NCBI GenBank assembly: GCA_003054495.1
Contig: CP028514.1
Span: 2,186,001 to 2,250,000 of the forward strand
From: Carboxydocella thermautotrophica
GTDB taxonomy: Bacteria > Bacillota > GCA-003054495 > Carboxydocellales > Carboxydocellaceae
Reading direction: 5' to 3'
DNA: 64,000 bases
The notes under the pieces were generated by a model. It was not told the origin of the DNA. It did not search any database and worked only from the letters and a program-made list of their open reading frames with translations. This document shows, one piece after another, positions 1 to 64,000 of the stretch. Made by a program: the position numbers and the translations under genes. Each line of letters opens with the position of its first letter. Positions within the stretch are counted from its first letter, which is position 1.

Positions 1-470
1 TGGGTATTATTGATCAAGCCATGAACAGTTCCCATTTCCCGGACATGCTGAACGATATCGGCTACCGCAGCAGTCATGGGTCGACTGGCATTGATCACAG
101 CCAGTACTTGCAGCTCCTCGCTTTCCCGGGCCCCTTCCACCAGATTCAGGGTTTTGGCCCCCTCCACCCCATAACCGATGTCCAGGATAATATCTCCCGG
201 CCGCCAGAGAGCCCAGCGCATTTCCGGTTTTATCACCGAGCCAGCCTCGCCCAGACCCATAGTTTCGGCAGTATCCCAGGCGATTACATCCACTTGCTGC
301 TCTTTTAGCTCCTGTTTAATGGGGCGTAAAGTATAAAAGGGCTCTACCAGATCAAGGTCCACCAGTGTCACCTGCCGTCCCAGAGCCGCCAGCTCCAGAG
401 CCCGGTTAACGGCGTTTTCCGATTTGCCACTGGCATATTCACCAATATAGGCTTCGACAATGCGCGCCAA
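1..470 (-). CDS. P-loop NTPase of unknown role (C-terminus cut by window edge)
   Basis: The frame reads from a TTG start at 470, preceded by a strong GGGGAGG ribosome binding site, and runs off the left edge after about 156 codons. The N-terminus holds a Walker A loop (GEYASGKS, residues 10-17) followed by a VTLVDLDLVEPF segment like the A' region of MinD/ParA/CobB-type ATPases, and later an ILDIGYG strand. This suggests a deviant MinD-like nucleotide-binding fold. No partner or substrate can be named. The start rests on the RBS, because no ATG lies upstream in frame. The family is inferred from the motifs alone, and the missing C-terminus limits the call. Confidence 0.7.
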   Translation of the reverse strand, partial: MARIVEAYIGEYASGKSENAVNRALELAALGRQVTLVDLDLVEPFYTLRPIKQELKEQQVDVIAWDTAETMGLGEAGSVIKPEMRWALWRPGDIILDIGYGVEGAKTLNLVEGARESEELQVLAVINASRPMTAAVADIVQHVREMGTVHGLINNT

Positions 471-501
471 CGCCCCACCTCCCCGTTGTGGGTATCAAAT
501 T

Positions 502-527
502 TAGTTTGCGCAAAAAGCCGCAAACTA
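502..527 (-). other. 9-bp inverted repeat in the leader of the P-loop gene
   Basis: TAGTTTGCG at 502-510 pairs with CGCAAACTA at 519-527 around an 8-base loop. It lies between the promoter at 602-630 and the TTG start at 470. It could be an operator or a leader hairpin; no U-tract follows, so it is not a clear terminator. Confidence 0.4.
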
Positions 528-601
528 TTAGGTTCCTGCCGGGACACTTCACGTCCCCCCATAAACATGATGGTCCCAGAGTTATTTGAACCATTAGTTT
601 A

Positions 602-630
602 AGTATAACTTTAATAATGGTCCAGGTCAA
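602..630 (-). promoter_or_regulatory. Sigma-A-type promoter for the P-loop gene
   Basis: On the minus strand TTGACC (630-625) is followed by a 17-base spacer and TATACT (607-602). Transcription would start near 595 and give a leader of about 125 nt before the TTG start. Confidence 0.55.
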
Positions 631-654
631 GAAAGTATATGGTATACATGGGGC

Positions 655-694
655 AAAAAAGAGAAGAGGACTAATGGTTAGACCATCAGTCCTC
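655..694 (-). terminator. Terminator of the ABC importer operon
   Basis: A hairpin pairs 666-678 with 682-694 (GAGGACT and AGTCCTC as outer arms), followed on the minus strand by a T-rich run ending in TTTTTT. The TGA stop of the substrate-binding protein (688-686) lies inside the stem. Confidence 0.75.
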
Positions 695-1543
695 GAAGTT
701 TAGCTTTTTAAGTGCTTTTTGCAAAATATCAGGAGGCAATTCCGAGCCAGTTATTTCCTTGATTTTTCGCCCCACCAGCTGAACAGTTTCTTGCGGCGGC
801 ATATTTTTGATTGCCTTCACAGCTTCTTGATGTCCTTTAACAAAATTATCTATCAAAGCTTGTTTGGCTTGATATTTTTCGGGAGTAGTTACCATAACAG
901 CACTTACACCTTCATCCTGGTATATCACCTTTGCCAGCCCTTTTGCTTCCAGCATACTGGGCCAGGGTTCAGCCAGGAGAGCTGCATCCAGCTGTTTTTG
1001 TACAAACAACCCGCTGATGGTTGCAGGTTTTTGAGCGCGAATTTCCACGTCCCCGCCTTCATAGGTCGACTTCAGTCCTGCATCATTCAATAATTTACGC
1101 AGAATTTGATCCTGGGTATTTCCAATACCCGGGACAGCGACTTTTTTACCGGCCAGGTCTTTAATGTCCTTGATATCTACTCCCTGTCGCACCACCAGAG
1201 CCGATCCTCCCCGGGTTACTTCAGCCAGGACCTTTATCTTTAATCCTTGTTTGCTCCGTTGTTCCACCGGTCCCGGGCCTACATAGCCCAGGTCCACTTC
1301 CCCTACTGCCAGAGCATCCAGCAATTCCTGACCATGGTTAAAATATCTTTCTTCAATCTTAATATCCCGGCCTATATATTTTTGAAATAATCCTTTTTCA
1401 ATCCCTACCATGGCAGGTGCGTGAGTTATATTAGGGAAATAGCCGATCTTCAAAGTTTTCTGTTCCTCCGTTGCTTGATTGCCACAACCGACCAGTCCAA
1501 ATAAAAAGGTAACTATTCCCAGAAGAAAAACCCATTTTTTCAT
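686..1543 (-). CDS. ABC transporter substrate-binding lipoprotein, SsuA/TauA/NMT1-like
   Basis: 285-residue extracytoplasmic binding protein. The N-terminus is a lipoprotein signal peptide with lipobox LVGC, so Cys20 is the likely lipidated residue. The mature part has the NMT1/SsuA fold signatures: LKIGYFPNITHAPAMVG near the start, a DALAVGEVDLGYVGPGP segment, and a KKVAVPGIGNTQDQIL segment. These proteins carry sulfonates, taurine, nitrate or pyrimidine precursors to a matching ABC pore. It is the last gene of a three-gene operon (ATPase, permease, binding protein). The ligand cannot be read from the sequence and no sulfonatase or desulfonase is adjacent. Confidence 0.9.
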   Translation of the reverse strand: MKKWVFLLGIVTFLFGLVGCGNQATEEQKTLKIGYFPNITHAPAMVGIEKGLFQKYIGRDIKIEERYFNHGQELLDALAVGEVDLGYVGPGPVEQRSKQGLKIKVLAEVTRGGSALVVRQGVDIKDIKDLAGKKVAVPGIGNTQDQILRKLLNDAGLKSTYEGGDVEIRAQKPATISGLFVQKQLDAALLAEPWPSMLEAKGLAKVIYQDEGVSAVMVTTPEKYQAKQALIDNFVKGHQEAVKAIKNMPPQETVQLVGRKIKEITGSELPPDILQKALKKLNFED

Positions 1544-1563
1544 TAACCCTCACCTCCTGAAAA

Positions 1564-2322
1564 CTATGCTCGGTTTAACCCCCAGCGCATCATTACTCGT
1601 TGTTCCAGACGACGGAACAGGAGACTATCCGTTAACATTCCCAAAAGGGCAATTATCACCATAATTGCCAGTACCAGAGCCATGTTCCCCAGGTCTCTGG
1701 CCCACATCAATACCTGGCCCAATCCTGTCCCGGTGCCGATTAGCTCCCCGGCCAGCAGAGCCCGCCAGCAGAAGGCCCAGGCTAGCCGCATAGCTGTAAT
1801 TAAATGGGGAACAGAGGCTGGCAATTTCACCCGCCAGAAAAGAGGTAATCCCTTTAACCCCATGGTTTTCCCTACTCTAACCAGTAGTGGAGGAACGTTT
1901 TTAATACCAGCTACCGTACCCATAGTCATTGTCCAGACCCCGCCCAGAGTAACTACAAATAGAATGGCTCCTTCCCCCATTTTAAACCAGAGCAAAGCCA
2001 GGGGTAGCCAGACAATACTTGGAACACTCTGCAAAGCGACAATTAACCCCCCCAGGGTATCCTCCCACCATTTATGACTGCAAATTAATAAACCAAGAGC
2101 CAGCCCTATAATCACTGCCAGAAAATATCCAACTATCAATCGCAGCAAGCTAACGCCAACTGCTTTAACTAATGTGCCATCAGCAAAGCCAGTCCAAAGA
2201 GCTTTTACCACCTGTCCTGGCGAAGGAAAAAGAAAATCTGGCCACACTTTCAGATTATATATAACTGCCCAGATCCCGATCAGGATGCCAAGGAAAACCA
2301 CTCTTCTTAAGATGGTAGTCAT
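1564..2322 (-). CDS. ABC transporter permease, SsuC/TauC-like
   Basis: 252-residue integral membrane subunit with about six hydrophobic segments and a BPD_transp_1 core. The EAA-loop region appears as a GLKGLPLFWRVKLPASVPHL stretch around residue 150, which docks onto the ATPase. The ATG at 2322 has a GGAGG site about 9 bases upstream and lies inside the 3' end of the ATPase gene, so the two genes overlap by 68 bases and are probably translationally coupled. The DFLFPSPGQVVKALW motif after the first membrane helix is typical of the SsuC/NrtB group. The substrate is unknown. Confidence 0.9.
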   Translation of the reverse strand: MTTILRRVVFLGILIGIWAVIYNLKVWPDFLFPSPGQVVKALWTGFADGTLVKAVGVSLLRLIVGYFLAVIIGLALGLLICSHKWWEDTLGGLIVALQSVPSIVWLPLALLWFKMGEGAILFVVTLGGVWTMTMGTVAGIKNVPPLLVRVGKTMGLKGLPLFWRVKLPASVPHLITAMRLAWAFCWRALLAGELIGTGTGLGQVLMWARDLGNMALVLAIMVIIALLGMLTDSLLFRRLEQRVMMRWGLNRA

Positions 2323-3076
2323 CCCCCAGTTCCTCCTTCAACACTTTTTCCATTTCTTCCCGCAGTTCACGCAGGATCTGGTTTTCCAGCTGCAACAACA
2401 GTCCATCCCCTTCCAGCCGCGGATGAGGAGCCTGGACTTTGAACTCGGCTTTAATCCGTCCCGGCCGGGTGGCAAAAACCAGAATACGATCGGCCAGACG
2501 CACCGCTTCCCGGATATTATGGGTAACAAAGATGATTGTCTTGCCCGTTTGCTGCCAGATATCCTGCAGCTCCACATGCATGGCCATGCGGGTTTGTTCA
2601 TCCAGAGCAGCAAAAGGTTCATCCATCAAGAGAATCCGCGGATTGAGAGCCAGAGCCCGGGCGATGGCCACCCGCTGTTTCATTCCGCCTGATAATTCAT
2701 GGGGCCAGGAGTGGGCATAGCGGCTCAGATGGACCAGTTTCAACAGCTCCAGGGCCCGTTCTCGCGCCACCGCCTCGGTCAGCCCCTGCCGCCGCAGGGG
2801 AAAGGCCACATTTTCCAGGACATTTAACCAGGGAAACAGGCCGGGCTCCTGAAAGACCATGCCCCTTTCCGGTCCAGGAGCAGTCAATACCTGCCCGTCC
2901 AGACGCACTTCCCCCGAGGTCGGCTGTTCCAGTCCAGCGATAATATTCAGCAAAGTGGATTTACCACAACCCGAGGGCCCCAGAAAAGCTATGAATTCCC
3001 CCTGTTCCACTTGCAAATCCACCGGAGCCAGCACCTGGTGCTGAAAATATTTAGTGACCTGGCAGATTTCCAGCAT
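2255..3076 (-). CDS. ABC transporter ATP-binding protein, SsuB/TauB-like
   Basis: 273-residue cytoplasmic ATPase. Walker A is GPSGCGKST (residues 35-43), the Q-loop is in VFQEPGLFPWL, the signature is LSGGMKQRVAIARAL, and Walker B plus catalytic Glu is ILLMDEPFAALDEQ, followed by the H-loop VTHNIREAVRLADRI. This order is typical of SsuB/TauB. I chose the ATG at 3076 because an AAGGGG site sits about 8 bases upstream; an in-frame GTG at 3085 is the alternative. It is the first gene of the importer operon and overlaps the permease gene. Confidence 0.9.
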   Translation of the reverse strand: MLEICQVTKYFQHQVLAPVDLQVEQGEFIAFLGPSGCGKSTLLNIIAGLEQPTSGEVRLDGQVLTAPGPERGMVFQEPGLFPWLNVLENVAFPLRRQGLTEAVARERALELLKLVHLSRYAHSWPHELSGGMKQRVAIARALALNPRILLMDEPFAALDEQTRMAMHVELQDIWQQTGKTIIFVTHNIREAVRLADRILVFATRPGRIKAEFKVQAPHPRLEGDGLLLQLENQILRELREEMEKVLKEELGDDYHLKKSGFPWHPDRDLGSYI

Positions 3077-3090
3077 CTCCCTCACCCCTT

Positions 3091-3110
3091 ATATCCGAGT
3101 ATTTCGATAT
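3091..3110. promoter_or_regulatory. Imperfect palindrome upstream of the ABC operon
   Basis: ATATC and GATAT arms enclose 10 bases just upstream of the ATPase start. The position suits an operator or part of a promoter, but no regulator can be assigned. Low confidence. Confidence 0.3.
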
Positions 3111-3167
3111 GTTTTCTTATATTTTTGGTTAGTATCATTTTACTGATAATCCCCTTCTGCGTCAAGA

Positions 3168-3206
3168 GAAAAAAGAAAAAACCCGACAGGAATTTTCCCA
3201 TCGGGC
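3168..3206 (-). terminator. Terminator after the bofA-like gene
   Basis: On the minus strand a CCCGA...TCGGG hairpin directly follows the bofA-like stop codon and runs into TTTTTTCTTTTTT. It should end the dnaX-ybaB-recR-bofA transcript. Confidence 0.75.
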
Positions 3207-3476
3207 TTACATGGCAATTTTTAAAGCTGTCAGTAACACAAATCCCGGTATGCCCAGAAATCCCACCAGGGCCGTACTGGCCCAGTTAAAGGGATAGCTG
3301 AAACCCAGCCAGCCGGTAAGCCAGTTGACCAGCAGCAGAGTTGCCGCCCCCAGGGCCAGCCGCGTTACCAGCCACCAGAGAATTTTCAGGGGCCGGGTCA
3401 GATAGAGCCCCACCGCATATAAAAGCAACAGCAGGACCGCCGCTGCGACCAGGTAACTGAGGACCATGCTTGTCAC
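3207..3476 (-). CDS. bofA: BofA-family pro-sigma-K processing inhibitor-like membrane protein
   Basis: 89-residue, very hydrophobic protein with two or three membrane spans and a C-terminal FLGIPGFVLLTAL motif diagnostic of the BofA family. In Bacillus, BofA sits in the outer forespore membrane and restrains the SpoIVFB protease that activates sigma-K. The recR-bofA order seen here is the standard one in spore formers. It begins about 48 bases after the recR stop and ends at a terminator. This supports a spore-forming host. The family call rests on motif and context; whether it acts exactly as in Bacillus is inferred. Confidence 0.85.
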   Translation of the reverse strand: MTSMVLSYLVAAAVLLLLLYAVGLYLTRPLKILWWLVTRLALGAATLLLVNWLTGWLGFSYPFNWASTALVGFLGIPGFVLLTALKIAM

Positions 3477-3523
3477 CCCCCGTTACCTTCAGCATATGCG
3501 GCAGGCTGTCCCGATATTACTGC

Positions 3524-4132
3524 CTAAATTTCCCGCCGCCCCGCCAGGGCACTGGCCAGGGTCATTTCATCGGCATATTCCAGTACACTCCCCGCCGGCA
3601 AACCATGGGCCAAACGGGTTACTTTGACCCCCAGGGGTTTAAGCAATTTGGCCAGATACATGGCGGTAGTCTCCCCCTCGATGGTGGGGTTGGTGGCCAG
3701 AATTACCTCTGTGATGGGCTCTGTCTGCAGGCGCTGCAACAGCTCCTTGATTTTCAGCTGTTCCGGGCCAATGTCCTCCATGGGCTTGATGGCTCCATGC
3801 AGAACGTGATAATAACCCCGGTAATCCCGCAAACGCTCAAAAGCTGCCACATCCCGGGGCTCCTCCACTACGCAGAGCAAATCCCCCTGCCGGCTGTCAT
3901 CCCGACAGATTTCACAGAGATCGGCCGTAGTGAGGTTGCAGCAGCGCTGACAGAAGCGGATTTGCTCGCGGGCCTCCAGGATAGCCTCCGCCAGCTCCCG
4001 GCTCACTTCGGCAGGGGCATTTAACAGATAAAAAGCCAGGCGCTGGGCAGTTTTGGGCCCGATGCCCGGCAAGCGGGAAAAGCGATTAATCAAACGGGCG
4101 ATAGGCTCAGAATAACTATACATGCCAATCAT
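3524..4132 (-). CDS. recR: Recombination mediator RecR
   Basis: 202 residues, the usual RecR length. The helix-hairpin-helix LSRLPGIGPKTAQRLAFYLL lies at residues 17-36, a four-cysteine zinc finger (FCQRCCNL...CEIC) at about 59-75, and a Toprim domain starts near LLCVVEEPRDV. RecR works with RecO/RecF to load RecA at gaps and collapsed forks. It lies 15 bases downstream of ybaB in the conserved dnaX-ybaB-recR order. Confidence 0.97.
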   Translation of the reverse strand: MIGMYSYSEPIARLINRFSRLPGIGPKTAQRLAFYLLNAPAEVSRELAEAILEAREQIRFCQRCCNLTTADLCEICRDDSRQGDLLCVVEEPRDVAAFERLRDYRGYYHVLHGAIKPMEDIGPEQLKIKELLQRLQTEPITEVILATNPTIEGETTAMYLAKLLKPLGVKVTRLAHGLPAGSVLEYADEMTLASALAGRREI

Positions 4133-4147
4133 CCTCTGTCTATCAGA

Positions 4148-4465
4148 TTAGAAAAGACCGGGAATTTTCAACCCTCCCGTGATTTTGGCCATTTCCGCTG
4201 CCACCATTTCCTGGGATTTGCGCAGGGCTTCATTGACAGCTGCCAGAATCATATCCTGCAGCATTTCTACATCTTCCGGATCCACTGCTTCCGGCTTGAT
4301 TTCCAGGCTCAGCAGCTCCTGCTTACCATTGGCCACTACTCGCACGGCACCGCCGCCGGCAGTGGCTTCCACTGTTTTCAGAGCGATTTCCTCCTGCAGT
4401 TTGGCCATTTCCTTTTGCATTTTCTGCACTTGTTTCATCATTTGATTCATATTGCCACCAAACAT
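4148..4465 (-). CDS. ybaB: YbaB/EbfC nucleoid-associated protein
   Basis: 105 residues. The N-terminal [22 protein letters not shown] helix is the dimerising coiled coil of the family; the middle beta sheet contains the [11 protein letters not shown] motif; the C-terminal helices contain the [17 protein letters not shown] motif. Members bind DNA as dimers. It lies 11 bases after the dnaX stop in the usual dnaX-ybaB-recR arrangement. Confidence 0.95.
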
Positions 4466-4476
4466 TTTCCTGCCTC

Positions 4477-6117
4477 CTAATCCTTTATTTCCACCGGTAC
4501 CGCCGCCCCAAAGGTTTCCTGGACAGTTTTGACCAGCTCCTCAGGAGCCAGATCCGGTTTATTCTCCTCTTCAACAGCTGCGTTGGACGAACCGGCAATC
4601 TCACTGGTCAGCAAAGCCTGCACCCTGAGGGGCCGGCCCAGCACTTTCTGCACCGCGGCTTCCAGTATCTCCAGATTCGTACCCTGCAGCAGCCGATCGC
4701 GATGAAAGCTTTTTCCGTCAGGGAACACCAGACTCAAGGTCTGGCCATCACAGTGCAGTGGCTCCCCTTCCACCACGAAGGCACGCACCTGCATACGCTT
4801 GCGCAACAGTTCCAGCACCCGGGGCCATTCCTCCTGAACCTGTTTCATTAATACAGGGTCACTGGCTGCCAGTTCCACTTTTTTGCCCCGTGTAACCGGC
4901 CTGGCGACCGGTGTTGTCCGAGGGGCCGGTCCAGCCGTTACCGGTCCTGCTGCCTTCAGTCGTTCCAGTTCAGCCTGCAGCTGAGCTACCTGCTGTTGCA
5001 GATTGTTCTCTACCTCAGACCCTTCCTGACTTAGCCCCTTGATCAAAGCCAGCTCCAGCAACAGGCGGGGCTGCTGACTCCAGCGCATGCCCTGTTCGGT
5101 TTCTGTTAAAATATTAATCATTTGCTGTACCCGGGCCGGTGACAGAGCTTCGGCCTGGGCCTTCAAGCGTTCCCAGTACTGGGGGGAAGTGCGTAGAACC
5201 TGATCCACATCCCTGGCTACCCGGATAACCAGCAAATCCCGCAAATATTCCAGTAAATCGCGCACAAACTGGCGCAAATCCTTGCCCTGTTCCACCAGTT
5301 CCCCTACCAGCTGCAAAGCTCCTGCCAGATCGCGGCGGATCAGCTGGTCCAGCAGCCGGGCGATTTTTTCCCCGCTGACCGCCCCCAGGATGGCGCGAAT
5401 ATGGTCGCCTTCCACCTGTTCTCCCGCCATGGCCCGCGCCTGGTCCAGCAAGCTGAGGGCGTCCCGCATACCCCCTTCCGCTGCCCGGGCGATGAGGAGC
5501 AGGGCTTCTTCTGTTACCTTAATTCCTTCTCCTGCCGCCACCTCCTGCAAGCGCGCCATAATATCCTCTAATGGTATGCGTTTAAAATCAAAGCGCTGGC
5601 AACGGGAAAGGATGGTGAGAGGGATTTTATGGGGTTCCGTAGTCGCCAGAATGAAAACCACCTGGCCCGGGGGTTCTTCTAAGGTCTTGAGCAGGGCATT
5701 GAAGGCTTCATTGGTCAGCATGTGTACTTCATCGATTATGTAGACTTTATAATAACCCTCGGTAGGGGCAAATTTGACCTTTTCCCTCAGTTCCCGAATT
5801 TCATCGATACCGCGATTGGAAGCAGCATCGATTTCCAGGACATCCATGCTGTTGCCCTGGTTGATACGCTGACAGTTTTCGCATTCATTACAGGGTTCCG
5901 GCACCGGTCTACCATGGCCCGTGCGGCAGTTCAATGCTTTGGCCAGCAATTTGGCTGTGGTAGTTTTGCCGGTTCCCCGCGGCCCACAAAACAGATAGGC
6001 ATGGGCGATCCTGCCGGTGCGCAGGGCATTTTGCAAAGTCCGGCTGACATGCTCCTGCCCTACTGTTTCCGCAAAGGTTTTGGGCCGCCATTCCCGATAT
6101 AAGGCCAGATAAGCCAT
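4477..6117 (-). CDS. dnaX: DNA polymerase III subunit gamma/tau
   Basis: 546 residues, the clamp-loader ATPase of the replisome. Walker A is [18 protein letters not shown] (about residues 45-62), then a four-Cys zinc module (C...C..C..C, residues about 64-83), Walker B/DExH in [10 protein letters not shown] and the sensor-1 region [21 protein letters not shown]. The AAA+ module and collar occupy about the first 360 residues. A basic, proline-rich linker ([20 protein letters not shown]) precedes the C-terminal tau-like part. Whether a short gamma form is made cannot be judged. It starts 20 bases downstream of the SRP RNA terminator. Confidence 0.97.
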
Positions 6118-6137
6118 ACCTATCCCCCCATGGCTTT

Positions 6138-6163
6138 AAAAAAAAGGCGGTTAAAAAACCACC
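6138..6163 (-). terminator. Intrinsic terminator of the SRP RNA gene
   Basis: On the minus strand GGTGGTT (6163-6157), a 4-base loop and AACCGCC (6152-6146) form a 7-bp stem with one wobble, followed by eight T residues (6145-6138). It separates the SRP RNA from dnaX. Confidence 0.85.
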
Positions 6164-6180
6164 TGCTGGAGCAAATTTAA

Positions 6181-6451
6181 TGGCCGTGCACCCGGCATTG
6201 AATCCTGCCTCCCAGGCGTTATCCCCGCAGTTAGCTCAGGCCAGGCACTCCCGCGGCACACCCAAGACATCCCTTAGTGCTGCTTCCGTCAGGACCTGAC
6301 ACGGTTCGAGAGCTTGTGTTGCGCAGGACCCAACCGTCCACACCACTTACGGAGACCGGACCCCATGAAACAGACCCGCTGCCGGGCATCGACCCCACTA
6401 TAGCGGATTGTGGGTTACAGGGCACCGCTACCTCCCCATCTAGCACGACCA
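6181..6451 (-). ncRNA. ffs: Signal recognition particle RNA, large type with Alu domain
   Basis: The minus strand carries the 5' Alu-domain signature GGAGGTAGCGGTGCCCTGTA, and the S-domain tip AGGTCCTGACGGAAGCAGCA with its partner around TGTGCCGCGGGAGTGCCTGG. The ends pair: TGGTCGTGC at 6451-6443 with GCACGGCCA at 6189-6181, giving a molecule of about 271 nt, the size of the Bacillus scRNA. It directs FtsY/Ffh-dependent membrane targeting. Exact ends are deduced from pairing and may differ by a few bases. Confidence 0.93.
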
Positions 6452-6478
6452 AACTTTATTGACTGCTTTGACTTGTTT

Positions 6479-6508
6479 ATTATACCCTGAAAGCAAGGAT
6501 AAATGCAA
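6479..6508 (-). promoter_or_regulatory. Likely SRP RNA promoter
   Basis: A perfect TATAAT (6484-6479 on the minus strand) is preceded by a weak TTGCAT at 18-base spacing. The start site would be about 6472, some 20 bases before the mature 5' end. Confidence 0.5.
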
Positions 6509-6518
6509 GAGGAAAGGA

Positions 6519-6542
6519 GTGGCATAAATATTTTAGTGCCAC
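6519..6542. other. Inverted repeat between the SRP promoter and the IS607-type element
   Basis: GTGGCA and TGCCAC arms flank an AT-rich 12-base loop. On the minus strand a pyrimidine-rich tail follows, so it could stop transcription leaving the transposon. The rest of 6452-6640 shows no gene. Confidence 0.35.
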
Positions 6543-6639
6543 CACATGGGCAGCATAGATGCCTGTTTCAATTTTACTATCAACTTCTATCAAATAATCA
6601 TAAAGTTGACAGCAAAAGCAGTTTACGCTCTCCGAGAGG

Positions 6640-7001
6640 CCGGGTACCCCCACCTGCCCGGCTGACGGGGCAGGCGGACCACGGGCTTCTGGAGTCCCGC
6701 CCGAAACAGTCACGCTGCAAAAACGCTTCCAAACGGCGGGGTGGTGTTGACACCCGGCGCACAGTTGCCTGAGTACCGGGCTCCCACCTGAAGGGCAGGA
6801 ACGGTTTGGCCGGCCGAAATGCCGTTCGCCGTACATCTCAGCCCCAGCTACCCGGCGGCGCTCAGTTTCCCGGAGGGGAAACCTCATCGTCAAAGCCCGC
6901 TTCGCGTGCGCCGCTGTCAGCCAACGCCCGTTCCGTCGGAGCTTTCTCCCACCCGGGCCAATCCCTGCCCTTTCCCGGGAACATCCCGGGAGACTAAAAG
7001 G
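6640..7001 (-). ncRNA. Candidate omega-RNA (TnpB guide RNA) region
   Basis: About 360 bases downstream of the tnpB stop contain no credible gene but are markedly GC-rich and full of hairpins, for example CCCGGGA/TCCCGGG at 6974-6990 and GTTTCCC/GGGAAAC at 6865-6882. Known TnpB proteins use an RNA encoded at exactly this place, from the tnpB 3' end to the element's right end, with the guide taken from flanking DNA. The function is inferred from position and structure, not from a covariance match. Confidence 0.55.
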
Positions 7002-8429
7002 TTAATTAGCCTTTTGATTATAACGCTGGAGCAATATTTCTTTCACTGTTTTATACGGGGTGTAACGGGTTATCTCTTCGTCGTGCAGCCTTTTTTTCAG
7101 GTTCATAGCTGCTACCTGGTCAGCATCGGCAGTAAAACCGCATTGGCGGCATTTAAAAATGTCTCCATTGCGATTCTTGGCGTCAACCCAACCGCACTGC
7201 GGGCACTCCTGGCTGGAATAGGCCGCGTTTTGCGGTCCGGGGTCGGTGACGGAGTAGACGTAGTTCTTGTATTCCCGGCGCTCCTTGATGATGTTTCGCT
7301 GCCAGCCGCTCACCTTGCGGGAGAGGCCTTTGCTTTTGGCTTTGCCGCGCAGGTGGGCGAGGTCTTCATAAGCGATGATCTGCGGCCGGCGTTTTTTGTA
7401 GAGTTCGTTAAACGCCCGGTTGATTTCGTTTTCGCACCTAGCCCGATATCTTTTGTTTCTCCTGGTTTGCTTGATAAGGCCCAGGTTGTGTTTTAAGATA
7501 CGCCGGGCTTTGGGTGGGTCCTGCTCCAATAATTTCCGGCGCAAGGCCCAGAGTTTTCCGCGTTTCCGGCTATTGTCCAAAATATGGTCGGACATTTCTT
7601 GCAGAGCCTCACCATATTCGGGCCGGTATTTTCTGCCAGTATCATCGGTAAATACTTCCGTCACGCCCAGGTCGATGCCCGCCTCTCCCTCACCAGGCGA
7701 GTAAGTATGCGGTTCCCTGCTCAGATGGATTTCCACCGCTTGTTCGTCCGGAAAGAGGACTACCCGCAGGTTGCCTCGCATGGCGTGTATCCCAGTCAAG
7801 GGTATGACCGCCCTTTCGCCGGGGGTTAATGTCGCTACGGCAATATACTGCCGCTTTCCCCTGTTAAATACACGGTACATTTGCTGGTCTACCACGAAAC
7901 TGCGGGCTTTTTTGACGCGGGGCCTTGTGCCTAAGATGCGGCGAAAGGCGCGCTTCAGATAATTTCTCACCTTGGCACGGCCCTCTGAGTCCAAACTTAT
8001 TTTTTGATTAACCACGTCTTCATGAGTGAAAATCGCCTGGAGCCTCTTCCAATCCCGGCCGCGCTTTTCATCTCTATATAAAAGCCAGAAGGCGTAGTGC
8101 TTTTCTTCGTCAGACAGGCCTTCATGACGGTAAAGCCGCTCTTTGACCCCGACGATGGCGGCCTCCCACTGCCTCTCCAGGGTGAACAGGGCGTCGTCCA
8201 AAACCAGCTTCCACTGGCGGGCCTGTAGCCCGAAAGGGCTGGTGAAACCGGCTGCAACCAGCTCGTCCCGCAGCTTCCGCTTTTTACCCAGATAGTGCAG
8301 GTATTTCACATGCCCGTACTCCACCAGGAAGGAGTTCTTCTGCCTGGCATATGCTTCTGCCGTCTCAGTTATCCTGGCCCACTTATCTTTGTTCAGCGGC
8401 AGACTTTTCTGCTTGACCGTCTGCTGCAC
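7002..8429 (-). CDS. tnpB: TnpB RNA-guided nuclease of an IS607-type element
   Basis: 475 residues, longer than the common 370-410, with an extended N-terminal half. The RuvC-like centre is complete: GIDLG (Asp253), AYEDLAHL (Glu355) and the DADQVAAMN segment (Asp435/Asp437). Between the last two lies a zinc ribbon (Cys409, Cys412, Cys427, Cys430). TnpB proteins are RNA-guided DNA endonucleases that help retain the element. The start at 8429 lies inside tnpA (47-base overlap), suggesting coupled translation. No inactivating change is visible, so the nuclease is probably active. Confidence 0.92.
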   Translation of the reverse strand: MQQTVKQKSLPLNKDKWARITETAEAYARQKNSFLVEYGHVKYLHYLGKKRKLRDELVAAGFTSPFGLQARQWKLVLDDALFTLERQWEAAIVGVKERLYRHEGLSDEEKHYAFWLLYRDEKRGRDWKRLQAIFTHEDVVNQKISLDSEGRAKVRNYLKRAFRRILGTRPRVKKARSFVVDQQMYRVFNRGKRQYIAVATLTPGERAVIPLTGIHAMRGNLRVVLFPDEQAVEIHLSREPHTYSPGEGEAGIDLGVTEVFTDDTGRKYRPEYGEALQEMSDHILDNSRKRGKLWALRRKLLEQDPPKARRILKHNLGLIKQTRRNKRYRARCENEINRAFNELYKKRRPQIIAYEDLAHLRGKAKSKGLSRKVSGWQRNIIKERREYKNYVYSVTDPGPQNAAYSSQECPQCGWVDAKNRNGDIFKCRQCGFTADADQVAAMNLKKRLHDEEITRYTPYKTVKEILLQRYNQKAN

Positions 8430-9042
8430 TGGCTAACACCTCCCTCACCGTTTTGGTCAACTTGCGAGCTTTATAGGTCCTCTGGCCGTACAGCCGTGCC
8501 GCGAAATGCTGGACGATGCTGATCAGGTCTTCGGCCAACTCTTGGGCTGGGGACATGTCTTCGGATTTGTTGGCCACGAGGATTTCGCAGCCGAATTTGG
8601 CGAACAATTCCTCGAAGAAGTCGAATCCAAACCGAACCAGCCGGTCTTTATGGGCGATGATGACCGTTTTGACTTCTCCCCGGGTGACCATCCCGCACAA
8701 CTTCAAAAAATTCTTGCGCTTATAATTGAGGGCAGAGCCGACATCGGAAAGTATTTCGTCCACAGCCAGCCCTTTGCCGGCGGCGAATTCCTTCAGATAA
8801 TTCAACTGGTTTTCCAGATCAGGCTTTTGCCCGGAGGACGATACCCGGGCGTATAAAACAATTTTCTTTGGTTCCTGGCGGTTCTTTATTCCCAGCGCCC
8901 GGTATAACATTTCTTCCGTGTATCTTCTTTTATTGGTAGGCGTGCTCAGGGCGACCAATTTGCCTTCTTTGTCCCATGCACGCAAGGTCGATACGCTGAC
9001 CCCAAGTTTTTCAGCGAATTCGCTCACTGTGTAAAGTTTCAT
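8383..9042 (-). CDS. tnpA: IS607-family serine recombinase TnpA
   Basis: 219 residues. Residues 1-50 form a MerR-like helix-turn-helix (YTVSEFAEKLGVSVSTLRAW...NKRRYTEEML); the resolvase domain follows with the nucleophilic Ser68 in LYARVSSSGQKPDLENQ and the conserved AHKDRLVRFGFDFFEELF segment. The DNA-binding domain at the N-terminus, reversed from classical resolvases, is the IS607 hallmark. It starts just inside the left end, beside a nested palindrome that may be its binding site. Confidence 0.93.
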   Translation of the reverse strand: MKLYTVSEFAEKLGVSVSTLRAWDKEGKLVALSTPTNKRRYTEEMLYRALGIKNRQEPKKIVLYARVSSSGQKPDLENQLNYLKEFAAGKGLAVDEILSDVGSALNYKRKNFLKLCGMVTRGEVKTVIIAHKDRLVRFGFDFFEELFAKFGCEILVANKSEDMSPAQELAEDLISIVQHFAARLYGQRTYKARKLTKTVREVLASAADGQAEKSAAEQR

Positions 9043-9044
9043 AA

Positions 9045-9076
9045 AACATCACCATATTGGTGTATCAGGTGATGTT
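9045..9076. promoter_or_regulatory. Nested palindrome at the left end of the IS607-type element
   Basis: AACATCACC (9045-9053) pairs with GGTGATGTT (9068-9076). A second dyad, CACCA-TAT-TGGTG, overlaps its centre. It sits immediately upstream of tnpA and is a plausible binding or crossover-proximal site for the recombinase. Confidence 0.5.
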
Positions 9077-9104
9077 GGTTGTCAATACCTATTTTGGATA
9101 ATTG

Positions 9105-9332
9105 CTAAAAGAAAAGAAGCTGTTTCTTACCTCCTGGCCCCAGCTCCACTAAGGCCCGGTCAAAAGGATCAAATACTGCCTGCCGGTACAGAGGCGGCAA
9201 TTTGCCGCGACAGGCAGCCAGCCGCTGTCGCAGCTCCTGGTAGTCCGCGGGATCAGGTGGGCCAGGTTCATATTTGAGAGCCGCCTCCCTGACCTCCTCA
9301 ATACAGGCAGACAGATTGCGCAATTCCCCCAT
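9105..9332 (-). CDS. Hypothetical 75-residue protein
   Basis: A short frame with an ATG at 9332 and a GGGGGAG site upstream. The predicted protein is helical and charged, rich in Leu, Arg and Glu, with a proline patch in the middle (EPGPPDPADY). It has no recognisable domain, membrane segment or signal peptide. It lies between the IS607-type element and the divergent helicase gene. It is probably real because of its ribosome site and codon use like the neighbours, but its function is unknown. Confidence 0.5.
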   Translation of the reverse strand: MGELRNLSACIEEVREAALKYEPGPPDPADYQELRQRLAACRGKLPPLYRQAVFDPFDRALVELGPGGKKQLLFF

Positions 9333-9405
9333 CTTTACTCCCCCATTTTTTGTCTTGATTTCATTTTTCTGTTTTCGCCAGAAGGTGGAAAATTCCTGCT
9401 GCCTG

Positions 9406-9434
9406 TTGACAGGCGGAATAAAAAAGTCTAAGGT
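9406..9434 (+). promoter_or_regulatory. Possible promoter of the SNF2 helicase gene
   Basis: A perfect TTGACA (9406-9411) is followed after 17 bases by TAAGGT, a poor -10. The helicase ATG lies about 35 bases further on behind an AAGGAAGGA ribosome site. Confidence 0.4.
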
Positions 9435-9470
9435 TTAAATATAAAATATTTAAGGAAGGATAAAATACCC

Positions 9471-12400
9471 ATGAATGTGCCAGAAATCAGTGAAAAACAA
9501 ATCAAACAAGCCGCCTCCAGCCCCAAAGTCTACGAACGGGGCCTGGAATATTTTGCGGACGGTCTGGTTAAGCACATTGAATATGACCATGACAGGGACG
9601 AATTTCGGGCCATAGTCAGCAATCGCAATCTTTACAATATTCGTCTCCGCTTTTACCCTTCAGGTACCTGGCATTATTACTGCACCTGTCCCGCCCATGA
9701 CCAGTTGCCAGGAATCTGCAAACATGTAGTTGCGGTACTGAAGGCATTACAAACCGGTTATGCCTTTGACCCTCAGGCTATGCAAAACCGGAGAGCCCGT
9801 CAGCTGGGGGCTAAACTGCTCAGTCATTTAGCCGTTACCCCTACTTCTCCCATTAAGCAGGAACTAAATCTGGAAGTTGAATTGACCCTGCAACCAATGG
9901 ATCATGTTATTTTTGCTTACCTGGGCCTGAAAATCGGTCTGTCCCGCCTCTATGTCATAAGGGACCTGAATCAGTTTGTCAGTTCTCTTCAAACAGGACA
10001 ACCGCTGGAATTTGGCCAGAAATTTACATTTGAACCGACCAAACAATCCTTTGCCGCCTGTGACCAGCCGGTAATTGACTTTTTGCAGGAAATGTACGAA
10101 CAATATGCCGCTGTTGACCGATATGAGACCACTTCCCATTTCAAACAACGTCCCTTGCCCCTGAGCGATTACCATCTGGCCCAGCTGCTACACAGTTTGA
10201 AGGAAAAATCTTTTGTTTTATGTTTACCTGGCAATCACAGCAAACTAACCCGGATTAAACAGGGTTTATCCCTTGGCTTTAATTTAGCTGCCGCAAATGA
10301 CGAACTGGTATTATCCCTGGTGGAAAACGACCTTCCCCCCCGCCCCCTGACCCGGGATGGCAGCTTTTTCTTCTATCAGGAGGAAATCTGGCAGGTCGAA
10401 GACGATCAGCAAAGAAGATACTTTTTACCTCTAGCTCAGGTGTTAAATCAGGAAAAGCGATTGATTTTTGCTTCAGAACACAAAGACCGGTTCGCTACCG
10501 AGCTCCTGCCCGCTCTGGAAAAAATAAGCAAGCTGGAGATCGCACCAGAACTGGCCAGCCGTTTTATCCGCCAGCCCCTGGCAGCCCGCATCTATTTCGA
10601 CCGCTACGGGGAACAGGGAATCAGCGCCCGGGTAGAGTTTGAATATGGTACTATTACTATCAATCCCTTCAGCAACCAGATTCCGGCCAGAGATATTTTG
10701 CTGGTGCGGAACCAGGAAAAGGAAAATGCCATTCTCTCCCTGCTGGAACTGGCCGATTTCACCGTCAACCAGGGTCAAATTTACCTGGATGAGGAAGAAA
10801 AGGTACTGGAGTTTATTACTGCTTATCTGCCCCGGCTGCAGGAACTGGCTGAAATCTTCTATTCCGAGGAATTTAAAAAACTGCGGGTACGCCCGACCCT
10901 GGATTTTTCCGGGCGGGTGCGTTTGAATGAGGAAGATAATCTGCTGGAAGTCAGTTTTACTTTCCCCGACCTGCCCGAAGAGGAATTGCGGGAGATCCTG
11001 GCTTCCCTGCAGGAAAAGAAAAAATACCACCGGCTCAAGGATGGCTCTTTCCTGCTCCTGCAGCAACAGGAACTCCAGCAACTGGCCCGGCTGCTGGAAA
11101 ACCTGAATCTCGATGCCAGCGCCCTGCAGGAAGCCACCATCCAGCTGCCCAAATACCGGGCCATGTATCTGGACAGTTTTCTGCGCCAGCACAATCTGCC
11201 CAATCTTCGCCGCGACCGGGCTTTTAAACAGCTGGTGCAGTCCATCCTGGAGCCCCAGGACAATGATTATGAAGTGCCTGCTTCTTTGCAAAAGGTGATG
11301 CGAGACTACCAGAAAACCGGTTTCCGCTGGCTGAAAACCCTGGCCGCCCACGGCCTGGGCGGCATCCTGGCCGATGACATGGGGCTGGGGAAAACCCTGC
11401 AGGTCCTGGCTTTCTTGCTTTCAGAACAGGACACTTCTCCAGGACCATCCCTGGTCATCGCTCCTACCTCCCTGGTCTATAACTGGGAAGCCGAAGCTCG
11501 CAAGTTCGCCCCTGAACTGAAAGTTCTGGTGGTCTCGGGGTCCCCCAAAGACCGGCAGGCCCTGCTGGAAAACCTGAGCCAGTGGGATCTTGTCATCACT
11601 TCCTATGGCTTGATCCGGCGGGATATTGAACTTTATGCCCGGCAGCAATTTGTTTACTGTTTTCTGGACGAGGCCCAGCACATCAAAAATGCTCAGACCG
11701 TTAATGCCAAATCGGTCCTGCAAATCAATGCCAGAAGCTATTTTGCCTTAACCGGTACACCCATAGAAAACTCCCTGGCCGAGCTCTGGTCCATTTTCAA
11801 TTTCATTCTCCCGGGCTATTTCCCCCATTATCAGGAATTTCGCCGCAAATATGAATTGCCCATTGCCCGGGGCAATCCCGAAGTTCTGGCCGAACTCAGC
11901 CGTCTGGTCAAACCCTTCATCCTGCGCCGGGTGAAAAAGGATGTGTTGAAGGAGCTGCCGGCAAAAATCGAGACGGAAATCAAGGCTCCTCTCACCGCCG
12001 AGCAACAAAAAGTCTATCTGGCCTATTTGAAAAAGGCCCGGGGTGAAATCGCGCAGGAGCTGGCTGCCGCCGGTTTTGAGAAAAGCCGAATGAAAATCCT
12101 GGCCGCCCTCACCCGGCTCAGGCAGATTTGCTGCCATCCCGCCCTCTTCCTGAACAACTATCGGGGGGACAGCGGCAAATTCCAGCTCTTCCAGGAAGTC
12201 CTGACTGATGCTCTGGCCAGCGGCCATCGGGTGCTGGTTTTTTCCCAGTTTACCTCGATGCTGGACATATTGCACCAGTACCTGTTAGGAGAAGGTATCG
12301 AGCATTTTTATCTTCATGGTTCTGTCAAGCCAGAAGAACGCCTGAGCATGGCCCACTCCTTTAACCAGGGCCAGGGCAAAGTCTTCCTGATTTCCCTGAA

Positions 12401-12695
12401 AGCCGGGGGTACCGGTCTCAATCTTACCGGTGCCGATATGGTTATTCACTATGACCCCTGGTGGAATCCCGCTGTCGAGGAACAGGCCACGGACCGGGCC
12501 TACCGTATCGGTCAAAACAAGGCCGTTCAGGTGATTAAGCTGATCAGCCAGGGCACTATTGAAGAAAAGGTTTTTGCTCTACAACAACGCAAAAAGGAAC
12601 TGATCGCTTCCGTCATCCAGCCCGGTGAAACTTTCCTCTCCAAATTGACAGAAGCAGAGCTAAGGGAATTGTTTGATCTGACCACCACTGGTTGA
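9471..12695 (+). CDS. SNF2/HepA-family helicase with N-terminal SWIM zinc finger
   Basis: 1074 residues. A SWIM zinc finger (CTCPAHDQLPGICKHVVAVL, about residues 72-91) opens the protein, followed by about 500 residues of a bacterial SNF2-associated region. The ATPase core begins near residue 600: Walker A DDMGLGKTLQVLAF, DEAQ box FLDEAQHIKN, motif III ALTGTPIENSLAELWS, and helicase C-terminal motifs including SLKAGGTGLNLTGAD and QATDRAYRIGQ. Proteins of this type are ATP-driven translocases acting on protein-DNA or polymerase complexes; the exact role is not established. The gene stands alone on the plus strand. Confidence 0.93.
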   Translation: MNVPEISEKQIKQAASSPKVYERGLEYFADGLVKHIEYDHDRDEFRAIVSNRNLYNIRLRFYPSGTWHYYCTCPAHDQLPGICKHVVAVLKALQTGYAFDPQAMQNRRARQLGAKLLSHLAVTPTSPIKQELNLEVELTLQPMDHVIFAYLGLKIGLSRLYVIRDLNQFVSSLQTGQPLEFGQKFTFEPTKQSFAACDQPVIDFLQEMYEQYAAVDRYETTSHFKQRPLPLSDYHLAQLLHSLKEKSFVLCLPGNHSKLTRIKQGLSLGFNLAAANDELVLSLVENDLPPRPLTRDGSFFFYQEEIWQVEDDQQRRYFLPLAQVLNQEKRLIFASEHKDRFATELLPALEKISKLEIAPELASRFIRQPLAARIYFDRYGEQGISARVEFEYGTITINPFSNQIPARDILLVRNQEKENAILSLLELADFTVNQGQIYLDEEEKVLEFITAYLPRLQELAEIFYSEEFKKLRVRPTLDFSGRVRLNEEDNLLEVSFTFPDLPEEELREILASLQEKKKYHRLKDGSFLLLQQQELQQLARLLENLNLDASALQEATIQLPKYRAMYLDSFLRQHNLPNLRRDRAFKQLVQSILEPQDNDYEVPASLQKVMRDYQKTGFRWLKTLAAHGLGGILADDMGLGKTLQVLAFLLSEQDTSPGPSLVIAPTSLVYNWEAEARKFAPELKVLVVSGSPKDRQALLENLSQWDLVITSYGLIRRDIELYARQQFVYCFLDEAQHIKNAQTVNAKSVLQINARSYFALTGTPIENSLAELWSIFNFILPGYFPHYQEFRRKYELPIARGNPEVLAELSRLVKPFILRRVKKDVLKELPAKIETEIKAPLTAEQQKVYLAYLKKARGEIAQELAAAGFEKSRMKILAALTRLRQICCHPALFLNNYRGDSGKFQLFQEVLTDALASGHRVLVFSQFTSMLDILHQYLLGEGIEHFYLHGSVKPEERLSMAHSFNQGQGKVFLISLKAGGTGLNLTGADMVIHYDPWWNPAVEEQATDRAYRIGQNKAVQVIKLISQGTIEEKVFALQQRKKELIASVIQPGETFLSKLTEAELRELFDLTTTG

Positions 12696-12752
12696 CAATT
12701 TACAGCCAGACGGTCTAAGGTAGAAATGAAAAAAATGGGAGGTAAGAGAGAA

Positions 12753-13547
12753 ATGAACTGGGAGAAAGTGAAACTGGAACAAAAAGGGGCAGTAGCTTTC
12801 ATCACCCTCAACCGGCCCCAGGAATTCAACGCTCTGGATGGCCAGCTGGGCGAGGAGCTGATCCAGGCCATCGAGCACTGCCGGGAAAATGACGCCATCC
12901 GGGCGGTGGTGATCACCGGTGCCGGCAAAGCCTTCAGCGTGGGCGGAGACTTAAAAAAGGCCAGCAGTGCCATCGGCACTCCCCAGCAGAGTATTTTCTT
13001 CCGGGATGTGACCAAGAGCCTGAACCGCTTCATTATGGACCTGCGCCTGCTGCCCAAGCCGGTCATCGCTGCCATCAATGGCGCCGTAGGCGGTGCCGGC
13101 TTCACCCTGGCTCTGGCCTGTGACCTGCGCCTGGCTGCCGCATCTGCCCGCTTCAAGCAGGCCTATACCAGCGCCGGCCTCACTCCTGATGGAGCCTTCA
13201 CCTACCTGGCCGGAGCCGTGCTGGGCCTGGGCCGGGTCAGTGAACTGCTGTTACTGGACCCGGTGGTCAGCGCGGAACAGGCCCTGGCTCTGGGGCTGGT
13301 GCACCGGGTGGTAGCCGATGATGAGCTGCTGGCTACTGCGATGAAACTGGGGGAACAGCTGGCCGCCGGACCCACCCTGGCCTTTGCCCGCAGCAAGGCC
13401 CTGCTCAATGAGGGGCTGTTGCCGGAACTGGCCCGCATCCTGGAACTGGAACGGCAGACTATCATGCAGTCCTGTATGAGCGAGGATTATGTGGAGGGGG
13501 TAAGGGCGTTTTTTGAGAAGAGGAAACCGGAATTCCGGGGAAGGTAG
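12753..13547 (+). CDS. Enoyl-CoA hydratase/isomerase family protein
   Basis: 264 residues from the ATG at 12753, which has a GGGAGGT site 10 bases upstream; an in-frame ATG at 12726 lacks one. The crotonase fold is clear: GAGKAFSVGGDLKK and INGAVGGAGFTLALACDLRLA form the oxyanion hole and CoA site. In place of the FxxPE catalytic segment of true hydratases it has AGLTPDGA, like PaaG-type isomerases, so a double-bond isomerase is as likely as a hydratase. No other beta-oxidation gene is adjacent. A strong terminator follows at once. Confidence 0.88.
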   Translation: MNWEKVKLEQKGAVAFITLNRPQEFNALDGQLGEELIQAIEHCRENDAIRAVVITGAGKAFSVGGDLKKASSAIGTPQQSIFFRDVTKSLNRFIMDLRLLPKPVIAAINGAVGGAGFTLALACDLRLAAASARFKQAYTSAGLTPDGAFTYLAGAVLGLGRVSELLLLDPVVSAEQALALGLVHRVVADDELLATAMKLGEQLAAGPTLAFARSKALLNEGLLPELARILELERQTIMQSCMSEDYVEGVRAFFEKRKPEFRGR

Positions 13548-13554
13548 GGGAAAA

Positions 13555-13589
13555 GGGAGTTTCAGCGTACAGGTCTGAGACTCCCTTTT
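13555..13589. terminator. Terminator hairpin, copy 1
   Basis: GGGAGTTTCAG (13555-13565) pairs with CTGAGACTCCC (13575-13585), one wobble, then TTTT. It ends the crotonase gene on the plus strand, and preceding A residues let it act also for the convergent PIN gene. An almost identical hairpin lies at 15410-15444. Confidence 0.85.
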
Positions 13590-14148
13590 AGTATTTTTGC
13601 AAACCTAATTTCGCACCCGGTCCATACTTATAAAAATCAATTACTTCCTTAATAGTTTTACAGGGAAGCTGCCTCTTTTTATTAATCATCTCTGTCCATA
13701 CATTTTGAGCCTCAGTTTCTGAAATCACCTTTTTACAAATGGCATCATACATTATTGCTCTGGTGCTCAACAAAGCAAGATTGTATTTCTGACAGTAGCG
13801 GAGAACATCTCTCAGGTTATTACTACAAATCGTCCCGCCATTAACTTTTGCATAGGCCATAACAGCGGCCTCATCACTACCGTATTTGCCAGTTTCTCTT
13901 AAAGCGACAAAAGTTTGTCCATCATCACCCAATGGCTGTAAACTAACAACCTCGATGTATTTTTTATCTACTGAGCGGGTTAACTCTGCCTTAAGATGTT
14001 GAACCCTTCTATTACTAATTTCATATACTACCTCTGCTGGCACAACCATTTTGCCTGAGTAAAGTTTCTCAAGTATATCCATTCTTTTTACCCAGGCAAA
14101 ACAGGAAATAACATCCGTATCAAGAACAAGAGGAGGTCTAGTCAACAT
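13588..14148 (-). CDS. PIN-like domain protein, third gene of an XRE/ImmA/PIN module
   Basis: 186 residues. The N-terminus LVLDTDVISCFAWVKR carries the first PIN-type acidic residues (DTD at about 9-11); later YGSDEAAVMAYAKVNGG and SNNLRDVLRYC supply further acidic positions and the usual final strand. PIN domains are metal-dependent RNases, often toxins. It overlaps the peptidase gene by 11 bases, so it is co-translated with it. AT-richer than the flanking core genes. The nuclease role and target are inferred from the fold; the order with an ImmA-type peptidase and an XRE regulator suggests a toxin or defence effector. Confidence 0.75.
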   Translation of the reverse strand: MLTRPPLVLDTDVISCFAWVKRMDILEKLYSGKMVVPAEVVYEISNRRVQHLKAELTRSVDKKYIEVVSLQPLGDDGQTFVALRETGKYGSDEAAVMAYAKVNGGTICSNNLRDVLRYCQKYNLALLSTRAIMYDAICKKVISETEAQNVWTEMINKKRQLPCKTIKEVIDFYKYGPGAKLGLQKY

Positions 14149-14872
14149 AGTCTAAGACCTCCTCTTCTGTATATAAATCAAGTCCTATTTCTGCTAATAA
14201 TTCTTCATACCGTGAAAATGTAATTATCCCTTTATCGAAGGCCATTTTAATTTTTTCAGCGTATTCGGATATTATGGCTTCTTCGTTTGTAGGCAAATAT
14301 AGATAATCGTCATATCCCAAAACCCTGGCATTATATCTAATGTTGGGTGATAATTCTTCTTTCTTATCTTCCGATATCAGTCCAAGCTGCACAAGTCTCG
14401 TTAACATTGCCTTATGACTAACACCATATAACTGTTCTAGAAATATTACATCATTAATATCAATGTCTTTAATATTACGAGCTCTTTGGTATATATGATG
14501 TAAAATACCATCCTCGGGCATTAAAAAATACGCAGCAAATAGGTCAGCCAGCAACTCTCTTTCATCTTTTTTGTCAAAGCGACTGGTAGAACAAGCAATT
14601 TCTACTAAGCCGTCATCAAAATAGCAATGATAAAGCTCATGCGCAGCCGTAAAGTGCTGGTGTCCAACGGTTTTTGACGTATTAATAATTATAACCTTCA
14701 CCTTCCCTGTTTTCAGATATATACCCGATATCTTGCTCATTGGTTTTTTAATACATGAAATATTTGACAATTTTAACACTTTAAATGTATCAACAGGTTC
14801 GATCGTATTTAAATTATTCATTTTTCTTGCTTCAATCGCACAATCTCGTGCCTTTAACTCTAATTGATTCAT
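14138..14872 (-). CDS. ImmA/IrrE-family zinc metallopeptidase
   Basis: 244 residues. The zinc site is HELYH (residues 78-82) in FTAAHELYHCYF, with a downstream RELLADLFAAYFLMP segment supplying the third ligand region typical of ImmA/IrrE (COG2856). These peptidases usually cleave or regulate an XRE-type repressor encoded next door, as in ICEBs1 and Deinococcus. Here the XRE gene ends 2 bases upstream, and the PIN gene overlaps downstream. Most likely it senses a signal and relieves repression or controls the PIN partner, but that is inference. Confidence 0.88.
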   Translation of the reverse strand: MNQLELKARDCAIEARKMNNLNTIEPVDTFKVLKLSNISCIKKPMSKISGIYLKTGKVKVIIINTSKTVGHQHFTAAHELYHCYFDDGLVEIACSTSRFDKKDERELLADLFAAYFLMPEDGILHHIYQRARNIKDIDINDVIFLEQLYGVSHKAMLTRLVQLGLISEDKKEELSPNIRYNARVLGYDDYLYLPTNEEAIISEYAEKIKMAFDKGIITFSRYEELLAEIGLDLYTEEEVLDYVD

Positions 14873-14874
14873 TA

Positions 14875-15222
14875 TTATTCCTCCAGTAATTGTTTAATAG
14901 AACTTAAATTTCTGGCAAACCTTTTGGCCCAGGCCAGAACTTTTAAATCTTCATTGGATAATTCCTCGGTCCGAAAAGCTACCGATAAGGATGATATATC
15001 TTCTTCCTTTTCCGATTTTAAAAAATATGATAGCGAATAACCGTAAAGATCAGCTAGTTTGCTAAGGGTAATAGTGTCTATTGGTCGTGTACCATTCTCA
15101 TAATAAGAGATGTTTTCTCGACGAATGCCCAAATAATTGGCAACCTGCGACTGAGTAAGACCTGAAAGCTCCCTTGCAGTTTTTAGACGTTGCCCGATTA
15201 ATTCATAAGTCAAGTCAGACAT
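14875..15222 (-). CDS. XRE-family transcriptional regulator
   Basis: 115 residues. A Cro/CI helix-turn-helix occupies residues about 9-62 (LKTARELSGLTQSQVANYLGIRRENISYYENGTRPI). The remainder is a short helical tail that may be the peptidase-sensitive or dimerising part. It heads a compact three-gene operon. An inverted GTAAC/GTTAC pair sits at 15267-15282 in its promoter region, which suggests autoregulation. Likely repressor and antitoxin-like partner of the module. Confidence 0.88.
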   Translation of the reverse strand: MSDLTYELIGQRLKTARELSGLTQSQVANYLGIRRENISYYENGTRPIDTITLSKLADLYGYSLSYFLKSEKEEDISSLSVAFRTEELSNEDLKVLAWAKRFARNLSSIKQLLEE

Positions 15223-15252
15223 AAATATCCCCCTTTGTTACTTTTATCTGTC

Positions 15253-15282
15253 ATTATATTATATTTGTAACCGTTTTGTTAC
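15253..15282 (-). promoter_or_regulatory. Promoter and operator of the XRE/ImmA/PIN module
   Basis: GTAAC (15267-15271) and GTTAC (15278-15282) form a dyad just upstream of a TATAAT (15258-15253, minus strand). A further GTAAC half-site lies before the start codon. Binding here would block polymerase. Confidence 0.55.
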
Positions 15283-15409
15283 ATTCGTATTCAACACGTG
15301 GTCTCGATTTTCCTGCTTTAATTAGCTCGATACAAAAATTTTTCTATGTAATTGAAACCAATGTAATTGCTATCGGCCCCTCTAACCTTTTTCAGAGAAG
15401 ATAAGGAAA

Positions 15410-15444
15410 GGGAGTTTCAGCGGAAAGGCTGAGACTCCCTTTTT
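15410..15444. terminator. Terminator hairpin, copy 2
   Basis: GGGAGTTTCAG (15410-15420) pairs with CTGAGACTCCC (15429-15439) followed by TTTTT. The stems are identical to those at 13555-13585; only the loop differs. It also serves the minus-strand secreted-protein gene. Confidence 0.8.
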
Positions 15445-15485
15445 AAAGCCCTATATTTTTCCCTTTGCTGTCTTGTTAGCATTGG

Positions 15486-16040
15486 TCATTTTCCTTTAGC
15501 TTTTATCTTTGATTGTTTGGCTTTTTTAATCAAGTCACTCTTTACTCTCTTGAAGTAACTACTGGTATATTGCTTAAGCAATTGCAGGCGTTTCTTTTGG
15601 TTTCTTTCATCTTTTTTCAGTTCTTTAGCTTCAATACTACCCGGGGTCACTTTCATTTTGCTGTCATAAAAGCGTTCTTTAATAATTAATTCAAGCTGCT
15701 TAAAAAGCCATTCTGCCTTTTTTTCGTGGGCTCTTAGTTCTTTTAAAGTCTTTCCTTTAAAAACAAAATTACTGGCAACAAACCGCTTCATTTCATCTTT
15801 TGTTAAATCTTTAAAAATAAAGCCACTAAACAAATGATCAATAAATGAATTATAAATGCGCCAGTCAGTTTCTGAACTGGTATATTTAATATCATTAAGT
15901 GTAATACCGGCATTTAAGTTATATACCTGAGCTGATACTGAAACATCTGTTCCGCGATTGTTACCCTCTTCTCCGGCAAATACAGGAACTGATGTTGCAA
16001 ACATGGTCACCATTAATACAGCTGCAATTTTTTTCTTCAT
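15486..16040 (-). CDS. Hypothetical secreted protein
   Basis: 184 residues from the ATG at 16040, chosen for its GGGAGG site. A clear signal peptide (KKKIAAVLMVTMFATSVPVFA) with AxA-like cleavage is followed by an acidic start and a Lys-rich, helical body. The C-terminal 40 residues are extremely basic (KRVKSDLIKKAKQSKIKAKGK at the end), suggesting binding to wall polymers, nucleic acid or membranes. No known domain is seen. Low GC, like the surrounding island. The IS element lies in its upstream region and may have changed its promoter. Confidence 0.65.
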   Translation of the reverse strand: MKKKIAAVLMVTMFATSVPVFAGEEGNNRGTDVSVSAQVYNLNAGITLNDIKYTSSETDWRIYNSFIDHLFSGFIFKDLTKDEMKRFVASNFVFKGKTLKELRAHEKKAEWLFKQLELIIKERFYDSKMKVTPGSIEAKELKKDERNQKKRLQLLKQYTSSYFKRVKSDLIKKAKQSKIKAKGK

Positions 16041-16107
16041 AAAAATATCCTCCCTCACGCACGTAACGCCTCCCTCAATAACAAATTATAAATGAATTAC
16101 TTCAGAT

Positions 16108-17696
16108 CAGTAGCGTTGCATTAATTTTATGAATGGTAGTCAACTATGTTTTGGTCATTACGCATTATGGTATATATGACATTTATGTAATTATATGTAA
16201 TTAAGGACTCCAGTTCTTTGGCCAAAAGGGCTAGTAGTAATAGAGGGTAGCCCTATTCCACATTTTGTCAGCCATTTTGCTTTACAATATAATTGGGTCA
16301 TAACTCACTTCATTCAGAAAATTTGTTTCTCCGTCCATTACTTGCCTTACTGTTAACTCATATATTGCTTCGTAATTTAGTCTTCGTCGTCCTTTGGACG
16401 TTCGCTTTTTCTGTTTACTTAGTTTTTTCCTAAATACCTCGTAGGGCTCATAAATACAGGCGCAAACAAACCTTTTTACAGTCAGCAGTGGTCCTTCACA
16501 CCCTGTCCTTATTTGGATCATCTTCAATAAACAGTATGTTGCCAATGCGATATATAACTGATTTTCTACTGCCTGCTGACTAAGACCATATAAATGTTTG
16601 ACGTGCAGGTGTTGCTTGAGCCACTTGAAGAAAATTTCAATCTGCCAGCGGTAGCGATATAACTGCACGATTTCTTCGGCATTCTTTTCAAAGACATTCG
16701 TTACAATTGTAATTTGATTCCCTTCTGTATCCGTTGTTTCAATCAGACGTACAGGGTGCTTCATTCTTGATGAACCCCAGCCCAGGATAGCTATGTAATC
16801 CCTGCTAATTTCGCTTTCCGGCGAAAGTGGCAATTCTTTTTGCACATACACCACAGCATTTGACTTGAGACGAGTTACAAAACCTATTCCTTTTTCACAG
16901 TAGTGATCGAATTTTTTGTAATCAACATAGCCGCGGTCAAAAATATTAATTGCATCCTTCTCTTCAACTATCAGATTGTCCATTTCTGTCTTATCACTAT
17001 GTTTTGCTGTGGTAATTGTTGCGCAATCCGGCAGGACCCCTTGCCCAAACAAATTAAGCCTGAGATGAAGTTTTATACCGCCTTTCTCTTTAAGGAATTC
17101 TGCCCAGCGATAACGGCTTAGACACAAGCTAATAACCGAGGCATCAATTAGATAAATACGTCCCAATGAATTACGGATTTTCTGGAAACCAACTTTCTCT
17201 CCAATTTGCCGCGTAAGATCTTGAAAGATTGATTTAAAAATGCTTACTGGCAATGCGTTCAGCCTACGTGATATCTGAGAATGGCTTATAGAGTCAAGAG
17301 CAATGCATATACTTTGAAGATCGTTATTTAAGCTATTGCTAATATCCCGTAGACCTTTTAATTGTTCTAACTGGGCATAGGCCAGAAGATAGAATAGCTT
17401 AAGTGCTGTCAGTTTTTTAACGTATTTGTCAACACCTGCGTTATTAATAAGCTGAAAAATTTTTTCGTGAAAAATTGGCTGAAACAATTGAAAAAATGTG
17501 GATTTTGTGATATCCTTACCTCGCATTATAGCTTCTCCTTTATATTAGAGATTTGGGCAAGGACTACCCTTAATCTCTATTATAAAGGAGATTTTTATAT
17601 TTCTCAGCTAAAAAACGCATAATTCGGCCTATTTTGTGTTAAATTGAATTAATTCCCAGCTTGACAAATTCTAAAAAATTTTATGCAACGCTACTG
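16108..17696 (-). mobile_element. IS4-type insertion sequence with terminal inverted repeats
   Basis: CAGTAGCGTTGCAT at 16108-16121 is repeated in inverse orientation at 17683-17696, delimiting a 1589-bp element around one transposase gene. GAT stands on both outer flanks, possibly a 3-bp target duplication or chance. The right end cuts into a DUF488 gene. The inner flanks (16122-16281 and 17527-17682) hold no gene. Confidence 0.85.
16282..17526 (-). CDS. IS4-family DDE transposase
   Basis: 414 residues. An N-terminal DUF4372-like region (FFQLFQPIFHEKIFQLINNAGVDK...) precedes the catalytic domain with DDE residues in YLIDASVISL, NIFDRGYVDYKKFD and the YREK-like signature YRYRWQIEIFFKWLK. A basic KRTSKGRRRLNYEA tail follows. 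Length and all three motifs are intact, so the element is probably mobile. It lies centrally between well-matched inverted repeats. Confidence 0.92.
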   Translation of the reverse strand: MRGKDITKSTFFQLFQPIFHEKIFQLINNAGVDKYVKKLTALKLFYLLAYAQLEQLKGLRDISNSLNNDLQSICIALDSISHSQISRRLNALPVSIFKSIFQDLTRQIGEKVGFQKIRNSLGRIYLIDASVISLCLSRYRWAEFLKEKGGIKLHLRLNLFGQGVLPDCATITTAKHSDKTEMDNLIVEEKDAINIFDRGYVDYKKFDHYCEKGIGFVTRLKSNAVVYVQKELPLSPESEISRDYIAILGWGSSRMKHPVRLIETTDTEGNQITIVTNVFEKNAEEIVQLYRYRWQIEIFFKWLKQHLHVKHLYGLSQQAVENQLYIALATYCLLKMIQIRTGCEGPLLTVKRFVCACIYEPYEVFRKKLSKQKKRTSKGRRRLNYEAIYELTVRQVMDGETNFLNEVSYDPIIL

Positions 17697-17870
17697 GATA
17701 TTGCATATTTTTTTTAAAAAAAACTTCAAATCATCACCTTTTGTGAAACCTGATAATTGTGAAGAATTATTTAACCTTACATCAATCAAAGACTCAATCT
17801 TATTTTTTTTAAGTAAATTAAAAAATACCTCCGCTCTTTTTTGGGTAAAACCGATAGTATAAATTTTCAA
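17697..17870 (-). pseudogene. 5' fragment of a DUF488 gene truncated by the IS
   Basis: From a TTG at 17870, overlapping the stop of the preceding DUF488 frame, the minus strand reads KIYTIGFTQKRAEVFF and continues with SLIDVRLNN, the start of a DUF488 protein. After about 57 codons it meets the IS inverted repeat at 17696. The remainder is not found beyond the IS at 16107, where a stop follows almost at once, so the 3' part has been lost. Confidence 0.75.
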
Positions 17871-18385
17871 TCTTCATGCCCCCCATTGCTTAATTTTCTA
17901 TTATGAACCTGCCAGAACTTTTCTCTTTCTTCCTTCATTGTTAAACTATGTTTTATTTCGTATCCACGTTCATAAAACTCTTTAGCTACAAGAATTGACC
18001 TGTGACAATCAAAAGGATCTTTTTCTGAGCACATCAAAGCAATTCTAAAACCTTTTTCCACCCCTTTCATAACTCTTGATACCTTGCCGAAAAAATTCCT
18101 GCTTTGCGACCGCTTCAAAATCAAGATAACCTTCCCGGGTATAAATGTTTTTATCCTTATGTCTTGCACCAAGCTCTTTTCCCATATAAAGATAATAAAT
18201 ATTTAGATTGTGCGCAGGTCAGATGCCAGTTTATCCATATTGAATTGTGGTGCTGCTTTTGAATATGGAGTGCTCCTGATATCAACAATACAGTTAATGT
18301 TATAAATATTTATTAAGCTGATAAATTTTCCGATCGAATGGGTAGAATGTCCAATGGTGTATAGTAGTTTTTTCAATTCAACCAC
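17867..18385 (-). pseudogene. DUF488 gene with two frameshifts
   Basis: Three consecutive reading frames together spell a complete DUF488 protein: LLYTIGHSTHSIGKF... and DIRSTPYSKAAPQFNMDKL (18385 to about 18210), then YLYMGKELGARHKD and YTREGYLDFEAVAKQ (about 18200-18090), then RIALMCSEKDPFDCHRS and ERGYEIKH to the stop at 17867. Two frame changes are needed, so it is decayed unless sequencing errors are involved. Some DUF488 proteins are thought to be nucleic-acid-related, but the function is unknown. It is the upstream member of a tandem pair. Confidence 0.78.
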
Positions 18386-18496
18386 GCCCTCATAGCTTTA
18401 CTCTATACAGATATTATATCATAAATATACCAGGAAAAACCAGAACAGAAAAGCCTGGCGAACCCATCCAGTTCACCAGGCCTTCTTATTATCATA

Positions 18497-18591
18497 TGGC
18501 GGAGAGAGTGGGATTCGAACCCACGAGACGGGTTTTGGCCCGCCTACTCGATTTCGAGTCGAGCGCCTTCGACCAGCTCGGCCATCTCTCC
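18497..18591 (-). tRNA. tRNA-Ser (anticodon CGA)
   Basis: Cloverleaf with the long variable arm of class II tRNAs; anticodon loop CTCGAAA; acceptor GGAGAGA/TCTCTCC, discriminator G, CCA encoded. Confidence 0.95.
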
Positions 18592-18666
18592 GCATGGCTC
18601 ACGCCCTATATTGTAGCACATTTTTATCAGCTTCACAACTACAAGTTTTGACAACAAAACCCGGGC

Positions 18667-19152
18667 CTAAACCCGGGCATCTTTCTGCTTATTCAGCCTT
18701 AACTTCCGAAAAAACTCTTTCATCAATTCCTGGCATTCCTCCGCCCGCACCCCGGCAGTCACTTCCACCTGATGATTCAAGCCCGGATGCCGGACCAGAT
18801 CCATTAGACTATCTACCGCCCCAGCCTTGGGATCGGCGGCACCATAAACCAGCCGTTCAATGCGGGCCTGGACAATGGCCCCGGCACACATAGGACAGGG
18901 TTCAATCGTTACATACAGGGTAGACTCGGTCAGGCGCCAGCCGCCCAGCCGGCGGGCAGCTTCCCGTATAACCAGCATTTCAGCATGGCCAGTGGGATCC
19001 GGGGCCAGTTCCCGCCAGTTGTGGGCAGCAGCCACTACCTCACCCCGGCGCACCAGCACAGCGCCAATAGGTACTTCCCCCAGGGCCATGGCCTTTCTGG
19101 CCTCAGCCAGGGCCAACCCCATGTAATATGCATCATCGTGCTCCAGCTGCAT
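18667..19152 (-). CDS. tadA: tRNA-specific adenosine deaminase TadA
   Basis: 161 residues. The zinc deaminase centre is complete: H56-A-E58 and P-C86-x-x-C89 (EPCPMCAGA). The family motif EVPIGAVLVRRGEVVAAAHN lies near the N-terminus. TadA converts adenosine to inosine at the wobble position of tRNA-Arg(ACG), and that very tRNA gene lies about 100 bases away at 19249-19325. The protein is of normal length and sits among serine and arginine tRNA genes. Confidence 0.95.
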   Translation of the reverse strand: MQLEHDDAYYMGLALAEARKAMALGEVPIGAVLVRRGEVVAAAHNWRELAPDPTGHAEMLVIREAARRLGGWRLTESTLYVTIEPCPMCAGAIVQARIERLVYGAADPKAGAVDSLMDLVRHPGLNHQVEVTAGVRAEECQELMKEFFRKLRLNKQKDARV

Positions 19153-19167
19153 CGCAATTCCCTCTGA

Positions 19168-19242
19168 TGGTGTCCTCGTCAGGAGTCGAACCTGAATCTA
19201 CCGCTTAGGAGGCGGTTGCACTATCCGTTGTGCTACGAGGAC
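19168..19242 (-). tRNA. tRNA-Arg (anticodon CCT)
   Basis: Full cloverleaf; anticodon loop CTCCTAA within stem ACCGC/GCGGT; encoded CCA. Confidence 0.95.
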
Positions 19243-19248
19243 GGAAAA

Positions 19249-19325
19249 TGGCGCGCCCGGCAGGATTCGAACCTGCGACCACCAGATTCGTAGTCTGTTA
19301 CTCTATCCAGCTGAGCTACGGGCGC
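19249..19325 (-). tRNA. tRNA-Arg (anticodon ACG)
   Basis: Acceptor GCGCCCG/CGGGCGC, anticodon loop CTACGAA, encoded CCA. The A34 is the TadA substrate. Confidence 0.96.
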
Positions 19326-19330
19326 GTAAA

Positions 19331-19425
19331 TGGCGGAGAGAGAGGGATTCGAACCCTCGATACGGGTTTTAGCCCGTATAGTCGCTTAGCAGGCGACCGC
19401 CTTCGACCTACTCGGCCATCTCTCC
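19331..19425 (-). tRNA. tRNA-Ser (anticodon GCT)
   Basis: Class II cloverleaf with long variable arm; anticodon loop CTGCTAA; acceptor GGAGAGA; encoded CCA. Confidence 0.95.
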
Positions 19426-19435
19426 AGCTTCTGAC

Positions 19436-19526
19436 TGGCGGAGGGGGTGGGATTCGAACCCACGGAGCCCGTCAAGGACTCAACGGTTTTCAAGACCGCC
19501 TCCTTAAACCGCTCGGACACCCCTCC
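19436..19526 (-). tRNA. tRNA-Ser (anticodon TGA)
   Basis: Class II cloverleaf; anticodon loop CTTGAAA; acceptor GGAGGGG; encoded CCA. Confidence 0.95.
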
Positions 19527-19565
19527 GCGATACATAAAAGAGTATAGCATAAGCTATTTTTCCTG

Positions 19566-20771
19566 TCAATAAACTCTGTTTAATTGCCTGTTAACTACCA
19601 TTGCAGCCAGCAGCATGAAAAAACAAACTGCACTGAGCCAGAGCCAGCCGCCCCATTGCCAGACATAACCCAGAAAGTAGCCACCAGCAGTTCCCCCCAG
19701 ATAATAGCAGAGCAAATAGAGAGCCGAAGCCGCTGCCCGAGCCTGTCTGGCTTTACGGCTGACCCAGTTGCTGGTTGCAGCATGGGCAAAGAAAAAGCCG
19801 AAACAGAAGAAAATCAAGCCCGCTACAATCAAAAACAGCGGTTTTAGTATCATCATGACCAGGCCCAGTAACATCAAGACCAGACCGGTTAAAATGCGTT
19901 GCGGTATGGTCAGCCTGCCATCCAGCCGCCCCGATAAAGTGGAACTAAAGGTACCGGCCAGATAGGTTAAATACAAAAAGCCGGTAGCAGTAGCAGAAAA
20001 ATAATAAGGAGCCTGTTGCAGGCGGAAACCCAGATAATTGAAGAGGCCAACAAAAACAAATAATATCATGCCACCTAGAAGAAAAGCATTACGCAAAACA
20101 GGATTAGACCAGTGTTCCTTGATTTCCGCCAGAGCTTTCTGCCCGTTGAAGGGCCGGCTGCGAAAATGCCGGGAGGGGGGTAGCCACCAGAGGAAAAGCA
20201 AATACCCCAGAAGGCATAAGCCTCCCAGGACTAAAAAGGCATAACGCCAGCCCCAGTAATCGGCAATCACGCCGCTGATAATCCGGCCACCCATACCGCC
20301 AATGGAATTGCTGCTGATAAACATACCGATAGCAGCAGCCACAGCCTTCTGTTCATATTCCTCCCCAATGTAGGCATAGCCAAGGGCCGGTAAAGCGGCC
20401 AGAAATACTCCCTGCAAAGCCCGTAACAGAACCAGCTGAGGAAAGTTCTGCACAAACACAGCCGCAAAAGCCAGCAGGGCTGTTAATAGCAAACCGGCAG
20501 CCATGATCTTTTTTCTGCCCCAGGCATCGGAGACCGCTCCAAAAACCAGCATAAACACGCTCAGGGTAAAAATCACCGCCGAAACAGTCAAGCCAGCCTC
20601 GGCCGGTTTGACCCCAAACTCCCGGGCAAAAAGGGGTAAAAGGGGCTGGGTGAAATGCAAATTGGCAAACACCGCCATACCCCCGATGCTCAAGGCAATA
20701 TTGGCTTTCAGATATTCCCGGCTACCTGCCTGGATCCTGGTCTTGCTTGCAACTTCTATACTCTCCCCCAT
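19566..20771 (-). CDS. MFS transporter, YnfM/YybF-like
   Basis: 401 residues with about 12 hydrophobic segments. The cytoplasmic loop 2-3 motif is FGAVSDAWGRKKIMAAGL (about residues 77-94), and the second half holds the related SGRLDGRLTIPQRIL loop. The ANLHFTQPLLPLFAREFGVKPAEAGLTVS segment after helix 1 is typical of a YnfM-like subgroup. Substrate unknown; drug or metabolite efflux is the common guess. It is monocistronic, 66 bases downstream of serS, with a hairpin between. Confidence 0.88.
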   Translation of the reverse strand: MGESIEVASKTRIQAGSREYLKANIALSIGGMAVFANLHFTQPLLPLFAREFGVKPAEAGLTVSAVIFTLSVFMLVFGAVSDAWGRKKIMAAGLLLTALLAFAAVFVQNFPQLVLLRALQGVFLAALPALGYAYIGEEYEQKAVAAAIGMFISSNSIGGMGGRIISGVIADYWGWRYAFLVLGGLCLLGYLLFLWWLPPSRHFRSRPFNGQKALAEIKEHWSNPVLRNAFLLGGMILFVFVGLFNYLGFRLQQAPYYFSATATGFLYLTYLAGTFSSTLSGRLDGRLTIPQRILTGLVLMLLGLVMMILKPLFLIVAGLIFFCFGFFFAHAATSNWVSRKARQARAAASALYLLCYYLGGTAGGYFLGYVWQWGGWLWLSAVCFFMLLAAMVVNRQLNRVY

Positions 20772-20800
20772 AGCTGTCTCCCTTCCCCGTAAATGAGCTA

Positions 20801-20829
20801 ACAGACACGGGCACTATACCCGTGTCTGT
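20801..20829. terminator. 11-bp hairpin between serS and the MFS gene
   Basis: ACAGACACGGG and CCCGTGTCTGT arms enclose a 7-base loop. The T-run follows on the plus strand only, so as a terminator of minus-strand serS it is imperfect. Confidence 0.45.
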
Positions 20830-20837
20830 CCCTTTTT

Positions 20838-22133
<1,296 letters not shown>

Positions 22134-22215
22134 TTAAGGAATATTTTACTATATCTATTCCTGTTTGGCAAAGGGCTTTTGCTGGCATTATGCATACATT
22201 ATACCTGGTCGCAGG

Positions 22216-22251
22216 AAAAGTATCCCCACTTCCATTGCGGAAGTGGGGATA
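22216..22251 (-). terminator. Terminator of the serine-pathway operon
   Basis: A 13-bp perfect stem (TATCCCCACTTCC / GGAAGTGGGGATA) with a 5-base loop is followed on the minus strand by CTTTT. It lies 6 bases after the phosphatase stop codon. Confidence 0.85.
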
Positions 22252-22256
22252 GGTAG

Positions 22257-22901
22257 TTATAATGCCTTCTGATCGACATCCCAGATCAGGGAGCCCAGAT
22301 GACAGGTATCATTGAGTTTACTCAGCCGCCAGCGACCATCTGGCAGGTATTCCACCACATTGATACAGGTGTTGTCCTGGCGGAAGAGCCAGAAGTTGGC
22401 CAAATCCATGCCCAGGGCATAACAGAAGAAAGCGCGGATAGTGGCATCATGGCTCAGTACCAGCACCGTCTCCCCGGGATGGCGTTTGGCGATCATCTCC
22501 AGAGCTGCTACTGCCCGATCCTGGACCTGCTTAAGGCATTCCCCGCCCCCGGGCATGGTGATTTGATGGGGAGCGGATTGCCAGATCTCCAGTTCCACTC
22601 CGTATTGTTCCTTTACCTCATGGGCATACAGCCCCTGCCAGCAGCCATGGTGAATTTCCGTCAATCCCTCCACGATTTCCACCGGCAGCTGATGCTTTTC
22701 TGCAGCTTTTTTGGCAGTTTCATAGGCCCGGCTCAGCGGACTGGAATAGACAGCGGTGATGGGTAATTTAGCCAGGGCCTCAGCCAGCCTTTCCGCCTGC
22801 TGCCAGCCCAGCGGAGAAAGTTCAGTGTCCAGCTGGCCCTGATAACGCCCTTCCCGGTTCCAGTTGGTTTCACCATGGCGGGCAAGAATAATTCTGGTCA
22901 T
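22257..22901 (-). CDS. Histidine phosphatase family protein, possible phosphoserine phosphatase
   Basis: 214 residues. The catalytic RHG motif is ARHGETNWN (His9 is the phospho-acceptor), followed by YQGQLDTELSPLG, and the second catalytic His is in VLSHDATIRA. By sequence it could be a phosphoglycerate mutase, alpha-ribazole phosphatase or metal-independent phosphoserine phosphatase; the latter type is known from Hydrogenobacter. As the third gene of an operon with serA and an aminotransferase, and with no SerB in sight, phosphoserine phosphatase is the best inference. Confidence 0.85.
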   Translation of the reverse strand: MTRIILARHGETNWNREGRYQGQLDTELSPLGWQQAERLAEALAKLPITAVYSSPLSRAYETAKKAAEKHQLPVEIVEGLTEIHHGCWQGLYAHEVKEQYGVELEIWQSAPHQITMPGGGECLKQVQDRAVAALEMIAKRHPGETVLVLSHDATIRAFFCYALGMDLANFWLFRQDNTCINVVEYLPDGRWRLSKLNDTCHLGSLIWDVDQKAL

Positions 22902-22930
22902 AAACTAAAGCTCCTCCCCGATTAGTTTTT

Positions 22931-24508
22931 CTATAAAGAAACGAACTTGACATCGATAATGCCATCTATTTTGGCTATTTCTCCTAGAATTGCCTCCGGT
23001 ACCACATTATCCACCGCCAGCACCATCACAGCCCGGCCACCCACCTGTTTGCGGCCCACCTGCATTCCAGCAATGTTGATGTCATGCTCACCAATGAGGG
23101 TGCCCACCCGCCCGATGATCCGGGGCTTATCAATATGGGGGGCAACCAGCATGTAGCCTTCCGGCACCATGTCGATGCGATAACCGTCTATTAAGACGAT
23201 GCGGGCATCATTATCCCGGAAGAGGGTACCGCCAACGGCTTTAGGACAGGGCCCGCCTGTCAGTTTGACGGTAATCAGGTTGGTATAGTCATGGGCCTCT
23301 TCTTCCCTGGTTTCCATGATGCGCAGGCCCCGCCCCTTGGCCAGCTGTACCGCATTGACATAACTGACCGGCACATCACTGTAGGATTCCATAATCCCCT
23401 TGATGATGGCGGTAGTCAGGGGAGCGGTATTGATGCAGGCTACATCCCCGGCATAGGTGATCTCGATATTCTCAAACTCGGAAGTGAGCTGGGAGATAAA
23501 CTTGCCCAGCTTTTCCGCCAGGGCCAGATAAGGTTTAACAACCAGTGCATCTTCTTTGGGAATGGCCGGCATATTCACAGCATTCTGGGCCATGCCGCCC
23601 TGCAGGATGGTGACAATCTCCCGGGCCACATCCAGAGCCACATTGACCTGGGCTTCCTCGGTAGATGCCCCCAGATGCGGGGTAACTACCACATTGGGCA
23701 GTTCAAACAACGGGCTTTCCGTCGTGGGTTCCACTTCAAAGACATCCAGCGCTGCTCCGGCCACCTTACCTGTCTTCAGAGCCTCATACAGATCCTGTTC
23801 ATTGATGATGCCACCGCGGGCAACATTGATAATCCGTACCCCCGGCTTCATTTTGGCCAGGGCTTCCCGGTTAATCAGGTTAACCGTTTCCTTGGTTTTG
23901 GGCAAATGCACGGTGATAAAGTCCGCTTCCCGATAGACATCCTCCAGGGACACCAGTTCCACCCCGATTTCCCGGGCCCGCTCATGGGTGATATAGGGGT
24001 CATAACCGATGACCTTCATGGCAAAGCCCTGGGCCCGTTTGGCCACCGCGGTACCAATCCGCCCCAGCCCAATAACCCCCAGGATTTTATCCCGCAGCTC
24101 CACGCCGGTAAATTCCTTGCGCAGCCATTTCCCCTTTTTCAAGGCCTCATTGGCCTGGGGTACATGGCGAGCCAGGGCCAGCATCAGGGCCAGAGTGTGT
24201 TCAGCCGCGGCAATGGTATTGCCATCGGGAGCATTGACCACAATAATACCATGCTGAGTAGCAGCCTGAACATCGATATTGTCCACCCCGACACCGGCGC
24301 GGCCGATTACCTTCAGGTTTACCCCCGCCGCAATAATGGGGGCAGTGATCTTGGTAGCACTGCGCACCACCACGGCATCATAGGCGGGAATCATCTCCAC
24401 CAGTTGCTGTTCACTCAGCTTTTCCTCGATAACATCCACAGTAAACCCGGGTTCCCGCAAGATATCTATTCCTTTTTCACTGACACCATCTAAGACCAGT
24501 ATCCGCAT
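22931..24508 (-). CDS. serA: D-3-phosphoglycerate dehydrogenase
   Basis: 525 residues, long SerA form. The NAD site is LGVIGLGRIGTAVAKRA (about residues 144-160); substrate and catalytic parts are NVARGGIINE, DVFEVEPTTESPLF and VVTPHLGAST. An intervening domain and a C-terminal ACT domain (LIGEHDINIAGMQVGRK...) follow, the latter usually sensing serine. It catalyses the first step of serine synthesis. It lies 46 bases after the aminotransferase gene and 29 before the phosphatase gene, under the glycine riboswitch/T-box leader. Confidence 0.97.
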   Translation of the reverse strand: MRILVLDGVSEKGIDILREPGFTVDVIEEKLSEQQLVEMIPAYDAVVVRSATKITAPIIAAGVNLKVIGRAGVGVDNIDVQAATQHGIIVVNAPDGNTIAAAEHTLALMLALARHVPQANEALKKGKWLRKEFTGVELRDKILGVIGLGRIGTAVAKRAQGFAMKVIGYDPYITHERAREIGVELVSLEDVYREADFITVHLPKTKETVNLINREALAKMKPGVRIINVARGGIINEQDLYEALKTGKVAGAALDVFEVEPTTESPLFELPNVVVTPHLGASTEEAQVNVALDVAREIVTILQGGMAQNAVNMPAIPKEDALVVKPYLALAEKLGKFISQLTSEFENIEITYAGDVACINTAPLTTAIIKGIMESYSDVPVSYVNAVQLAKGRGLRIMETREEEAHDYTNLITVKLTGGPCPKAVGGTLFRDNDARIVLIDGYRIDMVPEGYMLVAPHIDKPRIIGRVGTLIGEHDINIAGMQVGRKQVGGRAVMVLAVDNVVPEAILGEIAKIDGIIDVKFVSL

Positions 24509-24554
24509 AAAAATCCCCTTTCCCCTTATCTAACTTCATTAACTGCGAAACCTC

Positions 24555-25700
24555 TTACCCTTCCAGAAATACCTTCTGGGCGGCAGCCACACCGGCACCC
24601 AGCTGTACCGGATAGCCCACTTCAACCAGGGCCATTTCCAGCGCCCCAATAGCCAGGATAATATCCAGCTTATCGGCATAACCCATGTGGCCGATACGGA
24701 AAATCTTGCCCTTCAGTTTGCCCTGGCCACCGGCAAAAGTCACCCCGTATTTGGTACGTAATACCTTGCGCAGGTCTTCGGTATTGAGCTGGTCATTGCC
24801 CTTAACAGCAGTTACAGTATGGGAAGCTACTTCATCAGCAGCCAGCAACTCCAGGCCCAGTGCTCTGATAGCGGCCCGGGTAGCTTTTGTCATAAGGGCA
24901 TGCCGGGCAAAGACTTCCGGTAAGCCTTCCGCCAGGATCATGTCCAGAGCAGCTTCCAGCCCGTAAAAGAGGGTAACATTGGGAGTCCAGGCGGTATTCC
25001 ACTCCGCCATATTTTTTCTGGCCTGCTTCAGGCAGAAGTAGAAACGGGGAGCTTTGGCCGTCTCCATAGCCTGCCAGGCCTTTTCACTGACACTGACCAG
25101 AGCCAGCCCCGGCGGCAACATCAAGGCCTTCTGGCTACCGGTAACCATGATATCCACCTGCCATTCATCAGTGCGGATATCCATCCCGCCCATGGAGCTG
25201 ACGGCATCCACCAGCAGGACAGCATCGGTTTTGGCCACCAGGGCTCCCAGACCCCCGATATCATTGGTAACACCGGTGGAAGTCTCATTGTGGGTAGCCA
25301 GCACGGCCCGGTACTGATTGGTAGCCAGCTTTTCCTCTACCTGTTTCAAATCAATGGCTTCACCCCAGGGGAACTCCAGAGCATCTACCTCTGCTCCGTA
25401 TAAACGGGCGATTTTGGCAAAACGCTCGCCGAAGTTACCGGTAACCAGGGCCAGTACCTTGTCCCCAGGGCTGATCACATTGGCCACTGCCGTTTCCAGT
25501 CCCCCCGTACCGGACTGGGTGAGAATAAACAGGTCCTTTTCAGTCTGAAAAACCTGTTTGGCCTTTTTAATCAGCCGTTCGTGCAGTTTGGCAAAGTCCC
25601 CACTGCGGTGACCGATCATGGGCCGAATCATGGCCTGCTGGACCGCCGGTGGAATAGGTGTCGGCCCAGGAATCATTAGATACTTTTTGTCCTGCAACAT
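24555..25700 (-). CDS. Class V aminotransferase (alanine/serine-glyoxylate or phosphoserine type)
   Basis: 381 residues from the ATG at 25700, behind a GAGAGGGG site. PLP-enzyme motifs: SGTGGLETAVANV, DAVSSMGGMDIRTDEWQVDI, and the Schiff-base lysine in GSQKALMLPPGLALVS. The family interconverts glyoxylate/glycine with alanine, serine or other donors; several members double as phosphoserine aminotransferases in operons with serA. It is the first gene behind a tandem glycine riboswitch and a serine T-box, which ties it to the glycine-serine node. Substrate choice cannot be read from sequence. Confidence 0.9.
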   Translation of the reverse strand: MLQDKKYLMIPGPTPIPPAVQQAMIRPMIGHRSGDFAKLHERLIKKAKQVFQTEKDLFILTQSGTGGLETAVANVISPGDKVLALVTGNFGERFAKIARLYGAEVDALEFPWGEAIDLKQVEEKLATNQYRAVLATHNETSTGVTNDIGGLGALVAKTDAVLLVDAVSSMGGMDIRTDEWQVDIMVTGSQKALMLPPGLALVSVSEKAWQAMETAKAPRFYFCLKQARKNMAEWNTAWTPNVTLFYGLEAALDMILAEGLPEVFARHALMTKATRAAIRALGLELLAADEVASHTVTAVKGNDQLNTEDLRKVLRTKYGVTFAGGQGKLKGKIFRIGHMGYADKLDIILAIGALEMALVEVGYPVQLGAGVAAAQKVFLEG

Positions 25701-25744
25701 TAAAATCAACCCCTCTCCCGGATTTAGATGATTATTATAAATAG

Positions 25745-26010
25745 AAAAGCTCTCATCCATAAAGCCTCAGCTTTAGGGACGAGAGCTTGTTCCCGCGTTG
25801 CCACCCTAATTGGCCAAAAGGCAATAATATCCCCTTGACCCTCTCGATGCGATAACGGCGCCACCGTATCCACTTACCAGGCCACGGCCCTTCGGTGGAT
25901 CCCCTCCAGGGCGGATTCAGCAGTTCCCAGGACCGGTTCGCACCAACCACCGGCTCTCTTGCCTGTTTCCTGCCTATGTTCCCTTTCAACGGGTTACCCT
26001 TATGAGATGA
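25745..26010 (-). promoter_or_regulatory. T-box riboswitch, likely serine (UCC specifier)
   Basis: The minus strand contains the T-box core AGGGTGGCAACGCGGG (about 25812-25797), the stem I AGAGAGCCGG element and a GAA-UCC-GCC specifier region with UCC at 25915-25913, a serine codon. The terminator pairs AAGCTCTCGTCC with GGATGAGAGCTT and is followed by TTCTATTT. Uncharged tRNA-Ser should favour the antiterminator. The specifier assignment is by eye, but it agrees with the downstream serA operon. Confidence 0.9.
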
Positions 26011-26027
26011 TGGTTAGATGGAATTAT

Positions 26028-26055
26028 AAGAAAGGACCAATCTCCTGATTGGTCC
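26028..26055 (-). terminator. Expression-platform terminator of the glycine riboswitch
   Basis: On the minus strand GGACCAATC (26055-26047), a 4-base loop and GATTGGTCC (26042-26034) are followed by TTTCTTA. It lies between the glycine aptamers and the T-box. Confidence 0.75.
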
Positions 26056-26074
26056 TCTGGTCACTGCTGCTAAA

Positions 26075-26305
26075 AGGGTAAACGAAGCCACAAACGCATC
26101 CTGTCGCTCCCTGTCCTTTTGCCTGAGAGATTGACCTGCCGGCTGGCAGGCTTGCTCCTTCGGCGCCCGGTCTTGCCAGGTCTCTCCAGAGGTCTGTCCG
26201 GTTACAGTACCTGGCTCAAAAGCCACCTGAGAGTTTGAGCGGCATAATACCGCCTTGCCCCTTCGGCGGTAACGGGTAAACCCCGTTACCTTCTTCTGCA
26301 ACCTT
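26075..26305 (-). promoter_or_regulatory. Tandem glycine riboswitch
   Basis: Two glycine aptamers stand in series. The first (about 26300-26186) has CCGCCGAAGGGGCAA, AAACTCTCAGGTGG and ACCGGACAGA; the second (about 26185-26090) has GGCGCCGAAGGAGCAA, AATCTCTCAGGCAAAAGGACAG. These are the conserved glycine-riboswitch cores. In relatives, glycine binding opens expression of downstream genes. Here the output is a terminator at 26028-26055 ahead of a T-box. Confidence 0.92.
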
Positions 26306-26336
26306 CATCCAGAAGCTGTATTCATTTTTGTTTACA

Positions 26337-26365
26337 ATTATACGAAGACAAATGTCTTATGTCAA
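26337..26365 (-). promoter_or_regulatory. Consensus promoter with embedded dyad, upstream of the glycine riboswitch
   Basis: TTGACA (26365-26360), 17-base spacer, TATAAT (26342-26337): a perfect sigma-A promoter. The spacer contains the inverted repeat AAGACA-TT-TGTCTT, a candidate repressor site. Transcription would start near 26330, just before the first aptamer. Confidence 0.85.
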
Positions 26366-26376
26366 GTGACATTCAC

Positions 26377-26946
26377 TTATTTTTTACACAAATCCACAAA
26401 ATACTGATGCAAACGATAATCCTCGGTCAGCTCGGGATGGAAAGCCGCCGCCAGCGCCTTGCCCTGTCGGGCCAGGACGATCTTGTCCTGGAAGGTAGCC
26501 ATTACCTCAACCCCGGAACCAACTCGTTCAATGTAGGGGGCCCGGATGAAAACCGCCCGCAGGGGCTGTGCTCCGATAGCGGGAACCGGCAAATCCACTT
26601 CAAAGCTGTCCACCTGTCGACCATAGGCATTGCGCTTGACAGTCATCTCCATCAAGCCCAGCCGCGGCTGTTCACTGCCCATAATCTCGGTTGCCAGCAG
26701 AATCAAGCCGGCACAGGTTCCAAAAACCGCCATCCCCTGCTGAAAACGCTCCTTGATTTCGGAGAGCAGGCCAAAATCCACCATCAATTTGCCGATGGTA
26801 GTTGATTCACCTCCGGGGATTACCAGCCCCGCCAGCTCTGCCAATTGCTCCTTTTTACGTACTTCAACAACTTCCACACCCAGTTTTTCCAGCACCAGCC
26901 GGTGCTCCCGAAAAGCACCCTGCAGAGCCAATACCCCGATTTTCAT
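26377..26946 (-). CDS. pdxT: Pyridoxal 5'-phosphate synthase glutaminase subunit PdxT
   Basis: 189 residues, class I glutamine amidotransferase. GGESTTIGKLM binds substrate, the nucleophilic Cys lies in FGTCAGLILLA and the His-Glu pair in AAAFHPELTEDYRLHQYF. It releases ammonia that is channelled to PdxS for PLP formation. It follows pdxS directly (one base between), the normal pdxST order. The nearby PLP-dependent aminotransferase operon has its own promoter. Confidence 0.97.
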   Translation of the reverse strand: MKIGVLALQGAFREHRLVLEKLGVEVVEVRKKEQLAELAGLVIPGGESTTIGKLMVDFGLLSEIKERFQQGMAVFGTCAGLILLATEIMGSEQPRLGLMEMTVKRNAYGRQVDSFEVDLPVPAIGAQPLRAVFIRAPYIERVGSGVEVMATFQDKIVLARQGKALAAAFHPELTEDYRLHQYFVDLCKK

Positions 26947-26947
26947 T

Positions 26948-27829
26948 TTACCAGCCCCGATCCTGCATTCTCATTTCTGGAGTAATAGTGGAAATATCGA
27001 TCCCGACCATGGGCTCACCCAGGTCTTTAGAAACTTCCGCCAGCACCTGCGGATCATTGTAGTGGGTTGTGGCAGCTACAATGGCCCGGGCCCGTTTGAC
27101 CGGATCCCCGGATTTGAAGATACCGGAGCCGACGAAAACACCATCACAGCCCAGCTGCATCATCAAAGCTGCATCAGCAGGAGTAGCGATGCCACCAGCA
27201 GCAAAGTTCACCACCGGCAACTTCCCGGTTTTGGCCACTTCCACTACCAGTTCATAGGGAGCGCCCATCTCCTTGGCTGCAGTCATCAATTCTTCCTGAG
27301 GCAGCATCTGCAGACGGCGAATTTCTCCCATCACCGTGCGGAAGTGTTTGACCGCTTCCACCACATTACCGGTACCAGGCTCGCCTTTGGTCCGGATCAT
27401 AGCTGCCCCTTCCCCAATCCGGCGCAGGGCTTCCCCCAGGTTTTTAGCCCCGCAGACGAAGGGTACCTTGAACTCCCATTTATTGATGTGGAATTTATCA
27501 TCCGCAGGAGTGAGGACCTCACTTTCGTCAATATAGTCCACACCCAGGGACTCCAGGATCTGGGCCTCCACAAAATGACCGATTCGGCACTTGGCCATTA
27601 CCGGGATGGTGACCGCATCTTGAATGCGCTTGATTACCGTGGGATCGGCCATGCGAGCAATTCCGCCCGCGGCCCGGATATCGGCCGGTACTTTTTCCAA
27701 AGCCATAACGGCACAGGCGCCCGCTTCCTCAGCGATTTTAGCCTGTTCCGGTGTAGTTACATCCATAATGACGCCGCCTTTCAGCATTTCTGCCAGGCCA
27801 GCTTTAACGCGAAAAGTTCCCCTTTCCAT
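26948..27829 (-). CDS. pdxS: Pyridoxal 5'-phosphate synthase lyase subunit PdxS
   Basis: 293 residues, the standard length. The family's TIM-barrel signatures are present: [62 protein letters not shown], and [31 protein letters not shown]. It condenses ribose-5-phosphate, glyceraldehyde-3-phosphate and ammonia into PLP in a 12-mer with PdxT. Confidence 0.98.
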
Positions 27830-27924
27830 GATGTTCTTCCCTCCTACACTTTGTTCCTGAATATTTTACTACACTTTTCCTGCGCTGACAAGCTATCTGT
27901 ACTATTCCGATAGAGAAAGTATAA

Positions 27925-27961
27925 AAAGTAAATGCCCGGCTCTCAATTCTGCCGGGCATGG
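27925..27961 (-). terminator. Terminator of the cytochrome operon
   Basis: ATGCCCGGC (27932-27940) pairs with GCCGGGCAT (27951-27959) across 10 bases; on the minus strand TTTACTTTTTATA follows. Confidence 0.8.
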
Positions 27962-27977
27962 CAAGATAAAATATTTC

Positions 27978-28520
27978 CTATTGTTTGGGTACATTCTCTC
28001 CGTGACAATCCTTACATTGATTGGTAGCTTTGCTGCCATTATGACATTTCAGGCAGACCGGCATTTTGATCCTGGGACTTCCTGGCTGCCGGGTGGAATG
28101 CACCAGACCAGCATGACAATCCACACAGTCTACTCCCTTCTGAGTATGATATTCATGGGGAACCACCAGCCCCCCCGGAGGAGAAATATCCCGCTGCCGG
28201 CTATGGCAATCCAGGCAGACTGCATTGGGCACTATGGTTTTCTTCTTGATGGGTTGATTGTAAAAACCGCGCCAGTGTTTATAAGCCAGCTCGGTCATGG
28301 GTACATTGGGATGGCATTTGAGACAGCCAATGCGGCCATGGGTAGATAAGCGCCAGGAATTGATCTGTGGTTGCATTTCATGGCAACTTCCGCAAAGGCT
28401 GTTTTCTTCTTTATTTTGGGTATAACCGATACTGCCTACGCTAAAAAAAGTAGCAATCAATAAACTCACTACCAGCATGGCCATCGTCAATGTACCCCAG
28501 ACCCGAAATGTTTTGACCAT
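27978..28520 (-). CDS. NapC/NirT-like hexahaem cytochrome c
   Basis: 180 residues. One N-terminal membrane helix (about residues 10-32) anchors it, followed by six CxxCH haem sites: CGSCH, CLKCH, CLDCH, CVDCH, CLKCH, CKDCH. NapC/NirT proteins oxidise quinol and pass electrons outward; they usually carry four haems, so the two C-terminal extra sites could relay to a further acceptor. Last gene of the cytochrome cluster, 15 bases after a small membrane protein gene. Confidence 0.9.
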   Translation of the reverse strand: MVKTFRVWGTLTMAMLVVSLLIATFFSVGSIGYTQNKEENSLCGSCHEMQPQINSWRLSTHGRIGCLKCHPNVPMTELAYKHWRGFYNQPIKKKTIVPNAVCLDCHSRQRDISPPGGLVVPHEYHTQKGVDCVDCHAGLVHSTRQPGSPRIKMPVCLKCHNGSKATNQCKDCHGENVPKQ

Positions 28521-28535
28521 TTTCCTGTCCCTCCT

Positions 28536-28649
28536 TTAGCTTAACCCCAGAGGCAAATATTCAGCCAGAAACCAGCCCAGGATGAGAAAGTAAATGATCA
28601 TTTCAACGATAATCAAACCTTTGTTGCGACTGTGTCTGAAGACGGCCAT
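28536..28649 (-). CDS. 37-residue membrane protein in the cytochrome operon
   Basis: A short gene with ATG at 28649 behind a GGAGGGAG site and a stop at 28536. The product starts with a basic segment (MAVFRHSRNKGL) and continues as one long hydrophobic helix (IIVEMIIYFLILGWFLAEYL). It overlaps the cytochrome b gene by 37 bases in another frame. Its setting suggests a small accessory or assembly subunit of the cytochrome complex. Confidence 0.65.
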   Translation of the reverse strand: MAVFRHSRNKGLIIVEMIIYFLILGWFLAEYLPLGLS

Positions 28650-29380
28650 GCCTCTCCCTCCTGTCCTTCCTCCGGTATCAGGATGATTTTTTCCTGCTCC
28701 TTTTTAATTCGCTCCAGTTCCAGGGGATGTTCGTGTTCCATTACCCTAATATCCATCAACCCATTAAACCAGGTTGTGCTGCCCGGGAAAAAATCGGGAT
28801 TGAAGTGAACATTATAAAAATGCCAGACAAAGATAGCCAGAATGGCCAGTACCGCCTCATCACTATGACCAATCCGCCAGCAATCAATGAGCCAGCGGGG
28901 CATCAGGGCCGCTCCCCATTCCGGCATCATCATGAAAATACCGGAACCACCAATGATGAACATCCCCCAGAATACCGCCCAGTAGTCAAACTTCTCCTTG
29001 TAGGAATAGCGATCAAACCGGGCTGGTTGGTCAGTAAAACCCAGCTGGTATTTCAGGTGTTGCACCAGGTCAGTTACATCCTTTAAAGCTGGCATAATGG
29101 CCCAGCCCAGATCTTTTTTAACCAGCATTTTGTAAAACATCCAGACCAAATGATAAATACTAACTGCAATCATGGTTAATCCGCTGCCGATATGAATATT
29201 GAGCATGGTATCCGGCCCGCCAAACCAGCGGGCAAGGGCCAGGGATAAACTGTTATCATGCCATTTAATGGGCAAGCCGGTAATAGTACAGAGAATAAAG
29301 GTAGAAAACATACCAATATGGTGAATACGTTGATGAAGATTCCAGCGTCTAACTGCAGCCCGGTAGTGCCTTTTTTCCAT
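28613..29380 (-). CDS. Cytochrome b subunit, formate dehydrogenase/thiosulfate reductase gamma type
   Basis: 255 residues with four main membrane segments. Histidines suited to bind haem b lie in LHQRIHHIGMFS, the NIHIGSGLTMIAVSIYHLVW helix and the C-terminal IFVWHFYNVHF helix. Such subunits exchange electrons between menaquinone and periplasmic cytochromes or oxidoreductases. It lies 11 bases downstream of the large multihaem cytochrome. Catalytic partner subunits (molybdopterin or iron-sulfur) are absent, so the module probably works with the cytochromes encoded around it. Confidence 0.88.
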   Translation of the reverse strand: MEKRHYRAAVRRWNLHQRIHHIGMFSTFILCTITGLPIKWHDNSLSLALARWFGGPDTMLNIHIGSGLTMIAVSIYHLVWMFYKMLVKKDLGWAIMPALKDVTDLVQHLKYQLGFTDQPARFDRYSYKEKFDYWAVFWGMFIIGGSGIFMMMPEWGAALMPRWLIDCWRIGHSDEAVLAILAIFVWHFYNVHFNPDFFPGSTTWFNGLMDIRVMEHEHPLELERIKKEQEKIILIPEEGQEGEAWPSSDTVATKV

Positions 29381-29391
29381 TCCAACCCCTC

Positions 29392-30282
29392 CTAGTGTTG
29401 CTGTTCCCCGCTGGCCAGCGCATTTCTAAGCTTGCGATACAGTTCCAGCTGCATATGAATGATTAACAAAGTAACAACAATTATAGTTAACCAGACAAAA
29501 AACTTCAGGGTATAGTACATGGGAGCTCCTTCACCCTCTTTTTCCAGAAGAAAATGCTCTTTCCCCGCAGCAAAATTGACTTCAGGCTTAAAATGACATT
29601 TAGCACAGGTTTTTGGGGTATTGGTTTTGCTCACCGGCGAAGCCGCCATACCGGGCCCCTTAATTTCATGGGAACCATGACAATCCACACAGCTGGCCGC
29701 TTTCTGACTGCCCAGCAGAACCGCTTTGCCATGGAAGCTCTCTTCATAGGACTCCTTGATCCGCCCACTGTGACATCCTGCCGCAGTACAGGTATGGGGG
29801 ATTTGCTGTTTGGCTACCAGCGCCAGGGCGTCTTCTTTTTTGCGGATATTGTGCACCCCATGACAGGCACTGCACCGCACCTTCCCGTTATGCACACTGT
29901 TGCTGTATACCGCAGTTACATCCTTATGACAGTCCCGGCAATTATTATCAATAGCTACTCGCATTTTTTCCCCGGTCAGGGCCCCGGTATGGGGATATTC
30001 AGTAATATCCCGATGACAGGTGGTACAGCGATTGGTTCCATGCTGGGAAACCAGATATTCCCCTTCATCAACATAAAGACTGACTATTTTGCCATCCATT
30101 TTGGTTTTCAGCCCGATGGCGCCATGGCAGCGCAGACAGCCTTCATTGAAGCGGCGATTTTCCGCCAGTTTGGCAGCAAATTGTTCTTCAGCTCCAAAAG
30201 CCGTCCCCTGTTTAAACCAGCAGAGGAACAGCCCCATTAATATCAGTAAGGTCAGCCTCAACGGGCTCATTGTTTTTTTCAT
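29392..30282 (-). CDS. Membrane-anchored multihaem cytochrome c
   Basis: 296 residues. A signal peptide or N-terminal helix is followed by six CxxCH sites (CLRCH, CTTCH, CRDCH, CSACH, CVDCH, CAKCH) and one CX4CH site (HTCTAAGCH) between the fourth and fifth, so six or seven haems. A C-terminal membrane helix (FFVWLTIIVVTLLIIHMQLEL) anchors it. Further histidines provide distal ligands. It resembles cytochromes next to cyt b subunits in anaerobic respiratory chains of Clostridia. Terminal acceptor unknown. Confidence 0.9.
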   Translation of the reverse strand: MKKTMSPLRLTLLILMGLFLCWFKQGTAFGAEEQFAAKLAENRRFNEGCLRCHGAIGLKTKMDGKIVSLYVDEGEYLVSQHGTNRCTTCHRDITEYPHTGALTGEKMRVAIDNNCRDCHKDVTAVYSNSVHNGKVRCSACHGVHNIRKKEDALALVAKQQIPHTCTAAGCHSGRIKESYEESFHGKAVLLGSQKAASCVDCHGSHEIKGPGMAASPVSKTNTPKTCAKCHFKPEVNFAAGKEHFLLEKEGEGAPMYYTLKFFVWLTIIVVTLLIIHMQLELYRKLRNALASGEQQH

Positions 30283-30309
30283 TATTTCGCCTCCTTATCA
30301 GTACCCGTC

Positions 30310-30507
30310 TCACGGATGCACCATAACCCCTGCTACAGCAACGGAAATAGCTCCTATCCAGATCACCAGGGTCAGTAAAACAAACAGGAGCATACCCGAA
30401 ACATTTCTGGCTTTCACCTTATAAAGGGTAACATAAGCACTCACTGCCAGAGAAAAAAGCAAACATAATACCCCCAGCTTTATTAATACAGCCTTTAACA
30501 TGCTCAA
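30310..30507 (-). CDS. 65-residue membrane protein, cytochrome operon
   Basis: Two hydrophobic segments (LIKLGVLCLLFSLAVSAYVTLY and MLLFVLLTLVIWIGAISVAVAGVMV) separated by a basic loop. The gene lies 7 bases after another small membrane protein gene and 27 before the multihaem cytochrome. No family is recognised; it may stabilise or anchor the complex. Confidence 0.65.
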   Translation of the reverse strand: MSMLKAVLIKLGVLCLLFSLAVSAYVTLYKVKARNVSGMLLFVLLTLVIWIGAISVAVAGVMVHP

Positions 30508-30514
30508 TCCCCCC

Positions 30515-30709
30515 TTACATCACCGCCGGCCAGACCAGACTGACGGCCAGCACAAAAGTTATTGCCGAAATGAGCACCCCCAGGAACATGGTTAACAGAG
30601 ACCTTACCACTCCATTGCCAGCAGGCAACACATAGAACGCTACATATCCGCCTGAGCTAAAACCAAACACCAGTGAAAGAAGTGCACCAATTCCCAGCAA
30701 AGTTAACAT
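30515..30709 (-). CDS. 64-residue membrane protein, first gene of the cytochrome operon
   Basis: The ATG at 30709 is preferred because of a GGAGGG site; an upstream in-frame ATG at 30727 is the alternative. The product has two hydrophobic helices with a glycine-rich first part (GIGALLSLVFGFSSGGYVAFYV). It is similar in size and layout to the next gene but not clearly homologous. It heads the cytochrome gene group, just after a terminator-like hairpin. Confidence 0.6.
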   Translation of the reverse strand: MLTLLGIGALLSLVFGFSSGGYVAFYVLPAGNGVVRSLLTMFLGVLISAITFVLAVSLVWPAVM

Positions 30710-30726
30710 TGGACAACCCTCCTCCA

Positions 30727-30775
30727 CAAAAAAACCGAACCTCCCTGAGGCCCGGCCAGCTACCGGTCTCAGGAC
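30727..30775 (-). terminator. Terminator after the first zinc-ribbon gene
   Basis: On the minus strand CCTGAG and CTCAGG arms enclose an inner ACCGG/CCGGG pairing, and a TTTTTTT run follows shortly after. Confidence 0.6.
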
Positions 30776-30796
30776 TTGAAAGTCTCCGGACTGGGT

Positions 30797-30988
30797 TTAA
30801 CGGTATTTGGTTTCCCAGTTACTGCAATCTTCCCTGGTATCGATGATAATGAAGCGCTTGCAATGTCTGCATTTAATATAGATTTTGGTACGTGCTCTTT
30901 GTGCAACGATTTTGCCACACATACAACGAACATCAGCCAGTAAATGACTTACTTCCGCCCCTTCCTTGTGGGGAATAATACCTGCCAC
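30797..30988 (-). CDS. 63-residue zinc-ribbon protein (copy A of a pair)
   Basis: The GTG at 30988 has an AAGGAGG site 8 bases upstream; an in-frame TTG at 31009 is less likely. Four cysteines in VRCMCGKIVAQ and IKCRHCKRFIIID form a compact zinc ribbon of the type seen in Mu Com-like proteins. The second copy at 31088-31237 shares the CRHCKRFI core. Com of phage Mu binds mRNA, but a role here is not established. Confidence 0.65.
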   Translation of the reverse strand: MAGIIPHKEGAEVSHLLADVRCMCGKIVAQRARTKIYIKCRHCKRFIIIDTREDCSNWETKYR

Positions 30989-31011
30989 ACCTTTCACCTC
31001 CTTCGCCAAAG

Positions 31012-31052
31012 AAAAAGACCGGTCAGGAGTTCCTGTCAGGAACTCCTGCCGG
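31012..31052 (-). terminator. Strong hairpin terminator between the two zinc-ribbon genes
   Basis: CAGGAGTTCC and GGAACTCCTG arms extended by CCGG pairs, followed on the minus strand by TCTTTTTCTTT. Confidence 0.8.
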
Positions 31053-31087
31053 TCTCCGGACTCAAAGGTCTCTGGACTCTAGAATCT

Positions 31088-31237
31088 CTATGAAGTTTTA
31101 AAATGAATAACAGGCTTGGTACGCGTTTCATTTAAACGGATTAGAATAAACCTTTTACAATGACGGCATTTAATGATCAAAGTATTATCCACAACCTGAC
31201 AGATCAGTTTACCACACTGACAATTAACATTGCCCAT
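31088..31237 (-). CDS. 49-residue zinc-ribbon protein (copy B of a pair)
   Basis: ATG at 31237 behind GGGAGGG. The protein, VNCQCGKLICQ then IKCRHCKRFILIRLN, repeats the pattern of copy A: two CxC/CxxC knuckles about 15 residues apart. A longer in-frame extension upstream crosses tRNA genes and is not credible. Regulatory RNA or DNA binding is possible. It faces the divergent tRNA cluster across about 250 gene-free bases (31238-31493). Confidence 0.6.
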   Translation of the reverse strand: MGNVNCQCGKLICQVVDNTLIIKCRHCKRFILIRLNETRTKPVIHFKTS

Positions 31238-31453
31238 ACAAAACTCACTTCCCTCCCCGGCAGTAAATCTTCGCTGACTTACCGCCTCTCCCAACCATAA
31301 CCGCTGCAGGAGATTGTGGCCAATTTCACATTCGCGGCGCCGCTTGCTTGTGAAACTTTGTACGTATATTATTCTTCTTCGGTTGCAAAAATCCTGCTTA
31401 TTGTCCTTCAATTTTTTAAATTTTCCTTCGAATTTATTCGACAAATTTTTTTG

Positions 31454-31482
31454 TTGACAACATGGGCATATCGGTGTATCAT
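31454..31482 (+). promoter_or_regulatory. Promoter of the tRNA cluster
   Basis: TTGACA (31454-31459), 17-base spacer, TATCAT (31477-31482), 12 bases before tRNA-Pro. Confidence 0.8.
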
Positions 31483-31493
31483 ATTCTTTGCGA

Positions 31494-31570
31494 CGGGGCG
31501 TAGCGCAGCTTGGTAGCGCACCTGCCTTGGGAGCAGGGGGTCGCAGGTTCGAATCCTGTCGCCCCGACCA
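31494..31570 (+). tRNA. tRNA-Pro (anticodon TGG)
   Basis: Acceptor CGGGGCG/CGCCCCG, anticodon loop CTTGGGA, encoded CCA. Confidence 0.96.
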
Positions 31571-31603
31571 TCGCAATTCCAGGATATAATGCAAGAAAAA
31601 GTG

Positions 31604-31632
31604 TTGACAAACACGGAATGGTTGTGTAAAAT
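31604..31632 (+). promoter_or_regulatory. Second promoter inside the tRNA cluster
   Basis: TTGACA (31604-31609), 17-base spacer, TAAAAT (31627-31632), just before tRNA-Glu. The remaining 13 tRNAs could be transcribed from here. Confidence 0.75.
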
Positions 31633-31646
31633 ACAGAAGTGCATAT

Positions 31647-31722
31647 GGCCCCTTGGTCAAGTGGTCTAAGACACCGCCCTTTCACGGCGGTAACACGGGT
31701 TCGAATCCCGTAGGGGTCACCA
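31647..31722 (+). tRNA. tRNA-Glu (anticodon TTC)
   Basis: Cloverleaf with anticodon loop CTTTCAC in stem CCGCC/GGCGG; encoded CCA. Confidence 0.96.
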
Positions 31723-31726
31723 ACCT

Positions 31727-31802
<76 letters not shown>

Positions 31803-31812
31803 GAATATCTAT

Positions 31813-31898
31813 GGAGGAGTTCCCGAGTGGTCAAAGGGAGCAGACTGTAAATCTGCCGGCTGACGCCTTCGTAGGTTCGAATCCTACCTCCTCCACCA
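31813..31898 (+). tRNA. tRNA-Tyr (anticodon GTA)
   Basis: Class II cloverleaf; anticodon loop CTGTAAA; acceptor GGAGGAG; encoded CCA. Confidence 0.96.
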
Positions 31899-31904
31899 TT
31901 TCGC

Positions 31905-31979
31905 TGGGGTGTAGCCAAGTGGTAAGGCAGCGGACTTTGACTCCGCCATGCGTTGGTTCGAATCCAGCCACCCCAGCCA
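31905..31979 (+). tRNA. tRNA-Gln (anticodon TTG)
   Basis: Acceptor TGGGGTG/CACCCCA, anticodon loop CTTTGAC, encoded CCA. Confidence 0.95.
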
Positions 31980-31989
31980 CTTATTTCGC

Positions 31990-32065
31990 GAGCCATTAGC
32001 TCAGTCGGTAGAGCACCTGACTTTTAATCAGGGTGTCGCTGGTTCGAGTCCAGCATGGCTCACCA
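31990..32065 (+). tRNA. tRNA-Lys (anticodon TTT)
   Basis: Acceptor GAGCCAT/ATGGCTC, anticodon loop CTTTTAA, encoded CCA. Confidence 0.96.
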
Positions 32066-32073
32066 TTATCCGC

Positions 32074-32156
32074 GCGGGTGTGGCGGAATTGGCAGACGCA
32101 CTGGATTTAGGTTCCAGCGGGAAACCGTGGGGGTTCAAGTCCCTCCACCCGCACCA
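32074..32156 (+). tRNA. tRNA-Leu (anticodon TAG)
   Basis: Class II cloverleaf; anticodon loop TTTAGGT; acceptor GCGGGTG/CACCCGC; encoded CCA. Confidence 0.95.
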
Positions 32157-32170
32157 ATTGTGGGCATTAT

Positions 32171-32245
32171 GCGGAAGTGGCTCAGTGGTAGAGCATCGCC
32201 TTGCCAAGGCGAGGGTCGCGGGTTCGAATCCCGTCTTCCGCTCCA
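32171..32245 (+). tRNA. tRNA-Gly (anticodon GCC)
   Basis: Acceptor GCGGAAG/CTTCCGC, anticodon loop TTGCCAA, encoded CCA. Confidence 0.96.
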
Positions 32246-32246
32246 G

Positions 32247-32321
32247 GCGCCCGTAGCTCAGTGGATAGAGCGCAGGTCTCCGGAACCTGGTGCGTAGGTT
32301 CGATTCCTACCGGGCGCACCA
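32247..32321 (+). tRNA. tRNA-Arg (anticodon CCG)
   Basis: Acceptor GCGCCCG/CGGGCGC, anticodon loop CTCCGGA, encoded CCA. Begins one base after tRNA-Gly. Confidence 0.95.
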
Positions 32322-32328
32322 TCAGCTT

Positions 32329-32404
<76 letters not shown>

Positions 32405-32413
32405 GTTTAGCAC

Positions 32414-32504
32414 GGAGAAGTACTCAAGTGGATCAAGAGGCAGCACTGGAAATGCTGTAGGGGGCGCAAGTCCCGCGTGGGTTCGAATCCCACCTTCTCC
32501 GCCA
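32414..32504 (+). tRNA. tRNA-Ser (anticodon GGA)
   Basis: Class II cloverleaf; anticodon loop CTGGAAA; acceptor GGAGAAG; encoded CCA. It reads UCC, the codon used as T-box specifier upstream of the serA operon. Confidence 0.95.
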
Positions 32505-32513
32505 GTTTAAAAT

Positions 32514-32587
32514 GCGGGTGTAGCTCAGTGGTAGAGCCCCAGCCTTCCAAGCTGGTTGCGTGGGTTCGATTCCCATCACCCGCTCCA
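32514..32587 (+). tRNA. tRNA-Gly (anticodon TCC)
   Basis: Acceptor GCGGGTG/CACCCGC, anticodon loop CTTCCAA, encoded CCA. Confidence 0.95.
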
Positions 32588-32594
32588 CTATCAA

Positions 32595-32670
<76 letters not shown>

Positions 32671-32675
32671 AACAC

Positions 32676-32752
<77 letters not shown>

Positions 32753-32765
32753 TAATAAAGCCAGA

Positions 32766-32815
32766 AAAACCGCTAATATCAAGGCTTCGCGCCTGATTAG
32801 CGGTTTTTGTTTTCT
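32766..32815 (+). terminator. Terminator of the tRNA cluster
   Basis: A long imperfect hairpin with AAAACCGCTAAT and ATTAGCGGTTTT arms followed by TGTTTTC. Confidence 0.8.
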
Positions 32816-32846
32816 GGCAACTTTTGTGCAATTTTATGCCCTTTTC

Positions 32847-32894
32847 GGCACCATAGAGACACTTTTGGGCACCATTTCGGCACCACGGGCACCA
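32847..32894. repeat. Four copies of GGCACCA at the prophage edge
   Basis: GGCACCA occurs at 32847, 32868, 32879 and 32888, all direct. The location between the tRNA cluster and the first prophage gene makes this a candidate attachment-site or integrase arm region, but the opposite end is not visible. Confidence 0.4.
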
Positions 32895-32912
32895 TTATAC
32901 TCTAAACTTAAA

Positions 32913-32932
32913 GCAGGCTTTTGCCTGCTTTT
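32913..32932 (+). terminator. Hairpin terminator at the prophage edge
   Basis: GCAGGC-TTTT-GCCTGC followed by TTTTG on the plus strand. Confidence 0.6.
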
Positions 32933-32957
32933 GTTGCTTTCTGTCACTAGTAGCAAC

Positions 32958-32980
32958 AAAAAAGCCCCGGAGGGCCGGGA
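32958..32980 (-). terminator. Terminator at the end of the leftmost prophage gene
   Basis: CCCGG-CCCT-CCGGG stem followed on the minus strand by GCTTTTTTG. Confidence 0.75.
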
Positions 32981-32995
32981 TAAAGCTAGCTATTT

Positions 32996-33427
32996 TTAAT
33001 GGCAATACATATGATGCTGTTGCTTCAAAAAATTCTTTGTGAATTTATTTTGATCGCTTAATTGTTCACGAAGATGTAAGCGCCTTTCTTTTGGTTTTCT
33101 TTTTTTCATTTTTTCTGCTATCTCAAGTTGTGTATCGTAAATATGTTTTCCAGAAACACCTACTATTATTGGAAACATTATAATTACAGCTTTAAAAAGC
33201 AAAATAAAGACCCTTAATTTTTGCCATGGTGTAGCTTGTTTAATTGCTTCATGAAAAGCAAATTTTATTCCAGAATCGAAAATAATTATAGGCATAATAA
33301 ACGGATGAATAAACAGTGTAAAACCCCGTACTCCTTTTAAATAGATTTTTATAAAGATGCCAAGAGCAAGTGTTAAATATAATATAATTAAAACATAAAG
33401 AAAGTTGTCGACTATCATACTTATCAC
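32996..33427 (-). CDS. Hypothetical membrane protein at the prophage edge
   Basis: 143 residues; two hydrophobic segments near the N-terminus and one around residues 70-95, followed by a very basic, helical C-terminal tail (KKRKPKERRLHLREQ...). No family recognised. AT-rich compared with the structural phage genes. Together with the next gene it stands where phages carry lysogenic-conversion genes (morons). Confidence 0.6.
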   Translation of the reverse strand: MISMIVDNFLYVLIILYLTLALGIFIKIYLKGVRGFTLFIHPFIMPIIIFDSGIKFAFHEAIKQATPWQKLRVFILLFKAVIIMFPIIVGVSGKHIYDTQLEIAEKMKKRKPKERRLHLREQLSDQNKFTKNFLKQQHHMYCH

Positions 33428-33442
33428 CTCTTTTGATAAAAA

Positions 33443-33982
33443 TTATGAGTTGAATTCATTTGCCCATTTTTTTGCGTTTTCTGCTGGATATTCACAAATA
33501 ATCCAATCTAACAAAGTAATTATTACATTTACCATAAGTGCATACCAAACATATAATAAGCTAATATTTATATTTAGACTACGAAACGCAATAAAATCTT
33601 TACTTAATTGAATATGTAATTCGTTATTTAAAGTAATAATTTCAAAGACTCCTAAAATTCCAATGATAACCCAGAAAAAAGTTATACACAAACTAATTTT
33701 CTTAAAATATTTTCTTATTTTTTCTGATGGCTCAAATTTAAGATAGTCAACGCACAAAGGACTAACAAAAAATAATAATGAAACAAAAAAACTAGAACCT
33801 GCCGAATTCTTATATCCTAATAAAATCCAAGCAAGAAGCGTATAAATAAACCTGAACCCTAAATTAGCAATAAACCCAGGCTTATCAGGAGATTGATAAG
33901 CATACATACAGTATAAACAATATTCCTTTGTTTGTGTCTGTTCGCTTTCGTTATTAATTGTTACTGAACTTTGCATTTTCAT
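33443..33982 (-). CDS. Hypothetical four-helix membrane protein
   Basis: 179 residues. A short N-terminal region with CLYCMY (a CxxC pair) is followed by about four membrane spans. AT-rich, like its downstream neighbour at 15 bases. Its own promoter region (33992-34040) holds repeated CTGAATATATTAT units, suggesting control separate from the late genes, as expected for a moron expressed in the lysogen. Function unknown; superinfection exclusion is one possibility but is not shown. Confidence 0.6.
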   Translation of the reverse strand: MKMQSSVTINNESEQTQTKEYCLYCMYAYQSPDKPGFIANLGFRFIYTLLAWILLGYKNSAGSSFFVSLLFFVSPLCVDYLKFEPSEKIRKYFKKISLCITFFWVIIGILGVFEIITLNNELHIQLSKDFIAFRSLNINISLLYVWYALMVNVIITLLDWIICEYPAENAKKWANEFNS

Positions 33983-33991
33983 ATCCCTCTA

Positions 33992-34017
33992 CTGAATATA
34001 TTATCTGAATATATTAT
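33992..34017 (-). promoter_or_regulatory. Tandem 13-bp repeat upstream of the membrane-protein pair
   Basis: CTGAATATATTAT occurs twice back to back (33992-34004 and 34005-34017); a related inverted half (CAGTATATTCG) lies at about 34029. A candidate operator array. Confidence 0.5.
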
Positions 34018-34120
34018 TCATTCTGTTTCAGTATATTCGCCAAAAAGCAGATAAATCCTTCATTTGATTTTCGTCAATATTCGACAAAATGCGCAGAAAA
34101 GCCGTTCTTTCTGCCGTCTG

Positions 34121-34423
34121 TCACGGAACAATAACTGGCACTGGTACAATCAGCTTCTCCTGGTTTTTGTTCGGATCCGGCTGGCCTTGCTGGTCCAGCG
34201 GGGTTATGGTGCAGGTGAACACGACTGGGTTACGGTTACTTACGGTCGGCTTTAGCAACACAAAAACCTTATGCCCATCCACCTGCGCTGGCCCGCTGGC
34301 CAATATGTTTCCAGCCGGGTCCTTATACTCATAAGTGGCGGTCACCATAAAATTAGTACCGTCAGTTGAGAACAGCTCTATCCCTATTTCTCGCTCTTCG
34401 CCAACCTGTATCACTCTCCCCAT
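34121..34423 (-). CDS. Phage hypothetical protein, Ig-like beta fold
   Basis: 100 residues, rich in Val, Thr and Pro, with alternating strands such as MVTATYEYKDPAGNILASG and PVVFTCTITPLDQQG that suggest an immunoglobulin-like domain. It starts immediately after the stop of the fibre gene. Likely a fibre tip or decoration protein; no family named. Confidence 0.6.
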   Translation of the reverse strand: MGRVIQVGEEREIGIELFSTDGTNFMVTATYEYKDPAGNILASGPAQVDGHKVFVLLKPTVSNRNPVVFTCTITPLDQQGQPDPNKNQEKLIVPVPVIVP

Positions 34424-36007
34424 TTAGCTCAACTCCTTCCAGGTATAGCAGTCAGGCAATACCTTAACAACCCATCTATCCGGCAACTCTTTGTGAGAGT
34501 ATCGGTCCGGTGATACTCGCCAGCTGTATGCTGGCGATTTCTTTTTGGGCGCAAAAGCAGCAACCGTCGGTGCCAAACAGGTTGCCAGGGCCAACATAAT
34601 CGCAGCTTGTATAATTGCCTCGACATTAACCTGCGGCAAATGCACTCCTGCTGCCGCCAGTGCAAAGCCTGGAGCGACTACGGCCTGCCCACTAAAATTT
34701 GCACTGGATCCTGCGACACTCACCTCTGCCACAGTTGCCGTGATGTCAGCGCTGCAAACAACTGCCGGTGCTAGTGCTTGTGCTGTTGCAGATGCAGTTG
34801 CCCCGGTTGTGTTAGCACTGCCGCTTACATTAACTCCTACCGCTGTCGCAGTCCCGTTTGCCGGGGCTGGGCCCACAACTGCATCAATCACAGCTGCCGT
34901 GTAGGTTATAACCAGCTTCGGACGCAAGGTGGCGTCAGAATAGTCGGAACTGTAAAAACCGGCATAGGTATAAGCTCCGCCTTCTGGGTCTTGTTTAAGC
35001 ACTATGCCATTGTTAGCGGTTTTCCATGTAGTTGCCACAGGCGTGAGGTCGAAATTATACCAAGTACCAGTCGCTGTAACAGATACAGGCCCTGTTATTT
35101 TGCTTCCAATCGCAGGTTGATTGCCCCATGTTATTGCAGCTTCGTCCCACGTTGTTGATGGTAAATACGCCGATACTTGAGGCCCTGCTCCCGTAACATA
35201 GTAGGCATATAACTGCAAGGTGATATTTGTTATATCTCCTTGTATAGATGAAATATCGAACTGCAAATAACTGCGAAAAGGTGTGCTATAGATTGGGTGG
35301 GTGCCCACAAAAAGAGCAGTATTGGTCCCATAGTTTGTACTACCATTTGTTTGCCAAACATAGGCATCTTTGCTTGCAGCAGCTTCAGGCTGTAACGTAG
35401 TCGTAGGGTCAATCCGAACAGGGTAGGTGGCGGTAGACAGCCAGACGGGGTCAGGAGTAAAAATTATATCGTTGCCTTCCAGCCGCAAATCAACCGGGCC
35501 AACATCGCCGCTTGCATCGATCGCAAATGGAGCCAGCACCCGGCCGACTATATCCCCCTGCCTTGTAAAAACAACCTCCTGCCCAACCTGCGCCATTTCG
35601 CAATTCTTGGTATATGCGCCGAACCTGAATTCAGCCGGATGACCTGGCGCTTTTAGCACTATTTCAGCTTTAACCCCGCTCGGGCCGTTGGTATACTCCA
35701 GATCGCTATTTACCCAGGCATCCGATATTGTTAAATTGCGTCCCGAAACAGTCCTGGTCCCGGCGGGCAACTTGTAGTCTACATAAACCCCTGGTGCAAA
35801 ACCAAACCGCAGGTAGCCAGGCAGGATACGCAGATTATACCCTGCCCGCTTTACCTTGTGGCCAAATCCCGGCTCGTATTCCCAGTTTTCGATAATTTCC
35901 TGCCAGCCGTTGCCGTCATGATAGTGGATATCGTTTAGGTATACTTCTATTTTCCCGTCAGGTCTAAGATAGTGTTTGCTATTTCTTGTCCTCTTTATCT
36001 CCTGCAT
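34424..36007 (-). CDS. Tail-fibre-like protein with DNRLRE-type domain
   Basis: 527 residues. The N-terminal part, with an IEVYLNDIHYHDGNGWQEI motif, is followed by a DNRLRE-like carbohydrate-associated module (DAYVWQTNGSTNYGTNTALFVG...SYLQFDIS...WGNQPA) at about residues 210-370, then an Ala/Thr/Val-rich low-complexity stretch and a basic tail with repeats (SPDRYSHKELPDRWVVKVLPDCYTWKEL). Probably a receptor-binding or adhesive tail component. DNRLRE modules occur on surface-exposed proteins. Confidence 0.75.
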   Translation of the reverse strand: MQEIKRTRNSKHYLRPDGKIEVYLNDIHYHDGNGWQEIIENWEYEPGFGHKVKRAGYNLRILPGYLRFGFAPGVYVDYKLPAGTRTVSGRNLTISDAWVNSDLEYTNGPSGVKAEIVLKAPGHPAEFRFGAYTKNCEMAQVGQEVVFTRQGDIVGRVLAPFAIDASGDVGPVDLRLEGNDIIFTPDPVWLSTATYPVRIDPTTTLQPEAAASKDAYVWQTNGSTNYGTNTALFVGTHPIYSTPFRSYLQFDISSIQGDITNITLQLYAYYVTGAGPQVSAYLPSTTWDEAAITWGNQPAIGSKITGPVSVTATGTWYNFDLTPVATTWKTANNGIVLKQDPEGGAYTYAGFYSSDYSDATLRPKLVITYTAAVIDAVVGPAPANGTATAVGVNVSGSANTTGATASATAQALAPAVVCSADITATVAEVSVAGSSANFSGQAVVAPGFALAAAGVHLPQVNVEAIIQAAIMLALATCLAPTVAAFAPKKKSPAYSWRVSPDRYSHKELPDRWVVKVLPDCYTWKELS

Positions 36008-36020
36008 GGGGTTTCACCCC

Positions 36021-36446
36021 TTAGCCTACGGTAATGTTAAAGATGCCTGCTGCATCCCATGCAATCGTAAAATTGCCGTTGGTACTGCTGACATCCTGCC
36101 CGAAGTCCACATAGCCCAGCAGCGGACTTGTAGCCGGGTTACCGGTATCGGCATAAATAACCGCATACCTGGCGGTTATGGTGGCATTAGGCCAGGTGAC
36201 ATCGGCTGCGTCCAGCACCACCTTATTGTTTACCGCATCATATGTTATCGTTTTGCCGGCCAGCACTTGCCCACCAGCTGTATAACCAGTCCCGGTTACC
36301 TCATAGTTGGTTATGCTGCTTAAGTATACATGGTTATCCTGATCTGGCACATACGCGCTGCTGCACAGCATTACCTTTATGGCGTCAGTGTCCCAGTTCA
36401 AGGCCTTAATCAGCGCCTGGCCGTACCATTTACCTATCGCCGCCAT
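36021..36446 (-). CDS. Phage tail-associated protein
   Basis: 141 residues from the ATG at 36446, behind GGGAGGT. The protein has a family-like layout (WYGQALIKALNWDTDAIKVMLCSSAYVPDQD near the N-terminus, then beta-rich GTGYTAGGQVL and a C-terminal DFGQDVSSTNGNFTIAW). Similar proteins occur beside tail-fibre genes in many phages; the exact role is unknown. Its start overlaps the end of the holin-like gene. Confidence 0.7.
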   Translation of the reverse strand: MAAIGKWYGQALIKALNWDTDAIKVMLCSSAYVPDQDNHVYLSSITNYEVTGTGYTAGGQVLAGKTITYDAVNNKVVLDAADVTWPNATITARYAVIYADTGNPATSPLLGYVDFGQDVSSTNGNFTIAWDAAGIFNITVG

Positions 36447-36693
36447 CTGCATTACCTCCCTTTAGAGCCGCCTTGGTCAGACCATAGATACCGCTGGCTG
36501 TCGCAGAGCCAACAATTCCCTCTTTCACTGCCTCCAGCACCGATCCGCCAAAGGCCCAGGCATTGAGGCCATTTAAGGCAGCGCCCAGAGCAATCACCAG
36601 CAGCCAGAGCCATTGTTTGGGAATTTTAAAAGATTGTTTTAGACTTTCGGTAAATCCTACCGTCAGAGCCATCACAAGTTCTAGTGGTAGCAT
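36430..36693 (-). CDS. Putative holin
   Basis: 87 residues with a predicted helix, two membrane segments (WLWLLVIALGAALNGLNAWAF and a second around GIVGSATASGIYGLT) and a charged C-terminus (GGNADGGDR). Size, topology and place next to the amidase suit a holin that releases the lysin. No family signature is certain. Confidence 0.65.
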   Translation of the reverse strand: MLPLELVMALTVGFTESLKQSFKIPKQWLWLLVIALGAALNGLNAWAFGGSVLEAVKEGIVGSATASGIYGLTKAALKGGNADGGDR

Positions 36694-36696
36694 AAG

Positions 36697-37347
36697 CTAT
36701 TTTCCTCCCTTCAACTTCTCGGCCATACGCATGATCAGTGTCCCAGCATAATCGCCCTCAACCAGCTTACCTTTCCTGGCGTGGTCAAGCCAGTATTGCG
36801 GGCTGTTAATAATCCCCTGGGACTGCAACACCTTAACTGCCTCGGCAAGCTGGTCCTCCTGTTTTGGTGCCGGTGGCTGTCCTCTCCACCGGCCAAGGGC
36901 CATTTCGGTCAGGGGGAAATTTTGCCCAGGGCAAGCAGTCTGAGCCCAGTATTTATGCCCGTGCACAATGCGTATATTCGGCAGTTGCTGCTTGAGCCAA
37001 TTAATAAGCCAGACGCCTGCATTGTACTGTGCGTCTGGCATTATGGTCTGCACATTATGGTAATCGCCCTGGAACCCGACCGATATCAGCTGCTCATTGT
37101 GTCCCTTGACTCCGGCCCCGACGTTAAAGCCTCGGCCTTGGTATATGGTCCCGTCAAAGCCAATCCAGAAATTATATCCGATGCCATTCCAGCCCCGGGA
37201 CTGGTGGGCCCGGTGTACGTCCCAAAAACCCCAATTAGGGTTTGCCATATGGTGCAAGGCAATGCCGATAATCGCCTTCTTATCCAGCGGCTTTAAGTCG
37301 GCCGGGTCCTTCCAATTTATTTGCGGCGTAATAATTTTGTATTCCAC
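36697..37347 (-). CDS. N-acetylmuramoyl-L-alanine amidase (endolysin)
   Basis: 216 residues. Amidase_2/PGRP fold: zinc ligands in GIALHHMANPNWG and IVHGHKYWAQTACPGQNFP (C-terminal His and Cys/Asp region), with GIGYNFWIGFDGTIYQGRG between. A short C-terminal helical segment (about residues 165-216) resembles a wall-binding tail. It cuts peptidoglycan stems from glycan at lysis. It lies between a coiled-coil membrane protein and the holin. Confidence 0.92.
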   Translation of the reverse strand: MEYKIITPQINWKDPADLKPLDKKAIIGIALHHMANPNWGFWDVHRAHQSRGWNGIGYNFWIGFDGTIYQGRGFNVGAGVKGHNEQLISVGFQGDYHNVQTIMPDAQYNAGVWLINWLKQQLPNIRIVHGHKYWAQTACPGQNFPLTEMALGRWRGQPPAPKQEDQLAEAVKVLQSQGIINSPQYWLDHARKGKLVEGDYAGTLIMRMAEKLKGGK

Positions 37348-37348
37348 C

Positions 37349-37591
37349 TTAGGCCCCTCCTTTTAAAATGAGCGCCAAAAAAGCGCCGATAACGGCGCCG
37401 ATGATGGTTTTATATATCCAGCTTTTGTCTTGCTCCAGAATGACCAGCCGCCTCTCTAGCTCCGCTGCCTTTCCCCGGGCGCAGTCCGAACCGCATAATG
37501 GTACTATACTTAACCGCTCTTCTATCCTTGCCAAACGCTGGCTCATTTCATTCAGCCTGTCCGAAATTGTCCTAATATCCTGTTCCGACAT
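37349..37591 (-). CDS. XhlA-like coiled-coil membrane protein of the lysis region
   Basis: 80 residues from the ATG at 37591, chosen for its GGAGG site over an in-frame ATG at 37675 that would overlap the fibre gene. A coiled coil (IRTISDRLNEMSQRLARIEERL, then ELERRLVILEQ) precedes a C-terminal membrane helix (IYKTIIGAVIGAFLALILKG). This is the layout of PBSX XhlA, which helps the holin act. Only two cysteines (CGSDC) interrupt the coil. Confidence 0.7.
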   Translation of the reverse strand: MSEQDIRTISDRLNEMSQRLARIEERLSIVPLCGSDCARGKAAELERRLVILEQDKSWIYKTIIGAVIGAFLALILKGGA

Positions 37592-37649
37592 CCGCCCGGC
37601 CTCCTTCCAGGTAAAATAAAAAATCGCTATGCAGTCGGCTTTTTTATGA

Positions 37650-38552
37650 TTATGTGAAACGCAAATCAAGCTCATCCTCGGTATACAAGTACAAGTCTCT
37701 CACTGCTGTATACCCAGATATAGGAGTTATGTGAATAGTTATTGTTACTGTTTGCCCTTTTGCAATGTTAGTGATGTCATAAATATCATTAACCCAGACG
37801 TCAAAACCATCTCCACTTATACTTGAACTTTTAACTACTGTATTATTGATTGCCACAGTGTAATTAGCAGAAGATGAGCCCGAACCATATGCATCTACAA
37901 AATGATAATACACTCTGACTTTATTGTGCCAATTTTGCTTTACAAACGATGCGCTGCTATCGGTGTTGCTTGCTGATGTATAAGTATATGCTTGTTGTTT
38001 ATTTAGCGAATTAGGGTTGACAACCTTGACAACAGATGGCAAATCGCTAAGTACTACAAAATCACTAGCATGTTTCCCATCCACTGTATCCGCATCCAAT
38101 CCGCTTCCCGGGCCGTCAACAGACAACAGTTGGGATAGGATGTTACTTGCCCCTATTTGATCAGCAGTTACACTATGCGGGTTGTCGGTGCGGTTTGCGT
38201 GGGCGTCCAGGGCCGCTTGACTTGCCGCTCCAATGTCGGCCGGAGTAAGTTGATCCGGCCCCCCTGTGGCATGTCTGCTCTTGTGTGCGGCCAGAGATGC
38301 CAGGGTTATGTCAGGGTTATCATACCAGTTTGCCTTGCCTGTTATCGCCTTGACCCGATTTGCCAGCCAGTCCAAAAATTGCCGCAAGCTGCCGCTGTTC
38401 CCCGTCGGTGCCTGGGCCGGGTCAATGGTCCTGGCGTTCTCCTCCACCGCCAGAATATTGCCCTCAATGCGGTTAAAATCAGAGGCCGTCGGGATGTTCC
38501 CGGCGGCCCAGTCAGTTTTAGGGTTCTGGTAGTTGTTCGGTGCGCTGCCCAT
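37650..38552 (-). CDS. Phage tail fibre / appendage protein
   Basis: 300 residues. The N-terminus GNIPTASDFNRIEGNILAVEENAR is the baseplate-attachment motif common in Firmicutes phage fibres. A middle collagen-free repeat region with HKSRHATGGPDQLTPADIGAAS and DADTVDGKHASDF segments is typical of fibre shafts, and the C-terminus is a beta-rich head. Likely binds host surface. Confidence 0.8.
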   Translation of the reverse strand: MGSAPNNYQNPKTDWAAGNIPTASDFNRIEGNILAVEENARTIDPAQAPTGNSGSLRQFLDWLANRVKAITGKANWYDNPDITLASLAAHKSRHATGGPDQLTPADIGAASQAALDAHANRTDNPHSVTADQIGASNILSQLLSVDGPGSGLDADTVDGKHASDFVVLSDLPSVVKVVNPNSLNKQQAYTYTSASNTDSSASFVKQNWHNKVRVYYHFVDAYGSGSSSANYTVAINNTVVKSSSISGDGFDVWVNDIYDITNIAKGQTVTITIHITPISGYTAVRDLYLYTEDELDLRFT

Positions 38553-38559
38553 TCAGCAA

Positions 38560-38751
38560 TCACTCCCCATAATATCCATTAGGGTCAATGTATGGGTTTT
38601 CTGCAGTGCATTGCGCCCAATGTGCCTGCACCAATTGGCCCAGCGCCTCCTGGTCGGTATCCAGGCCGTAGTCGTACTCTTTCAGAGCCTGGAACTTGCC
38701 CCTGCAATAGCCACATTCCACAAAAGCATAACCTTCTAAAAACTGCGCCAT
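38560..38751 (-). CDS. Small phage protein with CxxC motif
   Basis: 63 residues with FVECGYCRGKFQALKEY and a later HWAQCTAENP, so three Cys and one His could bind one metal ion. It lies between fibre genes, 8 bases from one and 5 from the other. Function unknown. Confidence 0.6.
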   Translation of the reverse strand: MAQFLEGYAFVECGYCRGKFQALKEYDYGLDTDQEALGQLVQAHWAQCTAENPYIDPNGYYGE

Positions 38752-38755
38752 AGCT

Positions 38756-39904
38756 TTACACCTCCGATGTGCTGCTAATTAGCTCAAAGCTGCCCTGTGA
38801 TGTGCCGCCGTTTACATATTTCACCCGCCAGTATCTGGCCAATAACCGTACCGTTAAAGTGCGGGTTTCGCCTGCCGCCAGGGCTATGCTGTCGCCAACC
38901 GCCGACCGCCAGACCGAGCCGTCCCTGGACTGCTCAATATACAGCGTTCCTGGCTGATCCGCATAGGCCCGGGCGATAGCAAAAGCTGGGTAATTGTTTC
39001 CGTCAGTACCCAGGTCCCGGGTGGAGCCGGTATAGGTTGCATTAGCACCTAAAGCAGTCGTGCTATCGGTATAAACAGTCCGCCGGTTCCTCATCATCGC
39101 CGCAGGTGTGACGGCCAAATAAACCGGTACGCTCTGGCTTGCACCGCCGCCTCCTCTGCCCCCCGTAACCTCGGCTGTTAGCTCACTGATGTCCTGCACT
39201 ACAATCGCATCAATATATAATGTGGTGCTACTGGTCGGCGCTATGGATAGGTTTTTGGCCCTGATTTGCACATAATATTCCTGGGTCGGGTCCGGGATTA
39301 ACCGGGTCCTGCAGCCAATATAACTTTTCTGGCTGGTACTGTCCGCATAACGGCTTACAAAGTAAGTTTCATCCGGGAATAATTCAATTTCAAAAATTGT
39401 ATAACTTGCGGACGATAAAGTGGTCATCGATATTGCTCCGCCATAAGTGCCGGCATTAGCGACATTATGCTTGCCACTCGTGGCCGAAGTGCCGTCCAGC
39501 AGCCATTGCGCTACCATGTCCCCTGCTTCGTTAACTAACTCCAGGTAAAACTCCTGGTTAGCTATGCGCTGTGACAAATAAGCGATAAACCATACCCGAA
39601 AAGGTATAGTAAACTTTTTGGTGCTGCGAATAATGGTCTCGGTATCAGCGGTGGTTCCGGTGGCGATACTTAAAACGCTATTCGCAACCGTTATGGTGTG
39701 CCCGCTGCCGGTTTGCACCACCTGCCAGTTTGTGTTCAGTCCAGTTCCAGGGAAGTCTTCCCGCCAGGGCTGTTGCATAGTGCCTACAATTAACTGTTTT
39801 CCGTAACTGGTAACTTCCTCGAAGTCGTCCAGCACCGGGTTATATGCCTGTGGTATAGGACGCCCGTTAGCGTCCAATTTTAAAGCATTATCTGCATAGG
39901 TCAT
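38756..39904 (-). CDS. Phage tail protein (beta-rich, baseplate or fibre)
   Basis: 382 residues, mostly beta. The region around WREDFPGTGLNTNWQVVQTGSG looks like a concanavalin-like/laminin-G type domain (about residues 45-230), followed by GGRGGGGASQSVPVYLAV and a discoidin-like C-terminal half (DGSVWRSAVGDSIALAAGETRTLTVRLLARYWRVKY). Probably a carbohydrate-binding tail component. Ends 4 bases before the small CxxC gene. Confidence 0.7.
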   Translation of the reverse strand: MTYADNALKLDANGRPIPQAYNPVLDDFEEVTSYGKQLIVGTMQQPWREDFPGTGLNTNWQVVQTGSGHTITVANSVLSIATGTTADTETIIRSTKKFTIPFRVWFIAYLSQRIANQEFYLELVNEAGDMVAQWLLDGTSATSGKHNVANAGTYGGAISMTTLSSASYTIFEIELFPDETYFVSRYADSTSQKSYIGCRTRLIPDPTQEYYVQIRAKNLSIAPTSSTTLYIDAIVVQDISELTAEVTGGRGGGGASQSVPVYLAVTPAAMMRNRRTVYTDSTTALGANATYTGSTRDLGTDGNNYPAFAIARAYADQPGTLYIEQSRDGSVWRSAVGDSIALAAGETRTLTVRLLARYWRVKYVNGGTSQGSFELISSTSEV

Positions 39905-39905
39905 T

Positions 39906-41798
39906 TTATAACCTCCTTGCGCTTAATTTTGTTCGCAATGCTCCGGCGAATTCCAGCTCCTGCTTAATCACGGCAAAAGGTTCCCAGGTAGTGTCCCCCT
40001 CAACGTTTGCCACATCTCCTAGTTCCAGCGCCGGGTTGCCTCGCCATTCAAGGTCTATATCCCTCCTCGGGTCCTTAAAACTTGCCAGCAACCTGTCTGC
40101 AATCTGCTGCGCCATCGTCAGGGTCTGTACCAATGGGTTCCCCGGGTAAACATAGCGGATAAGCCCATGCTCGGTTATGCTGACATCATCCCGGGCTATG
40201 GCTTTTTGTTTGTTTGCCACCTCCAGCGGCTGGGCCGTAATGCTTATTATCACTTGCTCTGCCGCCTGCCCACTGTTTTGCAATGTCAATTCTGCACCCC
40301 AGGCATAATACTGCACTGCCGCTATGACTGTGCTTGTGGCCCCCTGCAAGGCAGCAACCGCATTTATGCAGGGGGTTTTGTTGTAATATGCAATAATCTG
40401 TACCTGCTGGCCCGGGCCAACGGCGATCTGTTCATTACTGCGATATACTTCTTCGGCGCTTTTGGGGAGCAGCGGCTGAGTCTCCACCTCCACTAAATTC
40501 GCAATCTGTCCCCACTTTGTAGGCCGATCTAGCTTGTAATAATCATCTTTCCCTATGCTTATTCCAGCTTCCACATTAAAAAACGGTAGCAAATACTGAC
40601 TGGCCCGCTGATATACATATTCCATGGTCTCCAGCCGCACCACTCCATCCCGGTCACAATAAACCTGACCCAGACAAGCCTCCGCTACTTTCCGCAGCGC
40701 TTCCCGGTGACTTATATCACCCAGGTAAGCGTAAGGTATCGTATGCTCTGCCAGCGCCGGATCAAGCCAGTATTCTCCCGTTGCCAGCCCGCCATCCTGC
40801 AGGATTGCCTCCGCCAACTGGTACAGGGTTATGTTTTGCCAGACCTGACTGCCCTTAAAGGTGCTTTTACTTAGCAAGTCCAGCCTGTCCCGGCCGGTTG
40901 TTTCCACATATACTTCATCCCTGGGTGCTTTCCAGTCTCCAGCCCAGAATACCCCAAGCGGCACCCACTCGGTTCCGCTCTGCAACTGCGCTCCCAACCA
41001 GGCTCTAATGCGCCTGTTAGGTTTCAGCAGCTGGTAAAGCGGGCTTTGTTTGTTGTCCGCATCAAACTTGCGGCTCGCATTACTTAGCCGCACGGTTATT
41101 TCGTTTGCGCTGATGTTCCCCACTGGCAAGCTACCATTGCTTATCTCCCGCTCTTCCAGCAAATATATGCTTATCAAATCTTCCCCCTCGTACACCTCGC
41201 TGATGCTGGTGTAAAATTCGGTTATTTTTACCTGTCGGCCAGGGTGACTCCATCGGCTTATCTCCAGTTCCATTTTGTTTACCTGTGTTACCGGCGTCCC
41301 CAGGGTTTTCGACCAGCTCACCTGCATATTCCCCGTTACCTGCTCTGTATGTAACAGGGTGGTCCCATTATACAGTCGGATCGTAAACTCAGTCGGATAT
41401 TCACCTCGTTTGCTGTCCCCTACCACCGACAGTCGGGTTATCGGTCTACTAAAAAAAGATATGGTCAAGGTCGGATAGGGCTGGCTAAAATAGCCCACAG
41501 CATTCGCCAGTTGACTACCCCACCAGCCCATTTGCAACAGCTCTTCCTCTCCTGGTCCCGGTGCCAGGGCGAAAGTACCGTCCAGCACCCAGGCCCCGTC
41601 CAGCGCCGCTATTTTGGTAAACGGCTCAGCTACTCCGTCCGCCGTCTGGCCAGGATAGGAGATGTTGGCCTGTTCGTTTGCAGAGCAGGCTATGGATTGA
41701 TCAATAAAAGGGTCGGTGTAATCAATCTGTACCCGGCCCAGAACTCTCCGCTCTGTTGATACCATGGCTTGCATAAACTCGTTGCTAACTTGCCGCAT
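39906..41798 (-). CDS. Phage tail protein, baseplate/tail-tip type
   Basis: 630 residues. The start (VSNEFMQAMVSTERRVLGRVQIDYTDPF) and later TISFFSRPITRLSVVGDSKRGEYPTEFTIRLYNG and EITVRLSNASRKFDADNKQSPLYQLLKPNRRIRAWLGAQ segments match large tail-tip proteins that follow the distal-tail protein in siphophages. Its start overlaps the last base of the preceding gene. Probably part of the hub between tube and fibres. Confidence 0.75.
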   Translation of the reverse strand: MRQVSNEFMQAMVSTERRVLGRVQIDYTDPFIDQSIACSANEQANISYPGQTADGVAEPFTKIAALDGAWVLDGTFALAPGPGEEELLQMGWWGSQLANAVGYFSQPYPTLTISFFSRPITRLSVVGDSKRGEYPTEFTIRLYNGTTLLHTEQVTGNMQVSWSKTLGTPVTQVNKMELEISRWSHPGRQVKITEFYTSISEVYEGEDLISIYLLEEREISNGSLPVGNISANEITVRLSNASRKFDADNKQSPLYQLLKPNRRIRAWLGAQLQSGTEWVPLGVFWAGDWKAPRDEVYVETTGRDRLDLLSKSTFKGSQVWQNITLYQLAEAILQDGGLATGEYWLDPALAEHTIPYAYLGDISHREALRKVAEACLGQVYCDRDGVVRLETMEYVYQRASQYLLPFFNVEAGISIGKDDYYKLDRPTKWGQIANLVEVETQPLLPKSAEEVYRSNEQIAVGPGQQVQIIAYYNKTPCINAVAALQGATSTVIAAVQYYAWGAELTLQNSGQAAEQVIISITAQPLEVANKQKAIARDDVSITEHGLIRYVYPGNPLVQTLTMAQQIADRLLASFKDPRRDIDLEWRGNPALELGDVANVEGDTTWEPFAVIKQELEFAGALRTKLSARRL

Positions 41799-42154
41799 TA
41801 TTGCTCCACCAGTCCTATGCTGACATCCCGCCAGTACCTAACGCCCCCGACGGTCTGCCAGGCGCTCTCTTTTATGTCACCCACATATACGGTTATGGTC
41901 TTTGCCCCGCCGCTCCCCTGTGGGTCAGGGTAAGTCAGGGTGTGAAATGTCTTGCTTTCCAGCTCATCCAGAATTGTTTTCAGGGCAGCCTCCGAGATAA
42001 GGTTATATTTAAGGGTAACGGACCTTTTAATAGCGATAATCTCCATCATCATTTTACCAGCAGCGGTCCGCTCCGCTTTGCTTATGCGGTACTGACCTAC
42101 TTCAATATCAGACGGGTCAGCGATCGCCCGTCCGTTAATTGTAACCAGCGCCAT
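41798..42154 (-). CDS. Small tail protein (DUF6711-like)
   Basis: 118 residues. ALVTINGRAIADPSDIEVGQYRISKAERTAAGKMMMEIIAIKRSVTLKYNLIS resembles a short family found directly after tape-measure genes and before tail-tip genes. It may be a tail-tip adaptor. It starts 4 bases after the tape-measure stop. Confidence 0.65.
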   Translation of the reverse strand: MALVTINGRAIADPSDIEVGQYRISKAERTAAGKMMMEIIAIKRSVTLKYNLISEAALKTILDELESKTFHTLTYPDPQGSGGAKTITVYVGDIKESAWQTVGGVRYWRDVSIGLVEQ

Positions 42155-42158
42155 GCCA

Positions 42159-44840
42159 TCACCCCCCTATGATTACGGTGCGGCCCAGCCGCTGGCTTTC
42201 CCGGGTCAGCGCCGGGATCAGCGCCCGGCCGATGCGGTTGCCATCTATCTCAAGCACGATTTCCTGCTGCCGGTGCTCCCCGCTATTGCTTGCGCTGTGC
42301 ATCCGCAAAGCGTCCCGGACTGCAACATATACTGCCTGTGCGATCTGGTCCGCAAAGGCGGCGCCCCGCGAACCGCTTAAGGGAACAACTGCCTCCGGGC
42401 CGGCTTCGCCAACCATCGCCAAAGTGGGGCCGGTGACTATGCCGCCTTTGGCCAGAAACGGGATTTTGGGCAGCTTCACAACGCCAACGTCAAACCCGCC
42501 GAAAGTCAGGCCCCCGGGTAGGCTGACTTTTGGTACGCTGAACCGCAGACCGTTCCACATATCAATTAGCTTGTTAATAAAGCCAATAACGCTATTAATG
42601 GCAGTTTTAAGCACCGCCGTAATCCCATCCCATTTGCTTTTTGTGGCCTGCTTCAAGCTGTCCCATAGCTCAGCAACTGTGTTTTTGGCGGCCTCCCATT
42701 TGTTCGCTACCCATTGGGTTGCTGCTGCTGTGCTGCTCTTTATTGTATCTGTCAGCGCCCCCCATTTTGACCCGGCCCAGGATTTGATATTGTCCCACGC
42801 CTGGGAGAGATAGTTTGCTATTGTGTTCCACTTCTCGACCGTCCCTGTTTTTAAGTCAGCCCATAACTGTCCAATGCCCATAACAAGAGCTAAAAACTTC
42901 TGGGCCGCCCAGGATTTTATATTCTCCCAAGCCTGGCTCAGCCAAGCAGTTAATTCGGACCATTTTTGCTTTGTCCAGGCACTGATTTCGTCCCAGTAAA
43001 AGTATATTACAACCGCCAACGCGATAACGGCTGCGATTAGCCACCCGATTGGACCGATTGCGGCTATCCAACTTGCTGCCATCCTTGCTACATACCCCAC
43101 AACCGCCAGCGCATAGCGCCCAAATAAACCTAATGCCCAGCTTATATCTAACAACCTTTTTACCAGCGGTATTTCAGCTATAAACTGCATTATTCTGCCC
43201 AGCGGCAGTAGCTTCCCGATAAAACTGCCCACTTCGACCGCAAGCTTAATAAATTTACCCAGCATTAATGCAGCCACAATATACCCGACCGCCTCCAGGA
43301 TAGGTCTGGCCTTCTCCATTGCTGCTGCCAGCTCGTCCCACTTCTTTGCCAGCTCACCTATAGGGCCGGTAGCTTGACTCAGGTCCGGGATTTTTGGAGC
43401 CGCAATATTGGGAGCCGCTACCTGTGGCATCGCCATATTCGCCGCAGCTCCGCTTGCAGCATCGGCCATGTCCTCCTGCAGGGTGTAAACCTGGTCAAAA
43501 ACCTGCAGGTTTTTGCCTGCTTTTTTGCCAGCCCCCTCGACTGCTTTACCTAACTGTTGCTGCGATTGCGCTGCTTTTTGTCCGGCCCCGGCAATTGCCT
43601 GCTGCTGTTGCTTTATCTTGTTGCCTACCTCCGCTGTTTTGTTGCTCGCCTGCCCTAATGTGTTGCTATAAGCAAATATCCGGTCTGCTACCCCGGCCAG
43701 CGGTGGAATAAGCAGGCTCAATATCCGTACTACCGACCCAATCACTCGAAGTATAAACACACCAACTGCAGCTATTCCGCCCCCAGCATCTCTCCACGCT
43801 TTTTGAATTAGGTAAGCCGTTGTTGCAATAGCTGCTCCTTGTAACATAAACGGTCCGAGAGATGCTAGTAAGGCTATAGCCGCTTTTGTTGCTAATAACA
43901 AGGCCGGGACCAAAGCACCCACTATAGCCCCAGCTAAGGCCACAACCAGCATTTTGACCTCTGGGGAGAATGCCCCCATTATAGCCTCCCGCAAACTATG
44001 TCCCTCATTTTTAAGCTGCCTTATTCGTGCCGTTAGGTTGCCCAGCTCATTAGCCACCTGCTGCATAATGTCCTTAATGCCAAATGCATCAATTAGCTCC
44101 TGCCCGACAGAACGCATTATAAATATTAGCTGGTCTTTTATGGTACTCCATAAGCCCAGCATGGTCTTGCTTTGTTTATCCATCGCCCCGGCGAAACGCT
44201 TTTCCATGCCCGCCAGGATAGCATTTATTCCGGTAGCCCCGGATATTGCCCCCTTTTCCGCCAGCTTCATTGCTTCCGGGATACTTGTTCCAATAGCTCG
44301 GGCCAGCATTTCCCATGCCGGTATGCCTAACTCGGCCAGCTGCATCATTTCCTCGGCCGACACCTTGCCCTTGGCCTGCATCTGACCCAATGCTAAAGTA
44401 ACTCGGCTTATTTCGGCTTGTCCTCCTCCTAATGCGGCCACAGCATCTCCGATGGCGGTCATCATGGGGATAATCTGCTCTGCGCTAAAGCCAAAGGCCA
44501 GCAGCTTCCTGCTGGTCTCGGTTAGCCCTTGCAACTCGAACGGGGTCCGGGCTGCAAATGCATCCAATTCCTCTAAAAACGCCTTCGCCCGTTCTCCGCT
44601 CCCCAACATGGTAGCAAAAGCCATTTCCGTCTGCTCCCACTCAGCTGCCAGCTTTACGCCAAAGCCAGCTGCCGCAGCTGCTGCTGCTCCGATTGCCCCT
44701 ACAAAAGCTGCTGCGGCCGTGGAGGCTCCCCCGGCGCTGCTGGCTACCCTGTTTAGCTTTTCCTTGGCTTCATCTAACGCCTTGTGAAATTCCGAGGTCC
44801 TGGCTGTTAATCGGACAAATAATTCGCCTACTTGCGCCAT
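42159..44840 (-). CDS. Tape measure protein
   Basis: 893 residues. An N-terminal coiled segment (VRLTARTSEFHKALDEAKEKLNRVASSAGG) leads to the tape-measure domain (MAFATMLGSGERAKAFLEELDAFAARTPFELQGL). Several long hydrophobic stretches follow in the middle, then repeated Trp-rich units (WSELTAWLSQAWENIKSWA and WNTIANYLSQAWDNIKSWA, about residues 640-720) and a C-terminal GPEAVVPLSG motif. The protein sets tail length. The gene starts one base after the stop of the frameshifted chaperone. Confidence 0.93.
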   Translation of the reverse strand: MAQVGELFVRLTARTSEFHKALDEAKEKLNRVASSAGGASTAAAAFVGAIGAAAAAAAGFGVKLAAEWEQTEMAFATMLGSGERAKAFLEELDAFAARTPFELQGLTETSRKLLAFGFSAEQIIPMMTAIGDAVAALGGGQAEISRVTLALGQMQAKGKVSAEEMMQLAELGIPAWEMLARAIGTSIPEAMKLAEKGAISGATGINAILAGMEKRFAGAMDKQSKTMLGLWSTIKDQLIFIMRSVGQELIDAFGIKDIMQQVANELGNLTARIRQLKNEGHSLREAIMGAFSPEVKMLVVALAGAIVGALVPALLLATKAAIALLASLGPFMLQGAAIATTAYLIQKAWRDAGGGIAAVGVFILRVIGSVVRILSLLIPPLAGVADRIFAYSNTLGQASNKTAEVGNKIKQQQQAIAGAGQKAAQSQQQLGKAVEGAGKKAGKNLQVFDQVYTLQEDMADAASGAAANMAMPQVAAPNIAAPKIPDLSQATGPIGELAKKWDELAAAMEKARPILEAVGYIVAALMLGKFIKLAVEVGSFIGKLLPLGRIMQFIAEIPLVKRLLDISWALGLFGRYALAVVGYVARMAASWIAAIGPIGWLIAAVIALAVVIYFYWDEISAWTKQKWSELTAWLSQAWENIKSWAAQKFLALVMGIGQLWADLKTGTVEKWNTIANYLSQAWDNIKSWAGSKWGALTDTIKSSTAAATQWVANKWEAAKNTVAELWDSLKQATKSKWDGITAVLKTAINSVIGFINKLIDMWNGLRFSVPKVSLPGGLTFGGFDVGVVKLPKIPFLAKGGIVTGPTLAMVGEAGPEAVVPLSGSRGAAFADQIAQAVYVAVRDALRMHSASNSGEHRQQEIVLEIDGNRIGRALIPALTRESQRLGRTVIIGG

Positions 44841-44841
44841 T

Positions 44842-45054
44842 TTATCGCCTCCTCATCCTGCTGGCCCTGGCTTTTTGCTCGGCCTTTTTATCTTCGGCTT
44901 CCCGCTCTTTGGCCTCCGCTGCGTAAAATGCTATCCACTCCACAAATTCCCTGGTGCTCATCTTCCGCTCCAGCTCCGCAACAGTCATGCCCAGGTCCCG
45001 GGCCAGCCGAAACGTGAAAACTTTTTCCCACTCATCAGGGTATCGCCTGGGGTC
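44842..45054 (-). CDS. Tail assembly chaperone, gpT part read by frameshift
   Basis: About 71 codons (DPRRYPDEWEKVFTFRLARDLGMTVAELERKMS... to RMRRR) directly follow the gpG stop codon in a frame displaced by +1 (or -2). The MTVAELERKMSTREFVEW core is characteristic of the T part of gpGT chaperones. There is no suitable start codon with RBS, so it should be made as an extension of the upstream protein. It ends one base before the tape-measure ATG. Confidence 0.8.
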   Translation of the reverse strand, partial: DPRRYPDEWEKVFTFRLARDLGMTVAELERKMSTREFVEWIAFYAAEAKEREAEDKKAEQKARASRMRRR

Positions 45055-45055
45055 C

Positions 45056-45412
45056 TTAAACCCCAGGACGAAAGGATTTCATAGCCTCTTTTTGTGCTTC
45101 TTCGGTCAGTCCGGCCAGCTCCAGGATTTCCCGCAGAATACGGTCGATCGCTGCGGCAGATTTGTTTTTAAGCTGCTCTGCCTGCTCCAGGGTGATTGCT
45201 GGCTCCACCAAACAGCTGGCCAGCATGATTGTTTCCAGCTTGTCGGTGTCAATCTGGCCATTTGCAGTGCTGGCCTGCCGCCGCATAGCCTGCTGCTGTG
45301 CCTTAGTAAGTCCGCGAATTTTAACATAGCCATCCCATTCGGGCACAAACAATTCTTTTTCATCAAGATCTGGTTTGTTGATGATATCCTCAAAAGCCAA
45401 ATACTTACTCAC
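45056..45412 (-). CDS. Tail assembly chaperone, gpG part
   Basis: 118 residues: FEDIINKPDLDEKELFVPEWDGYVKIRGLTKAQQQAMRRQAS... and LREILELAGLTEEAQKEAMKSF near the end. It belongs to the acidic/helical tail assembly chaperones between tail-tube and tape-measure genes. It stops at TAA (45058-45056) within GGGGTTTAAGG, where ribosomes probably shift to make a gpGT fusion. Confidence 0.85.
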   Translation of the reverse strand: MSKYLAFEDIINKPDLDEKELFVPEWDGYVKIRGLTKAQQQAMRRQASTANGQIDTDKLETIMLASCLVEPAITLEQAEQLKNKSAAAIDRILREILELAGLTEEAQKEAMKSFRPGV

Positions 45413-45434
45413 AAATAAACCCCCTTATTAATTA

Positions 45435-45839
45435 TTAAGCGGTTGTCCGGGTAACGGCACCGCTAACCTGGAATTCAGCGCTAAAGGTGCCGGCCTCATC
45501 AACGGCAGTCTCCGGATTGTAACTGGTCAAAATGCAAGTACCGGTAAATTTCGGGTTGCCGGTCGTGGTGCCCTGCGGGTAGTATTCAAAAGTCCTGGTC
45601 ATACCAAAGATGCCGCCCAGGGTGCTATCTACCATCGGGTCATACACACCCTCGATGCTGATAGTTGCATCGAGTAGGCCAGGGATATAACTTTTTGCGG
45701 TGCTCCCTAGTGTGGTCGTTTCGGAAGTTTCCGCTTCCTGGCTAAATGAAATGCTGGTCAGATACTGGCTAATATCAGTCAGCGTGCCGCTGCTGTTCTG
45801 TACCTTAAATACCGCCTTGCTACCGTGTGCAAAAGCCAT
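45435..45839 (-). CDS. Phage tail tube protein (paralogue 1)
   Basis: 134 residues. Starts FAHGSKAVFKVQNSSGTL and contains TTLGSTAKSYIPGLLDATISIEGVYDP, shared almost word for word with the next gene upstream. Beta-rich throughout, ending in AEFQVSGAVTRTTA. Major tail tube protein or a tube-associated paralogue; it directly precedes the tail chaperone genes. Confidence 0.85.
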   Translation of the reverse strand: MAFAHGSKAVFKVQNSSGTLTDISQYLTSISFSQEAETSETTTLGSTAKSYIPGLLDATISIEGVYDPMVDSTLGGIFGMTRTFEYYPQGTTTGNPKFTGTCILTSYNPETAVDEAGTFSAEFQVSGAVTRTTA

Positions 45840-45853
45840 TTCTCATTCCTCCT

Positions 45854-46573
45854 TTACTTTCTCGCAAATGCAACATTGAAGGTAAAGCTCGGGCTCGTCC
45901 CGCTTATGGTCCAGGTAGCCCGCAAATACCGGTTCACGGTTCCGGTTACAACTACCCGCTGTGCATTATTACTTGCCGTAACATCAGCGAATGCAGCCAA
46001 ATCCGCCCAGGTGATGCCGTCAGCGCTGTGTTGTACCTTAATTGTTGCCGACGGGCTAACGCCGCTGACTGCAGTTACCTGCAAATAAGCCACTCCGCCG
46101 TTACTGCTTGCGGCACTGTTATCCACTTGCCCGCCGCTGCCGGTGCTGGTTCTGGTGGCCAGCTGGTGTAAAGACACTATATTATCCAGCCCTTTGCTCG
46201 ACTGCGCTTCAGCAGTAACGCTAACTACATCATCAACCGGGCTTTCTACCTCATAGCTGGTAAAGTATGCCGCTAGCCCATAGCCCCGAGCCCCCAGCGC
46301 ATCTCCTTGCGGATAATAACACCAAGTGCTTTCGTTGCCAGCTCCCAGGGCCGCCTGCACCACATATTCAATTTCACCGACAGCTGGGGAATGTATCCCC
46401 TCGGCGCTAATGGTTGCATCTTGCAGGCCCGGAACATAGCTTTTAGCGGTACTGCCCAGGGTTGTGGCCTCAACTGCTTCCAGCTCTCCAGAAACACTAA
46501 CGCTGGTAAGGCAAGGGGTCAGATCGTACCCGTTACAATAAACTTTCGCTTTACTACCGTGGTCAAATGCCAT
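45854..46573 (-). CDS. Phage tail tube protein (paralogue 2, extended)
   Basis: 239 residues. The first about 150 match paralogue 1 (DHGSKAKVYCNGYDLTP..., TTLGSTAKSYVPGLQDATISAEG). The C-terminal about 90 residues (YLQVTAVSGVSPSATIKVQHSADGITWADLAAFADVTA...) form an extra beta domain with a discoidin-like look, which may decorate the tail surface. Starts at the stop of the small preceding gene. Confidence 0.82.
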   Translation of the reverse strand: MAFDHGSKAKVYCNGYDLTPCLTSVSVSGELEAVEATTLGSTAKSYVPGLQDATISAEGIHSPAVGEIEYVVQAALGAGNESTWCYYPQGDALGARGYGLAAYFTSYEVESPVDDVVSVTAEAQSSKGLDNIVSLHQLATRTSTGSGGQVDNSAASSNGGVAYLQVTAVSGVSPSATIKVQHSADGITWADLAAFADVTASNNAQRVVVTGTVNRYLRATWTISGTSPSFTFNVAFARK

Positions 46574-46734
46574 TAGGTGTCACCCCCTTTTTCGGGTTCA
46601 ACTGCCGTTATTGGCCTGATTAATCCCTGCTCAAGTAGCCACTTAATGCTTTTTTTCGGCAAGTCGTCAATAACATCGCCAGGCTCTACCCTTTTCCCGT
46701 TATACTCCAGCCCAGTCAGTGCAATGTACCTCAT
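46573..46734 (-). CDS. Small phage protein, 53 residues
   Basis: ATG at 46734 with GGGAGG upstream, overlapping the preceding gene by 4 bases. The protein RYIALTGLEYNGKRVEPGDV with KSIKWLLEQGLIRP resembles short head-tail region proteins of many siphophages. Role unknown. Confidence 0.7.
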   Translation of the reverse strand: MRYIALTGLEYNGKRVEPGDVIDDLPKKSIKWLLEQGLIRPITAVEPEKGGDT

Positions 46735-47123
46735 GCCCCCACCTCCCTCGTCGTCCATACTTCTAGGTTAAAAACCATTTCTGCGCGGCCTGCATCGTCA
46801 CGCCCAAGGGTAAACGGTGGCTGCATGGCCTTGATTACCATTTCCCGACCGGACGGCGCCGTTTTCAATCCTTTGCCTCCATCGTCCAGCAGGTTAAAAA
46901 TTCGCCATGCCCAATTGTGCGCTGTTTCGAATGTCTGGGCCCTGATTAGCACCTGTACCGTTGCTTGGATGTCCGGAATGGGAAGAGCCTGCTTGTAGCC
47001 GCCTGTTGCAAATATGGCCACGGCATCATCCGGAGTATCCGGCAGCTGGCCCAGGAAAATATTAATGCCGACGGTTCCTTCGCCGCCGGCCTGAATCATT
47101 TCCGCAATGTCACGTATCAACAT
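46731..47123 (-). CDS. Tail terminator / minor capsid-like protein
   Basis: 130 residues, with INIFLGQLPDTPDDAVAIFATGG in the N-terminal half and VQVLIRAQTFETAHNWAWRIFNLLDD after it. This pattern and its place between a gp10-like protein and the tail tube fit the tail terminator that closes the tube. Confidence 0.75.
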   Translation of the reverse strand: MLIRDIAEMIQAGGEGTVGINIFLGQLPDTPDDAVAIFATGGYKQALPIPDIQATVQVLIRAQTFETAHNWAWRIFNLLDDGGKGLKTAPSGREMVIKAMQPPFTLGRDDAGRAEMVFNLEVWTTREVGA

Positions 47124-47135
47124 CTTCGCCCCTCC

Positions 47136-47489
47136 TTACTTCAGGGCTTCACCTATTCCTTTCTCGATTATTTTTTTATAGGTCTCAACATTTTCTTTGT
47201 ATGGATCCTCTAGAAATTTAGCTTTACCGCCTTTTGGGTGATTAAAGTGCAGCGATTCATGCTGTACAATAGCATATGGCAAATTATACCCAACTCTAAT
47301 ACTAGCTTTCCCTTTCCTTTTCGTCAACTTACTTACATTACAGTTTGCCCTCAAATCACCCGTGTCCACAGGTGCCTGTTCAGCACTTTTCCTTTGCAGA
47401 TCAGCCGCACAAATACGCAAAGCCTCTTCTGTTTTTCTGTCAACCTTTTTAGCTATAAATTGCCATTCCCATTTCAGATCTTTGCCCAT
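47136..47489 (-). CDS. HK97 gp10-like head-tail joining protein
   Basis: 117 residues. KSAEQAPVDTGDLRANCNVSK and VGYNLPYAIVQHESLHFNHPKGGKAKFLEDPY are the signature of the HK97 gp10 / minor capsid family, which works at head-tail joining. Located in the usual order between head closure and tail terminator. Confidence 0.87.
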   Translation of the reverse strand: MGKDLKWEWQFIAKKVDRKTEEALRICAADLQRKSAEQAPVDTGDLRANCNVSKLTKRKGKASIRVGYNLPYAIVQHESLHFNHPKGGKAKFLEDPYKENVETYKKIIEKGIGEALK

Positions 47490-47499
47490 TGAAATTCAC

Positions 47500-47796
47500 C
47501 TACTTACAGTAAGCAACCCTGTACATTATGGCTCCGTTCAAATCTACTGATTCAGTCACGGATACAATTTCCCATCTTCGGCTAGCATATTCAATTTTAT
47601 CCCCTGGCTTAACCTCTTCCAGGCAAAAGAAACGGGCCTCGGAGACTACCTCCTGGCCCCTGCTATCCCTTATTACTTTTATTCGGTTCTCCCATCTTAC
47701 GTTGATGGCCAAGCTGCTAAAAAGCGATTCCCCGAATTCATTCTGCCCGGTTTTTTTTAGCAATATCGCTGACTGCCTTAAGTATTCCTTTACCAT
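47500..47796 (-). CDS. Head closure / minor capsid protein
   Basis: 98 residues: VRWENRIKVIRDSRGQEVVSEARFFCLEEVKPGDKIEY, then a RRWEIVSVTESVDLNG strand. This resembles the small beta-barrel stoppers that close the portal after packaging. Position between gp6-like adaptor and gp10-like protein supports it. Confidence 0.7.
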   Translation of the reverse strand: MVKEYLRQSAILLKKTGQNEFGESLFSSLAINVRWENRIKVIRDSRGQEVVSEARFFCLEEVKPGDKIEYASRRWEIVSVTESVDLNGAIMYRVAYCK

Positions 47797-48257
47797 ATTG
47801 GCACCGCCCCGGCAATATATGGCTTTAGCAGTTCTAATGCTTCTCTGCTAAGTAACTTTAAGCTGGCTCGATATTCTTCACTGACATCCCCAAAACTTAC
47901 CCGCACCACATTTTGTTCCTGAGCATTCGTTCTGGCATTATTCCCAAATTTTAATAGTGCTAGTGCTTCTTCGCATGTAGCTGCCTTTACCTCCGGGCTT
48001 ATTTCTTCTTCCTGCGTAAATCCGAAAGTTGCTTGTCTTGTCCAGGCAAACTCTCTGGGGAATTCCAGCAACTGTGCCGGATCTGCCTTTTTGCCAATAA
48101 AGGGCAATCTGTTTATCCGTTTCGTCGCCGTTATCAATGCCTTTTCCTTGGTGTAACTGTCTGCATTTTCCCATTCTTCGCAGAAAAGTTTCCCGGCAAA
48201 GTATTCCTCCGCCTCGCTCAGGGTTACATAGCTGTTGATTCCTACCTGCAAGGCCAT
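47790..48257 (-). CDS. Head-tail adaptor (gp6/DnaT-like connector)
   Basis: 155 residues: YVTLSEAEEYFAGKLFCEEWENAD then KEKALITATKRINRLPFIGKK, the helical core of gp6-type connector proteins often annotated DnaT-like. It attaches below the portal. Its stop overlaps the start of the next gene by 7 bases. Confidence 0.8.
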   Translation of the reverse strand: MALQVGINSYVTLSEAEEYFAGKLFCEEWENADSYTKEKALITATKRINRLPFIGKKADPAQLLEFPREFAWTRQATFGFTQEEEISPEVKAATCEEALALLKFGNNARTNAQEQNVVRVSFGDVSEEYRASLKLLSREALELLKPYIAGAVPIW

Positions 48258-48272
48258 AAAACATCACCCCTT

Positions 48273-48404
48273 CTAGTTTTTGCCGGGAGATTTCTTCTTC
48301 AATTGTGCTTTTTCCTGCTCTGTCTGTAATTTTTTTTCATTTTCCTGCTGTTGTCTTTGCAGCTCTAGCTCTCGTCTTTTTCGGTTAAATGCCGTAACAC
48401 TCAT
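48273..48404 (-). CDS. 43-residue coiled-coil protein
   Basis: A short gene with GAGGTGG before the ATG at 48404. The product (FNRKRRELELQRQQQ..., ending KKSPGKN) is one long charged helix rich in Gln, Lys and Glu. It stands between the major capsid and the connector genes, where similar mini-proteins are common. Function unknown. Confidence 0.6.
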   Translation of the reverse strand: MSVTAFNRKRRELELQRQQQENEKKLQTEQEKAQLKKKSPGKN

Positions 48405-48450
48405 TTTACCACCTCATTTAAAAAGGGAGGCAGGATTAACCTGCCCCCGC

Positions 48451-49404
48451 TTAGATCTTGTGAATGAACGCGACCATGCGAATTGCTTTGGGTTCATAAA
48501 CCCGCTGCCAGTTGGTACCTGTTTCAAGTTCGGCATTGCTGGGGCTGGAACCAGCAGGAGTTCCTACCCACTTGACACCGCGCGGGTGCAGAATAAAGGT
48601 TCGGCGGTTAATTAGGTAGTCCTCGCCGGCCAGGCTGTCCCGGTCAGTCTCTGTGGGAACGAATCCTACAGGATTGCCTTCGCCGTAAGCAATAGCACCA
48701 GCACCAAAAATATAGGTTGTGTACACTCCGGCAGAGGCTGGACAGCTGTCGTCAACAATTACCCGCTTGCCCATATAGGTAGGCACCTGCGGGCTGGCAG
48801 TAGACGGCTGAATGTACTGAATTAAATTCTGCTTCGCCAGGGCTGCCTCAACAGCGGAGTGCATAATCACAGCGGTCAGTTGGTCTTTGGCGTCGCCCAG
48901 AAGCTGTACAGCGTCGATGAAGCTGGATGCGGAAATCTTCTCCGCCCCGCCGGTCAGGCCAGAAATATCCAGCTTATTGCTGTTCATGCTGGCCGAAGCG
49001 AATACGCCTTTCAGAACGGAAATCAAAGTGGCCTGGTAACGGCGCGCCCAGTAACTGGCCACAAGATCGCCGATTACTCGCATCGGATCATCACCGGCAA
49101 GGTTGGCAGCCAGGTCGTTGGCGCCCCAGGCCTTGCCTCGACGCAGAATAGTTGCAACATCCTGGTCAGTACCGATTTTGCCAGGAGTTAAGGCCCCGGT
49201 ATCAGACAGCACTTCATCTGCGCCAGTAAGGTCGGTCCAGTAGGGCATATTGATAGTTTTAGCTCCACTGGAAGCCAGCCGGTCAAATTCAGCAGTTCTC
49301 TGCACGATTCCACTTCCAAAGATTGCGGACAGTTCCATTGTTTTTTGCACTACATACGGGTTAAACACCTCAGGAATAATTACATCAGCAATTTTGGTGG
49401 TCAC
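48451..49404 (-). CDS. Major capsid protein
   Basis: 317 residues. IADVIIPEVFNPYVVQKTMELSAIFGSGIVQ at the N-terminus, then LRRGKAWGANDLAANLAGDDPMRVIGDLVASYWARRYQ and VIVDDSCPASAGVYTTYIFGAGAIAYGEGNP, with an ILHPRGVKW C-terminal segment: features of HK97-fold major capsid proteins of SPP1-like and related siphophages. Located after the scaffold gene. Confidence 0.9.
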   Translation of the reverse strand: MTTKIADVIIPEVFNPYVVQKTMELSAIFGSGIVQRTAEFDRLASSGAKTINMPYWTDLTGADEVLSDTGALTPGKIGTDQDVATILRRGKAWGANDLAANLAGDDPMRVIGDLVASYWARRYQATLISVLKGVFASASMNSNKLDISGLTGGAEKISASSFIDAVQLLGDAKDQLTAVIMHSAVEAALAKQNLIQYIQPSTASPQVPTYMGKRVIVDDSCPASAGVYTTYIFGAGAIAYGEGNPVGFVPTETDRDSLAGEDYLINRRTFILHPRGVKWVGTPAGSSPSNAELETGTNWQRVYEPKAIRMVAFIHKI

Positions 49405-49425
49405 GGTTCATCATCCTCCCTTTCG

Positions 49426-50010
49426 TTACTTTATCCCCGCTTCAGCCATAAGTTTTTGAGCCAAAGCAGGATTTTCCCTGAGAATCTTACCTTGCAAAGT
49501 AAGGTTAAAAGTATCTTTGTGCCAGGGATTTTGCATCCCGCTGCTGGTTGTTGTAGGATTGGTTCCTCCGCCAATAGGCTTTGAAGCTATGCCCAGGAGT
49601 TTCTTGAGCGTCTCTGCATCCCGCCTAATCGCCTGTTCATCCTCGCCAAAAATTCTCCCGGCCAGGTCCAGTGGCAAGCCCAGTTTGGTCAATACCTTTA
49701 CCTTGGTTGCCTGTATTTGCGCTTCTTTGGCCTCTCGCTCTTTTTCTTGCAGGATCCGCTCATATTCCTGGAGCTTGGCCTGCAGCTTTTCCTGCTCCGT
49801 CATCTGGGCTTCCTTGAGTTTCTGCAATTCCTCAGCCGCTTTTTTAAGTTCGGCGTAGTCTTTGTATTTTTCTCTCTCCCGCTTGAGGCGCTCGGCGATG
49901 ATTCGCTCGATGTCCTCCTGCGTAAAGGTTTTAGGTTCCGCCTGTTGATTGTTCTGTGCGTCCTGCCCGGCGTCAGCAGGATTGATATTGGTATTGTTGA
50001 AATCATCCAT
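49426..50010 (-). CDS. Scaffolding protein (DUF4355 / GP20-like)
   Basis: 194 residues. A central charged coiled coil (ERIIAERLKREREKYKDYAELKKAAEELQKLKEAQ...) of about 90 residues is followed by LTKLGLPLDLAGRIFGEDEQAIRRDAETLKKLLG. This composition and its place directly before the capsid gene are typical of minor structural/scaffold proteins. Confidence 0.87.
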   Translation of the reverse strand: MDDFNNTNINPADAGQDAQNNQQAEPKTFTQEDIERIIAERLKREREKYKDYAELKKAAEELQKLKEAQMTEQEKLQAKLQEYERILQEKEREAKEAQIQATKVKVLTKLGLPLDLAGRIFGEDEQAIRRDAETLKKLLGIASKPIGGGTNPTTTSSGMQNPWHKDTFNLTLQGKILRENPALAQKLMAEAGIK

Positions 50011-50074
50011 AAAAAAACTACCTCCTTCTAATTTCCGTGCTTAACCGGCGCACGTTGCCGTAGTTTAGGCATAA

Positions 50075-50112
50075 CAAAACCACCCTTGCATTTTAGCTTG
50101 GGTGGTTTTCAC
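50075..50112. terminator. Bidirectional-looking hairpin before the scaffold gene
   Basis: AAAACCACCC and GGGTGGTTTT arms enclose a 14-base loop. It lies between the DUF4926 stop and the scaffold gene and may lower or reset transcription there. Confidence 0.6.
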
Positions 50113-50285
50113 TGCTCTTTTATTCTCCATGTTACCCTCTCTATCTGGTCAGGAGAAATCTCCTCAACTTCACCCTCGTCTTCCGGGAACTCAACCAGGT
50201 ATCCGAGAGGATCTTTCCCAACGTAAACGACAGTACCTTCTCTGCCATCTTTCAGTAAAACTACATCGTGTTCCTCCACAATCAT
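50109..50285 (-). CDS. DUF4926-like protein, putative immunity partner
   Basis: 58 residues from the ATG at 50285, behind GAGGTG. VEEHDVVLLKDGREGTVVYV, then EFPEDEGEVEEISPDQIERV, is the DUF4926 pattern: a small SH3-like acidic protein. DUF4926 genes tend to sit beside DUF6883-type genes. Here the preceding gene ends with such a domain, so this small acidic protein may neutralise it. The pairing is an inference. Confidence 0.7.
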   Translation of the reverse strand: MIVEEHDVVLLKDGREGTVVYVGKDPLGYLVEFPEDEGEVEEISPDQIERVTWRIKEQ

Positions 50286-50290
50286 TTTCA

Positions 50291-51712
50291 TCACCTCTTA
50301 TCAACATAGATGGTTGTTAATCTTGGTCTCCCAGTCTCTTTTTCGATAAGCCAACCTGTAACAACTGGTGCTGTCTTGCCATTCGGGCCTGTTAGTTCCA
50401 TCCTTACCTCATACTTGTCGCCATACTTCGTTTTGCCCTTATAGACCGCAGGGTATTTGGATAAATTTGCTTTTACATCCTCTATTAACTGCCGATAGTT
50501 AATTTTATTATACCCCAGCGCTTTCTCAAATGCTATAGCCTTGTCACGCCCGCCCTTGGCATGTTCCATATTTAGCGCGTAACCAAGTAGTTTATTCTCA
50601 GGAATATGGGCGTTTTCTGGCGTTATTATACCGAACCTGGCATTTTCTTTAAGCCAGTCCTGATAATGCTTCAAAATTGCAGCATCCTGGCCTCTGGGCT
50701 TTTGCCCAGCCTTCTCGTATGACCGTTGCAACTGTCGGGCCGCTTTCAATTTATCTTCCAGCGGTGCGACCTCGTTATAAAGCACTTCTCTTGCCCTTTT
50801 CCGGTTAGTAGCGATTGTCACCGCATCCCGCATTTCTTTGTAAGCTTGCTTTTCTTCTTCGCTTCGTGGGTCTTTGATAAGCGAAGTATTGCTGTATTTT
50901 TGTACCTTATCTGCTTCCGGATCCAGCTCTCTCACATAAGGATGTAAGGAATGCCGACAATTCGGATGAATTGGCGGTCTATATCTATCTTCAAGCTTTG
51001 GATAACGTTTATCTTGGCCGGAGATACTAAATACCTTACCCTGGAGCGGAGCACATTTTTCGCAGGTCGGATAATGCGTCGTTATCTTCACCAAATCAAG
51101 TCCCGCTTCCCGGCAGGTGTTTATCGTGGCCGCGCTGGCCGCTTCCCTGGTAGTCGTTCTGGCCACCATCTCAGCATAGCTATCTAACCGCCACTTTCTC
51201 CCCAGCTTATCCACGAAAGCTGTTTGCCCCTGGTCGAGCAGCCGCTGGATCAACCTCTGTTTCATGTCATCAATCGTAGTCCCGCTGGCCATTTTACGGC
51301 CAGCTTCCTCAAGTGCAATGCGTCTGAATTCATCGTCAATCCGCCGGCCTATGAACTGAAAGGAGTCGTGCATACTCATGATCATACTGGAAGCTATTGC
51401 ATTTATGGCCCGCTGGTGGATCTGGGTAAAGTTTGGATCAACTTTAGTTACGATATCTAAACCTTGCAGATACGTCCTTGTTTCCGCACTGGCCTTTGTA
51501 TATACCTGACCAACTACCTGCTCAACCCATTCCTTTGTTTCGGTATCAAGTTGCTGCAGTATCTCGTATACTTCCTTAAGCAGGTCTCGCCAATACCTCA
51601 CCGCTTGCTTTTTGGCCTCTTTTTCAATTATCCGGCGCAAAATCTCTTCAAATCCCCAGCGATAAAGCTGTATCAGTTGCTGGATCAGCTTTTCTTCATC
51701 CAACTGCGGCAT
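50291..51712 (-). CDS. MuF-type minor head protein with C-terminal DUF6883-like domain
   Basis: 473 residues. Residues about 1-280 form a phage Mu F/SPP1 gp7-type head morphogenesis domain with the signature TTHYPTCEKCAPLQGKVF...PPIHPNCRHSLHPYV. After a basic helical linker, the last about 105 residues (KLLGYALNMEHAKGGRDKAIAFEKALGY ... RPRLTTIYVDKR) resemble DUF6883, a domain found in putative toxins. MuF proteins with exchangeable toxin tails have been described in temperate phages. It follows portal, as usual, and precedes a DUF4926-like gene. Confidence 0.8.
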   Translation of the reverse strand: MPQLDEEKLIQQLIQLYRWGFEEILRRIIEKEAKKQAVRYWRDLLKEVYEILQQLDTETKEWVEQVVGQVYTKASAETRTYLQGLDIVTKVDPNFTQIHQRAINAIASSMIMSMHDSFQFIGRRIDDEFRRIALEEAGRKMASGTTIDDMKQRLIQRLLDQGQTAFVDKLGRKWRLDSYAEMVARTTTREAASAATINTCREAGLDLVKITTHYPTCEKCAPLQGKVFSISGQDKRYPKLEDRYRPPIHPNCRHSLHPYVRELDPEADKVQKYSNTSLIKDPRSEEEKQAYKEMRDAVTIATNRKRAREVLYNEVAPLEDKLKAARQLQRSYEKAGQKPRGQDAAILKHYQDWLKENARFGIITPENAHIPENKLLGYALNMEHAKGGRDKAIAFEKALGYNKINYRQLIEDVKANLSKYPAVYKGKTKYGDKYEVRMELTGPNGKTAPVVTGWLIEKETGRPRLTTIYVDKR

Positions 51713-53157
51713 TATTCTTCACCGCCTGTACTAGTTTCAGGCGTTATCGGTTTTGTTTGTGGTATCGCCGGTTTAAATATCAGCGGCACCTGTGTGTTTG
51801 CCTCAGCAGCTATCCGCATAAGTTCTTCTCTCAAAGTGTCTGCTTCAAACTGGAATAGTCGCCGTATTGCAGTTTCCCGGCTTTCCAGCCCGTTTTGTAC
51901 CAGTATGGAATGAATTTCCGCTTGCTCTTTATCATCCTGCGGTAAGCCGTCATTCCACGTTATCTCGATATTCTCCAATTTAACCGCTCCCGGCTTGCCC
52001 TGGGCTACTTCAAGTTCGCTGGCAAGTCGCAGGACTTTTTTCAGTGCCGGATCAAAACGCATCCGGATTCGATTAACTTTAGCGAGTGGAGCCATCATCA
52101 GCCGACGTAGTGCGCTCCCACTTTCGGCAAGCCCGCTTTTAAGCTGGCCAAATGCCGCTGCGCTGGTTTCGCTCAAAATATAGAGTTGCTCCATCAGCAG
52201 ATCAATTTGCCTGAATGCCGCTTCAAGCTGGCCATCCCAGGTGACGTATCCCGGCGGTTTCTCGTCAGGTCCTACCGGGAAGTATTTACCGCCACCTCTG
52301 AACGTCAACTGCCCCGTCTGCGGGTCTTTCTCCAGCGCCGTATCTGGGCCGTACATATTTGGGTCGGCATGCTTGTCCAGGATGCGGCTTATTTGTGCTA
52401 CCCTTATCTCCAACTCCTGAATAATGCTGTCCAGGTCGGAGTAGTCGTCCATGCCGGTTACCCGGTCTGAGGTTAGAATATTGTTTGTGGGCACTATCAA
52501 GAAATCGTCTACTCCGGTTGTAACTTCTTCCTCTTCCAGCAACCCGGCTATTACCCCGTCTTTAAGCGCATATCTTCTGGTAGTGATTTTTCCTTTTTCG
52601 TGGATTTCGGTTATTAAATACTGCTGTTTTTTAGTCCCCAGCAAGGTCGAAACCGTTTCCTCTACCACATAAGCCAGGACGTGAGCAACTATCTCTTTTA
52701 CATTGTCCGGCTTCACTACTGGAAACCATACTGCCGGCTGCTGGGCATCGATTATCGCCCGCCCATCGTAGCGAATTTTGTAAAGGCCGGTCCCAAAACG
52801 GCTTGTGTCCAAAACTACCTCGTAGGACACATTAAAAAGCTGGTTTTCTTTTATAATCCGCTCAAGGTTTTGCTGTTCAGAGCTGTTTCTATCGCCTGCG
52901 CTAATTCTCGGCGGCTCTCCTAAGAGTAAGTCTGCCCACAGCATGCTAAGCCGCTTGTGCCAGTTCAGAATAATCTCCAGCGTCGCTGCCTGGTCCTGGC
53001 GGAGCAGTTTAATCCACTGGGTATATACCTGGTCATGTTTACCCTCAAAAAGCTTGCGGTTGTTATCGTATAAGGTCAATCTTTCTAATTCCGTCGGAGG
53101 CGGCCATTTCTGGCCAATCGCCAGGAAATCTAAACTTGTAAGCAAAGTCATCACCAA
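51712..53157 (-). CDS. Portal protein, SPP1 gp6 type
   Basis: 481 residues. Typical portal regions: LTLYDNNRKLFEGKHDQVYTQWIKLLRQDQAA at the N-terminus, a DTSRFGTGLYKIRYDG strand, YSDLDSIIQELEIRVAQISRILDKHADPNMYGP, and the long C-terminal helix with SAAAFGQLKSGLAESGSALRRLMMAPLAKVNRIR. It forms the dodecameric DNA gate of the head. Acidic C-terminus overlaps the MuF gene start by one base. Confidence 0.92.
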   Translation of the reverse strand: MVMTLLTSLDFLAIGQKWPPPTELERLTLYDNNRKLFEGKHDQVYTQWIKLLRQDQAATLEIILNWHKRLSMLWADLLLGEPPRISAGDRNSSEQQNLERIIKENQLFNVSYEVVLDTSRFGTGLYKIRYDGRAIIDAQQPAVWFPVVKPDNVKEIVAHVLAYVVEETVSTLLGTKKQQYLITEIHEKGKITTRRYALKDGVIAGLLEEEEVTTGVDDFLIVPTNNILTSDRVTGMDDYSDLDSIIQELEIRVAQISRILDKHADPNMYGPDTALEKDPQTGQLTFRGGGKYFPVGPDEKPPGYVTWDGQLEAAFRQIDLLMEQLYILSETSAAAFGQLKSGLAESGSALRRLMMAPLAKVNRIRMRFDPALKKVLRLASELEVAQGKPGAVKLENIEITWNDGLPQDDKEQAEIHSILVQNGLESRETAIRRLFQFEADTLREELMRIAAEANTQVPLIFKPAIPQTKPITPETSTGGEE

Positions 53158-54410
53158 CCTTTTGGTTTATCTACCACCGTTCTATTTCGTTCAACCATGT
53201 CATTTTCTAACGCATATCTAACAGCATCAATGCTATGGTTGTTTTTATCGGGGAAATCGGCTTTGAAATTGCCGTTGTTATCTTTTTCTAACTCGTAATT
53301 CAAAAACTCCCTGGCTGTATTCGGGCATCTTTCCGGGTCTACCACTATCTCTTCTAAATCCTGCAAAAACTTAATACCAAATTCGACGCTTCCTGGACCT
53401 TTCTTGGCACCATATACTTTCAATCCATAACTCTTTAACTCTGCAATTGATTTTGGCTCTGCATTATCAGCGGTAATTAGAGAATTCAATTTGTTTTCCT
53501 CCTTGATTAATTCAGCCAAGCGTCGATTTGATAATCCAACTTGGTGAATCTCATAAAAAATAAAAAGCCGCCTGCGAGTGCGATCATAATGGCAAACTGT
53601 ATAGTGAACGGGATCTATCGCATAACCCCAGTCAATCCCCCGGCGGATGCGGTCAAATGCTTTTATTTCGTCATCGGTAATTTTTCGAATTGTGATGTTA
53701 CTGAATATTTCCCCACCAGTTCCGGTAACTTCCCCTAAATACTCATGCCGGTAAGCTTTCTCGTTAATCCGTCTTAAATGCTCTGCTTCAATAAAAAACT
53801 GTTCCCCAAGCCATTCACGAGGAACAGTCAAATACGTGCTATGATGTATCTTTCTGTCTGCTCTTTCAATTAAAACTTCTTCATTTACCCAGCTCCGTAC
53901 TGAATTTGGCGGGTTATAGGTATAAAAAACACAAAACTGTTGCCCGCCCCTCATTAAGGACTGGTTTATTACCCGGATTTCTTCTATGCCATTGAATTCG
54001 TCTACTTCTTCATACCAAATAAACTTCACATATCCACGACTAACCTTGATTGATTTGATTTTTTTCGGCTTATCAGCCCCGCGGAATAAAATCTTTTGCC
54101 CTGTCGGGAGATAAGTTAATTCCATCGGGTTATGTTTAATATCCCAATACTCAGTAACTTTTAGCTTCTCGATTGCCCAAACTAATTGCTCGAATACGCT
54201 ATCTTTGATTGTTTCTTTGACCTTTCGCAGGGCCACTGCATTGGCGTCAGGGTCCTTCATAAGACCAAGGATTATTTCCAAACTAACGAAGGACGATTTA
54301 GTCGAGCCACGGCCACCTTTTAACCAGTAATGAGTGTAGCGGTTGTTCTTTATGTCTTGATGTACTTCGTAAAACGACGGCGCTATCAAATCGCTAAGCT
54401 TAATCTTCAT
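53151..54410 (-). CDS. Terminase large subunit, PBSX family
   Basis: 419 residues from the ATG at 54410 (KIKLSDLIAPSFYE, the family's usual start). The ATPase Walker A-like motif is WLKGGRGSTKSSFVSLEI; Walker B is VKFIWYEEVDEFNGIEE; the nuclease domain has RRGIDWGYAIDPVHYTV with catalytic Asp and ends with a DKNNHSIDAVRYALEN motif. It packages DNA into the head. The start lies within the small-subunit gene (11-base overlap). Confidence 0.94.
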   Translation of the reverse strand: MKIKLSDLIAPSFYEVHQDIKNNRYTHYWLKGGRGSTKSSFVSLEIILGLMKDPDANAVALRKVKETIKDSVFEQLVWAIEKLKVTEYWDIKHNPMELTYLPTGQKILFRGADKPKKIKSIKVSRGYVKFIWYEEVDEFNGIEEIRVINQSLMRGGQQFCVFYTYNPPNSVRSWVNEEVLIERADRKIHHSTYLTVPREWLGEQFFIEAEHLRRINEKAYRHEYLGEVTGTGGEIFSNITIRKITDDEIKAFDRIRRGIDWGYAIDPVHYTVCHYDRTRRRLFIFYEIHQVGLSNRRLAELIKEENKLNSLITADNAEPKSIAELKSYGLKVYGAKKGPGSVEFGIKFLQDLEEIVVDPERCPNTAREFLNYELEKDNNGNFKADFPDKNNHSIDAVRYALENDMVERNRTVVDKPKGW

Positions 54411-54846
54411 CGCTATCATCTGCCTTGATGTCATCAACAATTACGACGCCCATGTTGCCGCTAACGTTGACCTTTTCGGTAAACAGTGCATATCTTTTTC
54501 CTAAAAGCTCCGCTGCTTTTACCCGATCCTTTGTGCTTGGTGCTTTCTTTTCTTTAACCGGGCCACTTTCAGTAAAGCCAACTACTTCTTCGGTTTCTTG
54601 ACCGCGCATAACTCGAGTGAGGAATTCTAACACTTCGTCCTGGGAGGCAATACGCTCGGATTCCTTTTGCTTCATTCTTTCCTCGATGTATTTGCGAACC
54701 TTAACATTTCTTAACATTCTACTTGCAGCCGCATTAGCGGCATCTTCACTTTTAACCTTATAACCTGCTCTTTTATAACTTTCAGTAGCATTTAGCATCT
54801 CAATGTAATAATCACAAAACGCTTTCTGTTTTTCCGTAAGTTTCAC
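54400..54846 (-). CDS. Terminase small subunit
   Basis: 148 residues. The N-terminal helix-turn-helix region KLTEKQKAFCDYYIEMLNATESYKRAGYK is the hallmark of terminase_2 small subunits; a central coiled part and acidic C-terminus (DDIKADDSDED) follow. It selects phage DNA for the large subunit. Confidence 0.92.
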   Translation of the reverse strand: MKLTEKQKAFCDYYIEMLNATESYKRAGYKVKSEDAANAAASRMLRNVKVRKYIEERMKQKESERIASQDEVLEFLTRVMRGQETEEVVGFTESGPVKEKKAPSTKDRVKAAELLGKRYALFTEKVNVSGNMGVVIVDDIKADDSDED

Positions 54847-54876
54847 ATCACCTCACCTGCCTCACATTTTTGGACA

Positions 54877-54900
54877 TGAAAAAAGAGCCCGAAGGCTCTA
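54877..54900 (-). terminator. Terminator between the early and terminase genes
   Basis: AGAGCC-TTCG-GGCTCT stem with a stable UUCG loop followed by TTTTTT on the minus strand. Confidence 0.8.
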
Positions 54901-54908
54901 ATTGTAGG

Positions 54909-55109
54909 TTAATTTTTATATCTGTACTTTACAGAGGTATTGTTTCCGTTAAGCGGCTCAACTTCGATTGCAATAATATCTCTTGGAAGTTCATTTAAGA
55001 TTGATAAAATTACTATTTGTTTAATTCCTGTATCTTTTGAAATTTGCTGAATAGTTTTTGCTTCTCCTACGCTTTTAAGATAATTTATTATCTTTTCTTT
55101 TTCTGTCAT
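54909..55109 (-). CDS. Small winged-helix-like protein
   Basis: 66 residues from ATG 55109 behind AGGAGGTGGGG. KEKIINYLKSVGEAKTIQQISKDTGIKQIVILSILNELPRD has the layout of a winged helix-turn-helix, and the C-terminus is a beta wing. Possibly a regulator of late genes; no family recognised. Confidence 0.6.
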   Translation of the reverse strand: MTEKEKIINYLKSVGEAKTIQQISKDTGIKQIVILSILNELPRDIIAIEVEPLNGNNTSVKYRYKN

Positions 55110-55144
55110 TTTCCCCACCTCCTGCTTTTAAGCATTCGGTGGAT

Positions 55145-55291
55145 TTATGTTAATTCCTGCATTGTTTCAACAAGTTTCTGCATTTCCTCTGCTATGGTCT
55201 TGAGTATTACTGCCGGTGGTACGCCCTCCATCTTTTCGGCAATTATGGCCGGTAATTGTTTTGCTGTTTCCAGAATTTCTGCCGGATCCAA
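55145..55291 (-). CDS. 48-residue helical protein (TTG start)
   Basis: Read from a TTG at 55291 behind AAGGAGTG. The sequence begins DPAEILETAKQLPAII and ends KLVETMQELT; it is helical. Its N-terminus matches that of the next gene upstream (NPAEILETA), suggesting a local duplication of a leader module. Function unknown. Confidence 0.5.
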   Translation of the reverse strand: MDPAEILETAKQLPAIIAEKMEGVPPAVILKTIAEEMQKLVETMQELT

Positions 55292-55297
55292 AATCGA

Positions 55298-55513
55298 TCA
55301 CTCCTTAACTCGAGCCGTCCAATCGCCGCAACTGACAACATATCGCCCGCAGTGTATCACAACGTTCCGCTTGGCATAGTCCCAAGTGTTTTTATCTCCA
55401 ATGCTGTATAAATATGCAGCCTTTACTGCTTCGCATGGAGGAAGCATGAAATATAAAACCTCGCCAGTTGCAAGGTTAAGTACTGCTGTTTCTAAAATTT
55501 CAGCTGGGTTCAC
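55298..55513 (-). CDS. 71-residue phage protein (GTG start)
   Basis: GTG at 55513 with GGAGGG upstream. NPAEILETAVLNLATGEVLYFMLPPCEAVKAAYLYS followed by VVIHCGRYVVSCGDW: three Cys, mostly beta in the second half. Small proteins of this type, of unknown role, are common in Clostridia prophages. Confidence 0.6.
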   Translation of the reverse strand: MNPAEILETAVLNLATGEVLYFMLPPCEAVKAAYLYSIGDKNTWDYAKRNVVIHCGRYVVSCGDWTARVKE

Positions 55514-55525
55514 TGCTTACCCTCC

Positions 55526-55810
55526 TCAGGCAAACGCCAGGCCATTATCTTTAAGTACCTGGTATAAACAGCTTGCCAAAGCCGTTATCTGCCTGTGGTC
55601 AAGACCTAATTCGTATTCCAAGTTTATCTTTTCGATTATCTCATGCAACAACGTTACTTCTTTGTGATCATCCGGCTGCACCCCATCAATGACTATTCTC
55701 CCCTTTATATGATCACATTCTCCAAATCTGTCATTAGAAGCAGCTAGTCTATCATCCAGGATTACATCCAGGTATAATCCCCCGATTTTGATTTTGTTTG
55801 GCAATTTCAT
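55526..55810 (-). CDS. Small phage protein with HEIIE metalloprotease-like motif
   Basis: 94 residues: a short beta region (IKIGGLYLDVILDDRL), RIVIDG strand and helix VTLLHEIIEKINLEYELGLDH. This is the layout of phage-encoded minimal zinc peptidase-like proteins, but the second histidine of HExxH is a Glu, so zinc binding is doubtful unless HxxxE-type. Function unknown. Confidence 0.65.
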   Translation of the reverse strand: MKLPNKIKIGGLYLDVILDDRLAASNDRFGECDHIKGRIVIDGVQPDDHKEVTLLHEIIEKINLEYELGLDHRQITALASCLYQVLKDNGLAFA

Positions 55811-55844
55811 GTTATCACCTCAATAAGTCTTAAATAAAACAAAA

Positions 55845-55990
55845 CCAGCACCCTTTTTTACTCTAAATAATAGACCGGCCTCTAATGAGACCGGTCCAGG
55901 AAAGGGGGCAGAAAAGAATGACAGGACATGCAGGCTGCCGCCCTTGCGGCGGCTTCGCTTCGCTAGTTTAATTATAAATTATTTGTACCC
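55845..55990 (-). other. Gene-free stretch with two hairpins
   Basis: GACCGGTCTC/GAGGCCGGTC (about 55871-55894) and GCCGCC/GGCGGC-type pairing (about 55935-55955) lie between the regulator and the next gene. A late promoter or attenuation region is plausible; no gene is seen in 55811-56016. Confidence 0.35.
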
Positions 55991-56016
55991 CTTTCAGGCT
56001 CCGAAAAAACTCTAAG

Positions 56017-56496
56017 CTAATACCAGCCCAGTCGCTCAGCAACTCCATAGACAAAACCAGTTCGGTAAGCATAGAAAGTGCTTTCTGCTATGGGAATCAT
56101 GTCTGCCATTTCCCTTACTGACATATCAAATCGGTTCCGCCCTTTCATCTTGGCCACAAGTTCCTCAGGCGGTTGCCAGTCTATCGCAAGTCCATACTTC
56201 ACCCATATTACCCGGCGTGCTTCTTCTTTTGTTCGGGAGTAAACATCAGTTATTGCCCTGGTTATACGCTCCATCTCTTTCAGCAGGATAGAGTCTGCTA
56301 ACCGGGTAGCCCTGCGTTCTACAATACTTCCAACATAACCCCCGCCACTTACGGCCAATTCCTCCTGTTTCCCTGCCAGAATAATATCTCTCCGCAGTTC
56401 TTCTATCGCCTTAAGTGTTTCCTTATAAGCAAAAATCTCCGCCTCAATATGCCTGTATGTTGCCCGCTTCAGCTTCAACTCTCCCACCCCTTTCAT
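56017..56496 (-). CDS. ArpU/RinA-like phage transcriptional regulator
   Basis: 159 residues. The N-terminal half is helical and charged; the C-terminal part carries a sigma-factor-like helix-turn-helix: EARRVIWVKYGLAIDW and NRFDMSVREMADMIPIAESTFYAYRTGFVYGVAERLGW. ArpU/RinA-type proteins switch on phage late genes, and it lies just before the head and tail block. It follows the preceding gene directly. Confidence 0.78.
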   Translation of the reverse strand: MKGVGELKLKRATYRHIEAEIFAYKETLKAIEELRRDIILAGKQEELAVSGGGYVGSIVERRATRLADSILLKEMERITRAITDVYSRTKEEARRVIWVKYGLAIDWQPPEELVAKMKGRNRFDMSVREMADMIPIAESTFYAYRTGFVYGVAERLGWY

Positions 56497-57117
56497 CTAG
56501 CTTGCTCTGATTGTCACCTCTGGCTTTTCACTGGACCTAGCAAGCACCTCAAGTAATTCTGTAATTGCCGCCAACCCCTTAAAGGTTAACTTCATTGCAG
56601 GTTTGCCTGGCACTCTAATCTCAGCAGCCCAAGCTGGATCCTTTTCTTTACAAGCGCAACTCTTTTCTGTTTCCATGACTTTCTCCTCCATTTTCTGTTT
56701 TTCTGGAGTTTCTACAGGTACAGGTGCAGGCATGACCTCATCAAGCTGCTGGCCCTTTTTCTCAGCCTTCGGCACTACTTTCCCCTGCTCCCGGTCCCAA
56801 TCATAGCCATTATTTCTCAGGTGGTATATCACTGCAGTATAAGTTTTGTTTATCTCCTGGGCCAAACGATGCGGATTTCCAGCTTTATGTATTGCTGCAA
56901 TCAGGTCCTCAATGTTCTTGAAAACTCCCATTATAGGCCTGTAATCCTGCGCCACAGCACCAGCCCCCCTATTCAGTTTTTCGTTCTCCGCCTCAATCAG
57001 CTCGGCCAGCGGTACCGGCGGAATTTCCTCCGGTTCCGTCACAGGAATTATCTCCCCGGTCCGCCTGTAATGTTCCACGTCCATAAAATACCTTTTGCAG
57101 GGAAAAAGGTTGTCCAT
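56497..57117 (-). CDS. Phage hypothetical protein, possible DNA-binding
   Basis: 206 residues from ATG 57117 behind GGAGGG. The middle has DLIAAIHKAGNPHRLAQEINKTYTAVIYHLRNNGYDWD, a helix-turn-helix-like segment, after an acidic linker. A Pro/Glu/Lys-rich hinge leads to a C-terminal helix (FKGLAAITELLEVLARSS). No named family. Possibly a regulator acting with the adjacent ArpU-like protein. Confidence 0.6.
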   Translation of the reverse strand: MDNLFPCKRYFMDVEHYRRTGEIIPVTEPEEIPPVPLAELIEAENEKLNRGAGAVAQDYRPIMGVFKNIEDLIAAIHKAGNPHRLAQEINKTYTAVIYHLRNNGYDWDREQGKVVPKAEKKGQQLDEVMPAPVPVETPEKQKMEEKVMETEKSCACKEKDPAWAAEIRVPGKPAMKLTFKGLAAITELLEVLARSSEKPEVTIRAS

Positions 57118-57119
57118 TC

Positions 57120-57233
57120 TTAAACCACCCTCCGGCAATCCAGGCAACACCTCAAATCCAAGTCCGGGTAATCCTTTAGTTCTCTTCCTCCGCAAAACGG
57201 GCAATACCCCTCATAGCGATACATTCCAGGCAT
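57120..57233 (-). CDS. 37-residue zinc-ribbon mini-protein
   Basis: YRYEGYCPFCGGRELKDY, then a CCLDC knuckle: four cysteines in a minimal zinc ribbon. Start ATG at 57233 (or 57224). It overlaps the 48-residue membrane protein gene in another frame. The zinc motif makes a real product likely. Confidence 0.5.
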   Translation of the reverse strand: MPGMYRYEGYCPFCGGRELKDYPDLDLRCCLDCRRVV

Positions 57234-57322
57234 TGTTCCTGGGCTTTTTTGTCCATTCGGATTGTTGCTAATATCCAACCCATCATAAATGCCATTGGCA
57301 AGCCCAATGCTGTTAGCCACAT
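57176..57322 (-). CDS. 48-residue membrane mini-protein
   Basis: ATG at 57322 behind GGAGGTGG at ideal spacing. The product starts with a hydrophobic helix (WLTALGLPMAFMMGWILAT) and continues with a charged tail containing CLEC. It overlaps both RusA and the zinc-ribbon gene. The RBS is the best in this stretch, better than that of any competing frame. Confidence 0.6.
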   Translation of the reverse strand: MWLTALGLPMAFMMGWILATIRMDKKAQEQCLECIAMRGIARFAEEEN

Positions 57323-57699
57323 CGTTCCACCTCCTCAACCTTCCATATCCGAACTACTGCCCGTTCCTCGCCTTTATCGCAGAGCCGCTTGATTACTCTG
57401 CCGTCCACTATTTGGCGGTCGTCCTTGTAAGCCACTTTGTTTAGCGCATCTGTTATAGCTTTTCCGTAATTGTCCCAGTCGCCAGTTTTTTTGTCTGCAA
57501 GGTAGATAATTATCTCTACCGCTACTGGTCCATTTATGCGCTTAATGCCAGCTTTTATTGCATACCAGGTGACCAGTTCTTTGTAAGCTATGTATTGCTG
57601 TGCTCTTTGCTTTACAAATTTCCCTCTTTGCGTCATCCGGACCGCCGGCACTGGCCGCCCGGGGACCTCGAATTCAAAAATCTCTTTTTCGTAGCTCAT
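57313..57699 (-). CDS. rusA: RusA-family Holliday junction resolvase
   Basis: 128 residues. The family core is AVEIIIYLADKKTGDWDNYGKAITDALNKVAYKDDRQIVDG: conserved acidic residues of KxGDxDN and DDRQ bind metal. N-terminal FEVPGRPVPAVRMTQRG is typical. It resolves recombination intermediates during phage replication or packaging. Confidence 0.93.
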   Translation of the reverse strand: MSYEKEIFEFEVPGRPVPAVRMTQRGKFVKQRAQQYIAYKELVTWYAIKAGIKRINGPVAVEIIIYLADKKTGDWDNYGKAITDALNKVAYKDDRQIVDGRVIKRLCDKGEERAVVRIWKVEEVERCG

Positions 57700-57805
57700 C
57701 CTGAATCTTTCTTAACCTCCGTATTTGTAATTCCATCGCCAGTACAGGCAGTAGCAGCACTACTACTCCAATTATGTATGCAATTACTAGGCCTAATTTG
57801 GTCAC
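57674..57805 (-). CDS. 43-residue membrane mini-protein
   Basis: GTG at 57805 with GGAGGG upstream, sharing a G with the preceding stop (TAGTG). One membrane helix (LGLVIAYIIGVVVLLLPVLAM) is followed by a basic helical tail. Overlaps RusA. Function unknown. Confidence 0.55.
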   Translation of the reverse strand: MTKLGLVIAYIIGVVVLLLPVLAMELQIRRLRKIQDELRKRDF

Positions 57806-58128
57806 TATCCCGCCCTCCTCTGCTTCACTTTCTGGCCATAACCTAACCTGGCCTTCCTCTCTTCCCAAGCTTGTTTAATTTGCAGTTGTATTTTTTCTTC
57901 TTCAAGCCGTCTGATTCGTTCCACCAGCTCCCATTCTTCAGGAGTATAGCTGCGGAAATACGCAGGGGCCGGTTCGCGGCTAACCAGTACACCTAGCTTT
58001 ATGTCAACAACCCTCAATGGATTGGCAAACAGGTCGTTGAATTTCCTGAGCTTGCTTTTATGTTCCTTTGCTATCCTATCCTTATTTGGCTTACTATCCC
58101 CATTAGACCAAGGCGATTTCTTGGCCAT
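57805..58128 (-). CDS. Phage hypothetical protein, basic helical
   Basis: 107 residues from ATG 58128 behind GGAGGTGG. Basic N-terminal half with many Lys (KDRIAKEHKSKLRKFNDLF), then a YTPEEWELVERIRRLEEEKIQLQIKQAW coiled helix. Likely nucleic acid-associated; no family recognised. Confidence 0.6.
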   Translation of the reverse strand: MAKKSPWSNGDSKPNKDRIAKEHKSKLRKFNDLFANPLRVVDIKLGVLVSREPAPAYFRSYTPEEWELVERIRRLEEEKIQLQIKQAWEERKARLGYGQKVKQRRAG

Positions 58129-58146
58129 TAGTTCCACCTCCGATTT

Positions 58147-58527
58147 TTAGAATAAACTTAATTGCTTCAATAACTCTTTTTGAGGCACATCTTTATAAAC
58201 TTCAAGTTTCTCTACGTCTATATCCCAGAAACCATTTTTTGTCCCTTGAACCAAAAGTTTATTTTTGTTGATGTAAAAGAACGCATAAAACATATTCTCG
58301 GTATCACCTGCATTAGTGCCGAAAAGCAAAGTTTTTTTGACCATGCCAATATATTTCAAGTAAAAGCCCGGCTTCATCTCAAAACTGGCGCGCTTCTTAT
58401 GCCCCAGTTTGCATACATAGTCTCCCGGATATAGCAACCTGTCACCCAGTTCGACTGGTACTTTTAATAGCTCATCATGTTCATCAAGCTCTGCATACAT
58501 TGCGCCGCGCCCAAAATATATTTGCAT
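58147..58527 (-). CDS. Phage hypothetical protein, beta-rich
   Basis: 126 residues from ATG 58527 behind GGAGGCGG. An extended in-frame start at 58656 is rejected because the added part lacks protein-like character. QIYFGRGAMYAELDEHDELLKVPVELGDRLLYPGDYVCKLGHKK and a GFWDIDVEKLEVYKD segment. No family recognised. Confidence 0.6.
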   Translation of the reverse strand: MQIYFGRGAMYAELDEHDELLKVPVELGDRLLYPGDYVCKLGHKKRASFEMKPGFYLKYIGMVKKTLLFGTNAGDTENMFYAFFYINKNKLLVQGTKNGFWDIDVEKLEVYKDVPQKELLKQLSLF

Positions 58528-58553
58528 GCTCACCGCCTCCTGTAAGGCTATTT

Positions 58554-58624
58554 TGGAGGCCCCGTGCTGGTTCGAACAGCCGCCCTGGCTTGTGCTACAC
58601 CAGGTCACTCCTACTGGCAGGGCC
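58554..58624 (-). other. tRNA-like element (acceptor, T-arm and CCA, degenerate body)
   Basis: On the minus strand GGCCCTG (58624-58618) can pair fully with CGGGGCC (58564-58558), followed by T and CCA. A T-arm with the canonical TTCGAAC loop (stem GCTG/CAGC) stands just before it. The D and anticodon arms are poor: CCTGG/CCAGG encloses an 11-base loop. It may be a decayed phage tRNA or a mimic. Confidence 0.4.
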
Positions 58625-58717
58625 TTGTTAAGGCTGTTGGTCGGCCAGGCCAACATTTACCCTTTCTCTTGCCACTGCAAAGGGGAGCTTTGCCGAGGAC
58701 TTGGCAGGCACCTTGAA

Positions 58718-59116
58718 TTAAAACGGCAGGTCTCCTGCTTCTACGGCTGGATCTGGCAAATCATCCAGGCCGTCATTATAGCCTGGCTCGGGCTGGCTTC
58801 TCGGACTTAAGAAGCGCACATTTTCTGCAACTACTTCGGTAATTTGTCTCCGGTTCCCGTCCTTCCCCTCAAAGGAGCGGGTTTCCAGGCGGCCATCCAC
58901 CGCTGCCAGTTTACCTTTGCTGAGGTACTTGCTGCAGTTTTCAGCCATTTGGCCCCAGACCACAACGTTGATGAAATCTGCTTCCCGCTCTCCGGCCTGG
59001 TTCTTAAACGGGCGATCAATAGCCAGCGTAAATCTGGCCACCGCCTTGCCGGTATTTGTATATCTTAGCTCCGGGTCCCTGGTTAGGCGGCCGATGAGAA
59101 TGATTCTGTTAAGCAT
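58718..59116 (-). CDS. ssb: Single-stranded DNA-binding protein
   Basis: 132 residues from the ATG at 59116, behind GGAGGCGG. The OB fold is clear ([34 protein letters not shown] ... [33 protein letters not shown]). The C-terminus ends DLPF, the acidic tip that contacts replication partners. Phage-encoded SSB, next to dnaB. Confidence 0.95.
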
Positions 59117-59297
59117 TTGCCGCCTCCTCATATTCGCCCAAATATTTTTCTACACGCAAAAGACATTCCTGGCATACGGGATTTTCCATGCTTAGATTTC
59201 TGGCTCCTCGCAGACATCGCACCTTTAACTTGCTTTTTGCAAAGGCACAAAGCAAAACTGCCTTCAGGATCGAACTAATATGCTCCACCCCTATCAC
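59109..59297 (-). CDS. Small Cys-containing phage protein
   Basis: 62 residues from a GTG overlapping the DnaB stop by 4 bases. [32 protein letters not shown] supplies three Cys, with LLC earlier, perhaps a small zinc finger. It overlaps ssb by 8 bases. Probable, function unknown. Confidence 0.55.
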
Positions 59298-60616
59298 CCC
59301 TTCTCCAGGTTATAAAACCTGGTGCAATACTTATCGAATTTGACTTCTACGGTCCCAACAGGTCCTTCCCGCTGCTTAGCCACGATTATCTCCGCAATGC
59401 CTTTTTTGTTAGTATCAGGGAAATAATACTCCGGTCGGTACAGGAACAAAACAACGTCGGCATCCTGTTCAATAGCTCCTGATTCCCGCAAGTGGCTGAG
59501 ACTCGGTCTTTTATCCTGAGTGTGTTCGACAGCTCTACTGAGCTGCGACAATGCGAGCACCGGTGTTTTTAATTCCATGGCCATAAGTTTGAGGCCACGT
59601 GTAATCTCACTTACTTCACGTTCCCTGGTCTCTCTCCCCTTGCCAGTAGGCTTGATTAGCTGAATGTAGTCGATGATCACCAAATCCAAGCCTTGCTCTA
59701 ATTTGGCCTTACGACACCTGCTCAGTATTTCCGGGACAGAAATATCAGGTGTATCATCCAGCATTAAGCCTGATTGCGATACCAGACCTGCTGCATCAAT
59801 GATTTTTTTGTTTGCAGTTTCATCCAGGAGCCCCAGGCGCACTGCCTGAGCATCAACCTTAGCTATGTTTACAATCATCTTCTCGACTATCTTTTCTTTG
59901 CTGGTTTCAAGAGAAAAGAATGCTACTCGTTTTTTCGGTTTTAAAGCATTGTTGATAGCTATTTGAACAGCAAAGCTGGTTTTCCCCATTGCTGGTCTGG
60001 CTGCCACAACTATGAGCTGATTCGGGTGCAGCCCTGCAGTCATTGCATCGAGATCATAAAAACCTGTGGGTAATCCAGTAACACCATTCCTGGGTTTTCG
60101 CTCCAAAATATCATCCATGGCCCGGTGAGTTACTTCCCAGGCGCTGGTCAAGCCACTCGTGTTTTTAACGCTTACAGAAAGCCCGAAGATATCCCGCTCT
60201 GCCTCATGAATCAGCTCATTGATGTCTTCGTAGTCCGATGATATTGCCTTGGCTTTTACTATGTCTGACAGCCTGATTAACTGACGTGCTATGGATTTTT
60301 CTCGAACTATCTCAGCGTAATACCGAGCATTTGCAACTGAAGGCAGTTGATTTGTTAATGTGGCAAGGTAAGCAAATCCACCAACTCTTTCTAACTTGCC
60401 GTTCTTGGTCAGCTCTTCCCCCAGTGTTACTAGATCTACCGGGATCCTGGCTTCATGCAGTGTAATTATGGCCTCATAGATCTCGCCATGGGCAGCATTG
60501 TAAAAGTCTTTCTTAGCAAGCAATGGCTGTACTTCCAGGATGGCCTCTTCAGCCAATATCATTGCACCCAGCACAGACTGCTCAGCGTCGATGTTGCTAG
60601 GAAGAGTCTGCCGCAA
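59294..60616 (-). CDS. dnaB: Replicative DNA helicase DnaB
   Basis: 440 residues. N-terminal domain begins LPSNIDAEQSVLGAMILAEEAI; the RecA-like C-terminal domain has Walker A VAARPAMGKTSFAVQIA, the LVIIDYIQLI Walker B region and the SHLRESGAIEQDADVVLFLYRPE motif near the end. Phage copy of the hexameric fork helicase. It starts inside the initiator gene (20-base overlap), so the initiator probably loads it. Confidence 0.95.
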   Translation of the reverse strand: MRQTLPSNIDAEQSVLGAMILAEEAILEVQPLLAKKDFYNAAHGEIYEAIITLHEARIPVDLVTLGEELTKNGKLERVGGFAYLATLTNQLPSVANARYYAEIVREKSIARQLIRLSDIVKAKAISSDYEDINELIHEAERDIFGLSVSVKNTSGLTSAWEVTHRAMDDILERKPRNGVTGLPTGFYDLDAMTAGLHPNQLIVVAARPAMGKTSFAVQIAINNALKPKKRVAFFSLETSKEKIVEKMIVNIAKVDAQAVRLGLLDETANKKIIDAAGLVSQSGLMLDDTPDISVPEILSRCRKAKLEQGLDLVIIDYIQLIKPTGKGRETREREVSEITRGLKLMAMELKTPVLALSQLSRAVEHTQDKRPSLSHLRESGAIEQDADVVLFLYRPEYYFPDTNKKGIAEIIVAKQREGPVGTVEVKFDKYCTRFYNLEKG

Positions 60617-61751
60617 TTACTCCAGCCTCCTTCCAGATCTTTTTCATCTGGGCCATAAGATTTTCGTTGTAGACGTCCTGTTCAGTCTTTTGTTTTGGCG
60701 GAGGCTCACTTTGGCTTACCTGGCTTGACTTGCTATTTGTTTTTTTTGGTGTCTTGATCAAGGCAAACCTTTGCCGGTCGGCTTCCACGTCCGCAACTGA
60801 CTTAAAGCCTTCATTCGCCCAGCGCGTAAAGACACCTTCGACATACTTCAGATTTCTGGTATTTGTCATAGCCATTTCTTCCAGGGCCACCTTGAGCATG
60901 TCAAGATCCCAGCCCTGTTCATCAAGCCACAAATACAGTTTTTTAACTGCAAATGGCGACGGGTTTAATATGCCTGCATTGGCCAGCATCTCCGAAATCG
61001 TCTGCATGCCTTGCTTCAGCTTGGCTTTTTCCGTAACCTTTTCAGCACCAGCACCACCAGCAGCTGTTTCTTCTATCAACACAGTATTATCTAGATCTAT
61101 ACTTTCTGTATTAGCTGGTGCTGGTGGTATATTATTTATATTTGTATTACTAGAAAGAGATAGTGAAAGAGAAGGTGAAGGTACAATTTTTTGCAATTGT
61201 TGCAGATTATCTGCAAAAAGTGGGTCATGAGTCGCTGTTTGTTGCAGATTATCTGCAATATTAGTGGGTTGTTGCTGGGTTTGTTGCAGATTATCTGCAA
61301 TGTTTGCAGATTTTTGCTGATTGTTTGCAACTATCGCAGATTGTTGCTGATTATCTGCAATCTGTTTTTCCCAGGGCGGGTTAGGTGATGCAGGATACTT
61401 TGATGCTTGTTTCTTCTTGCGATCGGCTGTTATGTATGTTTGATACTTAAACCAAACATTGGGATTGATAGCCAGGTAGGGCTTGCCGTCAACCTCGTAT
61501 TTATGTGCTATACCATACTCATCATACAACTGAATGGCTTGTGCTATTTCCCTGGAGGTGAAAGGAAAGGCGGGAAACAGAGTCAGTTTTACCTCAACTG
61601 GGTTTGCACTCATGCGTCCCCAGTCATCAAAAGCGGTTATAAACCAGGGCCACATAAGAGCGGCTGTAGGGTTAATTTCAGCTATAGATGCAAGTTTTTC
61701 GTCCGTACTCATTTCACTGGTAATAAATCTTTTGCGCGCCATCCTTTTCAC
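60597..61751 (-). CDS. Phage replication initiator (DnaD-like / replisome organiser)
   Basis: 384 residues. The N-terminal winged helix (RKRFITSEMSTDEKLASIAEINPTAALMWPWFITAFDDWGRMSAN) is typical of replisome organisers. The middle (about residues 130-190) is low-complexity with repeated IADN-QQ units encoded by the iterons at 61199-61360. The C-terminal part is DnaD-like (KKLYLWLDEQGWDLDMLKVALEEMAMTNTRNLKYVEGVFTRWANEG). It probably binds the origin within its own gene and loads DnaB. Confidence 0.85.
   Translation of the reverse strand: MKRMARKRFITSEMSTDEKLASIAEINPTAALMWPWFITAFDDWGRMSANPVEVKLTLFPAFPFTSREIAQAIQLYDEYGIAHKYEVDGKPYLAINPNVWFKYQTYITADRKKKQASKYPASPNPPWEKQIADNQQQSAIVANNQQKSANIADNLQQTQQQPTNIADNLQQTATHDPLFADNLQQLQKIVPSPSLSLSLSSNTNINNIPPAPANTESIDLDNTVLIEETAAGGAGAEKVTEKAKLKQGMQTISEMLANAGILNPSPFAVKKLYLWLDEQGWDLDMLKVALEEMAMTNTRNLKYVEGVFTRWANEGFKSVADVEADRQRFALIKTPKKTNSKSSQVSQSEPPPKQKTEQDVYNENLMAQMKKIWKEAGVIAADSS
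61199..61360. repeat. Iterons: candidate prophage replication origin
   Basis: GTTGCAGATTATCTGCAA occurs at 61199-61216, 61241-61258 and 61283-61300, exactly 42 bases apart, with a one-mismatch copy at 61343-61360 and weaker partial sites between. Each unit is itself almost palindromic (GCAGAT/ATCTGC). AT-rich DNA (about 61080-61200) flanks one side. This is the arrangement of lambda-type origins inside the initiator gene. Confidence 0.75.
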
Positions 61752-62026
61752 TCTCCCCTAAATATACTGCAGTTAGTTGTGGCTACTACTTTTCTCCGAC
61801 AACAGTCATCGTGATCACAAACGGCGGATAAAGCCTGGCAATATCCTTCGTTGAAGTTGCTGCATCGCAGACACTGGCAGGCCACCCTTTTGTTGCAGGG
61901 TATTCTTAGATTAAGCTCCGGACTCACTTCTTTTGATTTTGCCGGTTCAGGAGCAACTGGCCATTGCAACCAGCTGCTCCCTGTAAACATATAGCTTGAC
62001 GGCCGACTTTTTCTTCGCCTGCTCAA
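61748..62026 (-). CDS. Cysteine-rich phage protein (TTG start)
   Basis: 92 residues. The C-terminal half has eight cysteines (PCNKRVACQCLRCSNFNEGYC and VCDHDDCCRRKVVATTNCS), a likely metal-binding module. The N-terminus is basic (SRRRKSRPS). It starts within the last codons of the LysM gene. Confidence 0.55.
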   Translation of the reverse strand: MSRRRKSRPSSYMFTGSSWLQWPVAPEPAKSKEVSPELNLRIPCNKRVACQCLRCSNFNEGYCQALSAVCDHDDCCRRKVVATTNCSIFRGE

Positions 62027-62325
62027 TTTTCATCACCAAGAGGTATCTTTAATATTTGCCCAGGGAAGATCATCGGCTCCAACGGTTTCCCGTCCTTTTT
62101 ATTAGCCTCACAGATGAGATCTACTCCATCCCTAATGTCCCTTTGGTGAGGATAAAATCGTTTTGAAATTCCGTAGAGCGTATCCCCAGGCGCTACTACG
62201 TAGGTCGTATAACTTTTTTCCGAACTCGATGCATAATCCGAATAAAAGTTGAGTAAACTTAGTATCAGGGAGACTATGACCAAAATTGCGACTAAATTTA
62301 AGCGATACTTTTTCCGTTTCCGCAT
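62023..62325 (-). CDS. LysM-domain membrane protein, YneA-like
   Basis: 100 residues. Basic N-terminus (RKRKKYRLN), one membrane helix (VAILVIVSLILSLLNFY), then a LysM domain (YVVAPGDTLYGISKRFYPHQRDIRDGVDLICEANKK...PGQILKIP). This is the same layout and size as Bacillus YneA, an SOS-induced suppressor of cell division. In the early region of a phage it could stall host division; that is inferred from layout only. Confidence 0.75.
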   Translation of the reverse strand: MRKRKKYRLNLVAILVIVSLILSLLNFYSDYASSSEKSYTTYVVAPGDTLYGISKRFYPHQRDIRDGVDLICEANKKDGKPLEPMIFPGQILKIPLGDEN

Positions 62326-62534
62326 GGCTTTTCTTCCCCCAGTTCCCTAGCCGCCTGTCTAATCTGGGCCAGTGTGGCATCCCCTTTCGCATAAGCGGTC
62401 AGCATGTAAGTGTTAACCATTACATCCAGGGCCGCATTCGCTGCCAGTACTTCTGGGTGCTGGATGGTCCCGTATTTGTTAATCAGGCGCTCAACCTTTT
62501 TGCGCTGCTTGGCTATTGCCAGTAGTGGATGCAT
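62298..62534 (-). CDS. Spo0E-like small protein
   Basis: 78 residues. KQRKKVERLINKYGTIQHPEVLAANAALDVMVNTYM resembles the Spo0E family, which dephosphorylates Spo0A-P, with the conserved SxxLD replaced by NAALD. A GGGAGG site precedes the ATG. It overlaps the LysM gene by 28 bases. If functional it would hold back sporulation of the host; the altered motif leaves this open. Confidence 0.45.
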   Translation of the reverse strand: MHPLLAIAKQRKKVERLINKYGTIQHPEVLAANAALDVMVNTYMLTAYAKGDATLAQIRQAARELGEEKPCGNGKSIA

Positions 62535-62585
62535 TTTAATCCCTCCCTTTTTAAGGACCGGCGGGACTAGCCCGCCGGTTTTACA

Positions 62586-62798
62586 TTAAAACGGTAGCGG
62601 TTCGTTTACATCAAACACAGCCTTTGCGCCCTTAGTGCATCGTTCGACCCTCGGCTTTGTCCACGCTTCCTCGTCCGGTGAGTACGTCCGACCACATGCC
62701 TTGCAAGAATACCAGGATATTGGCAGGGTATATATAATGCCCATATATTCTACTTCTTCGTATTCTTTGTTCATGTCTTTTCCGCATTTACACCTCAT
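62586..62798 (-). CDS. Small zinc-finger phage protein
   Basis: 70 residues from ATG 62798, inside the end of recT. RCKCGKDMNKEYEEVEY, then WYSCKACGRTYSPDEEAW: two CxC/CxxC knuckles form a zinc ribbon. C-terminus ends NEPLPF. Function unknown. Confidence 0.6.
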   Translation of the reverse strand: MRCKCGKDMNKEYEEVEYMGIIYTLPISWYSCKACGRTYSPDEEAWTKPRVERCTKGAKAVFDVNEPLPF

Positions 62799-63642
62799 TG
62801 TTATCACCCTTCTCCGCCACCAGTGCCTCGATCCTGGCGCAAATCTTGTCGTAGTTAACCTTGTCCACCTCAGAGCTACCCTGGTAGCCAAACTCGTTGA
62901 GGACCTGCCTTACAATCTCTTGCTCCCCTTTAGCTATGGCAAACATCCTCTTGGCCTGCTGGGTTGTAATTTTGCCGGACTGGTCAGTTGCTACCCTGCT
63001 GTTTTGCTCGACATGATCAACGTCTATCGTTTTAGTCGGCAGTTGCGAGTCATCAATCGGCATTTCCTCCGGCGAATACATTCCCTGGAATGTTTCTGGG
63101 AATGCTTCCCTTAAAGCTTGCACCAGGGCAACCTTCCTAATCATTGTAGCTGGCATCTCTTTCCAGTTCCGCATTGGTGTCCCATCTTTTTTTCTGCGTT
63201 CGTATTCTTTTAGTGAGACCGTTATCTCTAATGGTTCCTTCCAATCTTTTCGGCTCACTCTTGCCCAACCACCGACAAGTTCTTCATTGGGTAATACCAG
63301 TGTCCCTTTCCGATAGTCTATATTTCCGTCTTTCTTTTGAACGATTATTCCTGCTTGCCAGCCGGTGCATAGCTCGTTTTTGGCAGCTCGTTTTGTAAAG
63401 GTTTCTTTTCCGGTAACAATCGTGGCTGGTTCATTACCGTATTTAATTAAATATGCTTCTCTAAGGAAAGGATTAAGCTTTTGATACTTACAAAGCGCTA
63501 AAAACATCATTACTTCCTGGTCCGTTATTTTATCTGCTTCGCCGTTTACTAAATACCTCTTGACCGTCTCAGGTGAAAGTTTTATCGCACCAGCATCAGT
63601 TTCATATTCGATAACAGCTAAAGCTTTTGATTTATCATTCAT
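62788..63642 (-). CDS. recT: RecT-family single-strand annealing recombinase
   Basis: 284 residues. Core family motif: MMFLALCKYQKLNPFLREAYLIKYGNEPATIVTGKETFTKRA, then ELVGGWARVSRKDWKEPLEITVSLKEYERRK and MIRKVALVQALREAFP. It anneals homologous strands during phage recombination. It starts 8 bases inside the end of the HNH gene; a RecE-type or other nuclease partner is expected just outside the window. Confidence 0.93.
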   Translation of the reverse strand: MNDKSKALAVIEYETDAGAIKLSPETVKRYLVNGEADKITDQEVMMFLALCKYQKLNPFLREAYLIKYGNEPATIVTGKETFTKRAAKNELCTGWQAGIIVQKKDGNIDYRKGTLVLPNEELVGGWARVSRKDWKEPLEITVSLKEYERRKKDGTPMRNWKEMPATMIRKVALVQALREAFPETFQGMYSPEEMPIDDSQLPTKTIDVDHVEQNSRVATDQSGKITTQQAKRMFAIAKGEQEIVRQVLNEFGYQGSSEVDKVNYDKICARIEALVAEKGDNNEV

Positions 63643-64000
63643 TGTTTATCACCGCCTTATGTTCCAATCTTTTAATTGCTTCAGGCATCATTAACCGCAT
63701 TGCTTCTACTTCCGGCTCCCATCTTTTTAGCCACTTCCAAACCGCCGCAGCAGAAAAATTAAAATAATCTGCAATGTCTTCAATAGTAAAGCCAAAAGCT
63801 CTTAACCATATAATTTCTTTCTTGTAATTCGGGACTTTTGGCTCAATTAAGTGCGGGGATATATCTTTTCTGCCATGACAGGACAAACAAAGAGTTTCCA
63901 TATTTTCTAATCGGTTATCCTTATGATTTTTGTTTTTGTGGTGAATTGTGATTGGTCTGCCCCACTTCTTTAAGTGTTCTTCTGCTGTCATTCCACACTC
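63635..64000 (-). CDS. HNH endonuclease-like protein with C-terminal HTH (5' end outside window)
   Basis: The frame enters from the right edge as ECGMTAEEHLKKWGRPITIHHKNKNHKDNRLENMETLCLSCHGRKD, the second half of an HNH motif with zinc knuckle. A helix-turn-helix (TIEDIADYFNFSAAAVWKWLKRW) follows. The ECG at the edge is probably the end of the first CxxC, so the ATG at 63991 is unlikely to be the true start. Possibly a homing-type or packaging HNH nuclease. Confidence 0.75.
   Translation of the reverse strand, partial: ECGMTAEEHLKKWGRPITIHHKNKNHKDNRLENMETLCLSCHGRKDISPHLIEPKVPNYKKEIIWLRAFGFTIEDIADYFNFSAAAVWKWLKRWEPEVEAMRLMMPEAIKRLEHKAVINNE

Follow-up and report, generated by a model that had tools for sequence, protein, structure and literature searches.

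A glycine riboswitch tandem and a serine T-box in series ahead of a serine operon in Carboxydocella thermautotrophica: a predicted NOT glycine AND uncharged tRNA-Ser gate

Glycine riboswitches ahead of gcv genes are usually ON switches. In ON-type devices that act through transcription terminators, the 3′ strand of the P1 helix lies within the terminator and glycine prevents termination. Control of serC by glycine riboswitches was described by Kazanov et al. in 2007 (PMC2211319). The closest described systems to the present locus are those of Sherlock et al. (2022, RNA Biol 19:1059, PMC9481103), the available text of which reports two glycine/T box-Ser tandems before serC, serA, and serS. These contain two full glycine aptamers, with glycine as the likely OFF input and T box-Ser as the ON input, giving the gate NOT A AND B. 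The same text describes a ZTP/glycine tandem in Bacillus and Oceanobacillus, also a two-input leader of serine biosynthesis with a predicted glycine OFF input, but with ZTP as the first input, the glycine device second, and no T-box. A glycine and T-box pair is not discussed in the available part of the 2025 survey of contiguous riboswitches (PMC12452182).

The leader described here, from C. thermautotrophica 41T, has an arrangement already published in 2022, as judged from the available text of PMC9481103. It shares with the tandem in that text the two full glycine aptamers, the serine T-box that follows, an operon of the serC/serA/serS type, and the predicted NOT A AND B logic. That text gives two examples whereas nine species are found here, and the two sets may overlap. 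The pairing behind the OFF platform is unstated in the same text while an antiterminator pairing is named here, and the serC of the published tandem is replaced by another aminotransferase in this genome. The present analysis contributes the number of species, a promoter conserved among them, a named antiterminator, a contrasting gcvT riboswitch from this genome, and the replacement of serC.

The window, the whole 64,000-nucleotide stretch that was analysed, carries on its minus strand from 26365 to 25739 a promoter, two glycine aptamers, a first terminator (terminator 1), a T-box, and the T-box terminator, followed by the serine operon (Table 1). A preliminary description of this DNA had named the promoter, both aptamers, the T-box with its UCC codon, the two terminators, and the downstream genes, and all of these are present.

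Table 1. Features of the serine leader and operon, with the presumed tRNA effector (positions in the window)
Feature	Positions	Strand	Evidence
Promoter TTGACA-17-TATAAT	26337-26365	-	12/12 consensus match (promoter scan)
Glycine aptamer I, divergent	26195-26308	-	RF00504, 47 bits
Glycine aptamer II	26101-26199	-	RF00504, 69.1 bits, E 2.5e-12
Aptamer II P1 5′ strand CCUCUGG, predicted antiterminator 5′ strand	26186-26192	-	Sequence and pairing
CCAGAGG, partner of P1 5′ strand and base of terminator 1 5′ arm	26054-26060	-	Pairing
Terminator 1, predicted glycine-controlled, then CUUAUAAUU	26031-26058	-	
T-box leader, tRNA-Ser type	25772-25998	-	RF00230, 118 bits
Specifier codon UCC (Ser)	25913-25915	-	Sequence and Rfam alignment
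T-box bulge UGGC, complementary to tRNA-Ser 3′ end GCCA	25800-25803	-	Sequence
T-box terminator hairpin, then U-rich tail	25747-25788	-	
Class V aminotransferase, serine/alanine-glyoxylate type, in serC position	24555-25700	-	PF00266
serA, phosphoglycerate dehydrogenase	22931-24508	-	TIGR01327, 683.7 bits
Histidine phosphatase, probable phosphoserine phosphatase, PspA type	22257-22901	-	PF00300; NF045917, 205 bits (cut-off 350)
serS, seryl-tRNA synthetase	20838-22109	-	TIGR00414, 593.7 bits
tRNA-Ser(GGA), presumed T-box effector	32414-32504	+	3′ end GCCA

Both Rfam covariance models match, and each element exceeds its gathering score (32 bits for RF00504, 93 bits for RF00230). Run at gathering thresholds on the entire window, the models listed aptamer II and the T-box; aptamer I was masked by overlap in this search and was listed in the search of the genome. 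In the T-box the specifier region reads GAA-UCC-GCC, with UCC complementary to the anticodon of tRNA-Ser(GGA) and the bulge to the 3′ end of the same tRNA. The T-box has a terminator/antiterminator pair, consisting of the antiterminator in the Rfam alignment and the terminator hairpin that follows. In the T-box core (25794-25807), GGCAACGCG replaces the usual GGCACCGCG in this genome (G000) and in G002, G003, G019, and G057, and is a shared variant of serine leaders.

The polarity of the glycine input is indicated by the position of terminator 1, which begins ~40 bases past P1 and includes none of it. The 5′ base of this terminator, CCAGAGG, is instead complementary to the P1 5′ strand of aptamer II, CCUCUGG. 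Across the window leader and ten relatives, the complementarity between the P1 5′ strand and the terminator 1 5′ arm spans 7–9 contiguous bases in all but one of the 11; in the exception, G002, the helix contains a single bulge. Transcripts truncated ahead of the terminator 1 3′ arm are predicted to fold into the antiterminator in all 11 (probability 0.95–1.0, with P1 near 0), and the completed terminator displaces it in nine; for G019 and G094, the antiterminator persists in the energy model even with terminator 1 complete. When the part downstream of P1 was shuffled, none of 660 shuffles reached the observed pairing. The best-helix complementarity alone is weakly significant against shuffles for each leader (p 0.002–0.18), and the leaders share ancestry. 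The P1 5′ strand is nearly invariant, and support for the antiterminator comes from one-sided changes (G-U) and conservation, not from compensatory changes. In the window, terminator 1 is followed by an imperfect U-tract (UUUCUUAUAAUU). Since P1 and the antiterminator are mutually exclusive and the antiterminator blocks terminator 1 in these models, the glycine device of the serine leader is predicted to be an OFF switch, with one P1 strand alternating between aptamer and antiterminator.

With these elements, one transcript starting just downstream of 26337 would have to clear two conditional terminators to reach the serine operon. When glycine is absent, the P1 5′ strand would pair with its downstream partner and block the base of terminator 1, allowing polymerase to pass. 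Glycine binding would hold P1, leaving the partner free, so that terminator 1 forms and transcription stops. Beyond terminator 1, uncharged tRNA-Ser(GGA) would read UCC and stabilise the T-box antiterminator, while with charged tRNA-Ser the second terminator would form. Expression of serS and the genes of the serine pathway would then require both low glycine and a shortage of serine. The gate is thus predicted to be NOT glycine AND uncharged tRNA-Ser, to which a probability of roughly 0.84 is given; the anatomy, family membership, conservation, and complementarity are observed, and ligand binding, polarity in the cell, and termination efficiencies are inferred. This logic agrees with the prediction in the available text of PMC9481103, with glycine OFF and T box-Ser ON.

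The preliminary description was upheld on the single promoter, the serial arrangement of two independent sensors, the serine specificity, and the two-input gate, but had made that an AND gate, with glycine causing read-through at terminator 1 and uncharged tRNA-Ser acting at terminator 2, so that the operon would be fully on at abundant glycine and starved serine. Glycine riboswitches of the gcv type are usually ON, and the genome itself contains one such layout before gcvT-gcvH (G000:C1:906470-906679). This riboswitch resembles the serine leader in its tandem glycine aptamers and intrinsic terminator, but its P1 3′ strand is the 5′ arm of the terminator (AGGACAGAG...CUCUGUCCU-UUUUUA), an ON layout in which glycine should prevent termination and the polarity is opposite to that of the serine leader. 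As terminator 1 lacks the P1 3′ strand and has a base complementary to the P1 5′ strand, the platform is of the OFF type and an AND gate with glycine as activator is very unlikely. It would also have an excess of glycine drive serine synthesis, which is hard to justify when serine hydroxymethyltransferase makes serine from glycine. A different doubt concerns the sensor itself, as the tandem may no longer sense glycine, or aptamer II alone may do so, with aptamer I as a structural remnant or a receptor for another ligand. The core of aptamer II is canonical. Aptamer I is divergent at the usual GGAGAG, in place of which most leaders have GCAGAAGA or ACAGAAGA. Its scores in this lineage are low (47, 42.5, 37.9, 36, 33.9, and 32.4 bits), as seen at 26195-26308 and in the serine-type leaders at loci L024, L026, L056, L124, and L128. 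However, it is the strong, canonical aptamer II (64–74 bits) that is joined to the platform, and the inter-aptamer linker is conserved, which makes loss of glycine sensing or sensing by aptamer II alone unlikely. In the gcvT leader of this genome the aptamer strengths are reversed, at 66 then 46 bits.

The predicted NOT glycine AND uncharged tRNA-Ser gate places both devices on one transcript. If a second promoter preceded the T-box, the devices would lie on different transcripts and the operon would be under T-box-only control, a finding that the preliminary description had set against its own reading. A second promoter between the devices is reported for the adenine/T box-Tyr tandems of Clostridium botulinum, and the tail of terminator 1 contains a TATAAT (26028-26023). 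However, no -35 hexamer reaches the scan threshold upstream of this TATAAT; on visual inspection, CAATCA, the hexamer located 17 bases upstream, agrees with TTGACA at 2/6 positions. The promoter scan of the window found no promoter-like site between the glycine device and the T-box, and a perfect TTGACA-17-TATAAT promoter precedes the glycine part in all 11 leaders. A second promoter is therefore very improbable, and the glycine device and T-box appear to share one 5′ UTR before the serine genes, with no gene or promoter between them. The internal dyad ascribed earlier to the promoter (AAGACA-TT-TGTCTT) is present in the spacer of the window promoter, but the spacers of the ten related promoters share no common dyad and a functional role for it was rejected. 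Immediately upstream, in the same orientation, are pdxS-pdxT (26377-27829); 11 bases separate the pdxT stop codon from the -35 hexamer. No terminator was detected from pdxST to the leader, so any read-through from pdxST would also cross both devices.

The operon consists of the aminotransferase, serA, the histidine phosphatase, and serS, the last of which is additional to the genes listed in the preliminary description. The aminotransferase likely starts at the ATG at 25700, which is preceded by GGAGAGG, because the start of the open reading frame at 25760 lies inside the T-box terminator. It scores about 39 bits (38.8–39.6) against the canonical SerC model TIGR01364, for which the cut-off is 443.6, whereas canonical serC at the same position in G002, G003, and G057 scores 507–516 bits. 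No canonical serC was found elsewhere in the genome, where the best TIGR01364 match is the operon aminotransferase, and the only two further full class V enzymes both have strong general PF00266 scores. The closest solved structure is a serine-glyoxylate aminotransferase (6pk1), and the protein also resembles BhcA, below the cut-off. An earlier placement of this enzyme at the glycine-glyoxylate-serine node is not supported, as it occupies the place of serC in relatives and no canonical serC was found elsewhere in the genome. Given this position and the missing serC, phosphoserine aminotransferase is the best guess for its role.

The distribution of the leader was assessed in 300 genomes drawn evenly from the phylum, in which ~100 glycine sites were read; it rests on this sample because class-level searches around the window, G013, G057, and G019 covered 1–7 genomes. 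Among the loci read, the full series of tandem glycine aptamers, terminator, and T-box occurs in nine species from six families by database labels (G000 with the conspecific G001, G002, G003, G019, G057, G013, G094, G128, and G206). The T-boxes of the relatives score 104–139 bits, and the specifier is UCC at the same place in all nine series. Relatives with a readable next gene have canonical serC, and pdxT, with pdxS where read, lies upstream of the leader wherever this was read.

Other relatives carry a single module. In G156 (locus L124) and G181 (L045), a glycine tandem with the OFF platform directly precedes serC with no T-box; both genomes belong to a class that otherwise carries both devices. 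Conversely, in Pelotomaculum and a Desulfotomaculaceae MAG (L013–L015), only a T-box precedes an orthologue of the window aminotransferase, serA, and serS. These T box-Ser leaders are like the window in pdxS-pdxT, the UCC T-box, and the same downstream genes, and differ from it in being without a glycine riboswitch. In Peptococcaceae SCADC1_2_3 (L019), pdxST, the aminotransferase, serA, and a phosphatase are present in the same order, but no glycine riboswitch or T-box exceeds the threshold. Two further glycine and T-box pairs, L074 and L092, were rejected since the T-box motif match falls inside gcvT. The glycine-only and T-box-only relatives imply that the modules come and go separately. The leader, with its glycine veto and response to serine starvation, is probably an old conserved composite that several families of the phylum carry between pdxST and their serine operon, with modules lost or gained separately, and in which Carboxydocella swapped the first gene for an aminotransferase of another subfamily and kept the leader.

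Serine hydroxymethyltransferase interconverts serine and glycine. Plentiful glycine may thus supply serine, so that synthesis from 3-phosphoglycerate can be vetoed, and when glycine is low the T-box would decide by the charging of tRNA-Ser. The leader is of interest as a two-input transcription gate found in nature, the proposed mechanism of which is concrete and can be tested. The genome also offers a matched pair, as glycine should turn the gcvT operon on and the serine operon off, and the relatives with both modules, glycine only, or T-box only allow a test of what the second input adds.

Several other RNA features were recorded in the window. A mir-600 match at 25788-25747 (24 bits against a gathering score of 80) was rejected, as it is the T-box terminator hairpin. 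A bacterial large SRP RNA lies at 6184-6448 on the minus strand (196.9 bits). Four tRNA-Ser genes flank the serine operon within two tRNA gene arrays, at 31494-32752 (14 genes) and 18497-19526 (5 genes).
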